This document shows, piece after piece, positions 1 through 42,527 of a stretch of 42,527 bases of DNA. The translations under genes and the position numbers were made by a program. Source of the stretch: a virus; IMG/VR virus record IMGVR_UViG_3300021425_000063, positions 1 to 42,527 of that record; one strand, given 5' to 3'. Position 1 is the first letter of the stretch. The number at the start of each line of letters is the position of its first letter. The notes beneath the pieces were generated by a model, which made no database searches, was not told the origin of the DNA, and was given only the letters and a program-made list of their open reading frames with translations.

Positions 1-647
1 TAACGATCTCTTTCTCTTCCTAAAACCACACCATGTCAGCAACCGACCACATATCTACAAAACAGAAATAGTATTTTTTAGTCATGTAACTTTTAGACCA
101 CTCTAAAATTTTGACTTACCTTTTTCAAATTCTCCCAGAAACACCCCCACCCCCTTTTGCAGGACTTTTGCAGGACTTTCAGGACTTGCAGGACTTTTTC
201 CAGACGATGTGGGGAGTAATTAGGTGGTGAGGGAGTAATTTATGACACGACGATTACTCACCAGAGAGATTAGATATATTATAGTTAGTTAAAGTCCTGT
301 AGTCCTGCAAAGTTAAAATAATACTATATAAAACTACAATAAAGTACTTCTACTATAATACTAAATATACAAATATGTAAATTAAGAGTCGCAGGACTAA
401 CTAATTCTAAAGTCCTGCAAAGTCCTGCAAAGTCCTGCAGTTAAAATGACGAATTTGTTAATTTAGGAATTTACGAACTTTTCCTTTTCTAAAACTACAA
501 ATTCGTCATTTTAGCAAATCAGACCTAAAACTACAAATTCGTCAATTTAAGAAAATCCGGACATAAAAAAAGACGACCGATTTCTCGACCGCCAATTTTT
601 GCAGGACTTTTTTCTGACTTTTTGTCAGTTTGCAGGACTTTGAAAAC
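1..647. other. Non-coding repeat-rich region, candidate replication origin or control region
   Basis: No convincing gene lies here. The stretch is AT-rich and carries many copies of the 10-mer GCAGGACTTT: forward at 159-168, 170-179, 188-197, 601-610 and 632-641, and as its complement at 409-418, 419-428 and 429-438. Partial copies lie at 181-187, 293-300, 301-312 and 391-398. A second family, CTAAAACTACAAATTCGTCA, occurs at 489-508 and 525-544, with a complementary copy of its core near 445-457. A further inverted repeat pairs AGTAAT and GGTG (228-240) with ATTACTCACC (253-262). Iterated short repeats in AT-rich DNA are typical of phage origins or of binding sites for a replication or regulatory protein. 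Which protein binds is unknown. The region lies just downstream of the RNA polymerase stop codon. Confidence 0.6.
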
Positions 648-3635
648 TCACCTAAAAGCGTTCCTACAGGACCTAATTTCGTCAAAATCCATGTCTTTAG
701 ACTGTGTAATATTCCTTAACACTTTTATCACTTTTCCGGCAACTGACCTTTTTTCTGACTCTTTTCTCATAGTCTCTTTATCAGGATTATTGCGTGAATT
801 ATGCCTGAATTCCTCCAGTTCTTCTATAGTAATATCTGTAGAATCGAAGCCAATGTACTGCATTACAGGTAGCATATTAGCTTTAAAGAAGTCCATAAGA
901 GGCTCACTATCTTCGTACATTTCTATAAAAGTGTCTCTAATTACTCTACCAAACAGGGGAGCATCAGCACACAACGTACCAAAAGAATCGTGAATCATAA
1001 GATAAGAGCATCCTTCAGGCATGCCCATAACTGCCATCCTGATATGGTCTGCATCTCTACTGTGTGTATAGTTAGGAGCGGAAGCATTAGCCACAGACTC
1101 AGTGTCTACCTTATCTGTAGATACTTTCATGTTAAAGCTTACTGTTTTATTACCAGCTACCCTTTTAACAGTATCGGTCTTCTCGTAATACTTTGTAAAT
1201 TCAACGTCAGTACCTGTGAATGTCTTCCACTTGATCATGCCATCCTTACTATAATTAGCCACAAGACCTCCCATTATAGAAAGAGCGTCCTTTACCTTAA
1301 TAACAGCAGGAGCGCACTCGGCCACAGACTCCCAGACTCCCAGACTAAACTCATCACTTGCCAGCTTACGTCCGTAAACATCGAAAGGGTTACAGTCCTG
1401 AGAGTCAGTGAATTCCTCTATTACTTCCTTACCATAATTTTTAGCACCTCCTTGGGTAAGTCCGTACCCTAGGCACATAGTAATACGTTTACAACTACCA
1501 CGATTAACTGCCTCGTGATACTTAAGTAATTTATGTAGATAGTTAGAGTCGTCCAGCTTACTACCAAAGAACTTAGCCACAGTACCGTACATGTCAGCAG
1601 GAATATCGTCATCCGACCTCCAAGTAAGGTTAACCAACTCAGCAGTAGCACGATCGTGTAAATATCCAGAGGCGTGTTGGTAGGCATTACAGGAACCGTC
1701 CATACTAATGAAGATTTTACTTACGAACTCAGTGCCTTGCTCCAGAATACCAGAACACTCCCCACAATGAGCAAGGTAAGCGAATGGGTCTTCCATACTG
1801 GCAATGTGTTCCATATGGTCCAGAGGTGCGGAGGCAACCGAAGCCCCTCGTTTTAGTTCCTGTTTACCTATATAGACAGCGTCGTTCCAAGAGGTCTTGT
1901 CCCCGTCCTTATTAACTACACCGTCCCTGCCTACAACATTAGTCATAGTGCCAGCGAACGAGACATACCAGTAATCCAAGGCCTCAGCAGATCCAATGGC
2001 CTTACCCCTATGAGCTACGAACAAAGACTTGGCCAATTTACTAGACTGTGGATTAAGTATAGTAGGACAATAGTAAACACGAGTACGATAGTCAAGGTAA
2101 CAAGGCAGGTAGAAAGCACCACCAAAGTCAGCATACCACTGGGCTATTTCCAGTACGCGTAAGTTCATATCATTTATACTATGGGCTTTTGCCTGAGCCT
2201 TTTTACGTTTACTTTGTGCATCGCGCCACTTACGATACCTAAGTACATTTTCAGAAACCATAGTCCGTACTACCTGACCGTTCTCGTCCAGCTTATCCTT
2301 AAGCCTAGGGTCCTGTAGTAACATACCTCCCTCGAACCATTCACGTTTAGCCAAGTTATGCTCTGATCTGGAGCCAAAGTCAGAACGGACAGGGAAGTCG
2401 TCCAGAGCGTCCAAGTCAGCAGGAATATCCAGACATAACTTTTTAGGAATAGACAGTCCTGCTTCGACCATAGACCGCACAGCCCGTAACACGCCACGAT
2501 TAATACCAAAGGCAGTACCTTGGATACGGTCGATGGCTTCACGATCAAAGTGTGACACACCATTATCACTAGTGTGACTTTGTAGTAGCTTTTGCTTAAG
2601 AGGTGCAGATCTATAACTAGTAGTGTATCCATTAGACATAGGCCGTTCCAGAACTGGTCTTGCCTCACAGGCAGATGTTAATGTTCTAGTCCTACAGTCA
2701 TTTAGTTTAGCAAGACATGCTTCCTCTAACACGATACGACCGTTTTCAATTGATACCTCCGGAAGTGCTTCCTCAACTAAAGACAGCATAGCACGACCTT
2801 CCACCAGAAGTTCCCTTTTAGTCAGGGACTTAATAGAACTAATGCCTAATATGTTCAGGATCTTTTTACCCTGCAGAGTAACCTTACCTTTACTATTAGT
2901 TAGCTTATCGGTCTTGGTAACGTTAGCTACTGAAGGTATCTCCATTACGGTCTTTAGTTCCTTACCTTTAAGTATAAGGAGCTGTTGCAGTACGTTATTT
3001 ATAATATGGCCTGCAGCACTAGTAGCAGTACCTTGTTCTCTAGATACATCTTCCTTATCGGAGGACTTATTACTATTGCGCATTACGTTTGATAGTAATT
3101 CAGTAAGCATGATAAAGCCAGCTGTCATGGCCCTGCTACGAGCAGACATTACACCAGTAACGAACTCATTAATTTTTACCTGTTGACGGTCGCGCTTCTG
3201 GCCTTCTTTAGCCTTAACGTACTTAATGCCCTTAGATCGATAAGAGGCAGTGTCCTGCATATAAGCAGATGTAGATATAGTCATACCATTAGCTTTAAGT
3301 TTGACAGGAAAGTCCAGATAGGTCTTTAGGACTTCACTGGTAGGTCTGGAGATGATCTTTTCAGCCAAAAAGACTATGTTATCAGAGATCCACATCTGAC
3401 CATAGGAGGTAGTGTCATACATTTCCTTATCCTCTAGGTCAACAAGAGAAGCTTCCATCTTGGCCTGTGCATTACTGACCATAGCTTCCTGCACCTTTTC
3501 ATCAGCTCCTGACAAACCGTTCTGTAGAGAGTCCTCCCTAAGCTTCCTTGCATTTGGATAAGTTTCCATTATACTTGGCCATTGGACTTCTACCTTACCA
3601 TACTGTGCGTTACTAGTGTATTCTTCTTTGTACAT
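648..3635 (-). CDS. T7-type single-subunit DNA-directed RNA polymerase
   Basis: This enzyme would transcribe phage genes from phage-specific promoters. Family hallmarks are clear. Motif A is MDGSCNAYQHASG, with the metal-binding Asp at about residue 646. The motif B region is NRGSCKRITMCLGYG, with Lys at about 716 and the Tyr-Gly of the O helix. Motif C is HDSFG, with Asp at about 883. The template-contact motif DxxGR of T7 is DYRTR here, so its Gly is replaced. The product is about 995 residues, against 883 for T7. I chose the ATG at 3635 because GGAGGA sits six bases upstream. An in-frame ATG at 3668 would add 11 residues but overlaps the upstream gene and has no better site. It is the last gene of the leftward block, unlike T7, where the gene is early and first. 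Confidence 0.97.
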   Translation of the reverse strand: MYKEEYTSNAQYGKVEVQWPSIMETYPNARKLREDSLQNGLSGADEKVQEAMVSNAQAKMEASLVDLEDKEMYDTTSYGQMWISDNIVFLAEKIISRPTSEVLKTYLDFPVKLKANGMTISTSAYMQDTASYRSKGIKYVKAKEGQKRDRQQVKINEFVTGVMSARSRAMTAGFIMLTELLSNVMRNSNKSSDKEDVSREQGTATSAAGHIINNVLQQLLILKGKELKTVMEIPSVANVTKTDKLTNSKGKVTLQGKKILNILGISSIKSLTKRELLVEGRAMLSLVEEALPEVSIENGRIVLEEACLAKLNDCRTRTLTSACEARPVLERPMSNGYTTSYRSAPLKQKLLQSHTSDNGVSHFDREAIDRIQGTAFGINRGVLRAVRSMVEAGLSIPKKLCLDIPADLDALDDFPVRSDFGSRSEHNLAKREWFEGGMLLQDPRLKDKLDENGQVVRTMVSENVLRYRKWRDAQSKRKKAQAKAHSINDMNLRVLEIAQWYADFGGAFYLPCYLDYRTRVYYCPTILNPQSSKLAKSLFVAHRGKAIGSAEALDYWYVSFAGTMTNVVGRDGVVNKDGDKTSWNDAVYIGKQELKRGASVASAPLDHMEHIASMEDPFAYLAHCGECSGILEQGTEFVSKIFISMDGSCNAYQHASGYLHDRATAELVNLTWRSDDDIPADMYGTVAKFFGSKLDDSNYLHKLLKYHEAVNRGSCKRITMCLGYGLTQGGAKNYGKEVIEEFTDSQDCNPFDVYGRKLASDEFSLGVWESVAECAPAVIKVKDALSIMGGLVANYSKDGMIKWKTFTGTDVEFTKYYEKTDTVKRVAGNKTVSFNMKVSTDKVDTESVANASAPNYTHSRDADHIRMAVMGMPEGCSYLMIHDSFGTLCADAPLFGRVIRDTFIEMYEDSEPLMDFFKANMLPVMQYIGFDSTDITIEELEEFRHNSRNNPDKETMRKESEKRSVAGKVIKVLRNITQSKDMDFDEIRSCRNAFR

Positions 3636-3636
3636 A

Positions 3637-3894
3637 TCAGTCCTCCAGTTCCTTATTTGTAGCTTCATCGATCAGCATATCCAGTGCGTGGCAGATATGA
3701 TCAAGAGTCTCAGCCCTAAGTCCAAAGAGATAAACATCCCCGTTCTCAGATATTGACTTTACCATTACTTTGCCCTTATCGTACACTCCGACCGATACGT
3801 TACCAGAGGTCTTAGTGTGGTTACTGGCATCAAAGGACTTTAGGTCCTCTATTATTAAGGGGTTAGTTGCTTTTTCTATTGTGTATATGTTCAT
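3637..3894 (-). CDS. Hypothetical protein, 85 aa
   Basis: I do not recognise this family. The protein is small and soluble with no membrane segment, and starts MNIYTIEKATNPLIIEDLK. The ATG at 3894 is preceded by GAGGAG at good spacing, so longer in-frame starts that run into the upstream gene are unlikely. It ends one base before the RNA polymerase start codon, so translation of the two is probably coupled. The C-terminal half (GDVYLFGLRAETLDHICHAL) looks like a small alpha/beta domain, but no function can be given. Confidence 0.75.
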   Translation of the reverse strand: MNIYTIEKATNPLIIEDLKSFDASNHTKTSGNVSVGVYDKGKVMVKSISENGDVYLFGLRAETLDHICHALDMLIDEATNKELED

Positions 3895-3904
3895 GTTATG
3901 CTCC

Positions 3905-4138
3905 TCAGTATACATTGTTATTAGGATATAGTTCTTTAAAGATAGTGTGGCCTTCTCTCCTGACAAATTGAGCAGTAGTACTGTCTTTGCATACGTCAGA
4001 AGCAACTACTGCTTCTCCGTGTTCATTAGTCAGACAGTACCCATTATGATAAGTCTTCCAAGTGTACTTACTTCCTAGTATTTCACTTGCTGTATGATGT
4101 GCTTCCGTGTCTTTCTCGATCTTGTATTCCTGTGACAT
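3905..4138 (-). CDS. Hypothetical protein, 77 aa
   Basis: Unrecognised small protein beginning MSQEYKIEKDTEAHHTASE. It contains WKTYHNGYCLTNEHGEAVV, which reads like a short beta-hairpin domain. AAGGAAG precedes the ATG. It is the first gene after the leftward terminator at 4179-4212. Its 40-base leader is nearly identical to the leader of the gene starting at 4801, so both probably share the same expression signals. It opens the short 3-gene unit that ends with the RNA polymerase. Confidence 0.75.
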   Translation of the reverse strand: MSQEYKIEKDTEAHHTASEILGSKYTWKTYHNGYCLTNEHGEAVVASDVCKDSTTAQFVRREGHTIFKELYPNNNVY

Positions 4139-4178
4139 CTTACTTCCTTTCTTCTTAAGTTACCTTTAACCTACACGC
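4139..4178 (-). promoter_or_regulatory. Repeated leader, candidate phage promoter (copy 1)
   Basis: Between the terminator and the ATG the leftward strand reads GCGTGTAGGTTAAAGGTAAC, then CTTAAG and the ribosome binding site. An almost identical copy lies at 4802-4841. The shared block directly after a terminator is where a new promoter would be expected. No clear sigma-70 -35/-10 pair is present, so the phage RNA polymerase is a candidate reader. This is inferred from repetition and position only. Confidence 0.4.
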
Positions 4179-4212
4179 AAAAAAGCCCTTGTCCACTCGA
4201 ACAAGAGCTTTT
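4179..4212 (-). terminator. Rho-independent terminator (copy 1 of 3)
   Basis: On the leftward strand, AAAAGC pairs with GCTTTT and CTTGT with ACAAG across one mismatch, followed by six T. It lies just after the stop of the gene at 4225-4518. Near-identical hairpins occur at 4842-4876 and 6160-6193. Confidence 0.85.
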
Positions 4213-4224
4213 CTTTAGGAGAGA

Positions 4225-4518
4225 TTACTTTCCTTCCAATAGTGCTAGAGCCTGAATATGCCTTTCAGCAATATCTTGCCACGACTTATACATCTTATAT
4301 AAAGTAAAGCACCCTTCATTTGAGTACTCGTAGTACGTTTCAAACTCCTTCCTATCAAGCTCTATTTTTTCATTATTACTCGATCCCATGTTAGGAGCCT
4401 GCAACATAACAATTCTACTTCCTCTCTCGTCCAAGGAAGTTATTGAGGCAGTCACAGTTCCGACACTCTTCATATTATTATATAGGTAGATTAACCTTTC
4501 ATTTATCTGTAATTTCAT
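4225..4518 (-). CDS. Hypothetical protein, 97 aa
   Basis: Unrecognised. The predicted protein MKLQINERLIYLYNNMKSVG has a beta-rich first half (VGTVTASITSLDERGSRIVML) and a helical tail with aromatic residues (YEYSNEGCFTLYKMYKSW). AAGGAAAG precedes the ATG. It follows the gene ending at 4520 by one base and is closed by the terminator at 4179-4212, so 4225-4801 forms a two-gene unit. Confidence 0.75.
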   Translation of the reverse strand: MKLQINERLIYLYNNMKSVGTVTASITSLDERGSRIVMLQAPNMGSSNNEKIELDRKEFETYYEYSNEGCFTLYKMYKSWQDIAERHIQALALLEGK

Positions 4519-4519
4519 C

Positions 4520-4801
4520 TTACTTTCCTTCTACTGATTTAATAGCTCGTTCAACTTCCCTCACAAAATACTTGTCAAGAGTGGCAACAGAGTCCCTATT
4601 GAACTCTTTTGACAGTGTCCAAATATTCCCAATCGACCTGCTTTGGGTAAAGTCAGTAATTAGATCAGTTAAGTGAACTCTTAGTATACCATCGCAGCAT
4701 ATACGAACTGTTACGTGCATGGCCACTGATTGGTCCTCATTGTGTACAAATGCGTTCATGTGCTCTTCGTTCTTTGAGATCTTTACTTCTGCTTTTGACA
4801 T
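4520..4801 (-). CDS. Hypothetical protein, 93 aa
   Basis: Unrecognised small soluble protein starting MSKAEVKISKNEEHMNAFVH. No membrane segment or cysteine motif is visible. AAGGAAG lies upstream of the ATG. Its leader duplicates that of the gene at 3905-4138, and it is the first gene after the terminator at 4842-4876. It is probably co-expressed with the gene at 4225-4518. Confidence 0.75.
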   Translation of the reverse strand: MSKAEVKISKNEEHMNAFVHNEDQSVAMHVTVRICCDGILRVHLTDLITDFTQSRSIGNIWTLSKEFNRDSVATLDKYFVREVERAIKSVEGK

Positions 4802-4841
4802 CTTACTTCCTTTCTTTTTAAGTTACCTTTAACCTACACGC
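4802..4841 (-). promoter_or_regulatory. Repeated leader, candidate phage promoter (copy 2)
   Basis: Near-identical to 4139-4178: the leftward strand reads GCGTGTAGGTTAAAGGTAAC and then the ribosome binding site. The differences are one or two bases. A related TTAAGGTAAATTAA lies in the leader at 11515-11530. Position after a terminator and strong conservation suggest a promoter. Confidence 0.4.
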
Positions 4842-4876
4842 AAAAAAGCCCTTGTCCAACCGAACAAGAGCTTTTT
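4842..4876 (-). terminator. Rho-independent terminator (copy 2 of 3)
   Basis: Same hairpin as at 4179-4212, with the loop changed from ACTCG to AACCG in plus-strand terms. It ends the unit 4884-6105 on the leftward strand with a run of six T. Confidence 0.85.
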
Positions 4877-4883
4877 ATTAAAA

Positions 4884-5159
4884 TTAGGCAGGTAGCCTCA
4901 CTTTACCTACTTCATTCCAACGGGGACTTAACGCCCCTCTATCGAACTGACCGAGCAGAATGGCAGCTAATTGTTCGTAGCCTCGACCACGTCCTTTAAA
5001 GTTCATAGTCCACTCAAGGTCACCCCAGATCACGACGGCCTTATAGACATCGCTCTTACCTTTATAGAGGAAGAGCTCCGGAACGAAGTTGAACATACCT
5101 AACTCTATTCTGTTCCTACAATACCACATACTCTTTTCTGGGTATTTTTCTATAATCAT
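4884..5159 (-). CDS. Hypothetical protein, 91 aa
   Basis: Unrecognised. MIIEKYPEKSMWYCRNRIEL opens a compact protein rich in aromatics and ending WNEVGKVRLPA. The start overlaps the stop of the upstream gene by four bases (ATGA), which implies translational coupling. It is the last gene of a three-gene unit closed by the terminator at 4842-4876. Confidence 0.75.
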   Translation of the reverse strand: MIIEKYPEKSMWYCRNRIELGMFNFVPELFLYKGKSDVYKAVVIWGDLEWTMNFKGRGRGYEQLAAILLGQFDRGALSPRWNEVGKVRLPA

Positions 5160-5380
5160 ATTACTTCACCCCCTGTCTTCTTAATCTGAAAGGAATGAGT
5201 CCTTTCATTAAATTCTACCTTAAAAGTTCCTAGTACTTCACGAGTGTTACTATCACGAGCTGTCCACTCATTTCTTATAGCCAATCCTTCTAGGATTACA
5301 CTATCAAAAGATCGTCCTACCATTATACTTTCTAGCCACTTAGCTTTCTGCTCTGATGCCCAATGTACTATGTTGTCCAT
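5156..5380 (-). CDS. Hypothetical protein, 74 aa
   Basis: Unrecognised 74-residue protein (MDNIVHWASEQKAKWLESIM) with a helical start and a beta-rich end (EVLGTFKVEFNERTHSFQIK). It sits two bases after the 240-residue gene and overlaps the next by ATGA, so it belongs to the unit 4884-6105. Confidence 0.75.
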   Translation of the reverse strand: MDNIVHWASEQKAKWLESIMVGRSFDSVILEGLAIRNEWTARDSNTREVLGTFKVEFNERTHSFQIKKTGGEVI

Positions 5381-5382
5381 AA

Positions 5383-6105
5383 CTATTTTACCTCCTTAAC
5401 ATAGAAGACCTTATTGACCTTCTCACCATTGTATACTTCATGTGCCTTTACCTTAAAGGACACTACCATCTTACTGCCCTTATCAGCTCTGAAGGAACCA
5501 GAACCCATGTAAGTAAGAACATTACCTGAACCAGTCACCATCTTAATGACGTTAGTTCGTCCGTAGAAACTCTCAAAAGAGAAAGAATCTGTACAGATGA
5601 CTTCTTCACTGTACTTGCCTTTTACTTCCCCGTAGTAAGCATCTATAATGTCTGGGAAAAGCTCAGGGAACTCTGCCTTAAGGACTGGTCCTAGAGTCTC
5701 GTCCTTTCCGAAGTACATGATGTAATCAACTGGAGCAGCACTGAAGTTACTTCCTGCGTACTTACCAAAAGGCCAGACCTTATTCTTAAGGCACTTCCTA
5801 AGGTAGTTCTCTTGAGCCTTGCGCTTCTCCTCAACACGCTTCTCTAGGGCCTCACGCTCTGCCTGAACTAACTCAGACTTGCGACGCTTAATCTCTTCCA
5901 GAGTAAACTTAGGCTCACTCACAGCATAGCCCATAGTTCTAGCTTTCTCCATTGCCTTTTTAGGACATGTAGATAGGGTAGCTATGTATTGATCGTAGTC
6001 ATGGATTCTGGATCCAAAGGCGGTAGGTATAACTACTGAGAATTGGTGACGAAGGGTATAGAACCCATTTTTCTGACCTGTACTGATGTAGTAAATGTCT
6101 TGCAT
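5383..6105 (-). CDS. Hypothetical protein with coiled coil and DUF3820-like segment, 240 aa
   Basis: The first third is unrecognised. Residues of about 70-110 form a charged helix (EEIKRRKSELVQAEREALEK), probably a coiled coil. Next comes WPFGKYAGSNFSAAPVDYIM, which resembles the small DUF3820 fold of proteins that often accompany exonucleases. The last 70 residues (TNVIKMVTGSGNVLTYMGSG) are beta-rich and could be an OB-like nucleic-acid domain. A role in DNA metabolism is a guess from this resemblance. It is the first gene after the terminator at 6160-6193. Confidence 0.75.
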   Translation of the reverse strand: MQDIYYISTGQKNGFYTLRHQFSVVIPTAFGSRIHDYDQYIATLSTCPKKAMEKARTMGYAVSEPKFTLEEIKRRKSELVQAEREALEKRVEEKRKAQENYLRKCLKNKVWPFGKYAGSNFSAAPVDYIMYFGKDETLGPVLKAEFPELFPDIIDAYYGEVKGKYSEEVICTDSFSFESFYGRTNVIKMVTGSGNVLTYMGSGSFRADKGSKMVVSFKVKAHEVYNGEKVNKVFYVKEVK

Positions 6106-6159
6106 AATGTGTCTCCTTAAGACTTAATTAACAATTTTAACTTGCTCTACACTACACAC

Positions 6160-6193
6160 AAAAAAGCCCTTGTCCAACCGAACAAGAGCTTTT
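6160..6193 (-). terminator. Rho-independent terminator (copy 3 of 3)
   Basis: Third copy of the GC-stem hairpin with a six-T tail on the leftward strand. It separates the cassette array upstream (6249 and higher) from the gene at 5383-6105. The leader between it and that gene (6106-6159) differs from the other two leaders. Confidence 0.85.
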
Positions 6194-6248
6194 CTTTAAC
6201 TTTTTATTTAGGAGGACTTACTCACCTTCCTTTATCTTGAGTTTTTCT

Positions 6249-6452
6249 TTAGACTGTTAAATCAGCTACTCTGATATCTATGTAAGCCACCCTATCAGGA
6301 TTAAAAATAAATATGCCCTTTCCATGCTTTAAGCGTATTGTTGTTTCACCTTTCTGTAAGTGTGTGACTTCTTCTAAGGTTACTGCATCTCCTGATAGAA
6401 ACTTTATATATCTTAGATCTTCCACAGGTTCTAATGTGATCCATTTTTTCAT
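6249..6452 (-). CDS. Hypothetical protein, 67 aa
   Basis: MKKWITLEPVEDLRYIKFLS opens a small beta-rich protein (ETTIRLKHGKGIFIFNPDRV) with no known family that I can name. I chose the ATG at 6452 because AAGGAAGGTGAG lies just upstream. A GTG at 6461 would add three residues and overlap the stop of the short upstream frame. It is the last member of a row of cassettes joined by the same AAGGAAGGTGAGT junction. Confidence 0.7.
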   Translation of the reverse strand: MKKWITLEPVEDLRYIKFLSGDAVTLEEVTHLQKGETTIRLKHGKGIFIFNPDRVAYIDIRVADLTV

Positions 6453-6457
6453 TCTAC

Positions 6458-6538
6458 TCACCTTCCTTTATCTGCTTGAGGGTTATAATAATTACCATTT
6501 GGTCTCTTGATGGTTATAATAATTACCATTTGACTCAT
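6458..6538 (-). CDS. Possible leader peptide, 26 aa
   Basis: A short frame, MSQMVIIITIKRPNGNYYNP..., spans the two direct repeats at 6481-6532 and ends in the junction that serves the next gene. A weak AAAGAAG precedes the ATG. It may be a real small peptide or simply an open frame over an operator. The evidence is thin. Confidence 0.3.
   Translation of the reverse strand: MSQMVIIITIKRPNGNYYNPQADKGR
6481..6532. repeat. Two 21-bp direct repeats with near-palindromic core, candidate operator
   Basis: The segment 6481-6501 is repeated at 6512-6532 with a 31-bp period, three helical turns. The core GGTTATAATAATTACC is nearly its own reverse complement (one mismatched pair). Two phased near-palindromes upstream of a gene are the usual form of a dimeric repressor site. 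Confidence 0.5.
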
Positions 6539-6617
6539 ACTTCTTTTATTTCATCTTCCATCATTACCTCCCTGATTTTGTCCGAAAAACGACACCAGTT
6601 TCCTGAATTTTTTAATA

Positions 6618-6779
6618 TCAGTTTTCATCCTTCTTTTTCCACTCTTCCCTGACTTGGCTTCTATTCTCGCATTCGCTGCACCAATACGTCGCCGGATCGT
6701 TTACACTATAACTTGAACACCAAGCTTGAACATATGGCTTAGTCAATCCACAACGGCAACATATGAAGGTTTTACTCAT
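6618..6779 (-). CDS. Small zinc-ribbon protein, 53 aa
   Basis: MSKTFICCRCGLTKPYVQAW shows a CxxC pair, and a second pair appears as WCSECENR about 30 residues later, so the protein probably binds one zinc. It ends KKKDEN. A GGTGAGTAG junction precedes the ATG. Such ribbons in phages are often nucleic-acid binding or adaptor proteins, but nothing here shows the partner. A 25-residue frame overlaps its end, with an ATG at 6613. Confidence 0.65.
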   Translation of the reverse strand: MSKTFICCRCGLTKPYVQAWCSSYSVNDPATYWCSECENRSQVREEWKKKDEN

Positions 6780-6781
6780 CT

Positions 6782-6958
6782 CTACTCACCTTCTTTTATT
6801 TGTATCTTGCATTTTCTAAACCTCCTCATCTCCAACCAACAGTAGCATCCAGCTAGGAGGAATCCTATTATCAAACAAGTATGGAAGGCTTCCACTACTG
6901 GGAGTTGATCCTCTAAGGCCTCTTCAATCTCAATGGCACTCATCCTTCCCACTTCCAT
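6782..6958 (-). CDS. Small single-pass membrane protein, 58 aa
   Basis: MEVGRMSAIEIEEALEDQLP is followed by the hydrophobic stretch FHTCLIIGFLLAGCYCW, then a basic tail ending KCKIQIKEGE. This predicts one membrane helix with a positively charged side. I chose the ATG at 6958 because AAGGTGAG precedes it; a longer frame runs into the upstream gene. Its C-terminal IKEGE is encoded by the ribosome binding site of the next gene. Confidence 0.65.
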   Translation of the reverse strand: MEVGRMSAIEIEEALEDQLPVVEAFHTCLIIGFLLAGCYCWLEMRRFRKCKIQIKEGE

Positions 6959-6959
6959 C

Positions 6960-7247
6960 CTACTCACCTTGGCCCCCTTTCTCGATCTCCGGCAGTGGCA
7001 TCCAGTGAGTGATATCGTCACAATCAATTATTGAATGATCATAATATAGGAACCACTTGGCCTCATCTGGCTCATAATATGCTTCTTGTATAGCATTCAA
7101 TCTTTCATTGAATATCAGCACATTTTCCTGCATCTCAAAACCATAAAAACTTTTATGATTAGTTATTGCGCGCTCTATTAATATCATTAATTGGCTTTCT
7201 GGGTCTATGTTTGCTGGGACGTCAAAAGTTAATGATAATTCATTCAT
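6960..7247 (-). CDS. Hypothetical protein, 95 aa
   Basis: Unrecognised acidic protein starting MNELSLTFDVPANIDPESQL and ending DITHWMPLPEIEKGGQGE. The short W-MPLPE segment resembles the end of DUF551-type phage proteins, but the rest does not settle it. Its start overlaps the upstream stop by four bases, and its stop abuts the next ATG (TAGGATG). Confidence 0.7.
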   Translation of the reverse strand: MNELSLTFDVPANIDPESQLMILIERAITNHKSFYGFEMQENVLIFNERLNAIQEAYYEPDEAKWFLYYDHSIIDCDDITHWMPLPEIEKGGQGE

Positions 7248-7615
7248 TTAAACCCTCCTTCTTTATCAAGTAAAAAACCAATCTTCTTATTGAGTTCGCT
7301 ATCCCTCTCCAGCCACTCACGCCTCAGAATATCAATTCTCTTACGTAATTTTTCTGTTTCTTCTGACCAATCTTTTCTATATTCATCCTGCTTATCTTGT
7401 ATTTCACATTTTAGTTTTGATATGGCATCTTTTGAGCTTAACCCTGCGTCATCTAATGCGCATAGAAGTTTATCTTCTTTCCCATAAATCCATAACTTTG
7501 GGCTGTATGCTCCTGATCTAATTTCCTCAACAATACCAGATTTTATAACAAATTGATGCAAATCATGTGCGTAGAAATAACACCAATATACTGTATCTCC
7601 TTTCTTAATTTTCAT
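7244..7615 (-). CDS. Hypothetical coiled-coil protein, 123 aa
   Basis: The N-terminal 50 residues (MKIKKGDTVYWCYFYAHDLH) look like a small beta domain. The second half (KLKCEIQDKQDEYRKDWSEE) is a strongly charged helix, probably a coiled coil. Its start overlaps the upstream stop (TGATG), and an AAGGAAGGTGAG site precedes it. Function unknown. Confidence 0.7.
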   Translation of the reverse strand: MKIKKGDTVYWCYFYAHDLHQFVIKSGIVEEIRSGAYSPKLWIYGKEDKLLCALDDAGLSSKDAISKLKCEIQDKQDEYRKDWSEETEKLRKRIDILRREWLERDSELNKKIGFLLDKEGGFK

Positions 7616-7803
7616 CACTCACCTTCCTTTATCTGCTTATAGTCTTTTTCTATCTCTTCTAAATCATTATCCCAACCGAAACCGGTTAAATAAGTTTCTG
7701 GAATACAGCTTAAAATCTCCTCTACTAAACTAACAAGCGCCTTATGTTGGGTTTTTAGTCTGGCGTTATCTTCTTCCAACTGGTGCTTAAAATGAAAACT
7801 CAT
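7615..7803 (-). CDS. Hypothetical protein, 62 aa, shares N-terminus with neighbour
   Basis: MSFHFKHQLEEDNARLKTQH leads into a helix (HKALVSLVEEILSCIPETYL) typical of Ea22-like phage accessory proteins, and it ends YKQIKEGE. The first eight residues and about 25 bases of DNA are the same as in the next upstream gene, which suggests recombination or duplication. The IKEGE end is encoded by the next gene's ribosome binding site. Confidence 0.7.
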   Translation of the reverse strand: MSFHFKHQLEEDNARLKTQHKALVSLVEEILSCIPETYLTGFGWDNDLEEIEKDYKQIKEGE

Positions 7804-7991
7804 CTCTCCCCTCCTACAAGCTTAAGCCATTTATGAACATGTCCATCTTCATCAATCTCAAAATCTGGCGTAATGCTCAAACTGTATCCATCATGCACAT
7901 TCACAACAACCTCTCCACAAGCGTCATTAATCGCATCAATAAACTCAACCTTTTGTAAAATCCGGAACTGGTGTTTAAAATGAAAACTCAT
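7800..7991 (-). CDS. Hypothetical protein, 63 aa, shares N-terminus with neighbour
   Basis: MSFHFKHQFRILQKVEFIDA begins with the same eight residues as the following gene, then diverges completely into VVVNVHDGYSLSITPDFEID. GGAGAG precedes the ATG at 7991. The stop overlaps the next start (ATGA). No family recognised. Confidence 0.65.
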   Translation of the reverse strand: MSFHFKHQFRILQKVEFIDAINDACGEVVVNVHDGYSLSITPDFEIDEDGHVHKWLKLVGGER

Positions 7992-8015
7992 CACTTCTCT
8001 CCTTCTATATTTAAA

Positions 8016-8585
8016 TTACTGACCACAGTCACCGTCCTCGTTTAGTTCCTTTCTTTCTTCAGCGGTACAAAATTCATTGCATCTCAAAATATCCCCCACC
8101 AATTCAACCAGCACCTTGTTCTGGGCTTCGAGCTTAACAACGTCCTCATACCTGCACCAGTCACCATCACTAGATTTTAATGCACTTGGCGTCATATTTC
8201 CGTTTATTGATTTATATATTTCATACCTATTAATCCTCACTATACACTCAGGTATCACTATCCAGCCTTTAATTGCTTCATTACTTAGAGGATACCCGTT
8301 CGTATCCGTCCAATTATTATCTAAAGTATCTTTAGTGAACTCAACTACTTCAGGACCTGAGTCCTTGTCTACCAAGTACTTACCATCCTCTAGAGGTAGT
8401 CCTGACTGCCAAGAAAGCCTCTTCTCTAGTTCCTCTACATCCCGTAAGACCTCTCTGGAAACATAAGGACCTGCTCCGAAAGCGTTCAGAGTCTCTTGAA
8501 TAGACTTGTAGCCAGCACTACACCTACACAACAGCCCACCATTTCCCATAGAGTTACCTTTCTTACATATTTTACATTTAGGCAT
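8016..8585 (-). CDS. Ea22-like phage protein with N-terminal zinc ribbon, 189 aa
   Basis: Residues 1-25 carry CKIC and CRC pairs (MPKCKICKKGNSMGNGGLLC), a likely zinc ribbon. The middle, LEDGKYLVDKDSGPEVVEFT and EAIKGWIVIPE, resembles DUF551-type segments found in phage accessory proteins. The end has LEAQNKVLVELVGDILRC, the helix seen in Ea22/Ead-like proteins. The mosaic suggests domain shuffling. Function unknown. Confidence 0.65.
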   Translation of the reverse strand: MPKCKICKKGNSMGNGGLLCRCSAGYKSIQETLNAFGAGPYVSREVLRDVEELEKRLSWQSGLPLEDGKYLVDKDSGPEVVEFTKDTLDNNWTDTNGYPLSNEAIKGWIVIPECIVRINRYEIYKSINGNMTPSALKSSDGDWCRYEDVVKLEAQNKVLVELVGDILRCNEFCTAEERKELNEDGDCGQ

Positions 8586-8586
8586 G

Positions 8587-8751
8587 TTAGTTCTCCTTGT
8601 AGATAGTAATTATAGTTAATACTTTGTGAGGTTCTATTTCCAACGACGACTTAATTAGTGCAAGAGCCTGTTCTCTAGTACTGCAGGTATACGCATACGG
8701 GGCGATAGGCTCATCAACTAAGAGCTCCGCTACTTGGTATAATTTTCTCAT
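8587..8751 (-). CDS. Hypothetical protein, 54 aa
   Basis: MRKLYQVAELLVDEPIAPYA is a small frame that overlaps the upstream stop by ATGA and ends one base before the next gene, filling the gap exactly. It resembles small phage proteins with an EAL-like helix (STREQALALIKSSLE) between two strands. Coupling and perfect fit support that it is translated. The function is not known. Confidence 0.65.
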   Translation of the reverse strand: MRKLYQVAELLVDEPIAPYAYTCSTREQALALIKSSLEIEPHKVLTIITIYKEN

Positions 8752-9005
8752 ACTTCCTCCTCTACCATACCTAACAATAGTATAGTCATTATCTGATTAG
8801 TCTTCTGATTAGCGGTCTTTTTAGGATCTCGCTTTATATTCCCAATAATCTTAACATTGTTGGCGTAGTTCTTACGTGTGCTTTGAGGCAATCCTTCTGC
8901 CATAGACTTTAATAGATAGTCATAATCTGCTAGGTGCCTACAATTTTCAGGTTTCTGTATAATATATCTCTGCCTATCCTGTAGTACTTTTTCTACGTCA
9001 ATCAT
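8748..9005 (-). CDS. Hypothetical protein, 85 aa
   Basis: MIDVEKVLQDRQRYIIQKPE is followed by a basic stretch (KNYANNVKIIGNIKRDPKKT) and a hydrophobic end (IMTILLLGMVEEEV). No family recognised. The ATG overlaps by four bases the stop of an upstream open frame that has no start codon (9002-9232). GGAAGG lies nearby as a ribosome binding site. Confidence 0.65.
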   Translation of the reverse strand: MIDVEKVLQDRQRYIIQKPENCRHLADYDYLLKSMAEGLPQSTRKNYANNVKIIGNIKRDPKKTANQKTNQIMTILLLGMVEEEV

Positions 9006-9232
9006 AATAATGCCTTCCTTACTGAGTTTAAGTTTAAGAAACGATCTACTAAAGATAGAATTAGTTCGCCTCTATCCTTAGTGTACTTCATAATATCTAC
9101 TTGTTTGGACTTAGGGTCCCAACTTACAGACTGTAGGTGACAACGTAGTCTACCATGGTCAGTAAGTCCTGCCCAGAAGTTATACCTTGCTCCTTCTATA
9201 AGAATAACAGATGCAGTAAAAGATTTACCTTC
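9002..9232 (-). pseudogene. Open frame without start codon, probable truncated gene
   Basis: About 76 codons are open and read like a protein (EGKSFTASVILIEGARYNFW, then AGLTDHGRLRCHLQSVSWDP). They end at a TGA that overlaps the next ATG. There is no ATG, GTG or TTG near the 5' end, only two in-frame TAA codons just before it. A run of six A at the junction with the upstream 56-residue gene would allow a +1 shift to join the two frames. Either the 5' end was lost by recombination, or an unusual start or frameshift is used. An internal ATG would give only 29 residues. Confidence 0.45.
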
Positions 9233-9395
9233 CTTGATTTTTTATTAATGCTTTATTAGCAATATTCCTGTGCTTTTTTAAAGCTTCCATAGCGGCTTGT
9301 TTCGAATACCCTTCCAACTCATTAAAATCATAGGCTAATCGCAACACTTGATATAAATCTAAAATTACATAGTCTTTCTTTGTAAACTTACTCAT
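9225..9395 (-). CDS. Hypothetical protein, 56 aa
   Basis: MSKFTKKDYVILDLYQVLRL gives a small, mainly helical, basic protein ending NKALIKNQGR. It starts immediately after the YopX-like gene stops and overlaps the start-less frame downstream. No family recognised. It could be a DNA-binding accessory protein from its charge, but this is only a guess. Confidence 0.6.
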   Translation of the reverse strand: MSKFTKKDYVILDLYQVLRLAYDFNELEGYSKQAAMEALKKHRNIANKALIKNQGR

Positions 9396-9788
9396 CTAAA
9401 ATAGCTCCGGATTTTCGTGAATATTGCCGATTACTTCAACTGAGCTGGATAATTTTACATGAAATAACGGTGTTCCTATCTTATGCCCGTCTAGAGCAAT
9501 GCAGAATTGTCCATGTGAAAAGTAAATACTAGCGTAATCTACAGCACCCTTTTGGTGATGATCATTATGAAAAGCAATCATTTTTATTACATCACCGTCA
9601 TAGATCTCTTGACCACGTCTATCCTTAAGGCCAGTGTATTGCATAATCTCCCACGATGTAGGCCTTGGAGTGCCCCACTCGTCCCATGTCCAAGCCTTTC
9701 CATATCTGATATTAAAACAATCTTCAGTACGCATTTTATTAGCGTCATTATCCCAAGCTCTAAACTTAATCTCTCTGCTCATTTTCAT
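9396..9788 (-). CDS. YopX family protein
   Basis: The sequence REIKFRAWDNDANKM, then MQYTGLKDRRGQEIYDGDVI and VIGNIHENPELF at the end, is the standard pattern of the YopX family, common in phages and prophages. Length (130 residues) fits. The biochemical role of the family is not established. GGAGG precedes the ATG. It lies in the small-gene cassette array of the leftward block. Confidence 0.93.
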   Translation of the reverse strand: MKMSREIKFRAWDNDANKMRTEDCFNIRYGKAWTWDEWGTPRPTSWEIMQYTGLKDRRGQEIYDGDVIKMIAFHNDHHQKGAVDYASIYFSHGQFCIALDGHKIGTPLFHVKLSSSVEVIGNIHENPELF

Positions 9789-9789
9789 C

Positions 9790-10101
9790 TTACTCTTCCT
9801 CCAAACTATCTATCTTCTTAATTACTCTTTTAATACTGTCTCTCTGGGACACTGTTAGTCCTCTCCAATGGAAGCCCTCAGTCCTACTACTACACAGTCC
9901 TATAATATCGTCAATTACATCTTCTGCAGTCTCGTGTCTTCTCTTAGCCGACATAACTATAAGCCAAGCAAAGTCTACTTTTTTAATAAACTTTATTATA
10001 CGACCAGTTCCTCTAATAGTTAGTATTATTAAACTTGAAAGTAGTAATACTGATAAAGTAGCACCTAGGCAGTATATAAACAGTTCTATCGTCTCAATCA
10101 T
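9790..10101 (-). CDS. Membrane-anchored hypothetical protein, 103 aa
   Basis: Residues of about 6-30 (IELFIYCLGATLSVLLLSSL) form a membrane helix, followed by a basic cytoplasmic domain of about 70 residues ending VIKKIDSLEEE. No family recognised. The gene lies one base from the YopX-like gene and probably shares its transcript. Confidence 0.7.
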   Translation of the reverse strand: MIETIELFIYCLGATLSVLLLSSLIILTIRGTGRIIKFIKKVDFAWLIVMSAKRRHETAEDVIDDIIGLCSSRTEGFHWRGLTVSQRDSIKRVIKKIDSLEEE

Positions 10102-10108
10102 CTTACCC

Positions 10109-10288
10109 TTACTCCTCTTCTACAAAGGTCTCATCCTGACACTTCTGACAGAGTCCGGAGATTCTAAATTCCTTCTTGGACAGTTCGTCCTTAAATCCTT
10201 TCTTATCAGGATCTTTGCATCTACACTCAGGACATATGCCCTTTTCCTTTAGTTCTCTCATTTCCCACATTTTTTCTACTAAGTTCAT
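10109..10288 (-). CDS. Small zinc-ribbon protein, 59 aa
   Basis: MNLVEKMWEMRELKEKGICP contains the first cysteine pair (CPEC) and CQKC follows near the end, so one zinc site is likely. It fills the gap between two genes with its start two bases after the upstream stop. The role is unknown; several such ribbons occur in this block. Confidence 0.65.
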   Translation of the reverse strand: MNLVEKMWEMRELKEKGICPECRCKDPDKKGFKDELSKKEFRISGLCQKCQDETFVEEE

Positions 10289-10290
10289 AA

Positions 10291-10569
10291 CTAGTACCTC
10301 TTTGTTAAGTTAATATCTAATCCCTTCATGACCTTCCTAAGAGCAGTGTCTATGTGAGCATCCTGTAAATCTAGCCAACGTTCTTCTGCCCAGAAGGGAG
10401 TCTTCCAGAACAAGTCCCACCGGAAGCGTCTGTTAAGGTCTTTGACCCAATCCGAATTCACAAACTGACCTGTCTCGTACTTAGTGAGCAGGTGCTGCTT
10501 ACCAACAAGAGCTACTACCTTATTGATCTCTCTGGACAAGTCTTCAAAATCTACTTTTGACATTTTCAT
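10291..10569 (-). CDS. Hypothetical protein, 92 aa
   Basis: MKMSKVDFEDLSREINKVVA starts at the ATG preceded by GAGGTGG. A longer in-frame start at 10602 lies inside the upstream gene and has no site. The middle holds several tryptophans (DLFWKTPFWAEERWLDLQDA). The ATGA overlap with the upstream stop implies coupling. No family recognised. Confidence 0.7.
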   Translation of the reverse strand: MKMSKVDFEDLSREINKVVALVGKQHLLTKYETGQFVNSDWVKDLNRRFRWDLFWKTPFWAEERWLDLQDAHIDTALRKVMKGLDINLTKRY

Positions 10570-10775
10570 TTCACCACCTCGAACATAGTGGCCATAAGAC
10601 AAGACTTTCTATTAGAGAGGCTCTTTACATACTCTTCGGCCTTATCTGCACCAACTCTCTCAATTGCCTCATAACACATCTTGGTCTGTAGTTCAGTTAC
10701 TTCCTGTGATGTCATGTTCATAGTGAGCTCCTCTATCTGCTTATCTGCGTTTGCTTCTAGTTCTTCTCTAATCAT
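10566..10775 (-). CDS. Hypothetical helical protein, 69 aa
   Basis: MIREELEANADKQIEELTMN suggests an all-helical acidic protein. GGAGAG is close upstream of its ATG. It overlaps the following gene by four bases. Nothing indicates a function. Confidence 0.7.
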   Translation of the reverse strand: MIREELEANADKQIEELTMNMTSQEVTELQTKMCYEAIERVGADKAEEYVKSLSNRKSCLMATMFEVVK

Positions 10776-10786
10776 TCTTATCTCTC

Positions 10787-10981
10787 CTACATATAAGAGC
10801 TACAAAACTCTTCCAATTCTTTAAAACTTTCAGACTCCTCAACCATTAGCCTATGGTACTTCATGAACTTATCCTGAATCTCTCTAAGCCTATCGTACCT
10901 ATTAGACTCATTGATGTACTCGTTAGCCAGTTCATCAAAAGCTGACTCTAGTCCTTCTAAAATATCTTCTCTTTCCAACAT
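10787..10981 (-). CDS. Hypothetical helical protein, 64 aa
   Basis: MLEREDILEGLESAFDELAN is helical and acidic, similar in style but not clearly homologous to its downstream neighbour. AAGGAGAT precedes the ATG. It begins two bases after the SprT-like gene ends, in the same transcript. Confidence 0.7.
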   Translation of the reverse strand: MLEREDILEGLESAFDELANEYINESNRYDRLREIQDKFMKYHRLMVEESESFKELEEFCSSYM

Positions 10982-10983
10982 TC

Positions 10984-11493
10984 TTATCTCCTTTTAGCTT
11001 TAACTTTCTGTACGATAGCTTCCAAAGAAGCTAAGTCAATCCATTCTAGAGGTTTTTTACAACAATTCGACCTGTACCCCTGTAATTTGATTCTACGAAC
11101 GTGACGTTTTCCTACGATACTGCAGCACTCAGTACATACTATTCCGTATTTCATTGCAGGAAGGCCTTTCTTTTTAGACTTAGCCCTACCAGAGCCACCC
11201 ATTGACAGGAATATGTTCTTCCAGACTCTACAGTGTCCTAGACGACCTGTTCGACAGTAAGCTATGTAATGAGCGAGTTCATGTTTGATTGTGTCAACGA
11301 TGTCTTCTTCTGAGCCATTCTGGACAAAGTGTGACGATAGTTCGATCTCTCCATAGACGGAACAACGACCGAAAGATTTCTTAAGACGAGAATTAAAGGT
11401 AAGGTGAATCTTAGCAAATTCCTCTCTTGACAGGTCTGAACAAAATTCGTTCTTTAATGAGTTGTAGATCTTTCTGGCTTCTTGCTGTGTCAT
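10984..11493 (-). CDS. SprT-like zinc metalloprotease
   Basis: Residues 71-75 are HELAH, the HExxH zinc site, followed by a third ligand in GHCRVWKN (His at about 87). The C-terminal third has cysteine pairs (CTECC and NCCKKPLEW), the zinc ribbon usual in SprT-like proteins. Length (169) fits. Eukaryotic relatives such as Spartan digest proteins crosslinked to DNA. The phage role is not known, but protein-DNA adduct removal or protection of phage DNA is plausible. It is the first gene after the leader hairpin at 11505-11560. Confidence 0.9.
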   Translation of the reverse strand: MTQQEARKIYNSLKNEFCSDLSREEFAKIHLTFNSRLKKSFGRCSVYGEIELSSHFVQNGSEEDIVDTIKHELAHYIAYCRTGRLGHCRVWKNIFLSMGGSGRAKSKKKGLPAMKYGIVCTECCSIVGKRHVRRIKLQGYRSNCCKKPLEWIDLASLEAIVQKVKAKRR

Positions 11494-11504
11494 GTAATTT
11501 TCCT

Positions 11505-11560
11505 CGTTAATTTACCTTAAACTAGAGGCCCTTACGGAAAGGTCAAGCCCTTCCGCAAAG
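11505..11560 (-). promoter_or_regulatory. Leader hairpin and candidate promoter before the SprT-like gene
   Basis: On the leftward strand GCGGAAGGGCTTGACCTTTC folds as GGAAGG against CCTTTCC with a short loop. It is followed by TTAAGGTAAATTAA and the ribosome binding site. The latter resembles TTAAAGGTAACTTAA in the leaders at 4139 and 4802. No T run follows the hairpin, so it is more likely a processing or promoter-linked element than a simple terminator. Confidence 0.4.
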
Positions 11561-11564
11561 AAAA

Positions 11565-11948
11565 TTACTTTATTATTAGCTTATAGAAAATTTTACACAT
11601 TAGATCTTTAAGCATATGGTGTATTATATGCTCTATTACTTCTTCAGACTCTCTACTAGTTACCACATACTCAACAATATAATTAGAGTGTCCTTTTACC
11701 CCCACATTACATTCCATCCTTATCATATCATACTTCTGTAAGTGTAATTTAAGATTGTCTGATAGGTACTTAACGTTTACAGGGTTTTCTTTTGAAAAGT
11801 GTGTTACTATAAGATCGCCACTTAAGTGATCATAGTACCGTACGCAGATATCAAACTTATGCCTTTCTTCTTTGGCCTCCTTAAGTTCCTTCTGGAGCTC
11901 CTTAACCTGATGACTGAGGTCAGCCATTCTTCTATCGGAGTACATCAT
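11565..11948 (-). CDS. Hypothetical coiled-coil protein, 127 aa
   Basis: Starts MMYSDRRMADLSHQVKELQK with a coiled-coil first third, then a beta-rich part (VGVKGHSNYIVEYVVTSRES) and a C-terminal helix. AGGAAGGAGG precedes the ATG at 11948; an upstream in-frame start lies deep in the neighbouring gene. It overlaps that gene by 17 bases. No family recognised. Confidence 0.7.
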   Translation of the reverse strand: MMYSDRRMADLSHQVKELQKELKEAKEERHKFDICVRYYDHLSGDLIVTHFSKENPVNVKYLSDNLKLHLQKYDMIRMECNVGVKGHSNYIVEYVVTSRESEEVIEHIIHHMLKDLMCKIFYKLIIK

Positions 11949-12246
11949 CTTCCTCCTTCCTAGAAAAGTCCCAGACTTCTCCACTCTTGAATTTTATCTC
12001 GGTGCCTTCTAGAATAGCTTTCCTAACAGCCTCTTTAAAGCAACTATAAGACATACCTGCATCTCCTCTCTTTATACAACCTTCACATTTAAATACCCTT
12101 CCTAGATCTATGATTACTGTCCTTATGTAATCACTCATCTGTAAGTGATAATAGCCTCCGTCAGAATACTTGAATCTAAGGCCCTTCACGATCTCCGCTA
12201 ACGGGCCTACACCATGAGCTAGTTCTAACTCTTCTAGTCTATTCAC
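11932..12246 (-). CDS. Hypothetical protein, 104 aa
   Basis: Begins at GTG as MNRLEELELAHGVGPLAEIV, with GGAGAG upstream. The start lies within the last codons of the PspA-like gene. The middle has FKCEGCIKRGDAG, a lone cysteine pair. Longer in-frame starts fall inside the upstream gene. No family recognised; coupling to the PspA-like gene suggests a common unit. Confidence 0.65.
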   Translation of the reverse strand: MNRLEELELAHGVGPLAEIVKGLRFKYSDGGYYHLQMSDYIRTVIIDLGRVFKCEGCIKRGDAGMSYSCFKEAVRKAILEGTEIKFKSGEVWDFSRKEEDDVLR

Positions 12247-12919
12247 TTTTCTCTCCGAAGAACTTTTCGAACTCCTCGTCACTCTGATCGCTGTATTTTT
12301 CCAGAACGTCACCACCCTTAAGATCAGTATTTACTTTCTCGATAGCCAATGCCTCGATCTCTTCCTGACAAGTCTCGTCTGTAAGATCTGAAGCGAATAA
12401 TCCTTCCTCAAGAAGTTCGTCTTTAGCGATGTCCCTGCGGATAGTGTTAGCTGCTGATCGCAATTCTCTTCTTTTAGCGGAAGCTTCGAACTTATTTAAC
12501 TGCATTTGTCTGCCTGATAAAGAGTTCTTCATGGTCTGGTATAGTTCGTCGTTAGCTTTTATGTCTGCTCTCAGGGAGTCCATACTATCATAGGCTGCCT
12601 TGCTCATCTGGAAAGCTTCCAGAGAGTCCTGACGATTACCTTTCTCTTTAGCTACCTCTGCTACCTTGATAGCACGACTCTGTATCTGTTGTTGCTTAGA
12701 GTAAGCGTCCTTAAGTGTAGTAGTGTTGACTTCCAGTTCAGACAGCTTAAGTTTATAGGCCTTAATCTGGTCTCTCAGTCTTTCAATAGGATCTTTCTTG
12801 AACATCCCTCCTGACTTAACAACGTCCGCAACTTCCTTAGAAGTGCTTTTGATCTTGGTTAAAGTTTTCCTTACTCCGACCAAAGAGATAATTAGTATTA
12901 TAAGTATAATTAGTAACAT
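12239..12919 (-). CDS. PspA/IM30-like membrane-anchored coiled-coil protein
   Basis: Residues 1-18 (MLLIILIILIISLVGVRKTL) are a membrane helix. From DPIERLRDQIKAYKLKLSEL onward the protein is a long coiled coil with regularly placed Ala, Lys and Glu, as in PspA/IM30/ESCRT-III-like proteins, with a tail ending EKFFGEKSE. PspA proteins protect damaged inner membranes. A phage version could guard the membrane against stress or superinfection, but this is inference. It differs from host PspA by having a membrane helix in place of the amphipathic one. Other long coiled coils could look similar. Confidence 0.6.
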   Translation of the reverse strand: MLLIILIILIISLVGVRKTLTKIKSTSKEVADVVKSGGMFKKDPIERLRDQIKAYKLKLSELEVNTTTLKDAYSKQQQIQSRAIKVAEVAKEKGNRQDSLEAFQMSKAAYDSMDSLRADIKANDELYQTMKNSLSGRQMQLNKFEASAKRRELRSAANTIRRDIAKDELLEEGLFASDLTDETCQEEIEALAIEKVNTDLKGGDVLEKYSDQSDEEFEKFFGEKSE

Positions 12920-12947
12920 AATTTTTTCCTTTTATATCATTAAGTTC

Positions 12948-12976
12948 GCACGGTAACATAGTGTAAGCTACCGTGC
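12948..12976. other. Strong 8-bp hairpin between genes
   Basis: GCACGGTA (12948-12955) pairs perfectly with TACCGTGC (12969-12976) around a 13-base loop. There is no T run on either side, so it is not a standard terminator. An RNase III site or an mRNA-stabilising stem between two genes of the leftward transcript is possible. Confidence 0.5.
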
Positions 12977-12986
12977 AGTTAGTTGG

Positions 12987-13376
12987 TTACGCTCCGAAAG
13001 CCCGTTTAAACAGTCTACGCTTCTCGTGCTTAGAGACTTTAAGAGCCTTAAGAGAGTTAATAGCCTGCCATAGTTCTTTGGTGGTCTTGCGAGGATCTAA
13101 TATAGTACCGTCTGGCTTAGACCATCCCATACTCTTCATGAATCTTCTCATAGATCGATTCATAGTACCTGCTTCTACTGTGACTACGAACGACGACTCT
13201 ACAGCCTCATGAACCTCTGTACCTGTGATCTTGTTCTTTACTGCCTTAGCTACTTCTTTAATACTGGGTCTTGATTGCATTTCTTTTTCCTTTTTTATAA
13301 TTAGTTCTTCTGTTGTTAACTTAGATCTTTTACTGAACAGGTTTTTTACCCATTCCCATATACTACCTATACTCAT
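12987..13376 (-). CDS. Hypothetical basic protein, 129 aa
   Basis: MSIGSIWEWVKNLFSKRSKL opens with an amphipathic, tryptophan-containing helix that could touch the membrane. The rest is basic and helical and ends KHEKRRLFKRAFGA. It overlaps the upstream membrane-protein gene and precedes the PspA-like gene, so the three may act together at the membrane. No family recognised. Confidence 0.7.
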   Translation of the reverse strand: MSIGSIWEWVKNLFSKRSKLTTEELIIKKEKEMQSRPSIKEVAKAVKNKITGTEVHEAVESSFVVTVEAGTMNRSMRRFMKSMGWSKPDGTILDPRKTTKELWQAINSLKALKVSKHEKRRLFKRAFGA

Positions 13377-13584
13377 TATCGTTTTCCTGTTTTAAGTTAT
13401 TCCTTATAATACCTATAGTACTCCATATACTAATTAACATAGCTAACCACCAGAACAATGCCACCACTGACAGTAATGTCAAGTTCGTAATTCCTTCTTT
13501 TTTAGAAATACCCCTAAAGCTCCCACTACCAATAGAAGTTATCAGTAACCATACGAAGACAAAACCACATACTATCCAGTACAT
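13363..13584 (-). CDS. Small membrane protein with two predicted helices, 73 aa
   Basis: Two hydrophobic stretches (MYWIVCGFVFVWLLITSIGS and LTLLSVVALFWWLAMLISIW) with a basic loop between them predict a two-pass inner-membrane protein. The start lies one base from the stop of the repeat-protein gene. Size and topology fit small phage membrane proteins of many kinds; a holin is possible but nothing specific shows it. Confidence 0.7.
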   Translation of the reverse strand: MYWIVCGFVFVWLLITSIGSGSFRGISKKEGITNLTLLSVVALFWWLAMLISIWSTIGIIRNNLKQENDNEYR

Positions 13585-13585
13585 T

Positions 13586-14254
13586 TTAGTTACCTCCTAA
13601 AAGTTCTAGAAACTTATCTCTCTGCGCTTCTAGAGCAGCAGACCGAGCAGCAGACCGAGCAGCAGACCGAGCAGACTCAGCAGCAGACCGAGCAGCAGAC
13701 CGAGCAGCAGACCGAGCAGACTCAGCAGCAGACCAAGCAGACTCAGCAGCAGACTCAGCAGCAGACTCAGCAGCAGACCGAGCAGACTCAGCAGCAGACT
13801 CAGCAGCAGACTCAGCAGCAGACTCAGCAGCAGACCAAGCAGACCGAGCAGACCAAGCAGACCGAGCAGACCAAGCAGACTCAGCAGCAGACCAAGCAGA
13901 CCAAGCAGACTCAGCAGCAGACTCAAGTTCCTCTTTTGTAACAGTACCCCCCATGTACTGCTCTGTGCAATCAATACAATCTCGAACTCTTGTATCCTCT
14001 GGATACTCTGACTCATAATACTGCAATGATTGCCGAGCACACCAGATAGCAAATCTCCCATAGAAGTCTTTAGAGTCCTCTACGGTTGCTCTTAATGCCC
14101 ATATCGCATCCTCAATGCCATTTGACTCTACTACGTGCTTCAAGGATATTAAGTCAGTATCTTTATGACAATATGGCAAGGACTTTTTTAAAGCCCTGTA
14201 ACCTTCAGAACAGGCATTTTCTTCTTTACAAAGTTCAAGTGTCGTATGTAGCAT
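13586..14254 (-). CDS. Imm-5-like protein with Ser-Ala repeat tail
   Basis: The first 110 residues (ending TVTKEEL) match the pattern of the Imm-5 putative immunity family: GIEDAIWALRATVEDS, then FAIWCARQSL and YPEDTRVRDCID. Residues of about 112-207 are a tandem repeat of SA-A/E/W/R units (SAAESAWSARSAWSAAESAA), common in this family. The final 15 residues (LEAQRDKFLELLGGN) are ordinary. The family was first noted beside toxins, but many members lie alone in phages with no proven function. The DNA repeat predicts copy-number variation between relatives. Confidence 0.75.
   Translation of the reverse strand: MLHTTLELCKEENACSEGYRALKKSLPYCHKDTDLISLKHVVESNGIEDAIWALRATVEDSKDFYGRFAIWCARQSLQYYESEYPEDTRVRDCIDCTEQYMGGTVTKEELESAAESAWSAWSAAESAWSARSAWSARSAWSAAESAAESAAESAAESARSAAESAAESAAESAWSAAESARSAARSAARSAAESARSAARSAARSAALEAQRDKFLELLGGN
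13633..13921. repeat. Tandem GCAGCAGAC/GCAGACCGA-type coding repeat
   Basis: About 290 bp built from 9- and 15-bp units such as GCAGCAGACTCA and GCAGACCGA, all within the Imm-5-like gene. All units keep the reading frame. The antisense Leu-rich frame across it is only a shadow of the repeat. Confidence 0.9.
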
Positions 14255-14255
14255 T

Positions 14256-14510
14256 CTAATTACCTCTCATCATTTTCTTATGTTGCAGTAAACGCATATC
14301 GTTATCTATTTTCTTATTGTGCTGGGAGTTCAGTAGTCCGAATAAGATCCATATAGGAATCCACATACCAGCACTAACTACACTTAATATGAAGTGCGTT
14401 AAGTGGGAGGTTCTTTTGAACTCTCCTATCTTAATGAGTTCTTCGTCTTTATATTGATCAGGATTAGCTCCTTTGTTGAACTCTTCCTTTACACTGTCTA
14501 ACCATCCCAT
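14256..14510 (-). CDS. Small membrane protein, 84 aa
   Basis: MGWLDSVKEEFNKGANPDQY is followed by a hydrophobic segment (HFILSVVSAGMWIPIWILFG) and a basic tail. It is predicted to span the membrane once or as a hairpin. The stop-to-start distance to the next gene is one base. No family recognised. Confidence 0.7.
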   Translation of the reverse strand: MGWLDSVKEEFNKGANPDQYKDEELIKIGEFKRTSHLTHFILSVVSAGMWIPIWILFGLLNSQHNKKIDNDMRLLQHKKMMRGN

Positions 14511-14513
14511 CTT

Positions 14514-14774
14514 TTAATCCTCGTAAAATTCTTTTAAGTTTAGGGCTCTGTAAGCCTCACCCATTAGTGCTATTGTTCCTGCCTCATTCCTACATAACTG
14601 ACATAACCAACCTAGTCTAATCTGTTCCTTCTGTTCAGGAGGTCTGTTTATAAAAGCCAGTTCTGACATAAAAGCACTGTAAAGTCCTGCCAGCTTTTGC
14701 CAACCAGCACACCAGTTATTTTGGTGTTCTCTTTTTTCCTTTTTACTCAAAGTAGACATACTTGTAGATCTCAT
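14514..14774 (-). CDS. Hypothetical protein, 86 aa (or 81 from the second ATG)
   Basis: Contains KKEKREHQNNWCAGWQKLAG and WLCQLCRNEAGTIALMGEAY. The lone CxxC is not enough for a zinc site. Two starts are possible, at 14774 and at 14759 (MSTLSKKEKREHQ); neither has a strong ribosome binding site and both overlap the upstream gene. No family recognised. Confidence 0.65.
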   Translation of the reverse strand: MRSTSMSTLSKKEKREHQNNWCAGWQKLAGLYSAFMSELAFINRPPEQKEQIRLGWLCQLCRNEAGTIALMGEAYRALNLKEFYED

Positions 14775-14940
14775 CTAGAGGCAGTTCCAAATTATCCTCA
14801 ACTAAGTGAACTGGAAGCCAGACTTTACCTTTCTGTGCTGCAAACACACTAGGATCCTTAGTGGGCCTTACTGTCGTTTCCATTTCCTTTATTGCTCTGT
14901 TCTTATTAACAGACCATACTGCTACTTTAGTATTACTCAT
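14743..14940 (-). CDS. Hypothetical protein, 65 aa
   Basis: MSNTKVAVWSVNKNRAIKEM begins a small soluble protein ending LDEIYKYVYFE. Its start overlaps the upstream stop by ATGA, giving translational coupling. It has no recognisable motif. Confidence 0.65.
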   Translation of the reverse strand: MSNTKVAVWSVNKNRAIKEMETTVRPTKDPSVFAAQKGKVWLPVHLVEDNLELPLDEIYKYVYFE

Positions 14941-15371
14941 TTATTTAACTCCTTTAGCATTTTACTTTCTTTTAATATTTCATCAAGATCATCGTAGTAC
15001 TCTTCATCCAGAACCTGTACCCATACTCCTGTTTTAAGAGTTAGAGGAGTTCCATCCTCCTCATGACATACTGCCTTAGTTCCTTCAACGTGACTAAAGT
15101 ACACTCGTCTACCATTATAGTCAATCACTTTTTTCTCAGAAACCTCAAATAATTTGTAATATTTTTGATCCACTTGTATCTCCTCTTGACATCTAAGGCA
15201 GGAAAATCTCCTACCTAAGTTAGATTTCAACTTAAGGACGTGAGGTACTTTAGTTCTTGCGAACTCTCCTAAGTCCTTCTCCTCATTACATCTTAGACAG
15301 ACCTTTGACTTACAGACACAAAGATCACAATAGTCTAATCCTTTAACTTCAGCTCCTCCGCATGGCATCAT
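14937..15371 (-). CDS. Zinc-finger protein, 144 aa
   Basis: The first 65 residues carry several cysteine pairs (YCDLCVCKSKVCLRCNEEKD and FSCLRCQEE), consistent with two zinc-binding knuckles. The second half (NGRRVYFSHVEGTKAVCHEE) is beta-rich and may be a small SH3-like fold, followed by a helical tail. The start overlaps the end of the upstream gene by 23 bases. DNA or RNA binding is a reasonable guess only. Confidence 0.7.
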   Translation of the reverse strand: MMPCGGAEVKGLDYCDLCVCKSKVCLRCNEEKDLGEFARTKVPHVLKLKSNLGRRFSCLRCQEEIQVDQKYYKLFEVSEKKVIDYNGRRVYFSHVEGTKAVCHEEDGTPLTLKTGVWVQVLDEEYYDDLDEILKESKMLKELNK

Positions 15372-15612
15372 CTATCTCCAATATAACGTTAGTGTCGTAA
15401 ATTACTTTCTCAAGCCCTCCTACTACAGCTCTGATATTGTTTATCCTTTGGGTCTGAGAGATAAGTACTACAGGATCACTTATTTCTAGTAGTAACTCTG
15501 CTCTGGTGTCTACCATTACGGTAAGCCAAGACACCATAGCCTCTTCAGTCCTTTTAAGTATCTCCACGTTCCTTCTAAGTAGATCCACTCTGCTCTTTGG
15601 TTTGTCTTTCAT
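15349..15612 (-). CDS. Hypothetical helical protein, 87 aa
   Basis: MKDKPKSRVDLLRRNVEILK starts a wholly helical protein without cysteine motifs or membrane segments. It overlaps the transglycosylase-like gene by ATGA at its start. Nothing shows its function. Confidence 0.7.
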   Translation of the reverse strand: MKDKPKSRVDLLRRNVEILKRTEEAMVSWLTVMVDTRAELLLEISDPVVLISQTQRINNIRAVVGGLEKVIYDTNVILEIDDAMRRS

Positions 15613-15983
15613 CTGTTACCTTCAATTATCCATTGTCTGTGAAAATTACCACATCTCCTACCATACTCTAGTGTGGCTTCCTTAAGATATCCTTTAGGCC
15701 CTCCATTGAAGATTCGTCCTAGAATGTCAGCAGTGGCCACCTTACCTGTTGCTTTGGAGTATTTCTCCCCATAGTACTTAAGGTAGATAAAGATCATCTG
15801 TTGTGCCAGTCTAGCATTACGAGCATCTTCGTGCTTAAAGTTTGTCGCTGCTATCCTATTAACATCCTCAACAAAGATAGGCCTGATCTGGTAGAGACCT
15901 ATAGCCTGCTCCTCTACATTGTCAACAGTACTATTCTCTGCCAACATTAGTATGGTGAACATTGCTTTCATTAGTTCGTTCAT
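15609..15983 (-). CDS. Lytic transglycosylase-like protein
   Basis: The motif EEQAIGLYQIRPIFVEDVNR and the later IFNGGPKGYLKEAT match the small phage lysozyme or transglycosylase-like proteins that carry AxGxYQI and NGGPxG signatures. Length (124) fits. No clear signal peptide is present. Such proteins cut peptidoglycan during entry or lysis, but this copy lies near the start of the leftward block, not with late genes, so an early role or recruitment for another purpose is possible. The catalytic Glu cannot be assigned with certainty. Confidence 0.65.
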   Translation of the reverse strand: MNELMKAMFTILMLAENSTVDNVEEQAIGLYQIRPIFVEDVNRIAATNFKHEDARNARLAQQMIFIYLKYYGEKYSKATGKVATADILGRIFNGGPKGYLKEATLEYGRRCGNFHRQWIIEGNR

Positions 15984-16018
15984 TTTAGTTCCTTATTTGT
16001 TCAAGTATTTATCTTTAA

Positions 16019-16198
16019 TTAAAATGGGTATATACAAGTACTTCCGAATCTGTCACGCATCACCATTAGATCGCTTACCTCAGTATTGTAGTAGGAATCC
16101 CTCCCATACTCTTTAAGGTGCTGGCTTAGTTGTTCTCTTTTAATATTGAACAGGTGGCGCACGTAGTCTTCCATTTTGATTTTTTCTTCTCTAGTCAT
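16019..16198 (-). CDS. Hypothetical protein, 59 aa, first gene of the leftward block
   Basis: MTREEKIKMEDYVRHLFNIK continues to GSTCIYPF and stop. AAGGAAAG precedes the ATG, which lies about 30 bases downstream of the predicted leftward -10 box. It is therefore the first gene of the leftward transcript. It is helical, and no family is recognised. Confidence 0.65.
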   Translation of the reverse strand: MTREEKIKMEDYVRHLFNIKREQLSQHLKEYGRDSYYNTEVSDLMVMRDRFGSTCIYPF

Positions 16199-16225
16199 CT
16201 TCTTTCCTTTATTTAAGATACGTAC

Positions 16226-16253
16226 ACTATAAACGCCTCCGGAGAAAGTTCAA
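16226..16253 (-). promoter_or_regulatory. Leftward sigma-70-like promoter
   Basis: On the leftward strand TTGAAC (-35, 16248-16253) and TATAGT (-10, 16226-16231) are separated by 16 bp, a good match to the host consensus. The predicted start lies just upstream of the gene at 16198. It would drive the long leftward block, including the phage RNA polymerase. Confidence 0.65.
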
Positions 16254-16319
16254 ATCGAAAAAGCACGATTTTTTACCTTTTAAGTTAAATTTTTCACATT
16301 TGAAACATAGTGTCTGCCG

Positions 16320-16348
16320 TTTTCAATTATGTAAGTATCTGCTATAAC
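16320..16348 (+). promoter_or_regulatory. Rightward sigma-70-like promoter
   Basis: TTTTCA (16320-16325) and TATAAC (16343-16348) are spaced 17 bp. A second TATAAC lies at 16355-16360. The match is moderate, but it stands upstream of the first rightward gene in the only divergent gap. GGAAAG and AAAAGG upstream of 16414 serve as ribosome binding site. Confidence 0.5.
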
Positions 16349-16413
16349 ATTACTTATAACAAAAGTTCGTTAAATCGACGTACTCATCGGAAAGAAAAAA
16401 GGAAAAACTTACC

Positions 16414-16977
16414 ATGAGATTTTTAGACGAACTACCAGAATACTTCCTAGGCTGTGACCCTGACTCCAGAACTATGGCCTATGCTGTGGTCAATCTAGAA
16501 GGAGACGTGGTCAATGCTTTCACAGTGAACCATAAGAGCAATCCGCTCGACCAAGCTAGACAACATTCAAGATGTGGTGAGGAGTTCTTAGGAAACTTCG
16601 CATCAGTTGTGGAAGGTCAGAAAGTGTATAAGGACGACAAAAAGTCCAACCCAGATAGTCTTATCACCCTAGCTCGTGTTAGTGGTATAGCCTGTTCTTG
16701 GCTTGCTAGTAAAGGCAGTTGTAAAGATATTATTATCGCCAGTCCTCAAGAATGGAAGGGAAGTAAAAAGAAAGCAGCACACCAGCACCATATCTGGACT
16801 TCTATAGGAGAGCATCCTAAGATCCACGGTAAAGGAACACACGCTTACTGTTGTCCTGACGAATACAGGGGTATGGGACCTACTAAGCTCAAACATTTAG
16901 GGGATGCAATCGGATTAGCACTATGGCTCAGAGATCAGTACTTGTGGAATGAGAAGAAAAAGAGGCTAACCAAATGA
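16414..16977 (+). CDS. RuvC-like Holliday junction resolvase
   Basis: The N-terminal YFLGCDPDSRTMAYAVVN places an acidic residue at the end of the first beta strand (Asp15), and the C-terminal LKHLGDAIGLALW supplies another Asp (about 164), as in RuvC-type resolvases of phages. The middle IIIASPQEWKG is also typical. Length (187) fits. The enzyme would cut branched DNA made during replication and before packaging. It is the first gene of the rightward replication block and overlaps the next by ATGA. Confidence 0.85.
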   Translation: MRFLDELPEYFLGCDPDSRTMAYAVVNLEGDVVNAFTVNHKSNPLDQARQHSRCGEEFLGNFASVVEGQKVYKDDKKSNPDSLITLARVSGIACSWLASKGSCKDIIIASPQEWKGSKKKAAHQHHIWTSIGEHPKIHGKGTHAYCCPDEYRGMGPTKLKHLGDAIGLALWLRDQYLWNEKKKRLTK

Positions 16978-17246
16978 CAAGCTACACATACACTTCCGGA
17001 GCAGAACCTTCTTACATAATCGACCCTAATCCTGTGTGTATAGGATGGAAGTTTTGCTACGACCCTTACCAAGAGAGATCAACAAGCTTTACTAAGATAT
17101 ATAAAGTTATAGCAATGAACGATAAGTACGTGGTCATTAAAGAGCAGGTAAAGGGATTCTTAGGAATACTAAAAGACGATCAATATAGCTATCCTATTAT
17201 AATTAAACTAAAACACTTTAAAAAGAAAGCTGTGAGGTACTTGTAA
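16974..17246 (+). CDS. Hypothetical protein, 90 aa
   Basis: MTSYTYTSGAEPSYIIDPNP gives a beta-rich protein with a basic end (KLKHFKKKAVRYL). It is coupled to the resolvase gene by ATGA. No family recognised. Its place among replication genes is the only hint of role. Confidence 0.7.
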   Translation: MTSYTYTSGAEPSYIIDPNPVCIGWKFCYDPYQERSTSFTKIYKVIAMNDKYVVIKEQVKGFLGILKDDQYSYPIIIKLKHFKKKAVRYL

Positions 17247-17265
17247 TCTCACTAAAAGGCTTAAA

Positions 17266-17442
17266 ATGAACGAAATTGACGATATAGAATTATATATACA
17301 TTATCAGTCAGAAGAGGTCAGTTCTTACGGACTGCACCTTCCTGACCAACTACACGAACAACAAGAACCTGAGCAGTATAACGAGGAGCCACCATGTCAG
17401 ACAGCGGAGATACGAAACAGTCCGATCCTTACGAAGAGCTAG
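17266..17442 (+). CDS. Hypothetical acidic protein, 58 aa
   Basis: MNEIDDIELYIHYQSEEVSS is a short acidic protein with a Gln/Glu-rich middle (DQLHEQQEPEQYNEE). An AAAAGG lies upstream. It overlaps the start of the next gene by 49 bases in another frame, so part of it could be a non-coding leader; the first 40 codons are the better supported part. Confidence 0.5.
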   Translation: MNEIDDIELYIHYQSEEVSSYGLHLPDQLHEQQEPEQYNEEPPCQTAEIRNSPILTKS

Positions 17443-17870
17443 TAGCTTCTTTTTCAGATAGCGGTCGAGATGTTAAGCAGGATCTTCTAAAGTTCCTAAG
17501 AATCTTAGACATGAAAGCACAGGCAGGTTTCGATCGTACAGTCATGAACGAGAAAGTAATATCTAGTCTAGACGAATGCGTGGCACAGATGTCCCAAGAG
17601 AACGAAGATCTAAAGGACAAGCTAACAAAAGACTTCTACAATAAACCAGCCAGAAACAATTACATAGAGTCTAGTCCAGAGTACCAACGACAACAAGGAC
17701 TAAATACCAGAATGCCTGACATGGAAGAAGATTCCGACATGTGGGAAACTGAAGTTATATTTGAGAACAGTGTTGATCAGGATTTTTTCGATGATGCTGT
17801 AGATTTATTAATGATGATCAATCCATCTATCTCACAATACAAGTTATTCAAATTGTTAAGTAATGACTAG
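17394..17870 (+). CDS. Hypothetical acidic protein, 158 aa
   Basis: MSDSGDTKQSDPYEELVASF opens an acidic protein with a helical middle (EKVISSLDECVAQMSQENED) and an Asp-rich end. GAGGAGCC precedes the ATG. It lies directly before the primase-helicase and could be a partner or loader, but this is only from context. Confidence 0.7.
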   Translation: MSDSGDTKQSDPYEELVASFSDSGRDVKQDLLKFLRILDMKAQAGFDRTVMNEKVISSLDECVAQMSQENEDLKDKLTKDFYNKPARNNYIESSPEYQRQQGLNTRMPDMEEDSDMWETEVIFENSVDQDFFDDAVDLLMMINPSISQYKLFKLLSND

Positions 17871-17879
17871 GAGGCGCAT

Positions 17880-20800
17880 ATGGCAGTCTACGAAAGTGTT
17901 TCCCAAGTCAAGAAGTTAACATGCAAGGACAGCGTCGGACTGATAAAAGCCCTTCTGGAAGATATTCCTAATGACGGAGAAGGACTAGAGTATGACGAAT
18001 GGCTCACTTTAGTATCCCTTATCAAATACGAAGTAGAGGACGAAGAGTTAGGATTCCAACTTTTCGATGATTTTTCTCAGAAGTCTGACATCTATGATGC
18101 TGACTTCACGCACACCAAGTTCTTTGAAGCCCAGTTCGAAGGGACAGGAGAAGTAACACTTGGTACATTAATATATATAGCTAAAAGAGACTTAGCAGAT
18201 AAGTATGACCAGAACAAGTACTCTAAGTTCTACTCAGATGAGGCAGTTGCTGCTACTAAGGTTCTTAGGGATAAGATAAAGTCAAGTAAGAACAAATTAC
18301 CTGATCATATCCTGACAGAACCTGTCGACCAAATTAAGATGCCAGACGTTAGAGTAGAACCAGAACTTGCTCTGATGAACATACTGATAGAAGGAGAACA
18401 TTACGGTACGGCCCAGCACCCAGCAAGGGAGACTGTGGTAGATCCTTATCAGGGCGGTACATTAGAACAATACATTACAGTAAATCCTATCAAGGCAGGA
18501 ACTAAAAGACTCCAGTCAAATGTAACTCAGTTTAAATATTCAGTAGTAGAGTTCGATAGTATTTCCTTAGATGAGCAGTGGTCAGTATTATCTGCTGTGG
18601 ACCTTCCTTACGAAGCACTCATCTATACTGGAGGTAAGTCTATACATGCTTGGATTCGTATTGATGCTCCTGACATAGAGACGTTCAAAAAGCGCACTAG
18701 GCTCGTAGGTAAGATGTTCGAAGATTTCGGATACACTAAGAAGAACGGAAACAAGGTAGACACAGCAGTACTATATGATTGTGCTTCTTGGGTAAGAACA
18801 GCTGGTGCTTCCAGAGTCGCGATTAAGGACGGAGATGGCCATACGAACGGAGTAGAGCAGAAAGTACTATGGACGGAACATTCAGATGGATGGGAAGCTT
18901 GGTACAATAACACTTACCCTAAATACGTAGTTGAGTCTAGCCTTAGCGACGAACCATTAGTCCCTGACGAATTTGAAGTACCTGTCAAGTCACATAACTT
19001 TAACAGAATAAGAAAGTCCATGCAACGAGCATTCGGTGAGGATTTTACTGAAGAGTTAGTTGAGGCCTTTGAGTCCATACCTCCTGAAGGTATAGAGGAG
19101 TTCCTAGACGAAGCTGTGAACGGTTTCTTCCAAGCAGTTAGGAAGAAAACTAAATTAACCCTTGATCTATCAGACTTGTACCATCTCCACGAAGAAGCAG
19201 TTATTGAGGGAGGCTGTCAGTATGTAGGCGACATTAGAGAAGCCCTACTTAATTCCTGTTACATTGCTCGTAAGTTCGAAGAGAACAGAAAGACAGAAGC
19301 AGTCAGTAGGTTAGAGGAATTCCTAGAGTTTAATCTGGACATCTATAAAGAATACATAGATGTTAAGTTACTCGACAGAATAAACAATACCCTAGAGCTT
19401 AAGATGGAAGGTAAAGAGGAAGATTATGAAAAAGTCTTAGCCTCAGTAAATAGGATGTTCACAGAGTTCGAATTTAGAAGCGTTGTTCTCCAAGAGACAG
19501 AAGTTCACAGATACGCAAAGAATGCAGGAAAGTGCGCAAGTGATGCACTATCTTCCCAAGGAGAAGCTGTGAACGGAGCTATCTATAAGTTCAGAGACAG
19601 ACTAAGCAGTTACGTAAAATCTAAAGATCTAATGGAGGAAATAAATGTTCCTAGATATCACTCACTAGTAGCTCCCTATCTGGCTTTTGTTAAACAAAAG
19701 ACTTCTGGAGAGTTCGGTGTGGTTTCTTTAGATAATGACTCTACTGTAAAATTGCTTAACAGCTATCAGTTCTTAGACTGTTTCAGGAAGGTAGAATTCC
19801 TATCAGATGTCCCGATCTTTAAACCAGATACTGGAGAATTAATATATGGATACGATAAAGAGTTTGAAGTACTTGTGACAGGAGATTCCAAAGGCTACGG
19901 TATATTGCCTCTAGATAGAGCAATATTTACACTAAAGGAATTGTTTGTTGACTTTAAGTTCGTTTCTCCTTCTGATTATTCCAGAGCTATGGCCTGTCTA
20001 ATAATGCCAGCTTTGTGTCATGCAGGAATGCTTAACGACGACTCTAGGCCTATAGTCTATGTAGATGCTGACAGCCAAGGTGCAGGCAAAGGTACTGTGA
20101 TTAAATTCTTAGTATTCCCCTACACTGAAAAGTCACCATTCGTGACTCAGGACGACAGTTCTATTGGCTCTATTGACGAGAAGATAGGCTGTACAATCAT
20201 GGACGGACATAACCATGTCATTCTCGATAACTTGAAGCCTACTCGTAAGATGAAGGAATTCTCAAGTCCGTTTGTGGAAGGTATGCTAACTACTAACAAT
20301 ATGCAGTTTAGATCAGCAGGAATGCAGAGAACTACTCTAGATGTTAGTAAGGCAGTTCTGTACGTAACAACCAATGGTATGCCTCTTTCCAGAGACCTTG
20401 CTGAACGTTCCCTGTACGTCTCTATAAGGAAACAGCCTAGTGACTATAAGCATAAATTCTACGAAGGAGGACTGGAGAAGTACTTAATAGAAAATAGACC
20501 AGAAATAATGTCTGCTATCTACACTATACTTAAAGAGTATGTAGATAGAGGAAGCCCAACTAAGAAGCCCTTAGAAGGACACAGATTCCTATACTCAATT
20601 CCTATACTCAATTACATTATGACTGAGATCATGGGAATGGAAGACATTACGGTAGGTCTGAATCAGAAGAATTCTCAGAAGTCTGACACTGCTGTAGATG
20701 TAGCAAGGGCTATATGTTTTGCTGTAGAACAGAGCAGTATGTTAGGAACTCCAGTTAATAATCTGGACATTTTTGAAGTACTAGATCAGAATAGTGCTAC

Positions 20801-21041
20801 GGAAGTGTTAGATCTTGACTTTAACCTAGAAGTGTGGGCAGACGAAGCATGTACAGTCATAACAGCAGACGCAAAGCGAGCTATTGGTATGAAGATAAGC
20901 AGAGTAATGTCTAGACCTAGTTTACTAGGCAAGTCAGATAAGAAAAGGACTGTAACTTCCTGTCAGGTAGAGGAATTTACCTTAACAAGAACTTATGACG
21001 GCAGGACACATCAGCCGTTGTATACAGTCACTAAGGAGTAG
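17880..21041 (+). CDS. Primase-polymerase and superfamily 3-like helicase
   Basis: This 1053-residue protein combines several replication activities. Residues of about 10-110 resemble a PriCT-2 domain (DEWLTLVSLIKYEVEDEELG, ending TLGTLIYIAKRD). Residues of about 195-300 look like an archaeo-eukaryotic primase core: YSVVEFD with acidic residues near 223-225, then TGGKSIHAWIRID (about 250). The C-terminal part is a D5-like ATPase: Walker A GAGKGT at about 734-739, then VILDNL as Walker B and YVTTNG as sensor. It would unwind DNA and prime or copy. AGGAG precedes the ATG. T7 uses a TOPRIM-RecA-type enzyme instead, so this phage mixes a T7-type transcription system with a different primosome. 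Confidence 0.9.
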   Translation: MAVYESVSQVKKLTCKDSVGLIKALLEDIPNDGEGLEYDEWLTLVSLIKYEVEDEELGFQLFDDFSQKSDIYDADFTHTKFFEAQFEGTGEVTLGTLIYIAKRDLADKYDQNKYSKFYSDEAVAATKVLRDKIKSSKNKLPDHILTEPVDQIKMPDVRVEPELALMNILIEGEHYGTAQHPARETVVDPYQGGTLEQYITVNPIKAGTKRLQSNVTQFKYSVVEFDSISLDEQWSVLSAVDLPYEALIYTGGKSIHAWIRIDAPDIETFKKRTRLVGKMFEDFGYTKKNGNKVDTAVLYDCASWVRTAGASRVAIKDGDGHTNGVEQKVLWTEHSDGWEAWYNNTYPKYVVESSLSDEPLVPDEFEVPVKSHNFNRIRKSMQRAFGEDFTEELVEAFESIPPEGIEEFLDEAVNGFFQAVRKKTKLTLDLSDLYHLHEEAVIEGGCQYVGDIREALLNSCYIARKFEENRKTEAVSRLEEFLEFNLDIYKEYIDVKLLDRINNTLELKMEGKEEDYEKVLASVNRMFTEFEFRSVVLQETEVHRYAKNAGKCASDALSSQGEAVNGAIYKFRDRLSSYVKSKDLMEEINVPRYHSLVAPYLAFVKQKTSGEFGVVSLDNDSTVKLLNSYQFLDCFRKVEFLSDVPIFKPDTGELIYGYDKEFEVLVTGDSKGYGILPLDRAIFTLKELFVDFKFVSPSDYSRAMACLIMPALCHAGMLNDDSRPIVYVDADSQGAGKGTVIKFLVFPYTEKSPFVTQDDSSIGSIDEKIGCTIMDGHNHVILDNLKPTRKMKEFSSPFVEGMLTTNNMQFRSAGMQRTTLDVSKAVLYVTTNGMPLSRDLAERSLYVSIRKQPSDYKHKFYEGGLEKYLIENRPEIMSAIYTILKEYVDRGSPTKKPLEGHRFLYSIPILNYIMTEIMGMEDITVGLNQKNSQKSDTAVDVARAICFAVEQSSMLGTPVNNLDIFEVLDQNSATEVLDLDFNLEVWADEACTVITADAKRAIGMKISRVMSRPSLLGKSDKKRTVTSCQVEEFTLTRTYDGRTHQPLYTVTKE

Positions 21042-21043
21042 TT

Positions 21044-22789
21044 ATGGCAGATAAAAAGAAGAAAGTCCCGACCTCTTCAGTGTCTCAGGTAGAGAACTAC
21101 AGGGGATGTAAGAGGAAATGGTTTTTCAGTTCTGTAGACTACCTTCCACAAGAGCCTAGAAGGGCAACAGCTATAGGTGACTGTCTTCACGCAGCCCTCG
21201 AACGATACTTAGACGTAGACGAACGAGGGCTGAAGGACGGTAAGCCTCCAGAACTGTATCCTGAAGGGTGGCACTTACAGAAGGATTACTTTGGTAAGAA
21301 AGTTCTGTTTGCTTTGTCCAGTGAAGAACAACATACAGTAAAGACTCTTGTAGAATGTGCTATAGATGACGGAATAGTCATTAGAAGGCCTAATGCTATG
21401 GTCGAGTATACAGAGAAGATCCACATTACCCCAGACATAACTTTCCAAGTAAGGATAGACTATGCGTACGATTGGACTATAGAAGACCATAAGTCTTGTA
21501 AGAACTTTCGTTACACACTTGTGGAGGATAGTGGCCATTCTAGATACATAGGCAAGGACACTCAGTTGAAGGTCTACGCTTATTTCTGGGCTCTGAGACA
21601 AAGAGACTTACTACAGGTAGATATTCCTGAAAAGTTGACTATCAGACACAACCAGTTCTGTGTTGGTCCTAAAGTAACTAGTCCAGTACGTATTGTCGAG
21701 ACTGAAGTCACATTTGAGGAATGTCATAGAACCTATCGTGAGTTGGAAAAGATAGTATTAGAGCAACTAGAATGGAGGAACAAAGCTAAAGCAGGAGAGA
21801 TTGAGTTCTACGACATGGAGAAAGACCATGATACCTGTGGAAGTTATGGAGGCTGTCCTTATAAAGCCGTCTGTGTTTCTCAAGAGATGCCAGAAACTTA
21901 TAAGAAAAGAATTAACTCTAAGATAAAAGAACTAACTGAAAGATTAAAAATAGAAAAGGAAAGTACAATGGGATTTAACATTAAGAACACTGGTGGAACT
22001 AGCGCACAGGAAGAAGTACTAAAAGACATAGACACTGCATCAGAAGTGACTGTCGAGGCTACTCCTGAGCCAGAGACAGAAAAGCCAGTAGTGCCTCGTG
22101 ACTCACCGCTAGGTAAGCTAAAGACAGAACTAAATTCTCTTAAGAAGACCTGCAAAGGCATGGGTATGAAAGTACAGGACACTCCTAAAGGTAAAGAGAT
22201 TTTAGAAGCTATAGAAAAGTTAGAAGCTATCGAGAAAGCAAAGGCTGAAGAAGAAGCTAAAGCAAAGGCTGAAGAAGAAGCTAAAGCAAAGGCTGAAGAA
22301 GAAGCGAAAGCAAAGGCTGAAGCAGACAGACTCGCTAACGAGGCAGAAGTTAAGGAAGCAGAAGCTAAGAAAGAAGCTCAAGTAGAACAGGAGGTCAGTG
22401 ACGAATCTCCAGAGCCTGAAATTGCTGCAGAAGTACTTAAGCAAGCTCCTATGCCTGACTACGAAACAAAACCAAGCATCTCTTCTAGATCAAAGGAAGT
22501 AGTCATCTGTATTGGTTGTATGCCTGTGTCAGGAAAGCAAGTTAAAACTATCTCCCTTTATGCAGTGTTTGCTTCTGAGGCTAAACAGATGGCTAAAGTG
22601 AATGGTAAAGACTCTTACTTTGACTTAGAGCCATTTAAACGTCGTGAGCAATTTGCACATGCTGCTCCTACCATACTAGAACAACTAGAAGGACTTACAG
22701 TTACTGTACCTTCAGGACTAGGGCCAGACGAGCAAGCATTGTTAAACGCATTACTTATGGACAAGAACGTCAGAGCTTATTCAGCGTGA
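21044..22789 (+). CDS. Cas4/AddB-like PD-(D/E)XK nuclease with C-terminal extension
   Basis: The N-terminal 290 residues are a RecB-family nuclease: SQVENYRGCKRKW with Cys22, RIDYAYD with Asp139, then IEDHK with Asp148 and Lys150, and QLKVYAYFWALR. Cys265, Cys271 and Cys277 in DTCGSYGGCPYKAVC join Cys22 to form the likely 4Fe-4S cluster known in AddB and Cas4. Residues of about 395-430 are a KAKAEEEA repeat linker (DNA repeats near 22240-22325), and the last 110 form an unknown domain with GCMPVSGKQVKTISLY. The gene could process DNA ends. A strong internal start at 21968 may give the C-terminal 273 residues as a separate protein. Confidence 0.88.
   Translation: MADKKKKVPTSSVSQVENYRGCKRKWFFSSVDYLPQEPRRATAIGDCLHAALERYLDVDERGLKDGKPPELYPEGWHLQKDYFGKKVLFALSSEEQHTVKTLVECAIDDGIVIRRPNAMVEYTEKIHITPDITFQVRIDYAYDWTIEDHKSCKNFRYTLVEDSGHSRYIGKDTQLKVYAYFWALRQRDLLQVDIPEKLTIRHNQFCVGPKVTSPVRIVETEVTFEECHRTYRELEKIVLEQLEWRNKAKAGEIEFYDMEKDHDTCGSYGGCPYKAVCVSQEMPETYKKRINSKIKELTERLKIEKESTMGFNIKNTGGTSAQEEVLKDIDTASEVTVEATPEPETEKPVVPRDSPLGKLKTELNSLKKTCKGMGMKVQDTPKGKEILEAIEKLEAIEKAKAEEEAKAKAEEEAKAKAEEEAKAKAEADRLANEAEVKEAEAKKEAQVEQEVSDESPEPEIAAEVLKQAPMPDYETKPSISSRSKEVVICIGCMPVSGKQVKTISLYAVFASEAKQMAKVNGKDSYFDLEPFKRREQFAHAAPTILEQLEGLTVTVPSGLGPDEQALLNALLMDKNVRAYSA
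21954..21970 (+). promoter_or_regulatory. Internal ribosome binding site and ATG inside the nuclease gene
   Basis: AAAAGGAAAGTACAATGGG lies in frame at codon 309 of the nuclease. It closely resembles the real start sites of the next genes (AAAGGAGAGTACACATGG and AAAGGAGAACACACATGG). It sits exactly between the nuclease domain and the C-terminal part, so a 273-residue product is likely made as well. Confidence 0.6.
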
Positions 22790-22959
22790 AAAAGGTCTCC
22801 TCACAATTCAAAAAAGGAATGGAAGGTGAGGTAGAAGCTTGGACTTGGCTCGGTAAGATACTTAAACTTACTGGGCTGACGAACACTATGCAAGAGTGGA
22901 AGCACTCTACAGAACCGTTCTCTGAGGACAAAACCAGACACATATTCACAAGAGACTAA
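22786..22959 (+). CDS. Hypothetical protein, 57 aa
   Basis: A GTG that overlaps the nuclease stop (GTGA) opens a frame starting MKKVSSQFKKGMEGEVEAWT and ending TRHIFTRD. An internal ATG at codon 12 is too close to its GGA to be preferred. The frame fills the gap before the helicase. No family is recognised, and the start is uncertain. Confidence 0.5.
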   Translation: MKKVSSQFKKGMEGEVEAWTWLGKILKLTGLTNTMQEWKHSTEPFSEDKTRHIFTRD

Positions 22960-22976
22960 AGTAAAGGAGAGTACAC

Positions 22977-25028
22977 ATGGCATTTTTCTTAGACAAGGAC
23001 CCTGCTAAACTCAGGGAAATGAAGCAACGAGAAATGAACCGTATACTCTCTATCCCTGTCAACAAACCAATACCAGACGAACTTCACAAGAAGTTCTCTT
23101 CAGTCACATTACTCCCCAGTGCAGAAATCGACGCACTTCTCCCCACTCAAACAGAGGCCCTAGTGGCCTATCTTAGAGAAGGTGGACTTTGGGGCTACAT
23201 AGGTGTAGGGAAAGGAAAGGCATTGATATCAGTAGCATGCGCTGCAGCAGCTTACAGAAAGGGACTACGCAAGATACTTCTACTTATTCCTCCTAAACTC
23301 ACGTTGCAGACAGTAGAAAAGGTACTCCCTTGGCTCAGAAGACAACTACCTGTTAATCTGCCAGTGCATGTAATCTCAGGTAAATCTAAGAAGATGAGAG
23401 AAAAGGCAAGCAAACAGAAGTCAGGACTGTTTATAATGGCTTGGTCACAACTCTCTATAGTGGATACTGATGAACTCCTAGCCAACGTAGCCCCAGAGCT
23501 CATTATAGCAGATGAGGCCCATAACCTGTCTAACAAGACTTCAAGTAGATATAAACGTGTTAATAGATACATGGTTGAGAAACCAGAAACCGAGTTCATA
23601 GCCCTGTCAGGAACTATGGGTAAGAAGACACTTAATGACTACTACCACATCATGAAGTGGTGTCTTAAAGACAAATGCCCCATGCCCCGAACTCAAGTAG
23701 AGGTAGATAACTGGGCTAACGTTCTGGACACTTCGTTCAGTGAGTATACCTCAGACGGTACATTGTTACCTATGTTGAATTGGGCTAAGATGAACGGAAG
23801 GTCAGAGCTGGAAAGAGACATTGCAGGGTACAGGAAGTCGTTTAATCACAGACTAGCTACTACTAGGGGCATAGTATTCGCTATAGGTGAGGACGACATA
23901 GGTACTTCTATACTGTTCAATAATATATCTGCAGATGTTCCGGACGATTACGAAGGAATGGAAGAACTTAATAGACTAAGAGATCAGTTGCACCAATTGG
24001 ACACCAGTCCAGATGGGGACATAATCGACTTTGCTATACACAAGTTCAGACACGACTACGAACTAACTGCAGGCTTTTACAACAGTCTTAAATGGCCTCT
24101 TGTAGAAGATGTAATGAAGCGTAGAGATCTTAGTAATTATGAGGCAGACGCACTATTAGAACGTAGTAAGGATTATCACAGAGCTAATCAGGAATACCAT
24201 AGAGAAGTTCGTAGTTGGCTTCAAGAGTACGCTTGTGAGAAGCTCGATACTCCTTTACTCTTATCTAACGCTATGTCAGTCTATAGACGTAGACTTGCAG
24301 AGTATGAGGCCAATAAAGAACTACCTGTAGAGGATCGTAAGGATCTAGAACGACCACACAATCCAGTAGGCTCTGACCTATACGACGCTTGGGAAGTCAA
24401 GAACAAGATGGACTTTCCTGAACGTATAGAAAGAGACTCAGAAGCAGTGAGAGTTTGTGACTACAAGATACAAGCAGCTAAGAAGTGGGCAATGGCACTT
24501 AAGAAAGGCGAAGGTGCTATAGTCTGGTACTATAATCACGAAGTAGGGAAATGGGCGAACCATCTGTTCCAAGAAGCAGGACTGGACGTGGTGTTTTGTG
24601 ACTCAGGAGATCGAGGATACAAAGCTATTAATAACGAAGCGAACTACAACAAAATAATGATCGCTAGTATTAGTGCTTATAGAGAAGGACTTAACTTACA
24701 AAAGGTTAAGCATTCTTTCTATCTTCAGTTCCCAAGAGCCTCATATTTCGCTGAACAGTCTTTAGGTAGAAATCATAGAACAGGGTGTACTTACGATGAA
24801 CTTGTCTTTACGACTTGTAACTCTAACGATTTCGATCATAATATGTTCAGCGCAGTATTAGCTGACGCCTTATTTAACCATCAGGCAGGAAGTAGACAGA
24901 AGTTAATATACGGTAGTTATGTCCAGAATCCAAAGATAGCAAGTTCTGCTACCTTAAAGGAAATGGGCATAGTACAGAAAGATATTGACAGTTCCATAGA
25001 AAAAGAATTATCTAGAAGATTCGGATAA
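22977..25028 (+). CDS. SNF2-like superfamily 2 DNA helicase
   Basis: Motif I is IGVGKGKALIS (Lys79), with Gly in place of the usual Thr/Ser after the Lys. Motif II is IADEAHNL (Asp179), motif III is LSGTMG, and motif VI is QSLGRNHRTG at about 594-603. This order is the SF2 helicase core, closest to SNF2-type phage helicases. The 683-residue protein would use ATP to move on or remodel branched DNA, probably with the nuclease and resolvase encoded nearby. AAAGGAGAG precedes the ATG. Confidence 0.9.
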   Translation: MAFFLDKDPAKLREMKQREMNRILSIPVNKPIPDELHKKFSSVTLLPSAEIDALLPTQTEALVAYLREGGLWGYIGVGKGKALISVACAAAAYRKGLRKILLLIPPKLTLQTVEKVLPWLRRQLPVNLPVHVISGKSKKMREKASKQKSGLFIMAWSQLSIVDTDELLANVAPELIIADEAHNLSNKTSSRYKRVNRYMVEKPETEFIALSGTMGKKTLNDYYHIMKWCLKDKCPMPRTQVEVDNWANVLDTSFSEYTSDGTLLPMLNWAKMNGRSELERDIAGYRKSFNHRLATTRGIVFAIGEDDIGTSILFNNISADVPDDYEGMEELNRLRDQLHQLDTSPDGDIIDFAIHKFRHDYELTAGFYNSLKWPLVEDVMKRRDLSNYEADALLERSKDYHRANQEYHREVRSWLQEYACEKLDTPLLLSNAMSVYRRRLAEYEANKELPVEDRKDLERPHNPVGSDLYDAWEVKNKMDFPERIERDSEAVRVCDYKIQAAKKWAMALKKGEGAIVWYYNHEVGKWANHLFQEAGLDVVFCDSGDRGYKAINNEANYNKIMIASISAYREGLNLQKVKHSFYLQFPRASYFAEQSLGRNHRTGCTYDELVFTTCNSNDFDHNMFSAVLADALFNHQAGSRQKLIYGSYVQNPKIASSATLKEMGIVQKDIDSSIEKELSRRFG

Positions 25029-25073
25029 GTAAAAAGTACAAAAGTAACCAAGAATAGTAAAAGGAGAACACAC

Positions 25074-25670
25074 ATGGGTGTTTACGGAAAAGTAAGTGAA
25101 GCAAGAACTCAGAGAAAGAATAGCGAGAAAATGGACAGACTAGGTTCGTTCTATGCAAGAATAGACCAGACCAAATATGTATCATCTCCTAGCAAGGGTA
25201 ATTTTGCTATCGTTGAGTGTACAGTAATTGAACCACATGACGATGCTTACAAGAAAGATGAGTTCTTATGTCACATGAGAGCACAGGACGAATTCGGATT
25301 TATGAATAACTACATGATCGAATATGTAGCAGCTTTTAATAACGTTACAGAAGGACATAAGTTCGACGAGGACGTTGACAAGAACGACGAGATCTGGGAT
25401 CAGAAGAAGCAGGAACTTTTCGGAGCTCCTGCTATGGAAGACGGTAAAATGGTCTACAAGACTGATAATCCTATGAAGGGTGTAGTAGCTCATTATAAGA
25501 TCGTACCAGATGATCAGAGTGGTCGTAAGAACAAGAAGTTAGATGAAAGCGGACAGCCTATCGTCTATAAGGAAGTTAAGCTTATGGGACTAGTAGGTCC
25601 TAAAGATCTCGATCCTGAAGTGTTGGCGAAAGAACTGCCTAATCTTCACTCTTCTTACTCTGATGTCTAA
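25074..25670 (+). CDS. Probable single-stranded DNA-binding protein
   Basis: The 198-residue protein begins MGVYGKVSEARTQRKNSEKM and contains NFAIVECTVIEPHDDAYKKD and VVAHYKIVPDD, which read like strands of an OB-fold, and ends EVLAKELPNLHSSYSDV. Such proteins sit between helicase and polymerase genes in many phages and act as SSB or recombination mediator. The assignment rests on context and general shape, not on a diagnostic motif. AAAGGAGAA precedes the ATG. Confidence 0.55.
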   Translation: MGVYGKVSEARTQRKNSEKMDRLGSFYARIDQTKYVSSPSKGNFAIVECTVIEPHDDAYKKDEFLCHMRAQDEFGFMNNYMIEYVAAFNNVTEGHKFDEDVDKNDEIWDQKKQELFGAPAMEDGKMVYKTDNPMKGVVAHYKIVPDDQSGRKNKKLDESGQPIVYKEVKLMGLVGPKDLDPEVLAKELPNLHSSYSDV

Positions 25671-25698
25671 TACTGACTTAAATGGAGGACAGCCTGTT

Positions 25699-25893
25699 AT
25701 GTCTGATAAGGGTAAATGGTACTCTAAAAGACGTAACAGTCCGTCCAAAGAAGGCCCCAGAACTTATAACTCTGGGGACAAGTCCAAACAAGAGGAAGGA
25801 TACGAACGCATTTTCGGAAAGTGGGAATGTGTCGTATGTGAGGTAGAAGTTCTTAAAGGACGCTTCACCTGCGACTCTTGTAAGGATATGTAA
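25699..25893 (+). CDS. Small zinc-ribbon protein, 64 aa
   Basis: The C-terminal CVVCEVEVLKGRFTCDSCKD provides two CxxC pairs for one zinc. The first half is basic and probably disordered (KGKWYSKRRNSPSKEGPRTY). I chose the ATG at 25699 because GGAGGA precedes it. An ATG at 25663 adds 12 residues but lies in the preceding gene and has no binding site. It is the last protein gene before the non-coding RNA region. Confidence 0.65.
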   Translation: MSDKGKWYSKRRNSPSKEGPRTYNSGDKSKQEEGYERIFGKWECVVCEVEVLKGRFTCDSCKDM

Positions 25894-25894
25894 T

Positions 25895-26050
25895 CTTGAG
25901 AACTATAGCCCGTATTCCTGTATGGTTAAGGCTGTAGTTCGATAGTTCGGTGGCTACCTTGCCCGTAATGGTGCTGCAATCAGCTTAAAAGAGTGATCTC
26001 GCTAGAAGAGAGCAAACCCGACGAGCAGGTGGAAGGCCTGCATATTTTTT
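25895..26050 (+). ncRNA. Structured leader RNA or small RNA ending in a terminator
   Basis: Between the zinc-ribbon gene and the next small gene there is no protein frame. GAACTATAGCC (25900-25910) pairs with GGCTGTAGTTC (25930-25940) as an 11-bp stem. ATAGTTC (25942-25948) can compete for its first seven bases, so two forms are possible. GTAG/CTAC and GCTG/CAGC pairs follow, then the terminator hairpin at 26025-26041. Overlapping alternative stems before a terminator are the form of an attenuator or riboswitch, but no known class is recognised. Confidence 0.5.
26025..26050 (+). terminator. Rho-independent terminator before the 70-aa membrane gene
   Basis: GCAGG (26025-26029) pairs with CCTGC (26037-26041) around TGGAAGG, and six T follow at 26045-26050. 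The stem is short, so readthrough or regulation is likely. Confidence 0.65.
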
Positions 26051-26077
26051 AAAGAAAGAAAGGAAAGGAAAGGAAAT

Positions 26078-26290
26078 ATGGGTAAATTTAGTTTAGTAGT
26101 ATTAGTAGTATCTTTGGTATTGGTAGTAGCAGTAGGATTTCAGTTCCTAATAGTATGGGGCATCCTAGCAAGTCTTAAAGGTCTGGGCATGATCGCAGGC
26201 TACACGACCGCTAAGATCTGGTGGGGCACTTTACTCTTGAGTATCGTCTGTGGAATCTTTAGTAGTTTTCGGGGTTCAAGAAAAGACTAG
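26078..26290 (+). CDS. Small membrane protein, 70 aa
   Basis: MGKFSLVVLVVSLVLVVAVG forms a first membrane helix, continuing to FLIVWGILA, and WWGTLLLSIVCGIFSSF near the end forms a second. AAAGGAAAGGAAAGGAAAT precedes the ATG. The tail RGSRKD is basic. It sits alone inside a long RNA region, and a 7-bp hairpin (26289-26309) begins at its stop codon. A holin-like role is possible, but nothing specific shows it. Confidence 0.65.
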   Translation: MGKFSLVVLVVSLVLVVAVGFQFLIVWGILASLKGLGMIAGYTTAKIWWGTLLLSIVCGIFSSFRGSRKD

Positions 26291-26309
26291 TTTCAGAAAA
26301 ATTGAAACT
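26289..26309 (+). other. 7-bp hairpin at the end of the membrane-protein gene
   Basis: AGTTTCA and TGAAACT flank a GAAAAAT loop. There is no T run after it. It may be a processing stem that separates the gene from the tRNA-like element starting at 26327. Confidence 0.5.
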
Positions 26310-26326
26310 GTAAGAAAATTGGAAAT

Positions 26327-26469
26327 TGTACGTTAGCTCAATTGGTTAGAGCGTTCCCTCTTCGACTGGGGGAGTACAGAATGATTTCGTTTGAGGAGTA
26401 ATTAACCTTTAGAAGTCTGGAGTATCCGCTGAGGGCGGGAGGCTACAGGTTCAAATCCTGTACGTACAT
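26327..26469 (+). tRNA. tRNA-like element 1, canonical D and T arms, about 70-nt insertion
   Basis: Acceptor TGTACGT (26327-26333) pairs with ACGTACA (26462-26468). TA follows, then a textbook D arm (GCTC, AATTGGTTA, GAGC). The T arm is ACAGG-TTCAAAT-CCTGT (26445-26461). The best anticodon arm is TCCCT-CTTCGAC-TGGGG (26355-26371), with U33 and a UCG (Arg) anticodon but a T-T mismatch at its last pair. Bases 26372-26444, about 73 nt, then replace the normal 4-5 base variable loop. An alternative is an intron-like insert in the anticodon loop, since CCCTC can pair with GAGGG (26431-26435). No CCA is encoded. Confidence 0.55.
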
Positions 26470-26473
26470 TCAC

Positions 26474-26542
26474 GTAAGGGCCTATGGTAGGCGATATCTT
26501 AGGATTGTAGCGCACGAGCGGGTTCGATTCCCGTACCTTACA
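26474..26542 (+). tRNA. tRNA-like element 2, degenerate anticodon arm
   Basis: GTAAGG pairs with CCTTAC (6 bp). The T arm GCGGG-TTCGATT-CCCGT is perfect in form, and GCC-TATGGTA-GGC makes a short D arm with the usual GG. The 25 bases between them allow only weak anticodon arms, for example a CTTAGGA loop with a UAG anticodon, or TTAGGAT with AGG. The linker bases 8-9 are missing. It has no insertion, unlike its neighbours. It could be a decayed tRNA or a tRNA mimic. No CCA is encoded. Confidence 0.4.
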
Positions 26543-27323
26543 ATACCCCTCACGCCTTATGCGACTAGCTTATCGTCGGGCGCACCTGAGGACTCTTACT
26601 GTATCCGGTGGTTATTTAAGCCGTAACGCAGTACTAAGACCGAAAACTAGTAAGTAGGTCAGGAGAGCGTGTTACAACTCTATGGTAAAGGTGTAACAGT
26701 ATTGGTACTGACTATATAGTACTGGGTGATTAGTCTACCCTACATTAATTAAAGTGACGGGTATAGCTCCATACGTTGTGTGAGTCAAAGCTTAGAGGTT
26801 AGTAGCCCAGAGGAGTTAGTTAGTACTGACGAGTACTGATGAAAATGCTAAGGAAGTAGGCTTAAAGGTAGCCATCTTTTAAAGAGTAGGAAGAGACTCA
26901 CCGAGTGCGAAATGTTGCAGTAGTTAGAGGCTGTAGTGATGTGCTATAGGTGATTCGTCAGGCTCCTGTCCTTTTGGTGTAAAAACACACTTAGCAAATT
27001 ATCGATCTACCATTCAGATCATTGGGAATTGCTTAGAGCAAACCTTCTAAGAGAGCATGTAAGAGTAGAGTCGGTTACGAGGGTGCCATCGAGCATTCTC
27101 AGTACAGGTACATGTCGGGGCCTTTAATCCTGATAATATGATAATAAGGTACACCAGTTAGCAACCTTTTTCTGATGTTAACTGCGGTCAGTCAGTCCTT
27201 CGGGAGAAGCCGTGCATGTGATTGCGAAACTGACAACACGAGACATACATGATAGTCACTCGTTAAAAGAGATCATAGTGCGAAGCCAGTCTAGGCGTTA
27301 CGAGCTAAGGACTTAGATAAAAT
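26543..27323 (+). ncRNA. Large structured non-coding RNA, candidate GOLLD/ROOL-like
   Basis: About 780 nt without a protein frame hold many complementary stems. CCTCA-CGCC (26548-26556) pairs with GGCG and TGAGG (26579-26591) around a CGAC/GTCG stem. TGTTACA (26670-26676) pairs with TGTAACA (26692-26698). Others are GTACT/AGTAC (26705-26722), GGGT/ACCC (26724-26740), AGTACT-GACG-AGTACT (26822-26837), ACTC/GAGT (26896-26906), GTGT-AAAA-ACAC (26977-26988), TTGCT/AGCAA (27029-27041), long-range CATGTA/TACATG (27056-27114), GTCAGT/ACTGAC (27187-27234) enclosing a C(TTCG)G tetraloop, and ACGAG/CTCGT (27238-27263). Giant phage RNAs GOLLD and ROOL have this size, lie in phages and sit beside tRNAs. 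The structure is seen; the family name is inferred. Confidence 0.55.
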
Positions 27324-27448
27324 TTGGCGCTCCGATAGAAAGGATAGTCTCGCAGGTGTAGATCCTGTCGCACTTGAGGCCTGTCGCATAACTGGATAAT
27401 ATGCTACCAGATAAGTAGTAGATGCGGGTTCGAGTCCCGTCGGGCCAA
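27324..27448 (+). tRNA. tRNA-like element 3 with about 55-nt insertion
   Basis: TTGGC (27324-27328) pairs with GCCAA (27444-27448), and the T arm GCGGG-TTCGAGT-CCCGT (27424-27440) is canonical. TCC/GGA around GATAGAAA stands in the D-arm place but lacks the usual GG. A 5-bp arm with a 7-base loop, GCAGG-TGTAGAT-CCTGT (27352-27368), stands in the anticodon place but lacks U33. Bases 27369-27423 then replace the variable loop and include CTGG/CCAG. No CCA is encoded. It may be a tRNA mimic rather than a decoding tRNA. Confidence 0.4.
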
Positions 27449-27486
27449 TTGTATACAACTCCTCAGTCACTGGAGCGAAATGACTA

Positions 27487-27642
27487 GACCAAGAAGCCAG
27501 TGAGGCCTAGGCACACTAAGTAGAAGTGTAGCAACTCAGAGAACTATATAAGTATTGTAATCCCCCTGACTACGAGGTCCGGATTACATATAAATCTGAC
27601 GTTTTCAGACGACAAGCTTCCGGTTCAATTCCGGCTTGGTTA
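27487..27642 (+). tRNA. tRNA-like element 4 with about 90-nt insertion
   Basis: Acceptor GACCAAG (27487-27493) pairs with CTTGGTT (27635-27641) over seven pairs including one G-T. AA follows, then GCC-AGTGA-GGC as a short D arm. Next is a perfect 5-bp, 7-base-loop arm ACACT-AAGTAGA-AGTGT (27513-27529) with GTA at the anticodon position but A at 33. The T arm is CCGG-TTCAATT-CCGG (27620-27634). The 90 bases between contain TGTAATCC/GGATTACA (8 bp, 27556-27588) and TCTGA/TCAGA. A competing stem CACTGG/CCAGTG links the flank to the 5' part. No CCA is encoded. Confidence 0.45.
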
Positions 27643-27660
27643 ATTTACATTACTTACAAA

Positions 27661-27750
27661 GGCACCTGTGCGCACAGGAGGTCCCCACGGTAATAAGAGC
27701 AGATGGCTGGTGGGACCCGTACACTGCTTAACAAAAGTATGGGGCCACAA
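27661..27750 (+). ncRNA. Hairpin cluster between the RNA array and the LSm-like gene
   Basis: CCTGT-GCGC-ACAGG (27665-27678), GGTCCC with GGGACC (27680-27685 and 27712-27717), and alternatively CCCGTAC with GTATGGG (27716-27722 and 27737-27743). The last two share bases, so they exclude each other. There is no T run. It may be the 3' end of the RNA transcript or a leader controlling the LSm-like gene. Confidence 0.45.
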
Positions 27751-27782
27751 TTTTAAATTAACAAATAAAAGGAAAATACAAA

Positions 27783-28049
27783 ATGAAAAAAGTAGTAAAC
27801 GTAACAGAAGTCGCAGGCGAAGGTCTAGTAAAATTACTCGGTGAGAAGATCACCATCTTTTGTTTAAACTATATCTATACTGGTATTTTAGAAGGTGTGA
27901 ACGATACATGTGTTTTATTAAAAAATCCGGCTATTGTTTATGATACTGGAAGCTTCTCCGATAAAAAATACTCCGATGTACAATCTTTAGGCGTGGACGA
28001 ATTTTATGTTCATATGAATTGTATTGAAAGTTTCGGTAAGCTGAAGTGA
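27783..28049 (+). CDS. LSm-like phage protein, 88 aa
   Basis: The core LLGEKITIFCLNYIYTGILE and GVNDTCVLLKNPAIVYDTGS resembles the strand pattern of Sm/LSm folds, with a conserved tail YVHMNCIESFGKLK. Similar proteins with GVNDTCVLL are found in phages and beside repeat proteins. LSm proteins such as Hfq bind RNA as rings. Here the gene follows 1.5 kb of structured RNA and overlaps the start of a Ser-Gly repeat peptide (GTGA). RNA binding is therefore a tempting but unproven role. AAAAGGAAAA precedes the ATG. Confidence 0.65.
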   Translation: MKKVVNVTEVAGEGLVKLLGEKITIFCLNYIYTGILEGVNDTCVLLKNPAIVYDTGSFSDKKYSDVQSLGVDEFYVHMNCIESFGKLK

Positions 28050-28198
28050 TACGTGGTAAGAAGCAGAAAGGGTCTCGGTCTTGGTCTTGGTCTGGTTCTG
28101 GTTCTGGTTCTGGTTCTGGGATTTGGTCTAGGTGTGGTTCTAGGTCTTGGTCTGGGTCTGGGTCTGGTTCTAGGTCTTGGTCTAGAAGTAACAAATAA
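28046..28198 (+). CDS. Ser-Gly repeat peptide coupled to the LSm-like gene, 50 aa
   Basis: A GTG overlapping the LSm-like stop (GTGA) opens MIRGKKQKGSRSWSWSGSGS, followed by more SGS, SRS and SWS units, ending RSNK. The DNA is a GGTCTT/GGTTCT/GGTCTG hexamer tract (28072-28186). The other rightward frame over the tract would give a Gly-Leu repeat fused to the next gene, but that gene has its own ATG with AAGGAAA at 28209. Coupling and the sensible N-terminus favour the Ser-Gly frame. It is probably disordered. Function unknown. Confidence 0.55.
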   Translation: MIRGKKQKGSRSWSWSGSGSGSGSGIWSRCGSRSWSGSGSGSRSWSRSNK

Positions 28199-28208
28199 AA
28201 GGAAACTA

Positions 28209-28559
28209 ATGAAAAGTGTAAAAGTTAATAATGAAAATCATGTAGCACTGAAGCAATATATAAATTCAGAGAATAGGGAAGATTTAGAAGATGCGATATG
28301 GGGTCTTAGTATAGATGAGACAATTTGGTCCGATAATGGCGATTTTTTGTGCCCTCAAGACTTAAAAGCAATCTTACTTACGTTTACTAGAAAAAAGCTA
28401 TCAGATGAAGATTTAAATAGTGCTTTAGAGAAGATTTCAGGCGAGTATTCATTTTCCTACGTTGTTTGCAGCTATTTGTCTGATGGTTCTGGATGGCAAA
28501 GAGGACTTACTGTTGAGCATGTCAATAGGCTGATAAGCGAGGTTCTTAATGGGATTTAG
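28209..28559 (+). CDS. Hypothetical protein, 116 aa
   Basis: MKSVKVNNENHVALKQYINS starts at the ATG preceded by AAAAGGAAA. A longer open frame upstream only crosses the hexamer repeat. The protein is soluble and mixed alpha/beta (GEYSFSYVVCSYLSDGSGWQ). It lies between two repeat peptides. No family recognised; an immunity or regulatory partner of the repeat proteins is only a guess. Confidence 0.65.
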   Translation: MKSVKVNNENHVALKQYINSENREDLEDAIWGLSIDETIWSDNGDFLCPQDLKAILLTFTRKKLSDEDLNSALEKISGEYSFSYVVCSYLSDGSGWQRGLTVEHVNRLISEVLNGI

Positions 28560-28720
28560 TTTATCAGGATCAACAATCACCCAATCGGGGACAGATACAG
28601 ACCTTTCAGGATTAATCGGGCTCTGGCTCTGGTTTTAGGTCTAGGTCTTTGTCAGGTTCTTTGTCTTTGTCAGGTTCTTTGTCTAGGCCTAGGTCTTTGT
28701 CTAGGATTAACAGTAAATAA
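28549..28720 (+). pseudogene. Second Ser-Gly/Ser-Leu repeat frame, apparently frameshifted
   Basis: An ATG overlapping the previous gene's end opens MGFSLSGSTITQSGTDTDLS and then runs into a TAG at 28636. One base further at the GGG (28618-28620) the next frame continues as GSGSGFRSRSLSGSLSLSGS and stops at 28718, just before AAAAGGAAA, as in the first repeat peptide. That second frame has no start of its own. A one-base indel at GGG, or a frameshift, best explains this. Confidence 0.45.
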
Positions 28721-28731
28721 AAGGAAATAAT

Positions 28732-29010
28732 ATGAGCACAGTAACACAAGAACAGGTCGACAACTCTATTGTCGAAAAGAACGTTAGTACAGTAGAGTTA
28801 GTAGGAAAGAAGCACACTATCGTAGCAGTTAAGCTGGATAATGGCTTTACTATTGTAGAGACCACTACCTGTGTGGACCCTAAGAACTACTCTGAAGAAA
28901 TTGGAGCTGATATAGCTCTAGGTAGAATTAAAAATAAGATCTGGCTTTTGTTAGGATTTTTACTACAAGAAGAAGAGTACAGATACGCACTTTCACAAGG
29001 AGTGGTATAA
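28732..29010 (+). CDS. N4 gp49/Sf6 gene 66 family protein
   Basis: The pattern VELVGKKHTIVAVKLDNGFT, then TTCVDPKNYSEEIGADIALG and NKIWLLLGFLLQEEEY, matches the small phage family named after N4 gp49 and Sf6 gene 66. Length (92) fits. The function of the family is not known. AAAAGGAAAT precedes the ATG, and the stop overlaps the next start (TAATG). Confidence 0.85.
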   Translation: MSTVTQEQVDNSIVEKNVSTVELVGKKHTIVAVKLDNGFTIVETTTCVDPKNYSEEIGADIALGRIKNKIWLLLGFLLQEEEYRYALSQGVV

Positions 29011-29306
29011 TGTTCGCAAAGTTATACGAAGACGCTAAGTTAGGACAAGTTCTCCTAACTAAAGAAACTGTAGACCATCCTGAAGTTGTAGATGAGACCT
29101 GTCCTGCTATTAAGATACAAATAAGTGCAGAAGGCATGCGTTTCGGAATAGAGTTACCTTTCCCTAACACTGATGACGGTTTTGACAAAAGGAACTTAAT
29201 GTTCGCTGAGTTCACAGAAGACAGAGCAATAGAAGCAGCAGAAGGTATAGTACAAGAGATCATCGAACTAGCAGATAAGGAAAGAGACAATGAGGAATCC
29301 GACTGA
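29010..29306 (+). CDS. Hypothetical acidic protein, 98 aa
   Basis: MFAKLYEDAKLGQVLLTKET gives an acidic protein with beta strands in the middle (MRFGIELPFPNTDDG) and a helical end. It overlaps both neighbours, so it is probably coupled to them. No family recognised. It lies in the short chain leading to the DNA polymerase. Confidence 0.7.
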   Translation: MFAKLYEDAKLGQVLLTKETVDHPEVVDETCPAIKIQISAEGMRFGIELPFPNTDDGFDKRNLMFAEFTEDRAIEAAEGIVQEIIELADKERDNEESD

Positions 29307-29502
29307 ACAACAGATCGAAGATGACATATTGTGGAAGAATGAGCAGGAAATAGAACGTCCTGACGGTGTTAGACTATACCGCTACTCTTACAGATCAAAA
29401 GTCCATAAGAGGACTATGATGAGTCAACTGCACGTAAATCCACACCGTGCATTAGTTCTACTTAAAGACAAGGTAGCTCAAGAGCTAGAGATGTACCCAT
29501 GA
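29290..29502 (+). CDS. Hypothetical protein, 70 aa
   Basis: MRNPTEQQIEDDILWKNEQE gives a small mixed-charge protein. AAGGAAAGAG precedes the ATG. It overlaps the preceding gene by 17 bases and the following by ATGA. No motif is visible. Confidence 0.7.
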   Translation: MRNPTEQQIEDDILWKNEQEIERPDGVRLYRYSYRSKVHKRTMMSQLHVNPHRALVLLKDKVAQELEMYP

Positions 29503-29819
29503 CAGATATGAGAGTAGTAATAGAAGAGGCTACTAGGAAGTTATTCCTGAAGAAGTCCTTCGTAGAGCAAAGACCAGATGTACTGGGAGTTCATGAGGGT
29601 TACTCCTTGTTCTCAGAACTCCCAGTCTCTACTTCAAAAGGAAGAGAGGCCAGAGATCGCAACAAGACAGGATTTAGTTCCAAAAGGATCGATTCCTCAG
29701 ACCTTGTTAAATGGCCTAAGACTAAGTACCCACAAGAACCAAGAGCACTAAGTCCTTTCGAAGAAGGAATGCACAAAACTTACTTAAAGTTATCAAAAGA
29801 GCCAGAATACGCTTATTAA
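29499..29819 (+). CDS. Hypothetical basic protein, 106 aa
   Basis: MTDMRVVIEEATRKLFLKKS leads to a basic middle (KGREARDRNKTGFSSKRIDS) and ends PEYAY. It stands directly before DNA polymerase and is coupled to the gene upstream. A replication accessory role is only suggested by position. Confidence 0.7.
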   Translation: MTDMRVVIEEATRKLFLKKSFVEQRPDVLGVHEGYSLFSELPVSTSKGREARDRNKTGFSSKRIDSSDLVKWPKTKYPQEPRALSPFEEGMHKTYLKLSKEPEYAY

Positions 29820-29831
29820 GAAGGAGAACAC

Positions 29832-32441
29832 ATGTACGAACCTAAATTTGTAAACATGAAAGATGTCTACGCAGCAGATTATGAGACCAAACTTATGGGA
29901 GCTCAGAACCTAAACCCAAAAGGTATTTGTTTTTCAATAGCTACTATGGACTTACAGGTAAAGATAGATCCTGACACAGGGGGTAAAACTAACGTAATAA
30001 CTGTAGACACTAACCTGATAGCTGACGGTGATGAAAACTGGCAGACTTACATGTGTTCTCTCATAGACGCTGCTTACGAAGACGAAGATATGATACTGGT
30101 GTTTCACAACGCTAAGTTCGATTTACATGTTCTAGTTAGTGATCATCCGAACTATTACCACAGAGTAGTAGAACTATACGACAGAGGCCAGATCCAATGT
30201 ACGATATTAATGGCCAAGCTGATAAACCTTACCACTACTGGATGGGTAGATAAAGAACCCGTAGACTCAGACGACGAAGAAGGTAAAGGCAAGCGCATAG
30301 AATACAATTTAGCTAAGTTAGTGAAAGAATACTTAGGTAAAGATATTTCCATGGAAAAGGAAAAGGAAGATTCAGTCAGAATCCGCTATCAGGAATTGTC
30401 AGGATTGAAAGCTAAGTACTATCCTAAAGAATTCAAAGACTATGCCATTAACGATTCTGAATACTTGATTCGTATCTATCAGATGTTCACTGCTAAACGA
30501 CAATATATCTGGAAGACTCTGGGAGTAGATCCTCTCAGGACTTTAGCTCATAGATGTTCATTAGACTTTCACTTGTACAGATTTAGTATAGAAGGTGTCC
30601 GGACTAATCCTAAGCAGATCAAAGTTCTTGAGGATATGTTAGAGGTTGAGCTTTCTTACGAGAAGCTTAACTTACTCTATCCTAAGAACATACTGACTGC
30701 AGGAGATATGAGAGACTTAAGAGTAGCTGATGAGTATGTAAACAATATTCTGGAAAAGACTTACTTAAGGCCTTTCGTACCAGAGCGTACTTCATACAGA
30801 TGGAGTCATGCAAAAGGATGTCCTAAGACTAAAAAGGACGGAGTCTTTACTTGTGGTCCGGAGTGTTTCCCTAAAGTATCTAAGAGTCACGAAGAGGACT
30901 GTAAGCGTAAGTCAGACAAGTTCACTAGACAATGGTTATGTGAATGCCCTAATGCTACTGTGGCAGAAAAGCCAGAGAAAATGAACACTAAAGTGTTTAA
31001 GAAGCACGTCCTTGACTTATGGTACGAGAATCCTGAAAGTTATGACCTTATCTTTGGTAAGGCCACGTACGACAAGAAAGGCAACTATGTAGATTCTGAC
31101 ATGTACGCATGGGATAAATACAAGGAAGGAAAAGCCACAAAAGATGAAGCATATCAGGCAGTTCTTAAGAACATATCTTCCATTAGTACTAAGCGAGAGT
31201 GGTTAGATGTCTACTCTTTCAAAGATCCTGTACTAGCTCAGTTCGATCATAGAGCCAGCCTAGTTAAGCTTAAGACAACTGAAATTCCTCGTATGAAGAA
31301 TCCAGACGGAACAGTTGCTGAAGTAGTACATGGTAACTTTGACGTACTTAAGGAAACAGGTAGAACTTCTGGCTTTGCGTCTAAGCTCTATCCAAGTGCT
31401 AACTTACAGAATGTTCATAAGATGGCTAGGACTTGCTTTAGGGCTAGGAAGGGCCACTGGATACTATCTACTGACTACAGTGGACTAGAATTCCTATCTG
31501 CTGCCCAGAGGGCACTTAATGTTCTTGGGGAGTCTGTCTACGCAAAAGTTATTAATAACGGATGGGACAGTCATTCCTACCTTGCTGCTCAACGAGCTTT
31601 TAGATCAGAGACTTGGTTTGAGGCAGAATGCCTAAACTCAGGACTCACTTCATCAGACTATGAAGGTGTTTACCACCAGTTCATGAAGTATAAGAAGTCA
31701 GACAAGCAGTTAGGCTTCTATAAGGGGAAGGTAGATGATCAAGGAAAACCAGTACCTAAGAAGTTCTGGAAACACTATCGTAACTCAGCAAAGCCTATTG
31801 GCCTTGGTCTGTTAGGAGGAATGGGAGCAAAAACTATAGCTCACGTCTCAGCAGCACAATATGGTATTGATATGACACCTGAAGAGGCTCAAGAATATAA
31901 GCAGATCTGGGAGGAAATATTCTGGCCAGAAGCTCAGTTACTTAAGAATGTTAACAAGGAAATGAAAGATCCTATGTTCTCTTCACGCAAGAAAGATAAG
32001 TTCAAGTACGAAACGCCATTTGGAATGGTTCGTCCTAATTGTTCTTACGCTGCCTGTGCGAACGGATCTATCCTACAGAGTCCTTCAGCAGAAGGAGCTA
32101 CGTTAGCAGTAATTAATGTGGCTAAAGCTTGTTATGATCCTACCAGTACTTCCATACTTAAAGGTAATTTTAAACCTTGGGCATTTGTACATGATGAGAT
32201 TCTTGGTGACGTTATTGCTGTTCCAGAAGTAGCAGACGCTGTAGCTACAGAACTAGAGACAATAATGTGTGATGCATTAAAGGTCGTATTCCCTGATCTA
32301 AAACCTAACGCAGACAGTGCTCTAATGATTACATGGAGTAAAGCTGCTGACGAATTCTACAACGAAGACGGGCACTTAGTTCCTTGGGAAGTAACTTACG
32401 ACGAAGATCTAGCTAAAGAACTAAACTATAAAGGAAAGTAA
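29832..32441 (+). CDS. Family A DNA polymerase with 3'-5' exonuclease
   Basis: The N-terminal exonuclease shows AADYETK (Asp16, Glu18), FHNAKFD and YAINDSEYL. The polymerase has motif A DYSGLEF (Asp548), motif B RNSAKPIGLGLLGG (Lys654) and motif C VHDEILGD (Asp788). Length (869) exceeds T7 gp5 (704). A cysteine/histidine-rich insert at about 330-373 (GCPKTKKDGVFTCGPECF, then LCECPN) lies between exonuclease and palm and may bind zinc. The position equal to Phe762 of E. coli Pol I is Leu658. It copies the phage genome. AAGGAGAA precedes the ATG. Confidence 0.97.
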   Translation: MYEPKFVNMKDVYAADYETKLMGAQNLNPKGICFSIATMDLQVKIDPDTGGKTNVITVDTNLIADGDENWQTYMCSLIDAAYEDEDMILVFHNAKFDLHVLVSDHPNYYHRVVELYDRGQIQCTILMAKLINLTTTGWVDKEPVDSDDEEGKGKRIEYNLAKLVKEYLGKDISMEKEKEDSVRIRYQELSGLKAKYYPKEFKDYAINDSEYLIRIYQMFTAKRQYIWKTLGVDPLRTLAHRCSLDFHLYRFSIEGVRTNPKQIKVLEDMLEVELSYEKLNLLYPKNILTAGDMRDLRVADEYVNNILEKTYLRPFVPERTSYRWSHAKGCPKTKKDGVFTCGPECFPKVSKSHEEDCKRKSDKFTRQWLCECPNATVAEKPEKMNTKVFKKHVLDLWYENPESYDLIFGKATYDKKGNYVDSDMYAWDKYKEGKATKDEAYQAVLKNISSISTKREWLDVYSFKDPVLAQFDHRASLVKLKTTEIPRMKNPDGTVAEVVHGNFDVLKETGRTSGFASKLYPSANLQNVHKMARTCFRARKGHWILSTDYSGLEFLSAAQRALNVLGESVYAKVINNGWDSHSYLAAQRAFRSETWFEAECLNSGLTSSDYEGVYHQFMKYKKSDKQLGFYKGKVDDQGKPVPKKFWKHYRNSAKPIGLGLLGGMGAKTIAHVSAAQYGIDMTPEEAQEYKQIWEEIFWPEAQLLKNVNKEMKDPMFSSRKKDKFKYETPFGMVRPNCSYAACANGSILQSPSAEGATLAVINVAKACYDPTSTSILKGNFKPWAFVHDEILGDVIAVPEVADAVATELETIMCDALKVVFPDLKPNADSALMITWSKAADEFYNEDGHLVPWEVTYDEDLAKELNYKGK

Positions 32442-32442
32442 T

Positions 32443-32952
32443 ATGCACGAAGGAATAAAAGTATTAAAGCAGACAGGTTTTATTGGGGGCAGAGTTCACA
32501 AGTCCCCCAACGCAAGGCCTCGTCCAAAATATTACGAAATGGCAGATGGTAGTAGTTTACCTGCTAACATAGGACCAGATCAGTTGAAGAAGGCAATCTT
32601 GGCAGGAGCTATCAGAGAAGTACCAGCTCCTCCAGTGGTAGCAGAATCAGTTGAGACTAAGACTGTAATCCAACCTACAGCCCCAGTTGTGGACGATATA
32701 AATGTGCGTAGAAAGTTAGCTCAGGAAGAGTATGAGGCCAAGTTAGAAGAGTTATCAAAAGCTCGTAACGAAGCTTTAGCTCAGATAGAAGCTGATGAGA
32801 AAGCACTTGAGAAAGCACCTGAAGAGACAACCCATCTAACACCTCTACAAGCTCTGGAGGATCTAGAGTGGGCTCTACAGGAGTATAACTGCTACTTAAT
32901 CGATCACGAAGGCAATCCCCTTCAAAAGGTACGCATAGCAGGAGGCCTATAG
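32443..32952 (+). CDS. Hypothetical protein, 169 aa
   Basis: MHEGIKVLKQTGFIGGRVHK is followed by a basic, proline-rich part, then a charged helix (EEYEAKLEELSKARNEALAQ) that is probably a coiled coil, and a short C-terminal domain ending VRIAGGL. It starts one base after the polymerase stop. No family recognised; a polymerase partner is possible from position. Confidence 0.7.
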   Translation: MHEGIKVLKQTGFIGGRVHKSPNARPRPKYYEMADGSSLPANIGPDQLKKAILAGAIREVPAPPVVAESVETKTVIQPTAPVVDDINVRRKLAQEEYEAKLEELSKARNEALAQIEADEKALEKAPEETTHLTPLQALEDLEWALQEYNCYLIDHEGNPLQKVRIAGGL

Positions 32953-34526
32953 TGAGAAAGCGTCCTAGTAATTCAATCATCTTATCAGAGATCAGAGAGT
33001 TAGGTTCTATCTCAGAGTACGCTCGACTGTTGAACATTCCGCGCTCGACTGTTGACGACTGGTATAGAGAGGCCCTTAGATCAGAGGATATTCAGAGCAG
33101 AGTAGAGAACTTCGAAAGAAAGTCTTACCTGATCACTTCTGCTCAGATAGAGACTGCTGTAGATCCTAACTTCTTAGAGAACTTAGAGAAGATGGCTGAA
33201 GTACACGATGCTGAGATTCTTATCCCTACCTATACTTACAATAAGAAAGGCATAGGCCATTCGGGTACAGGAGACGCTGACAAGAAGCTACAGGCTCACT
33301 ACTTCGACTCTCTTATCCATCCCTACATTATGAATGAGCGTAGATCCTTGAACAAGAAGGTAGAAGTGTTAGGTAATCTCAACACATTACCTACAGCAGT
33401 TAATCCTCTATCAGGGTATCAGTCATTTACTCACGATAAGTCAGGAGTGTTTCCTCACCCTAAGATAGCTTCTGAGTCAGTTGCTACAGCTCCTGACAAG
33501 TTATGTAAGTTTCTGCTTACTTCAGGAAGCTGTACAGTTCCTAACTACATGCAGAAGAACGCAGGTATTAAGGCTGAGTTCCACCACCAGATAGGAGCAG
33601 TGTTAGTAGAGATTGTAAACGATAAAGTCTTCCATCATCGTCATGTACTGGCAGAAGAGGACGGTTCTTTTTATGATCTTACTGATAGGTATTCCGGAGG
33701 GGAACTAACCACAGGACATAGAGTAAAATCTATTAACTGGGGTGACATCCACGAAGCTTCACTGGACAGACAAGTCCTAACTAACAGTTGGTTAGATGAG
33801 GATTCTTTGATAGAATGTCTTAAGCCTAAGTATCAGTTCTTTCATGACTTACTGGACTTTAAGTTCCGTAATCACCATAACAGAAACGATCACTTATGGC
33901 TAAGTAAGAATCTTAACAGATCTGTAGAGGAAGAACTGGGCGATGCCTGTGAGTTTCTAGAACTAACTCATTTTCCTTGGTGTCATTCTGTGGTAGTAAG
34001 TTCTAATCATGATCGTGCTTATAATAGATGGGTTCGTGAGGTAGATGCTTCAGAAGAACCTAATCTAAACAATAAGATATTCTTACTGTGGTCACAGATG
34101 CACATGTTCAGACACATTAGAGAACAGGCTGGTTCTCCTAACATGTTTCGTGAGTATGCGACACATAACTACAGGGTGCCAGTTAGTCCAGAGTTGCTTA
34201 CGTTCTTAGACCCTGACCAATCTTTTAAGGTTGATGGCGTAGAAAATGGCATGCACGGAGATAAAGGTATTAATGGTTCGAGAGGATCTATTAAAGCTTA
34301 CTCTAAGATAGGCACTAAGTGTACTATCGGTCATAGTCACAGTGCTGGTATCTACGAAGGTGTTTACCAGAATGGATGTAGCAGGACACTTAACGCTGAC
34401 TATTCAGAAGGTCCAAGTTCTTGGAGCCACACTCATACTATTCAGTATGCTAATGGTAAAAGAGCTCAACTAACTCTTATAAAAGGTAGCTACTTTAAAC
34501 GTAGTCCTAAGATAGCAAAGCTGTAG
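32952..34526 (+). CDS. HTH and calcineurin-like phosphoesterase fusion protein
   Basis: Residues of about 10-45 (ELGSISEYARLLNIPRSTVD) fit a helix-turn-helix. The C-terminal half carries metallophosphoesterase motifs: GDIHEAS (264-270), SNHDRAYNRW (Asn352, His353, Asp354) and GHSHSAG (460-466). The 524-residue protein starts at GTG with AGGAGG upstream. Calcineurin-like phage enzymes can be nucleases or phosphatases. The DNA-binding domain suggests a nuclease or a sequence-directed role. The middle (SFTHDKSGVFPHPKIASESV) belongs to neither clear domain. A terminator follows. Confidence 0.85.
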   Translation: MRKRPSNSIILSEIRELGSISEYARLLNIPRSTVDDWYREALRSEDIQSRVENFERKSYLITSAQIETAVDPNFLENLEKMAEVHDAEILIPTYTYNKKGIGHSGTGDADKKLQAHYFDSLIHPYIMNERRSLNKKVEVLGNLNTLPTAVNPLSGYQSFTHDKSGVFPHPKIASESVATAPDKLCKFLLTSGSCTVPNYMQKNAGIKAEFHHQIGAVLVEIVNDKVFHHRHVLAEEDGSFYDLTDRYSGGELTTGHRVKSINWGDIHEASLDRQVLTNSWLDEDSLIECLKPKYQFFHDLLDFKFRNHHNRNDHLWLSKNLNRSVEEELGDACEFLELTHFPWCHSVVVSSNHDRAYNRWVREVDASEEPNLNNKIFLLWSQMHMFRHIREQAGSPNMFREYATHNYRVPVSPELLTFLDPDQSFKVDGVENGMHGDKGINGSRGSIKAYSKIGTKCTIGHSHSAGIYEGVYQNGCSRTLNADYSEGPSSWSHTHTIQYANGKRAQLTLIKGSYFKRSPKIAKL

Positions 34527-34532
34527 TCAGTT

Positions 34533-34561
34533 AAAAAAGTCCACATTTCTGTGGACTTTTT
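34533..34561 (+). terminator. Rho-independent terminator after the phosphoesterase gene
   Basis: AAAAAAGTCCAC (34533-34544) pairs with GTGGACTTTTT (34551-34561) around ATTTCT. The A and T runs make it active in both directions. The next gene therefore needs its own promoter, probably in 34565-34605. Confidence 0.9.
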
Positions 34562-34564
34562 ATT

Positions 34565-34612
34565 TGTACACGGGTAAAGGTGTGCTAATTTGAGTTAACT
34601 TAAAAAGGAGAT
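34565..34612 (+). promoter_or_regulatory. Candidate promoter and ribosome binding site of the RNA ligase gene
   Basis: GGGTAAAGGTGTGCTAATTT, then GAGTTAACTTAA, lie between a terminator and AAAAAGGAGAT. TAAAGGT and AACTTAA also occur in the leftward leaders at 4139 and 4802, so a common phage promoter is possible. There is no good sigma-70 pair. Confidence 0.35.
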
Positions 34613-34616
34613 AGAC

Positions 34617-35570
34617 ATGATGGAATTCAAACCATACGGAAAGACCAAACACGCAGATGACCGTGGATTTATCCACAGAGTGGTTCAGGAAGTACCTGAA
34701 CTTCAGGAAGCGTCGTATATAGCTACAGAAAAACTAGACGGTACTAACTTCGTACTAATGTTCGAGCCAGACGGTACTGTACGTCAAGGGTCTAGGAATA
34801 GAGAGTTACATATAGGAATGACTCACTTTGACTACCATAACGCTGTCCTGTGGCAATATAGAGAAGAGATAAGATTGATCTCCAAGTACTCTGTTTGCCA
34901 AGAAGTAACAATAAGGGTATACGGAGAGCTCTACGGACGTGGTGTACTTCCTCGTATAGATTATGGAGATACTAAGAAGTTCTTGCCTTTCCAGTTAGAA
35001 ATAGACGATCAGATGTTATCTGTCGAAGATGCTATGGACTTTATGGTAGAGACTGTAGATTTTGTCTGGTGGGCCCCAACTATAGCTAAATTCAGTAATC
35101 TAGAAGAAGCTCTTAAGTTTAACGTAGACTCATTCGATCATAGAACTATAGAAGGTGTAGTTATCGAGCCGTATAATAGATCCTATGTACATCCTAATCT
35201 AGGTAAGTTCAAACTTAAGATGAAGACCAAAGCTTTCTGTGATACCATGATTACTAAGCAGAGGAAGCCTAAAGATAAGGTCGAGTTAGAAGGAAAGGCA
35301 CTGGAGCTATTTGAGATCTATCAGGGATACTTTAACAAGAATAGATTATTAGACCTGATCGCCAAGGAAGGTGAATTGTCTGAGATGTCTGAGATGGGCA
35401 AGTTCATTAAGCTCATGTGTCAGGATTGTAAAGAAGACCTCCTAACAAATCATAAGGAAGTATTCTGTGCTCTTAATGATTCTGAAAAGAAAGTAATACT
35501 AGGATCTGGAGGTAAGACTGCTGCTCCTTTAATCAGAGAACACATAATGAATAAGGAGATTACATTGTAA
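34617..35570 (+). CDS. Rnl2-type RNA ligase
   Basis: Nucleotidyltransferase motifs are clear. Motif I is KLDGTN (39-44, Lys39 takes the AMP), motif III is RVYGELYGRG, motif IV is IEGVVIEP, and motif V is KLKMKTKAF. The C-terminal 100 residues form an extra helical domain. The 317-residue size and motif spacing fit the T4 Rnl2 family of RNA ligases, which seal nicks in duplex RNA; some phage ligases counter host tRNA-cleaving nucleases. In this genome it could seal tRNAs or the tRNA-like RNAs at 26-27.6 kb. ATG at 34617 has AAAAAGGAG upstream; a second ATG follows directly. Confidence 0.9.
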   Translation: MMEFKPYGKTKHADDRGFIHRVVQEVPELQEASYIATEKLDGTNFVLMFEPDGTVRQGSRNRELHIGMTHFDYHNAVLWQYREEIRLISKYSVCQEVTIRVYGELYGRGVLPRIDYGDTKKFLPFQLEIDDQMLSVEDAMDFMVETVDFVWWAPTIAKFSNLEEALKFNVDSFDHRTIEGVVIEPYNRSYVHPNLGKFKLKMKTKAFCDTMITKQRKPKDKVELEGKALELFEIYQGYFNKNRLLDLIAKEGELSEMSEMGKFIKLMCQDCKEDLLTNHKEVFCALNDSEKKVILGSGGKTAAPLIREHIMNKEITL

Positions 35571-35664
35571 GGTGTTTACTATAATGAAGTTGCTTATTTC
35601 ATTACAAATCGAAGTTGAGGTTTTATGATCGCTGAATTAAAATACTTAAGAAGGAAAGTTACGG
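35571..35664 (+). promoter_or_regulatory. Leader with hairpin and two very short frames
   Basis: TAATGAA (35582-35588) pairs with TTCATTA (35598-35604). Two tiny frames occur, a 14-codon MKLLISLQIEVEVL and a 22-codon MIAELKYLRRKVTDET that overlaps the next gene. AAGAAGGAAAG precedes the next ATG. A regulatory leader is possible; no firm signal is seen. Confidence 0.3.
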
Positions 35665-35880
35665 ATGAAACTAGAAGAACTAAACGTAAGAACTAAAATG
35701 TTAATGAAGGAGGCTAAGGATCTTATAGGGGACTGTAAGTCCTCTGACGAACTGGAGGTAGTTGCCTCTACTCTAGGATTCTTAGTGGCCTCGATGACTA
35801 ACACTACTGACGAGCAGAAGGCCAATATCTTTAAGGTAGGACAGGATGCACGTAAACGTATACAGGAGACAGAAGGATGA
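35665..35880 (+). CDS. Hypothetical helical protein, 71 aa
   Basis: MKLEELNVRTKMLMKEAKDL gives a small helical protein ending QDARKRIQETEG. It overlaps the DUF3310 gene by ATGA. No family recognised. Its place with nucleotide-related genes is the only hint. Confidence 0.7.
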   Translation: MKLEELNVRTKMLMKEAKDLIGDCKSSDELEVVASTLGFLVASMTNTTDEQKANIFKVGQDARKRIQETEG

Positions 35881-36131
35881 GTTATACTTACGGACCTACA
35901 TCTAAAGAGGTTGATACCCTGCCAGAAGATCCCCTGAAAGTACAGATAGGAGGATGTCACTATAAGGAAAGTAAGATCCAACCTATAGAATATATACAGG
36001 CTAATGATCTGGGATTTGAGGAAGGGAATATAGTTAAATATATATCTCGCCATAAGTCTAAGAACGGTAAGGCCGATATTGAAAAAATAAAGCACTATTG
36101 TGACTTTATTATAAAGAGAGATTATTCATGA
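35877..36131 (+). CDS. DUF3310 family protein
   Basis: VQIGGCHYKESKIQPIEYIQ, then GFEEGNIVKYISRH and DIEKIKHYCDFII, is the standard pattern of DUF3310 in phages. Length (84) fits. The family has been linked to nucleotide metabolism through T7 gp1.7, but the activity of this copy is not shown. It is coupled by ATGA on both sides. Confidence 0.88.
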   Translation: MSYTYGPTSKEVDTLPEDPLKVQIGGCHYKESKIQPIEYIQANDLGFEEGNIVKYISRHKSKNGKADIEKIKHYCDFIIKRDYS

Positions 36132-36322
36132 AAAAGTATTTACTAGTATTCGCTGCGATACTCCTTACAGGATGTAACATTTATATCATAGATGTAGACA
36201 AGTCAGTCTGTGTACACGGAGAAGGTAACAGTGCTCACATGTCAGGCAGTGATCTTAAGGACGTAAGTTCTGATCCTACCAATGATGTTAAACCTACTAC
36301 TACATTACCTGTAGTTCCGTAG
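36128..36322 (+). CDS. Small lipoprotein, 64 aa
   Basis: MKKYLLVFAAILLTGCNIYI is a signal peptide with the lipobox LLTGC, so Cys16 should be lipidated and the protein exported. The rest is polar and ends TTTLPVVP. An outer-membrane phage lipoprotein can act in superinfection exclusion or as a spanin partner; its place before the late region permits either. It is the last gene of the rightward block. Confidence 0.8.
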   Translation: MKKYLLVFAAILLTGCNIYIIDVDKSVCVHGEGNSAHMSGSDLKDVSSDPTNDVKPTTTLPVVP

Positions 36323-36328
36323 CACGTT

Positions 36329-36364
36329 AAAAAAGGTCACCTTACTTGGTGACCTTTTTATTTT
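36329..36364. terminator. Bidirectional terminator between convergent blocks
   Basis: AAAAAAGGTCACC pairs with GGTGACCTTTTT around TTACTT. Both strands end in T runs. It closes the rightward block (stop at 36322) and the leftward late block (stop at 36363). Confidence 0.95.
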
Positions 36365-36605
36365 AAGCGCAAGCTATAATAACAGTAGACCCTTTATGGG
36401 TAACTGAGTAGCCTAGTCCTGTAAGTTGTGAATCGCACTCTGCTTTAATAGCAGATCCATGGTCGTCGTCGTCTAACGTAATAACGAACATTAAACGTCC
36501 TAGAGCTGCGATACTGTCCATGAATGCTACTAATCCAACTATCTCTGGGTATAGTCCAACTATGTAAGCATCCGCTGTAACTTTATTTTCTGCACATGTA
36601 GCCAT
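36363..36605 (-). CDS. Hypothetical protein, 80 aa
   Basis: MATCAENKVTADAYIVGLYP gives a small mixed protein ending YSVTHKGSTVIIACA. It starts one base after the membrane coiled-coil gene ends, and the terminator follows. Three cysteines are present without a clear zinc pattern. No family recognised. It is the last gene of the late block. Confidence 0.65.
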   Translation of the reverse strand: MATCAENKVTADAYIVGLYPEIVGLVAFMDSIAALGRLMFVITLDDDDHGSAIKAECDSQLTGLGYSVTHKGSTVIIACA

Positions 36606-36606
36606 A

Positions 36607-36888
36607 TTATTTTCCTGCTAGTTTTAGCTCAACTTCTCTGATCCTGTCGTCCAGTGAGTCGATGTCTACATCTACCTTACTGAGTTCTTTTTCGATCTTT
36701 GCATCGACACTATCTTTAAGTTTAGCCTGTTCTGTCTTTATCTCTTTGACTTCATCCAGTATATTAGATAACTTATCGTCCAAGTAGTTCATATCTACCT
36801 TGTAGACAGTCGTTCCTAGAACAATTATCACACTGAACATGAAGCAGAGTAACTTTTTTATATCGGTGTTCTCAAGCCATTTGGCCAT
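36607..36888 (-). CDS. Membrane-anchored coiled-coil protein, possible spanin or holin-related
   Basis: Residues of about 12-32 (KLLCFMFSVIIVLGTTVYKV) are a membrane helix and the remaining 60 form a charged coiled coil (LSNILDEVKEIKTEQAKLKD). This layout fits inner-membrane spanins and small haemolysin XhlA-like proteins that help lysis. No proof of lysis function is present, but the late position supports it. Confidence 0.65.
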   Translation of the reverse strand: MAKWLENTDIKKLLCFMFSVIIVLGTTVYKVDMNYLDDKLSNILDEVKEIKTEQAKLKDSVDAKIEKELSKVDVDIDSLDDRIREVELKLAGK

Positions 36889-36898
36889 GGAAGTTCCC

Positions 36899-37345
36899 TT
36901 AAGTTTTGATCTTCAAGAGTACCAAGAAGTCAGTTAATTTTGAAGTAGTCTTTACTGAGTGTATATCCTTTAAAGGGATCGTAATAGTATCTCCCTTTGT
37001 TAGGTGGTATTCTTTTCCTGAGATAGTAACGTAAGCAGTGTCTGTCAGTAGTATGGCCTTACATACTAGGAAGCATGTAGGTACGGCCTTATAGTCGTCT
37101 AGGAATCCACCTTCAGGGAAGCGCAAGTAATATACTTCTATAGCTTCTTGGAACTCCTTATCACTAAGGCATTCCTTGGTCAGGGCTCGTAAGTCATTAG
37201 GCATATCAAAGTACTTAAGGGTCTCAAAGATAGATGAACGACCATTAAGTCCTTGTTTACTCCTTACACCCATACTATTCTTAAATTTAATACTGTATTC
37301 TGCTAGTTTACTATTTAGTTTATCTATGTTAGACTTAGTAATCAT
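36899..37345 (-). CDS. Hypothetical protein with beta-rich C-terminus, 148 aa
   Basis: MITKSNIDKLNSKLAEYSIK begins a helical half; the C-terminal part (AYVTISGKEYHLTKGDTITI) looks like a small cupin-like or beta-barrel domain. It overlaps the oxygenase gene end. No family recognised. Co-location suggests a shared role with the oxygenase. Confidence 0.65.
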   Translation of the reverse strand: MITKSNIDKLNSKLAEYSIKFKNSMGVRSKQGLNGRSSIFETLKYFDMPNDLRALTKECLSDKEFQEAIEVYYLRFPEGGFLDDYKAVPTCFLVCKAILLTDTAYVTISGKEYHLTKGDTITIPLKDIHSVKTTSKLTDFLVLLKIKT

Positions 37346-37817
37346 TGTGCATCATTCCTCTTAGTATTACGATAGAGAATCTCTCTGACTTAACAGGGAG
37401 TACCTCGTGATCGGTAGAACTGGCGATAGTATACATTTGTCCTGCTTTGTCAGGAACTTCGTGTACTTCTCCGTCTTCTGGATAGAGTCTTACAACATTG
37501 TGATTATCTTGTAAGGTTATGACAGATACGAACGGACTGATGCACCCATCATGATGACGACCAATACTCATGCCTTCATGGTATCGGTTAATGATCATTT
37601 CGTCAGTGTCCCAAGGCCTTATCGCATCTACCAACTTCCTAACATCATCTGGCATGGAGTCCTCTAACATACAATCGTACTTAGATGGCCTGCCTTCGTT
37701 AGTCATGTTGTTGAAATGTTTCTCTCTATCCACATACCAAGCGTCGTCTGCTCTTTGCAGTGCGTCCAATAGTTCGGATGCTTCTTTGCCTGACATGTAT
37801 TGCTCTATCCTGTACAT
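37335..37817 (-). CDS. 2OG-Fe(II) oxygenase-like protein
   Basis: GMSIGRHHDGCISPFVSVIT holds the HxD iron site (His-His-Asp), followed by DHEVLPV with the second His and RFSIVILRG with the Arg that holds 2-oxoglutarate. The order and spacing fit prolyl-hydroxylase or PKHD-type oxygenases that occur in phages. Possible substrates are virion proteins or a base or residue of phage DNA; the sequence does not tell. It is in the late leftward block. Confidence 0.8.
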   Translation of the reverse strand: MYRIEQYMSGKEASELLDALQRADDAWYVDREKHFNNMTNEGRPSKYDCMLEDSMPDDVRKLVDAIRPWDTDEMIINRYHEGMSIGRHHDGCISPFVSVITLQDNHNVVRLYPEDGEVHEVPDKAGQMYTIASSTDHEVLPVKSERFSIVILRGMMHNDY

Positions 37818-38383
37818 TAATAATCCGCTGGGCCGTATTCAGGACGACCTGCGATGGCCTGTAGACCACCGTGGAAGCAATCAGATTGTCTTTTCGCTTC
37901 TTCTTTCAAGGATAAGTACTCGTGATCGTCAGATGCCTCGTAATGAGCTTTGAGTTGCTTATTGTTCTTTAATGTTCGAGTAATATACTCTTGCATCTCA
38001 TTGAACTCTACAACTCCCTCGTCCTCTTCAGTAAGGACACCCTTATCAATTAGACATCTAAACATCTTTGATAAGGCATTGATCTGATCGTAGTACATGT
38101 ACTTCTTTTTAATCTTTTGATGACAATGGGCATTGAGTACAGATTCAGCAGTGACAGGTTTTATCTCACCTATCGAAACTACCTTACCTGTCTCCATGTC
38201 TCCCTTCCACTCGTGAGTGTTAGGGTTAAACTCTCTAGTTAACCATGTAAAGTATTGGGTACCTAAGTCCTCTAACTTACCGCCCATCACTGTAGAGCAA
38301 TGGGCTTTAGTTAACTTGTTAAACCCTAAGTGTACTTCTTGTACCCTATCTTCAGGCTTATGTAATTTTAATGTCTCTAACAT
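37817..38383 (-). CDS. Hypothetical protein, 188 aa
   Basis: MLETLKLHKPEDRVQEVHLG gives a soluble protein with several His and Cys residues (VLNAHCHQKIKKKY) and a helical second half ending AGRPEYGPADY. It is coupled to the oxygenase by its last base. No family recognised; a virion or assembly role is possible from its position. Confidence 0.65.
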   Translation of the reverse strand: MLETLKLHKPEDRVQEVHLGFNKLTKAHCSTVMGGKLEDLGTQYFTWLTREFNPNTHEWKGDMETGKVVSIGEIKPVTAESVLNAHCHQKIKKKYMYYDQINALSKMFRCLIDKGVLTEEDEGVVEFNEMQEYITRTLKNNKQLKAHYEASDDHEYLSLKEEAKRQSDCFHGGLQAIAGRPEYGPADY

Positions 38384-38407
38384 ATTCTTTCCTTTTTACG
38401 CTATGGA

Positions 38408-39442
38408 CTATATCTTGACCCAAGCACCACTTGTGTAGATGTAATTATCTACAGTAGTTCTTGTCTTAGTAGCTGTACCATTACCATAGTACACATTGTA
38501 GCTTTCTGTGTACTGGACTGCCATCAAGTCACCTTGAGCAGGGTTAGGGAATTGTGCAGAAGCTACAGACTTGGCCTGAGATTCTGTTAATACACCGTTT
38601 GGTCGTAGGTCAAAGAACTTGGAAGTAGAGCCTGTTTCTTCCTGTTGTTGATTATCTGCAGCTATTAGTGCTAAGACATCGTCTTCTGTTAACCCTACAG
38701 GATGTTCAAGAGGGTATTCTGTTTCTGTGTTACCAGTGTCAGAAGCGAACCATCTAGGCGTTCCATCTACTGGATCATTCTTGAACGTAATGTAAGGATT
38801 TAATAACTGCCTCGAACCTGCGTACATAGTCTTAGGAGTGGAGTCGTTTTCGCCTATGGTCCAGTTCTGGCTGTTTGTAAAAGCGATATTAGTAATATCC
38901 AAGTCAATACGATCAATCGCATCTGCTGCCCAGTTAAGGACTCTGGAGATATTATACATCCAACCATTTAAGGTCTCATAGTCAGGCTTGTCTCCCCATG
39001 CCCATCCTGCAGTCTGTCTGTCTATAGATGGATCTATTCTACTAGGGCCGTTAAGTGGACCGTTGTTTAATAGCTCTGTAGCCCAATCAATAGGAAGGTC
39101 TGGTCTTTTAGATCTTACATAGATTGAAGCGATACCTGTGTTACTAGTCTCTGCCAGATCATTAATAAGGTAGTAAGTGAAGCTATCGTCACCTATGTAG
39201 TCAGGATCTGGTGTATAGACCATTGGCCCATTGTAAGGGTTGTCTAATACTGGAGTTATGTAAGGATCTCCGTCCTGATTACTTACTTCTAGAGTACCGA
39301 ATGCAGGTAAGCTAGAGATATGGTAGGTAGCAGGATTAGTAGGTAGTATGAAGTCATTATCTCTAATGTCTAGGATATTCTGCGTAGAATCTTCTTCTAC
39401 AATATACGAATCATTAAGAGCTAGTGGTGATGTACTGGACAT
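38408..39442 (-). CDS. Tail or fibre protein with cadherin-like domain
   Basis: The first 110 residues (LALNDSYIVEEDSTQNILDI, then TYTPDPDYIGDDSFTYYLIN in pattern) form a tandem-95/cadherin-like Ig fold often seen in surface adhesins. The middle (NGWMYNISRVLNWAADAIDR) is typical of a tail-fibre attachment region, and the C-terminus has NVYYGNGTATKTRTTVDNYI. It is probably part of the receptor-binding apparatus. It lies with three further fibre genes. Confidence 0.75.
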   Translation of the reverse strand: MSSTSPLALNDSYIVEEDSTQNILDIRDNDFILPTNPATYHISSLPAFGTLEVSNQDGDPYITPVLDNPYNGPMVYTPDPDYIGDDSFTYYLINDLAETSNTGIASIYVRSKRPDLPIDWATELLNNGPLNGPSRIDPSIDRQTAGWAWGDKPDYETLNGWMYNISRVLNWAADAIDRIDLDITNIAFTNSQNWTIGENDSTPKTMYAGSRQLLNPYITFKNDPVDGTPRWFASDTGNTETEYPLEHPVGLTEDDVLALIAADNQQQEETGSTSKFFDLRPNGVLTESQAKSVASAQFPNPAQGDLMAVQYTESYNVYYGNGTATKTRTTVDNYIYTSGAWVKI

Positions 39443-39457
39443 AATTTATCCTTTTAG

Positions 39458-41122
39458 TTATGAAAAAGTTGGTACGGGAATTAACGAGTTTGTGGTAGGA
39501 GTAGGATCTCCCTCTAGCATAGTAGGGCTTGCGTGTTCTGAAGCCACAACTCCTGACAAGAACTGTCCCTCATTTAGGCCAAGAGATCCTTTAGATCCTT
39601 CTAGTCCGAACGGAGTTAGAATAGTCCCATTAGGGTCTTGATTATACTGTCCTACAATGTTTCCTCCGAGTGAATCGTCATCCACACTTCCTAAGCCTAA
39701 CCCAGATCCTACTTCTAGGTCAGTGGCTATGCTGAAAGGTTTAACGGGCTCGTAAATATCTATCGTATCAGGGCCTTTGTATTGAACTGTGAGTTCTTCT
39801 ACTCCTGTCCTGTGAGTGAAAAGTACGTCAAGATTGAATATGCCTACTCCTAATACTACAGTGTCTTCAGTCTCCTGAAGAACTCCTATAGAACCATCGT
39901 CATTGTCTACGATTAGTAGATCATCTACGAACAGTCTGGAACCGTCTTTTGAGCTTAGCTTAAATGTGTAAGTTCCTGCTCTCAGTACACGGAATGTCCC
40001 GAAAGCTCTTATGGCTATATTATCCTGTGTATCGATAGGTGCTACGGAAATGTCCACTATTTTACCAATGTCCAGAGTGTCTCCTGTAATGTCTAGGAAT
40101 CCCTGTACTGTGTTTGGCATTGGCGCAGTATTACCTAAAGGCCAGTCGTAAGTCTTAAAGTCAAATCCGAGGTCAACAGTATTATCCAGAGTAAAGAACT
40201 CACCTTCTGCAGTATCATCTACATTATTAACTATAATTCTAGTTTCTGAGCCTGATGGTGTAAGGTTCTGGATGAACTCTGCCTCACCATTCTGTAACAC
40301 ATCTAAATAATTGTGGACATATATGTCAAAAATGTTATGCGTTCTGGTACGTATCGATATCTTATCTCTAGACTCTTTTGTAAGTCCGTGGTTGTAATGT
40401 AGTAACAGGTTAGCTAAGATCTTAGTAGAAGTACCATCACAGGTAATTGTCTGGATCTGGGCTTGTAGTACATTCCTGTACTGAATATCATCCTGACCTG
40501 AGACTCTCGCAACTCCTAGTATAGTACCAAGAAGATCTAGGTGTGCTCCGTAGGCCTCTTCGACATTGATTATAAACTTCTGGATCTGTCTTACATCCAA
40601 GGACTGATTGTCTACTTCCAGAAGAGGAATCTTAAGAAGGTTCTCTATGTTAGGACATTCCTTGAACTGCATGATCAAGTTTTCTTGTGCTTGTTCTGAG
40701 TGATCTTGTATCTCGTCGAAGATAGTATACTCTGATAGCTTAGAGGTCTTCAAGTTCTCGAACAGAGCTATTGCGTCTATAGTACCTGTAAGTTTAGAAG
40801 TACTGTTTGTTCCTAACTCTCTTGTATACTTGGCTGTAATACCTGTCGATATGAAAGAGCTGGAGGAGTTAGTAGCTAACTTGGCAGTGCCTTCTAGAGT
40901 CACTGTACCTGTTAAGGCTCTTTGGCTAATTACCTGTAGGGCGAACCTACCTCCTCCTACAAAGGTCTCAGTTATTAGAGCACCTCTGTTATTGTAGTGA
41001 TCTGCAGGAGCAGAGAGGTTGAACGCACCCGTCAAAGACGAGGACGATGGGGCCATCTCCAGCTCGAAGACACCACTCTCAATGGTCTCCTCAAAGAGTG
41101 CGGGGTATAGATTTGATAACAT
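39458..41122 (-). CDS. Tail fibre or baseplate protein with PA14-like domain
   Basis: Residues of about 160-230 (LIMQFKECPNIENLLKIPLL, then YGAHLDLLGTILGVARVSGQ and QYRNVLQAQIQ) match DUF2612-type baseplate proteins. Residues of about 365-460 (VLRAGTYTFKLSSKDGSRLF, then VDDLLIVDNDDG) are a PA14-like carbohydrate-binding fold. A Gly/Leu-rich tail follows. The 554-residue protein would lie at the tail tip and may bind host surface sugars. The N-terminal 150 residues are unassigned. Confidence 0.8.
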   Translation of the reverse strand: MLSNLYPALFEETIESGVFELEMAPSSSSLTGAFNLSAPADHYNNRGALITETFVGGGRFALQVISQRALTGTVTLEGTAKLATNSSSSFISTGITAKYTRELGTNSTSKLTGTIDAIALFENLKTSKLSEYTIFDEIQDHSEQAQENLIMQFKECPNIENLLKIPLLEVDNQSLDVRQIQKFIINVEEAYGAHLDLLGTILGVARVSGQDDIQYRNVLQAQIQTITCDGTSTKILANLLLHYNHGLTKESRDKISIRTRTHNIFDIYVHNYLDVLQNGEAEFIQNLTPSGSETRIIVNNVDDTAEGEFFTLDNTVDLGFDFKTYDWPLGNTAPMPNTVQGFLDITGDTLDIGKIVDISVAPIDTQDNIAIRAFGTFRVLRAGTYTFKLSSKDGSRLFVDDLLIVDNDDGSIGVLQETEDTVVLGVGIFNLDVLFTHRTGVEELTVQYKGPDTIDIYEPVKPFSIATDLEVGSGLGLGSVDDDSLGGNIVGQYNQDPNGTILTPFGLEGSKGSLGLNEGQFLSGVVASEHASPTMLEGDPTPTTNSLIPVPTFS

Positions 41123-41142
41123 GGTGTCTCCTTTTTAAATTA

Positions 41143-41673
41143 CTACAGTGCTCTTACTGCGTCACGATAATCTTTGTCGATCAATGCACCAGCTTGACGA
41201 CCCAATAAAAGAACAGCCTTTAAATCAGCTTTTGTGACTTCTTTTTCTGTATCGTCCGCTAAAGTCCACATAATTTTTTGAGTATCGTCCATAATGGTAA
41301 TCATTGTGTCAAAATTTAGAAAATCGCTCGGTCTGGTTTGGAACTCTGAACCATCATAAGTCACTGTGGAAGCCTTGAGCTTTCCGTCTCTTTCTTCTCT
41401 TAGTTCCTGCTTTGCGTTCTTCTTATCTGCGATTGCCTGACGTGCCCTTAAATGTGTGATAGTGTGAATCTTTGGCACTCCGTCAACCAGTTTAAATAGG
41501 TCTTCATTAAGTCCATAAATCTTTTTTTCATCACTTACATCTATAGCGGTGAAGTCTGACAATGCATGATTGCCCTTAATTTTACCAGCCCTACGAAAGA
41601 TAAGCCGATCACCTTCTATAATATACCTAGAATCAAGGATTTTTGAGAGGTCGTTTTTTACATAATATTTCAT
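41143..41673 (-). CDS. DUF4376-like tail fibre accessory protein
   Basis: The C-terminal part (HLRARQAIADKKNAKQELRE, then LDFDTMI-like FLNFDTMITIMDDTQKIMWT and DLKAVLLLGRQAGALIDKDY) is the DUF4376 pattern found in phage tail proteins and fibre assembly partners. Length (176) fits. It lies between two fibre genes. A chaperone or tail-fibre connector role is likely from family context. Confidence 0.75.
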   Translation of the reverse strand: MKYYVKNDLSKILDSRYIIEGDRLIFRRAGKIKGNHALSDFTAIDVSDEKKIYGLNEDLFKLVDGVPKIHTITHLRARQAIADKKNAKQELREERDGKLKASTVTYDGSEFQTRPSDFLNFDTMITIMDDTQKIMWTLADDTEKEVTKADLKAVLLLGRQAGALIDKDYRDAVRAL

Positions 41674-41681
41674 GTTGTTCC

Positions 41682-42527
41682 TTATCTTAAAACTGATATT
41701 TTTATTTGGCCTGAAAGAGAGTCGGTCGAGCTTGAAAAAGTTGTAATAGATATAATTTCATCAACTGAATTCTTCCACCACTGAGCAAAAAACCACAATT
41801 CCTCAACTGTACCTGAACTGCCCAGTGTACGCATTAATGAGGGCCTATATTCTCCCGATTTTGGGTAAATGTAAATAACCCCATAATTTTGCGTGCCGTC
41901 ATCATTAAAGGCAACAGAGTTAGATGTAACTGTAGATGAAGCTGCTGAAGCCGTGGAACCCCTAGCCCTTAAATATTGCCTGTCGTAGTTTGAGCCTGTA
42001 TCACTATTGAAACGCACTCCAATTATTGCGCCTGTTGTTGTTGAGTTACTACCCAACCATTCAATTTTTATCATTTTGTAATCATCGCAAGTAAGCCCGC
42101 TCAAGGTGTCGCCTGCTGAGTAATCCCCCGATACGTCAAAAACTTTGATTGTTTCGAATGGTAAAGGGTCGCTTGTTGTGTTGGGGTTGATCTTGCGGTA
42201 TAGTTTACAAGTGCCAGTTGCAGAAGCTCCGGGTGTCAAGTCTAAACTCGTAAGATTATCTGGTTTATTTTGCCACCAATTACAAGTTTGGGCTTGATCT
42301 ACTCCAGAGCCATAATCACCAGAGCCACTTCCATATATAAGACGATCTACGCCACTTTCAGCATTTATTATATAGGTGGATTGCGTCGAAGCAGTGAAAA
42401 CAGTTACTTGAGAGGCAAAGTTACCGGCGTTTATCGTCCCTCCAGTATTCCTTAAATATTGCTTTGGGTAATTACTTCCCCCGTCATTATTACACTGGAC
42501 GCCCATGCCTTGGTCTCCATCCCATTG
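41682..42527 (-). CDS. Tail fibre protein with internal repeats, partial (runs off window)
   Basis: The frame is open to the last base (QWDGDQ before the Met at 42506), so the start lies beyond the window. Two copies of a module are visible: GVQCNNDGGSNYPKQYLRNT and GVRFNSDTGSNYDRQYLRAR, about 130 residues apart, each followed by a Ser/Thr-rich stretch and a tryptophan-rich WWQNK or QWWKN segment. The repeats suggest a duplicated fibre or receptor-binding domain. It is the first of the visible late fibre genes. No named family. Confidence 0.75.
   Translation of the reverse strand, partial: QWDGDQGMGVQCNNDGGSNYPKQYLRNTGGTINAGNFASQVTVFTASTQSTYIINAESGVDRLIYGSGSGDYGSGVDQAQTCNWWQNKPDNLTSLDLTPGASATGTCKLYRKINPNTTSDPLPFETIKVFDVSGDYSAGDTLSGLTCDDYKMIKIEWLGSNSTTTGAIIGVRFNSDTGSNYDRQYLRARGSTASAASSTVTSNSVAFNDDGTQNYGVIYIYPKSGEYRPSLMRTLGSSGTVEELWFFAQWWKNSVDEIISITTFSSSTDSLSGQIKISVLR

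Follow-up and report, generated by a model that had tools for sequence, protein, structure and literature searches.

The Locus and Its Surroundings

The window, i. e. the whole stretch of DNA that was analyzed, is a virus record of 42,527 bases with replication and structural genes of a phage; its genes include those for a T7-like RNA polymerase, a T5 A1-like protein, a DNA polymerase, a primase and an RNA ligase, in keeping with the phage setting assumed in the first-pass annotation. A search for relatives via the DNA polymerase returned none in viral_contigs and three distant ones among phages. Between 26290 and 27783 the plus strand has no open reading frame of 60 or more amino acids, which agrees with the earlier description of the 781 nt at 26543–27323 as non-coding. 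This stretch is flanked by tRNA genes, as had been proposed. Upstream, a tRNA gene with a long insert lies on the plus strand at 26327–26469 (Rfam RF00005, 42.7 bits), while downstream a plus-strand tRNA-Ile (GAU) at 27377–27448 was called by ARAGORN and reached 27.8 bits with the Rfam model, slightly under its threshold. In the upstream gene, which ARAGORN left uncalled, about 70 extra nucleotides separate the anticodon arm from the T arm, and the anticodon arm CCCUC-UUCGACU-GGGGG suggests the anticodon CGA and thus a Ser-like identity.

Several further elements were noticed nearby. A short tRNA-like element at 26484–26542 (GUAAGG...CCUUAC, T arm GGUUCGAUUCC) weakly matches the 3′ end of tmRNA. 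Another tRNA-like gene, recognized by eye, contains large inserts: at 27489–27648, the acceptor strands ACCAAG/CUUGGU and the T arm CCGGUUCAAUUCCGG enclose about 160 nt. Downstream of the RNA region, GGTCTTGGTCTGG-type repeats occur at 28070–28200 in or beside a short open reading frame. Scans for promoters and terminators gave signals no higher than those of shuffled sequences.

The 781 nt had been read as a possible giant structured RNA of the GOLLD/ROOL type, partly on the strength of more than ten perfect helices and a C(UUCG)G tetraloop. The tetraloop is indeed present (27198–27203). The helices, however, carry no weight, since the predicted folding energy of −218 kcal/mol compares with −216.2 ± 5.9 kcal/mol for dinucleotide shuffles (z = −0.30) and 8 of 20 shuffles fold as well or better; the helix count is therefore what a random sequence of such composition gives. 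Moreover, the Rfam models of GOLLD, ROOL and OLE produced no match in the region, neither at the gathering threshold nor at E values up to 5, and tRNA was the only Rfam family matched there. The conserved unit comprises merely about 151 nt and belongs to a different group, namely mimics of the GTPase-associated centre (GAC) of 23S rRNA. Despite the phage origin, the tRNA neighbourhood and a suitably long non-coding stretch, a giant RNA of this type is hence highly improbable. What survives of the earlier reading is a conserved structured phage RNA that adjoins tRNA genes, while identity and size have to be revised; covariation among homologues, which had been named as a check, is present, and the comparative signal is confined to 26846–26996.

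Architecture of the Element

The 151 nt at 26846–26996 (plus strand) almost certainly form a mimic of the GAC, which in E. coli 23S rRNA (Rfam RF02541) spans nucleotides 1050–1109, or 1051–1108 in a slightly narrower definition. This segment comprises helices 43 and 44, the site of uL11 and thiostrepton. Window positions correspond to the E. coli number plus 25797 up to 1089 and plus 25886 from 1090 onward. The assignment is based on two conserved halves, a closing helix and the covariance model R1, which was built from 51 phage sequences and matches 26844–26998 with 47.5 bits (E=3e-11), the window being one of the 51 training rows rather than a held-out sequence. Folded by itself, 26846–26996 has a z score of −1.95, and its minimum free energy structure contains the helices supported by comparison; for 26844–26998 these are the closing helix, helix 43, the arm and the helix-44 hairpin.

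All parts lie on the plus strand. The 5′ strand of the closing helix (26846–26852, E. coli 1049–1055) forms seven base pairs with the 3′ strand (26990–26996, 1104–1110), a pairing backed by covariation in the relatives. Helix 43 follows at 26854–26878 (1057–1081) with its lower stem and a GGC/GCC hairpin that carries a 9-nt loop, and its stems are paired in the window copy. It includes U1072 (26869), which triple covariation identifies as the partner of the 1092–1099 pair. The adjoining UUAAAGA (26879–26885, 1082–1088) supplies the local 1082–1086 pair (26879 with 26883), G1087 and A1088, as judged from covariation and from the invariance of A1088. An inserted variable arm then occupies 26888–26972 and is closed by a base helix of 26888–26891 with 26969–26972; it harbors a module, GUGCGAAAUG ... 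UGAUGUGC (26905–26944), that the window has in common with six other loci. The phage-specific signature UUUG (26973–26976), in which UUG is invariant and the first U is found in 132 of 135 elements, leads back into helix 44. The tip of this helix (26977–26986) consists of G1091-C1100, U1092-A1099 and the hexaloop GUAAAA (GUAAUA in rRNA), so that the triple of the window copy is of the U/U-A type.

Relatives of the Element

A distant search in phage records afforded a single match of 45 nt, between window positions 26851–26895 and a region of Acinetobacter phage ME3 that carries no annotation. Window positions 26851–26885 are identical to E. coli 23S rRNA 1054–1088 at 29 of 35 nucleotides (E=2e-4), and the ME3 copy independently aligns to the same place in helix 43 (1054–1088). 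The whole 781 nt found no match in E. coli genomes because the arm splits the similarity. Degenerate patterns of the 5′ half then retrieved 23 and subsequently 52 viral contigs, and in all but a few of these a second block, UUUGGUGUAAYAACACAC, which equals the 3′ half of helix 44, is located 57 to about 350 nt downstream. This 3′-half block alone occurs in 53 viral contigs and 8 contigs of bacterial assemblies, and a C-type block, UUUGGCGUANYAGCRCAC, in at least 120 viral contigs. With both halves required by a script, at least 135 distinct elements of 102–433 nt were obtained, almost all in phage contigs; two carriers are contigs of bacterial assemblies that may or may not be of phage origin, and the contigs are mostly metagenomic. 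Among 51 further loci on which R1 was run, the model matches the element in 33.

Named carriers include Acinetobacter phage ME3, Xanthomonas phages XacN1 and XaC1, Serratia phage BF, Erwinia SNUABM phages, Cronobacter phage GAP32, Aeromonas phage 4_4572, Pseudomonas phages pf16, UNO-G1W1 and Astolliot, and Vibrio phage 2.275.O. The hosts, which are known for the named phages only, all belong to the Gammaproteobacteria. In nearly all of these carriers nothing is annotated over the matched stretch. The element is missing from T4 and phiKZ. Paenibacillus phage Pd_22F is not counted as a member, as its record (MZ092003.1) contains genuine 23S rRNA, probably owing to misassembly or contamination.

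Tandem copies, a U/U-A type followed by a C/C-G type, were observed in two loci: at 306–770 of locus L070, and at about 2430–2670 in the locus of Astolliot, where the first copy is recognized by its 3′ end only. Upstream of the GAC mimic of ME3, no protein genes are annotated over a further 1.7 kb or so (890–2590 of the locus), which contain long inverted repeats.

Conservation of the GAC Fold

Across 51 divergent cores, 95% of the cells of the GAC secondary structure are paired, a percentage that is biased upward because the finder behind the 135 elements imposed some pairs (it demanded the helix-43 hairpin, five of eight closing pairs and a 1092–1099 type); a search demanding only the helix-43 hairpin and the motifs gave the same picture. 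Every GAC helix covaries, with changes on both sides in 17 of 19 pairs, and the covariation score of 0.678 contrasts with 0.168 ± 0.013 for shuffled alignments and no more than 0.158 when the partners are slid. All six pairs of helix 43 are formed in 100% of the 51 sequences and all show both-side changes, as do all nine pairs counted in the closing helix, which is free in sequence but covaries (90% of cells paired, with the same upward bias). Pair 1058–1080 appears as U-A, G-C, A-U and C-G, and pair 1082–1086 as U-A, C-G or A-U with one exception among the 51. U1060 and A1088 are invariant in all 135 elements.

The triple 1072/1092/1099 reads CCG in 77, UUA in 55, UUG in 2 and CUA in 1 of the 135 elements, and 1072 is consistent with 1099 in each of the 51 cores. 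The same alternatives, C/C-G or U/U-A, are found in rRNA. As position 1072 lies outside the 3′-half search patterns, the covariation of the triple is not a search artefact for the loci found with them. From the standpoint of sequence comparison, the joint change of 1072 with the 1092–1099 pair is the strongest evidence for the GAC fold, including its tertiary level.

The relationship to rRNA is also apparent from covariance models in both directions. Although trained on phage sequences only, R1 finds E. coli 23S rRNA at 1047–1112 with 58 bits (E = 2e-14). Conversely, the Rfam model LSU_rRNA_bacteria matches one relative, L044, over model positions 1078–1159 (E=6e-9 in a search of 141 nt), including the helix-42 segment AGACAGCC. 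L044 and two other short-armed members, L038 and L043, have kept, next to the GAC core, the helix-42 sequence AGACAnCCAGG/CACUGGnCGA, which in rRNA is part of the uL10 site.

Position 1067, in contrast to the fold-defining bases, varies (94 A, 34 G, 4 T and 3 C, n=135). In rRNA, A1067 is where thiopeptides bind, and both thiopeptides and the methyltransferases need it. Since A1067 varies while the bases that define the fold are fixed, selection points to the fold and not to the factor-facing loop. We know of no GAC-directed defence system that is a common threat to phages. These observations bear on the idea that the RNA is a decoy, not for L11, but for attackers or modifiers of the GAC, such as toxins, methyltransferases, thiopeptides or a ribosome-sensing defence. 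Thiopeptides and their resistance methyltransferases do target the GAC (PMC4409310) and two arms contain loops resembling the sarcin-ricin loop (SRL; see below), yet the base that these agents require is replaced in 41 of 135 elements, which makes such a decoy improbable.

Departures from rRNA and the Inserted Arm

Within large-subunit rRNA, helix 44 is contiguous. In the phage RNAs an arm of 34–365 nt interrupts it after G1089-U, the helix continues from UUUG, and the RNA stands alone; it is therefore a mimic and not an rRNA. In addition, position 1101 is A in 132 of 135 elements. Because these departures (G1089-U, arm, UUUG and A1101) are common to the relatives, they point to one phage RNA lineage that descended without repeated capture of host rRNA, as far as sequences can tell. 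They also argue against a host 23S rRNA fragment, contamination or an intron-split rRNA. The homology to rRNA is clear and genuine 23S rRNA does occur in the Pd_22F phage record, but the signature is kept in 132–135 of 135 elements, compensatory changes are seen throughout, many complete phage genomes carry the element and no intron family matches, so that this origin can practically be dismissed. An intron in an rRNA was rejected for the further reason that the base helix of the arm covaries.

This base helix has a fixed register, its pairs 1–3 being formed in 132, 131 and 123 of the 135 elements with all four Watson-Crick types, by which comparison the arm is shown to be a real helix. Beyond its base, the arm is modular. 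In the GUGCGAAAUG/UGAUGUGC module, neither strand varies between the window and five aligned relatives, whereas the stem that they enclose does; this module and a second one, GGCACCCCG-tetraloop-CGGUAAGGCUG, are common to unrelated phages. Sarcin-ricin-like UACGAGAGG hairpins occur three times in about 21 kb of arm sequence versus five times in 3.84 Mb of locus sequence. Those inside arms belong to L027 (reverse strand, about 3054) and L040 (reverse strand, 11055 and 11109). In view of these hairpins, the mimicry may in some members cover the factor-binding site with both of its rRNA elements. When compared with E. coli 16S, 23S and 5S rRNA, the arms gave no significant match. A candidate peptidyl-transferase loop, GGCACCCCGGAGACGGUAAGGCUG, was dropped upon inspection, as its variants are simple hairpins capped by loops of the GNRA or UAAC type.

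For a plain sponge, the arm is far too large and modular. In one alternative, uL11 or the GAC fold is a mere handle: the RNA would serve as scaffold for a phage ribonucleoprotein (RNP), and the activity, directed for instance at ribosomes or at their assembly, would reside in the variable arm. A covarying helix that presents 34–365 nt at one fixed site, modules found in unrelated phages and the sarcin-ricin-like hairpins of L027 and L040 would fit such a scaffold. As the arms are too different for one evident activity and the shortest has only 34 nt, this alternative appears rather unlikely, albeit worth keeping in mind ahead of the others.

Gene Neighbourhood and Possible Function

A tRNA gene is found within 1000 nt of 80 of the 135 elements (about 60%), in 79 of these 80 cases on the same strand, which suggests that the element is co-transcribed with tRNAs. 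At 11 loci a tmRNA is present. In 38 phage records no L11 gene was detected by a test that was positive in 14 of 14 control genomes; bL12 scored above the cut-off in 6 of the 38 records.

Ribosomal protein leaders use rRNA mimicry (PMC7247131), and some elements are located shortly before an open reading frame. Hence, the element might act in cis in the manner of such leaders and control downstream phage genes when L11 is free. An L11 leader would lie upstream of the gene of the protein it binds, whereas the 38 phage records are devoid of an L11 gene. A tRNA gene comes next in many phages, and the downstream genes differ between carriers. A cis-acting leader is accordingly quite unlikely.

The best explanation, to which we assign a probability of roughly 0.55, is that of an RNA which stands alone in the phage and to which host uL11 binds, probably so that the protein is titrated or retained in a phage RNP. 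As the GAC fold is kept, binding of uL11 is very probable; that titration, rather than another use, is the purpose is a tentative suggestion with somewhat less than even odds. The C-terminal domain of L11 binds tightly to H43/H44 (PMC3592554), and the 58-nt region folds autonomously (PMC4409310). The RNA would probably be made as part of a tRNA-cluster transcript and then processed, whereupon the GAC-like core could capture host uL11 via the C-terminal domain of the protein. In this way, uL11 may be drawn off ribosomes or ribosome assembly, or be kept in a phage RNP, and the few members with the helix-42 sequence might perhaps draw off uL10-bL12 as well. L11 is essential to RelA, while its loss has only a moderate effect on EF-G (PMC5365698). 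On L11-poor ribosomes, RelA would conceivably not be activated and the stringent response not be started, and the handling of factors would be altered, which may favour the phage. Titration faces a stoichiometry problem in view of the abundance of ribosomes, unless large amounts of the RNA are produced or its target is newly made L11. The helix-44 differences from rRNA at 1089, 1090 and 1101 could alter uL11 binding.

A bolder reading is that many tailed phages possess a portable factor-binding centre, i. e. a uL11 RNP off the ribosome that resembles the stalk base and captures translational GTPases or RelA, or redirects them to phage-modified ribosomes, with some members joined by uL10-bL12 and others equipped with a sarcin-ricin-like loop in the arm. 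This joint reading, including its variants, is speculative and unlikely. In more general terms, many phages may possess an RNA that acts as a decoy of, or a substitute for, this functional centre of ribosomes.

Comparison with Known Systems

To our knowledge, no viral RNA has been reported that copies a functional ribosomal centre and has its tertiary triple under selection. The element is absent from Rfam 15, and full-text searches of the openly licensed PMC literature turned up no earlier account of it. The RNA is widespread, yet resides in stretches that annotators left empty. If the uL11 reading is true, it would represent a new phage route to act on translation or the stringent response. 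Simple binding assays would suffice to address it, since the 58-nt rRNA domain, L11 and compensatory triple mutants are classic tools.

With the GAC of 23S rRNA the element shares the helices, the hexaloop, the 1082–1086 pair, the invariant positions 1060 and 1088 and the base triple. It differs in being free-standing in phages, in the arm within helix 44, in the signature G-U/UUUG and A1101, in a closing helix of unrelated sequence and in the lack of conservation of A1067. GOLLD and ROOL are likewise RNAs of phages and prophages near tRNA islands, with function unknown (PMC12286853), but neither sequence nor model matches, and the element has 102–433 nt with an rRNA domain mimic as its core. 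The stable T4 RNAs rnaC and rnaD, whose function is unknown, also come from a phage tRNA cluster; they were rejected as relatives because the model does not match them.

The leaders of L20, S15, S4 and eL15, among which an L11 leader is not described, offer a closer parallel, in that an RNA copies the rRNA binding site of a ribosomal protein (PMC7247131). These leaders, however, regulate ribosomal protein genes in cis, in contrast to the element, whose phages are without an L11 gene in the 38 records. RNA-based anti-CRISPRs (PMC10651486) and the ToxI mimic of phiTE (PMC3475682) exemplify phage RNAs that capture host proteins by resembling a host RNA; here, the imitated RNA is ribosomal and the capture of L11 is predicted from the mimicry. 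Finally, phage-encoded ribosomal proteins, especially bL12 (PMC6375957), indicate that phages supply or target the same stalk region by means of a protein, for which the element would be the counterpart made of RNA.
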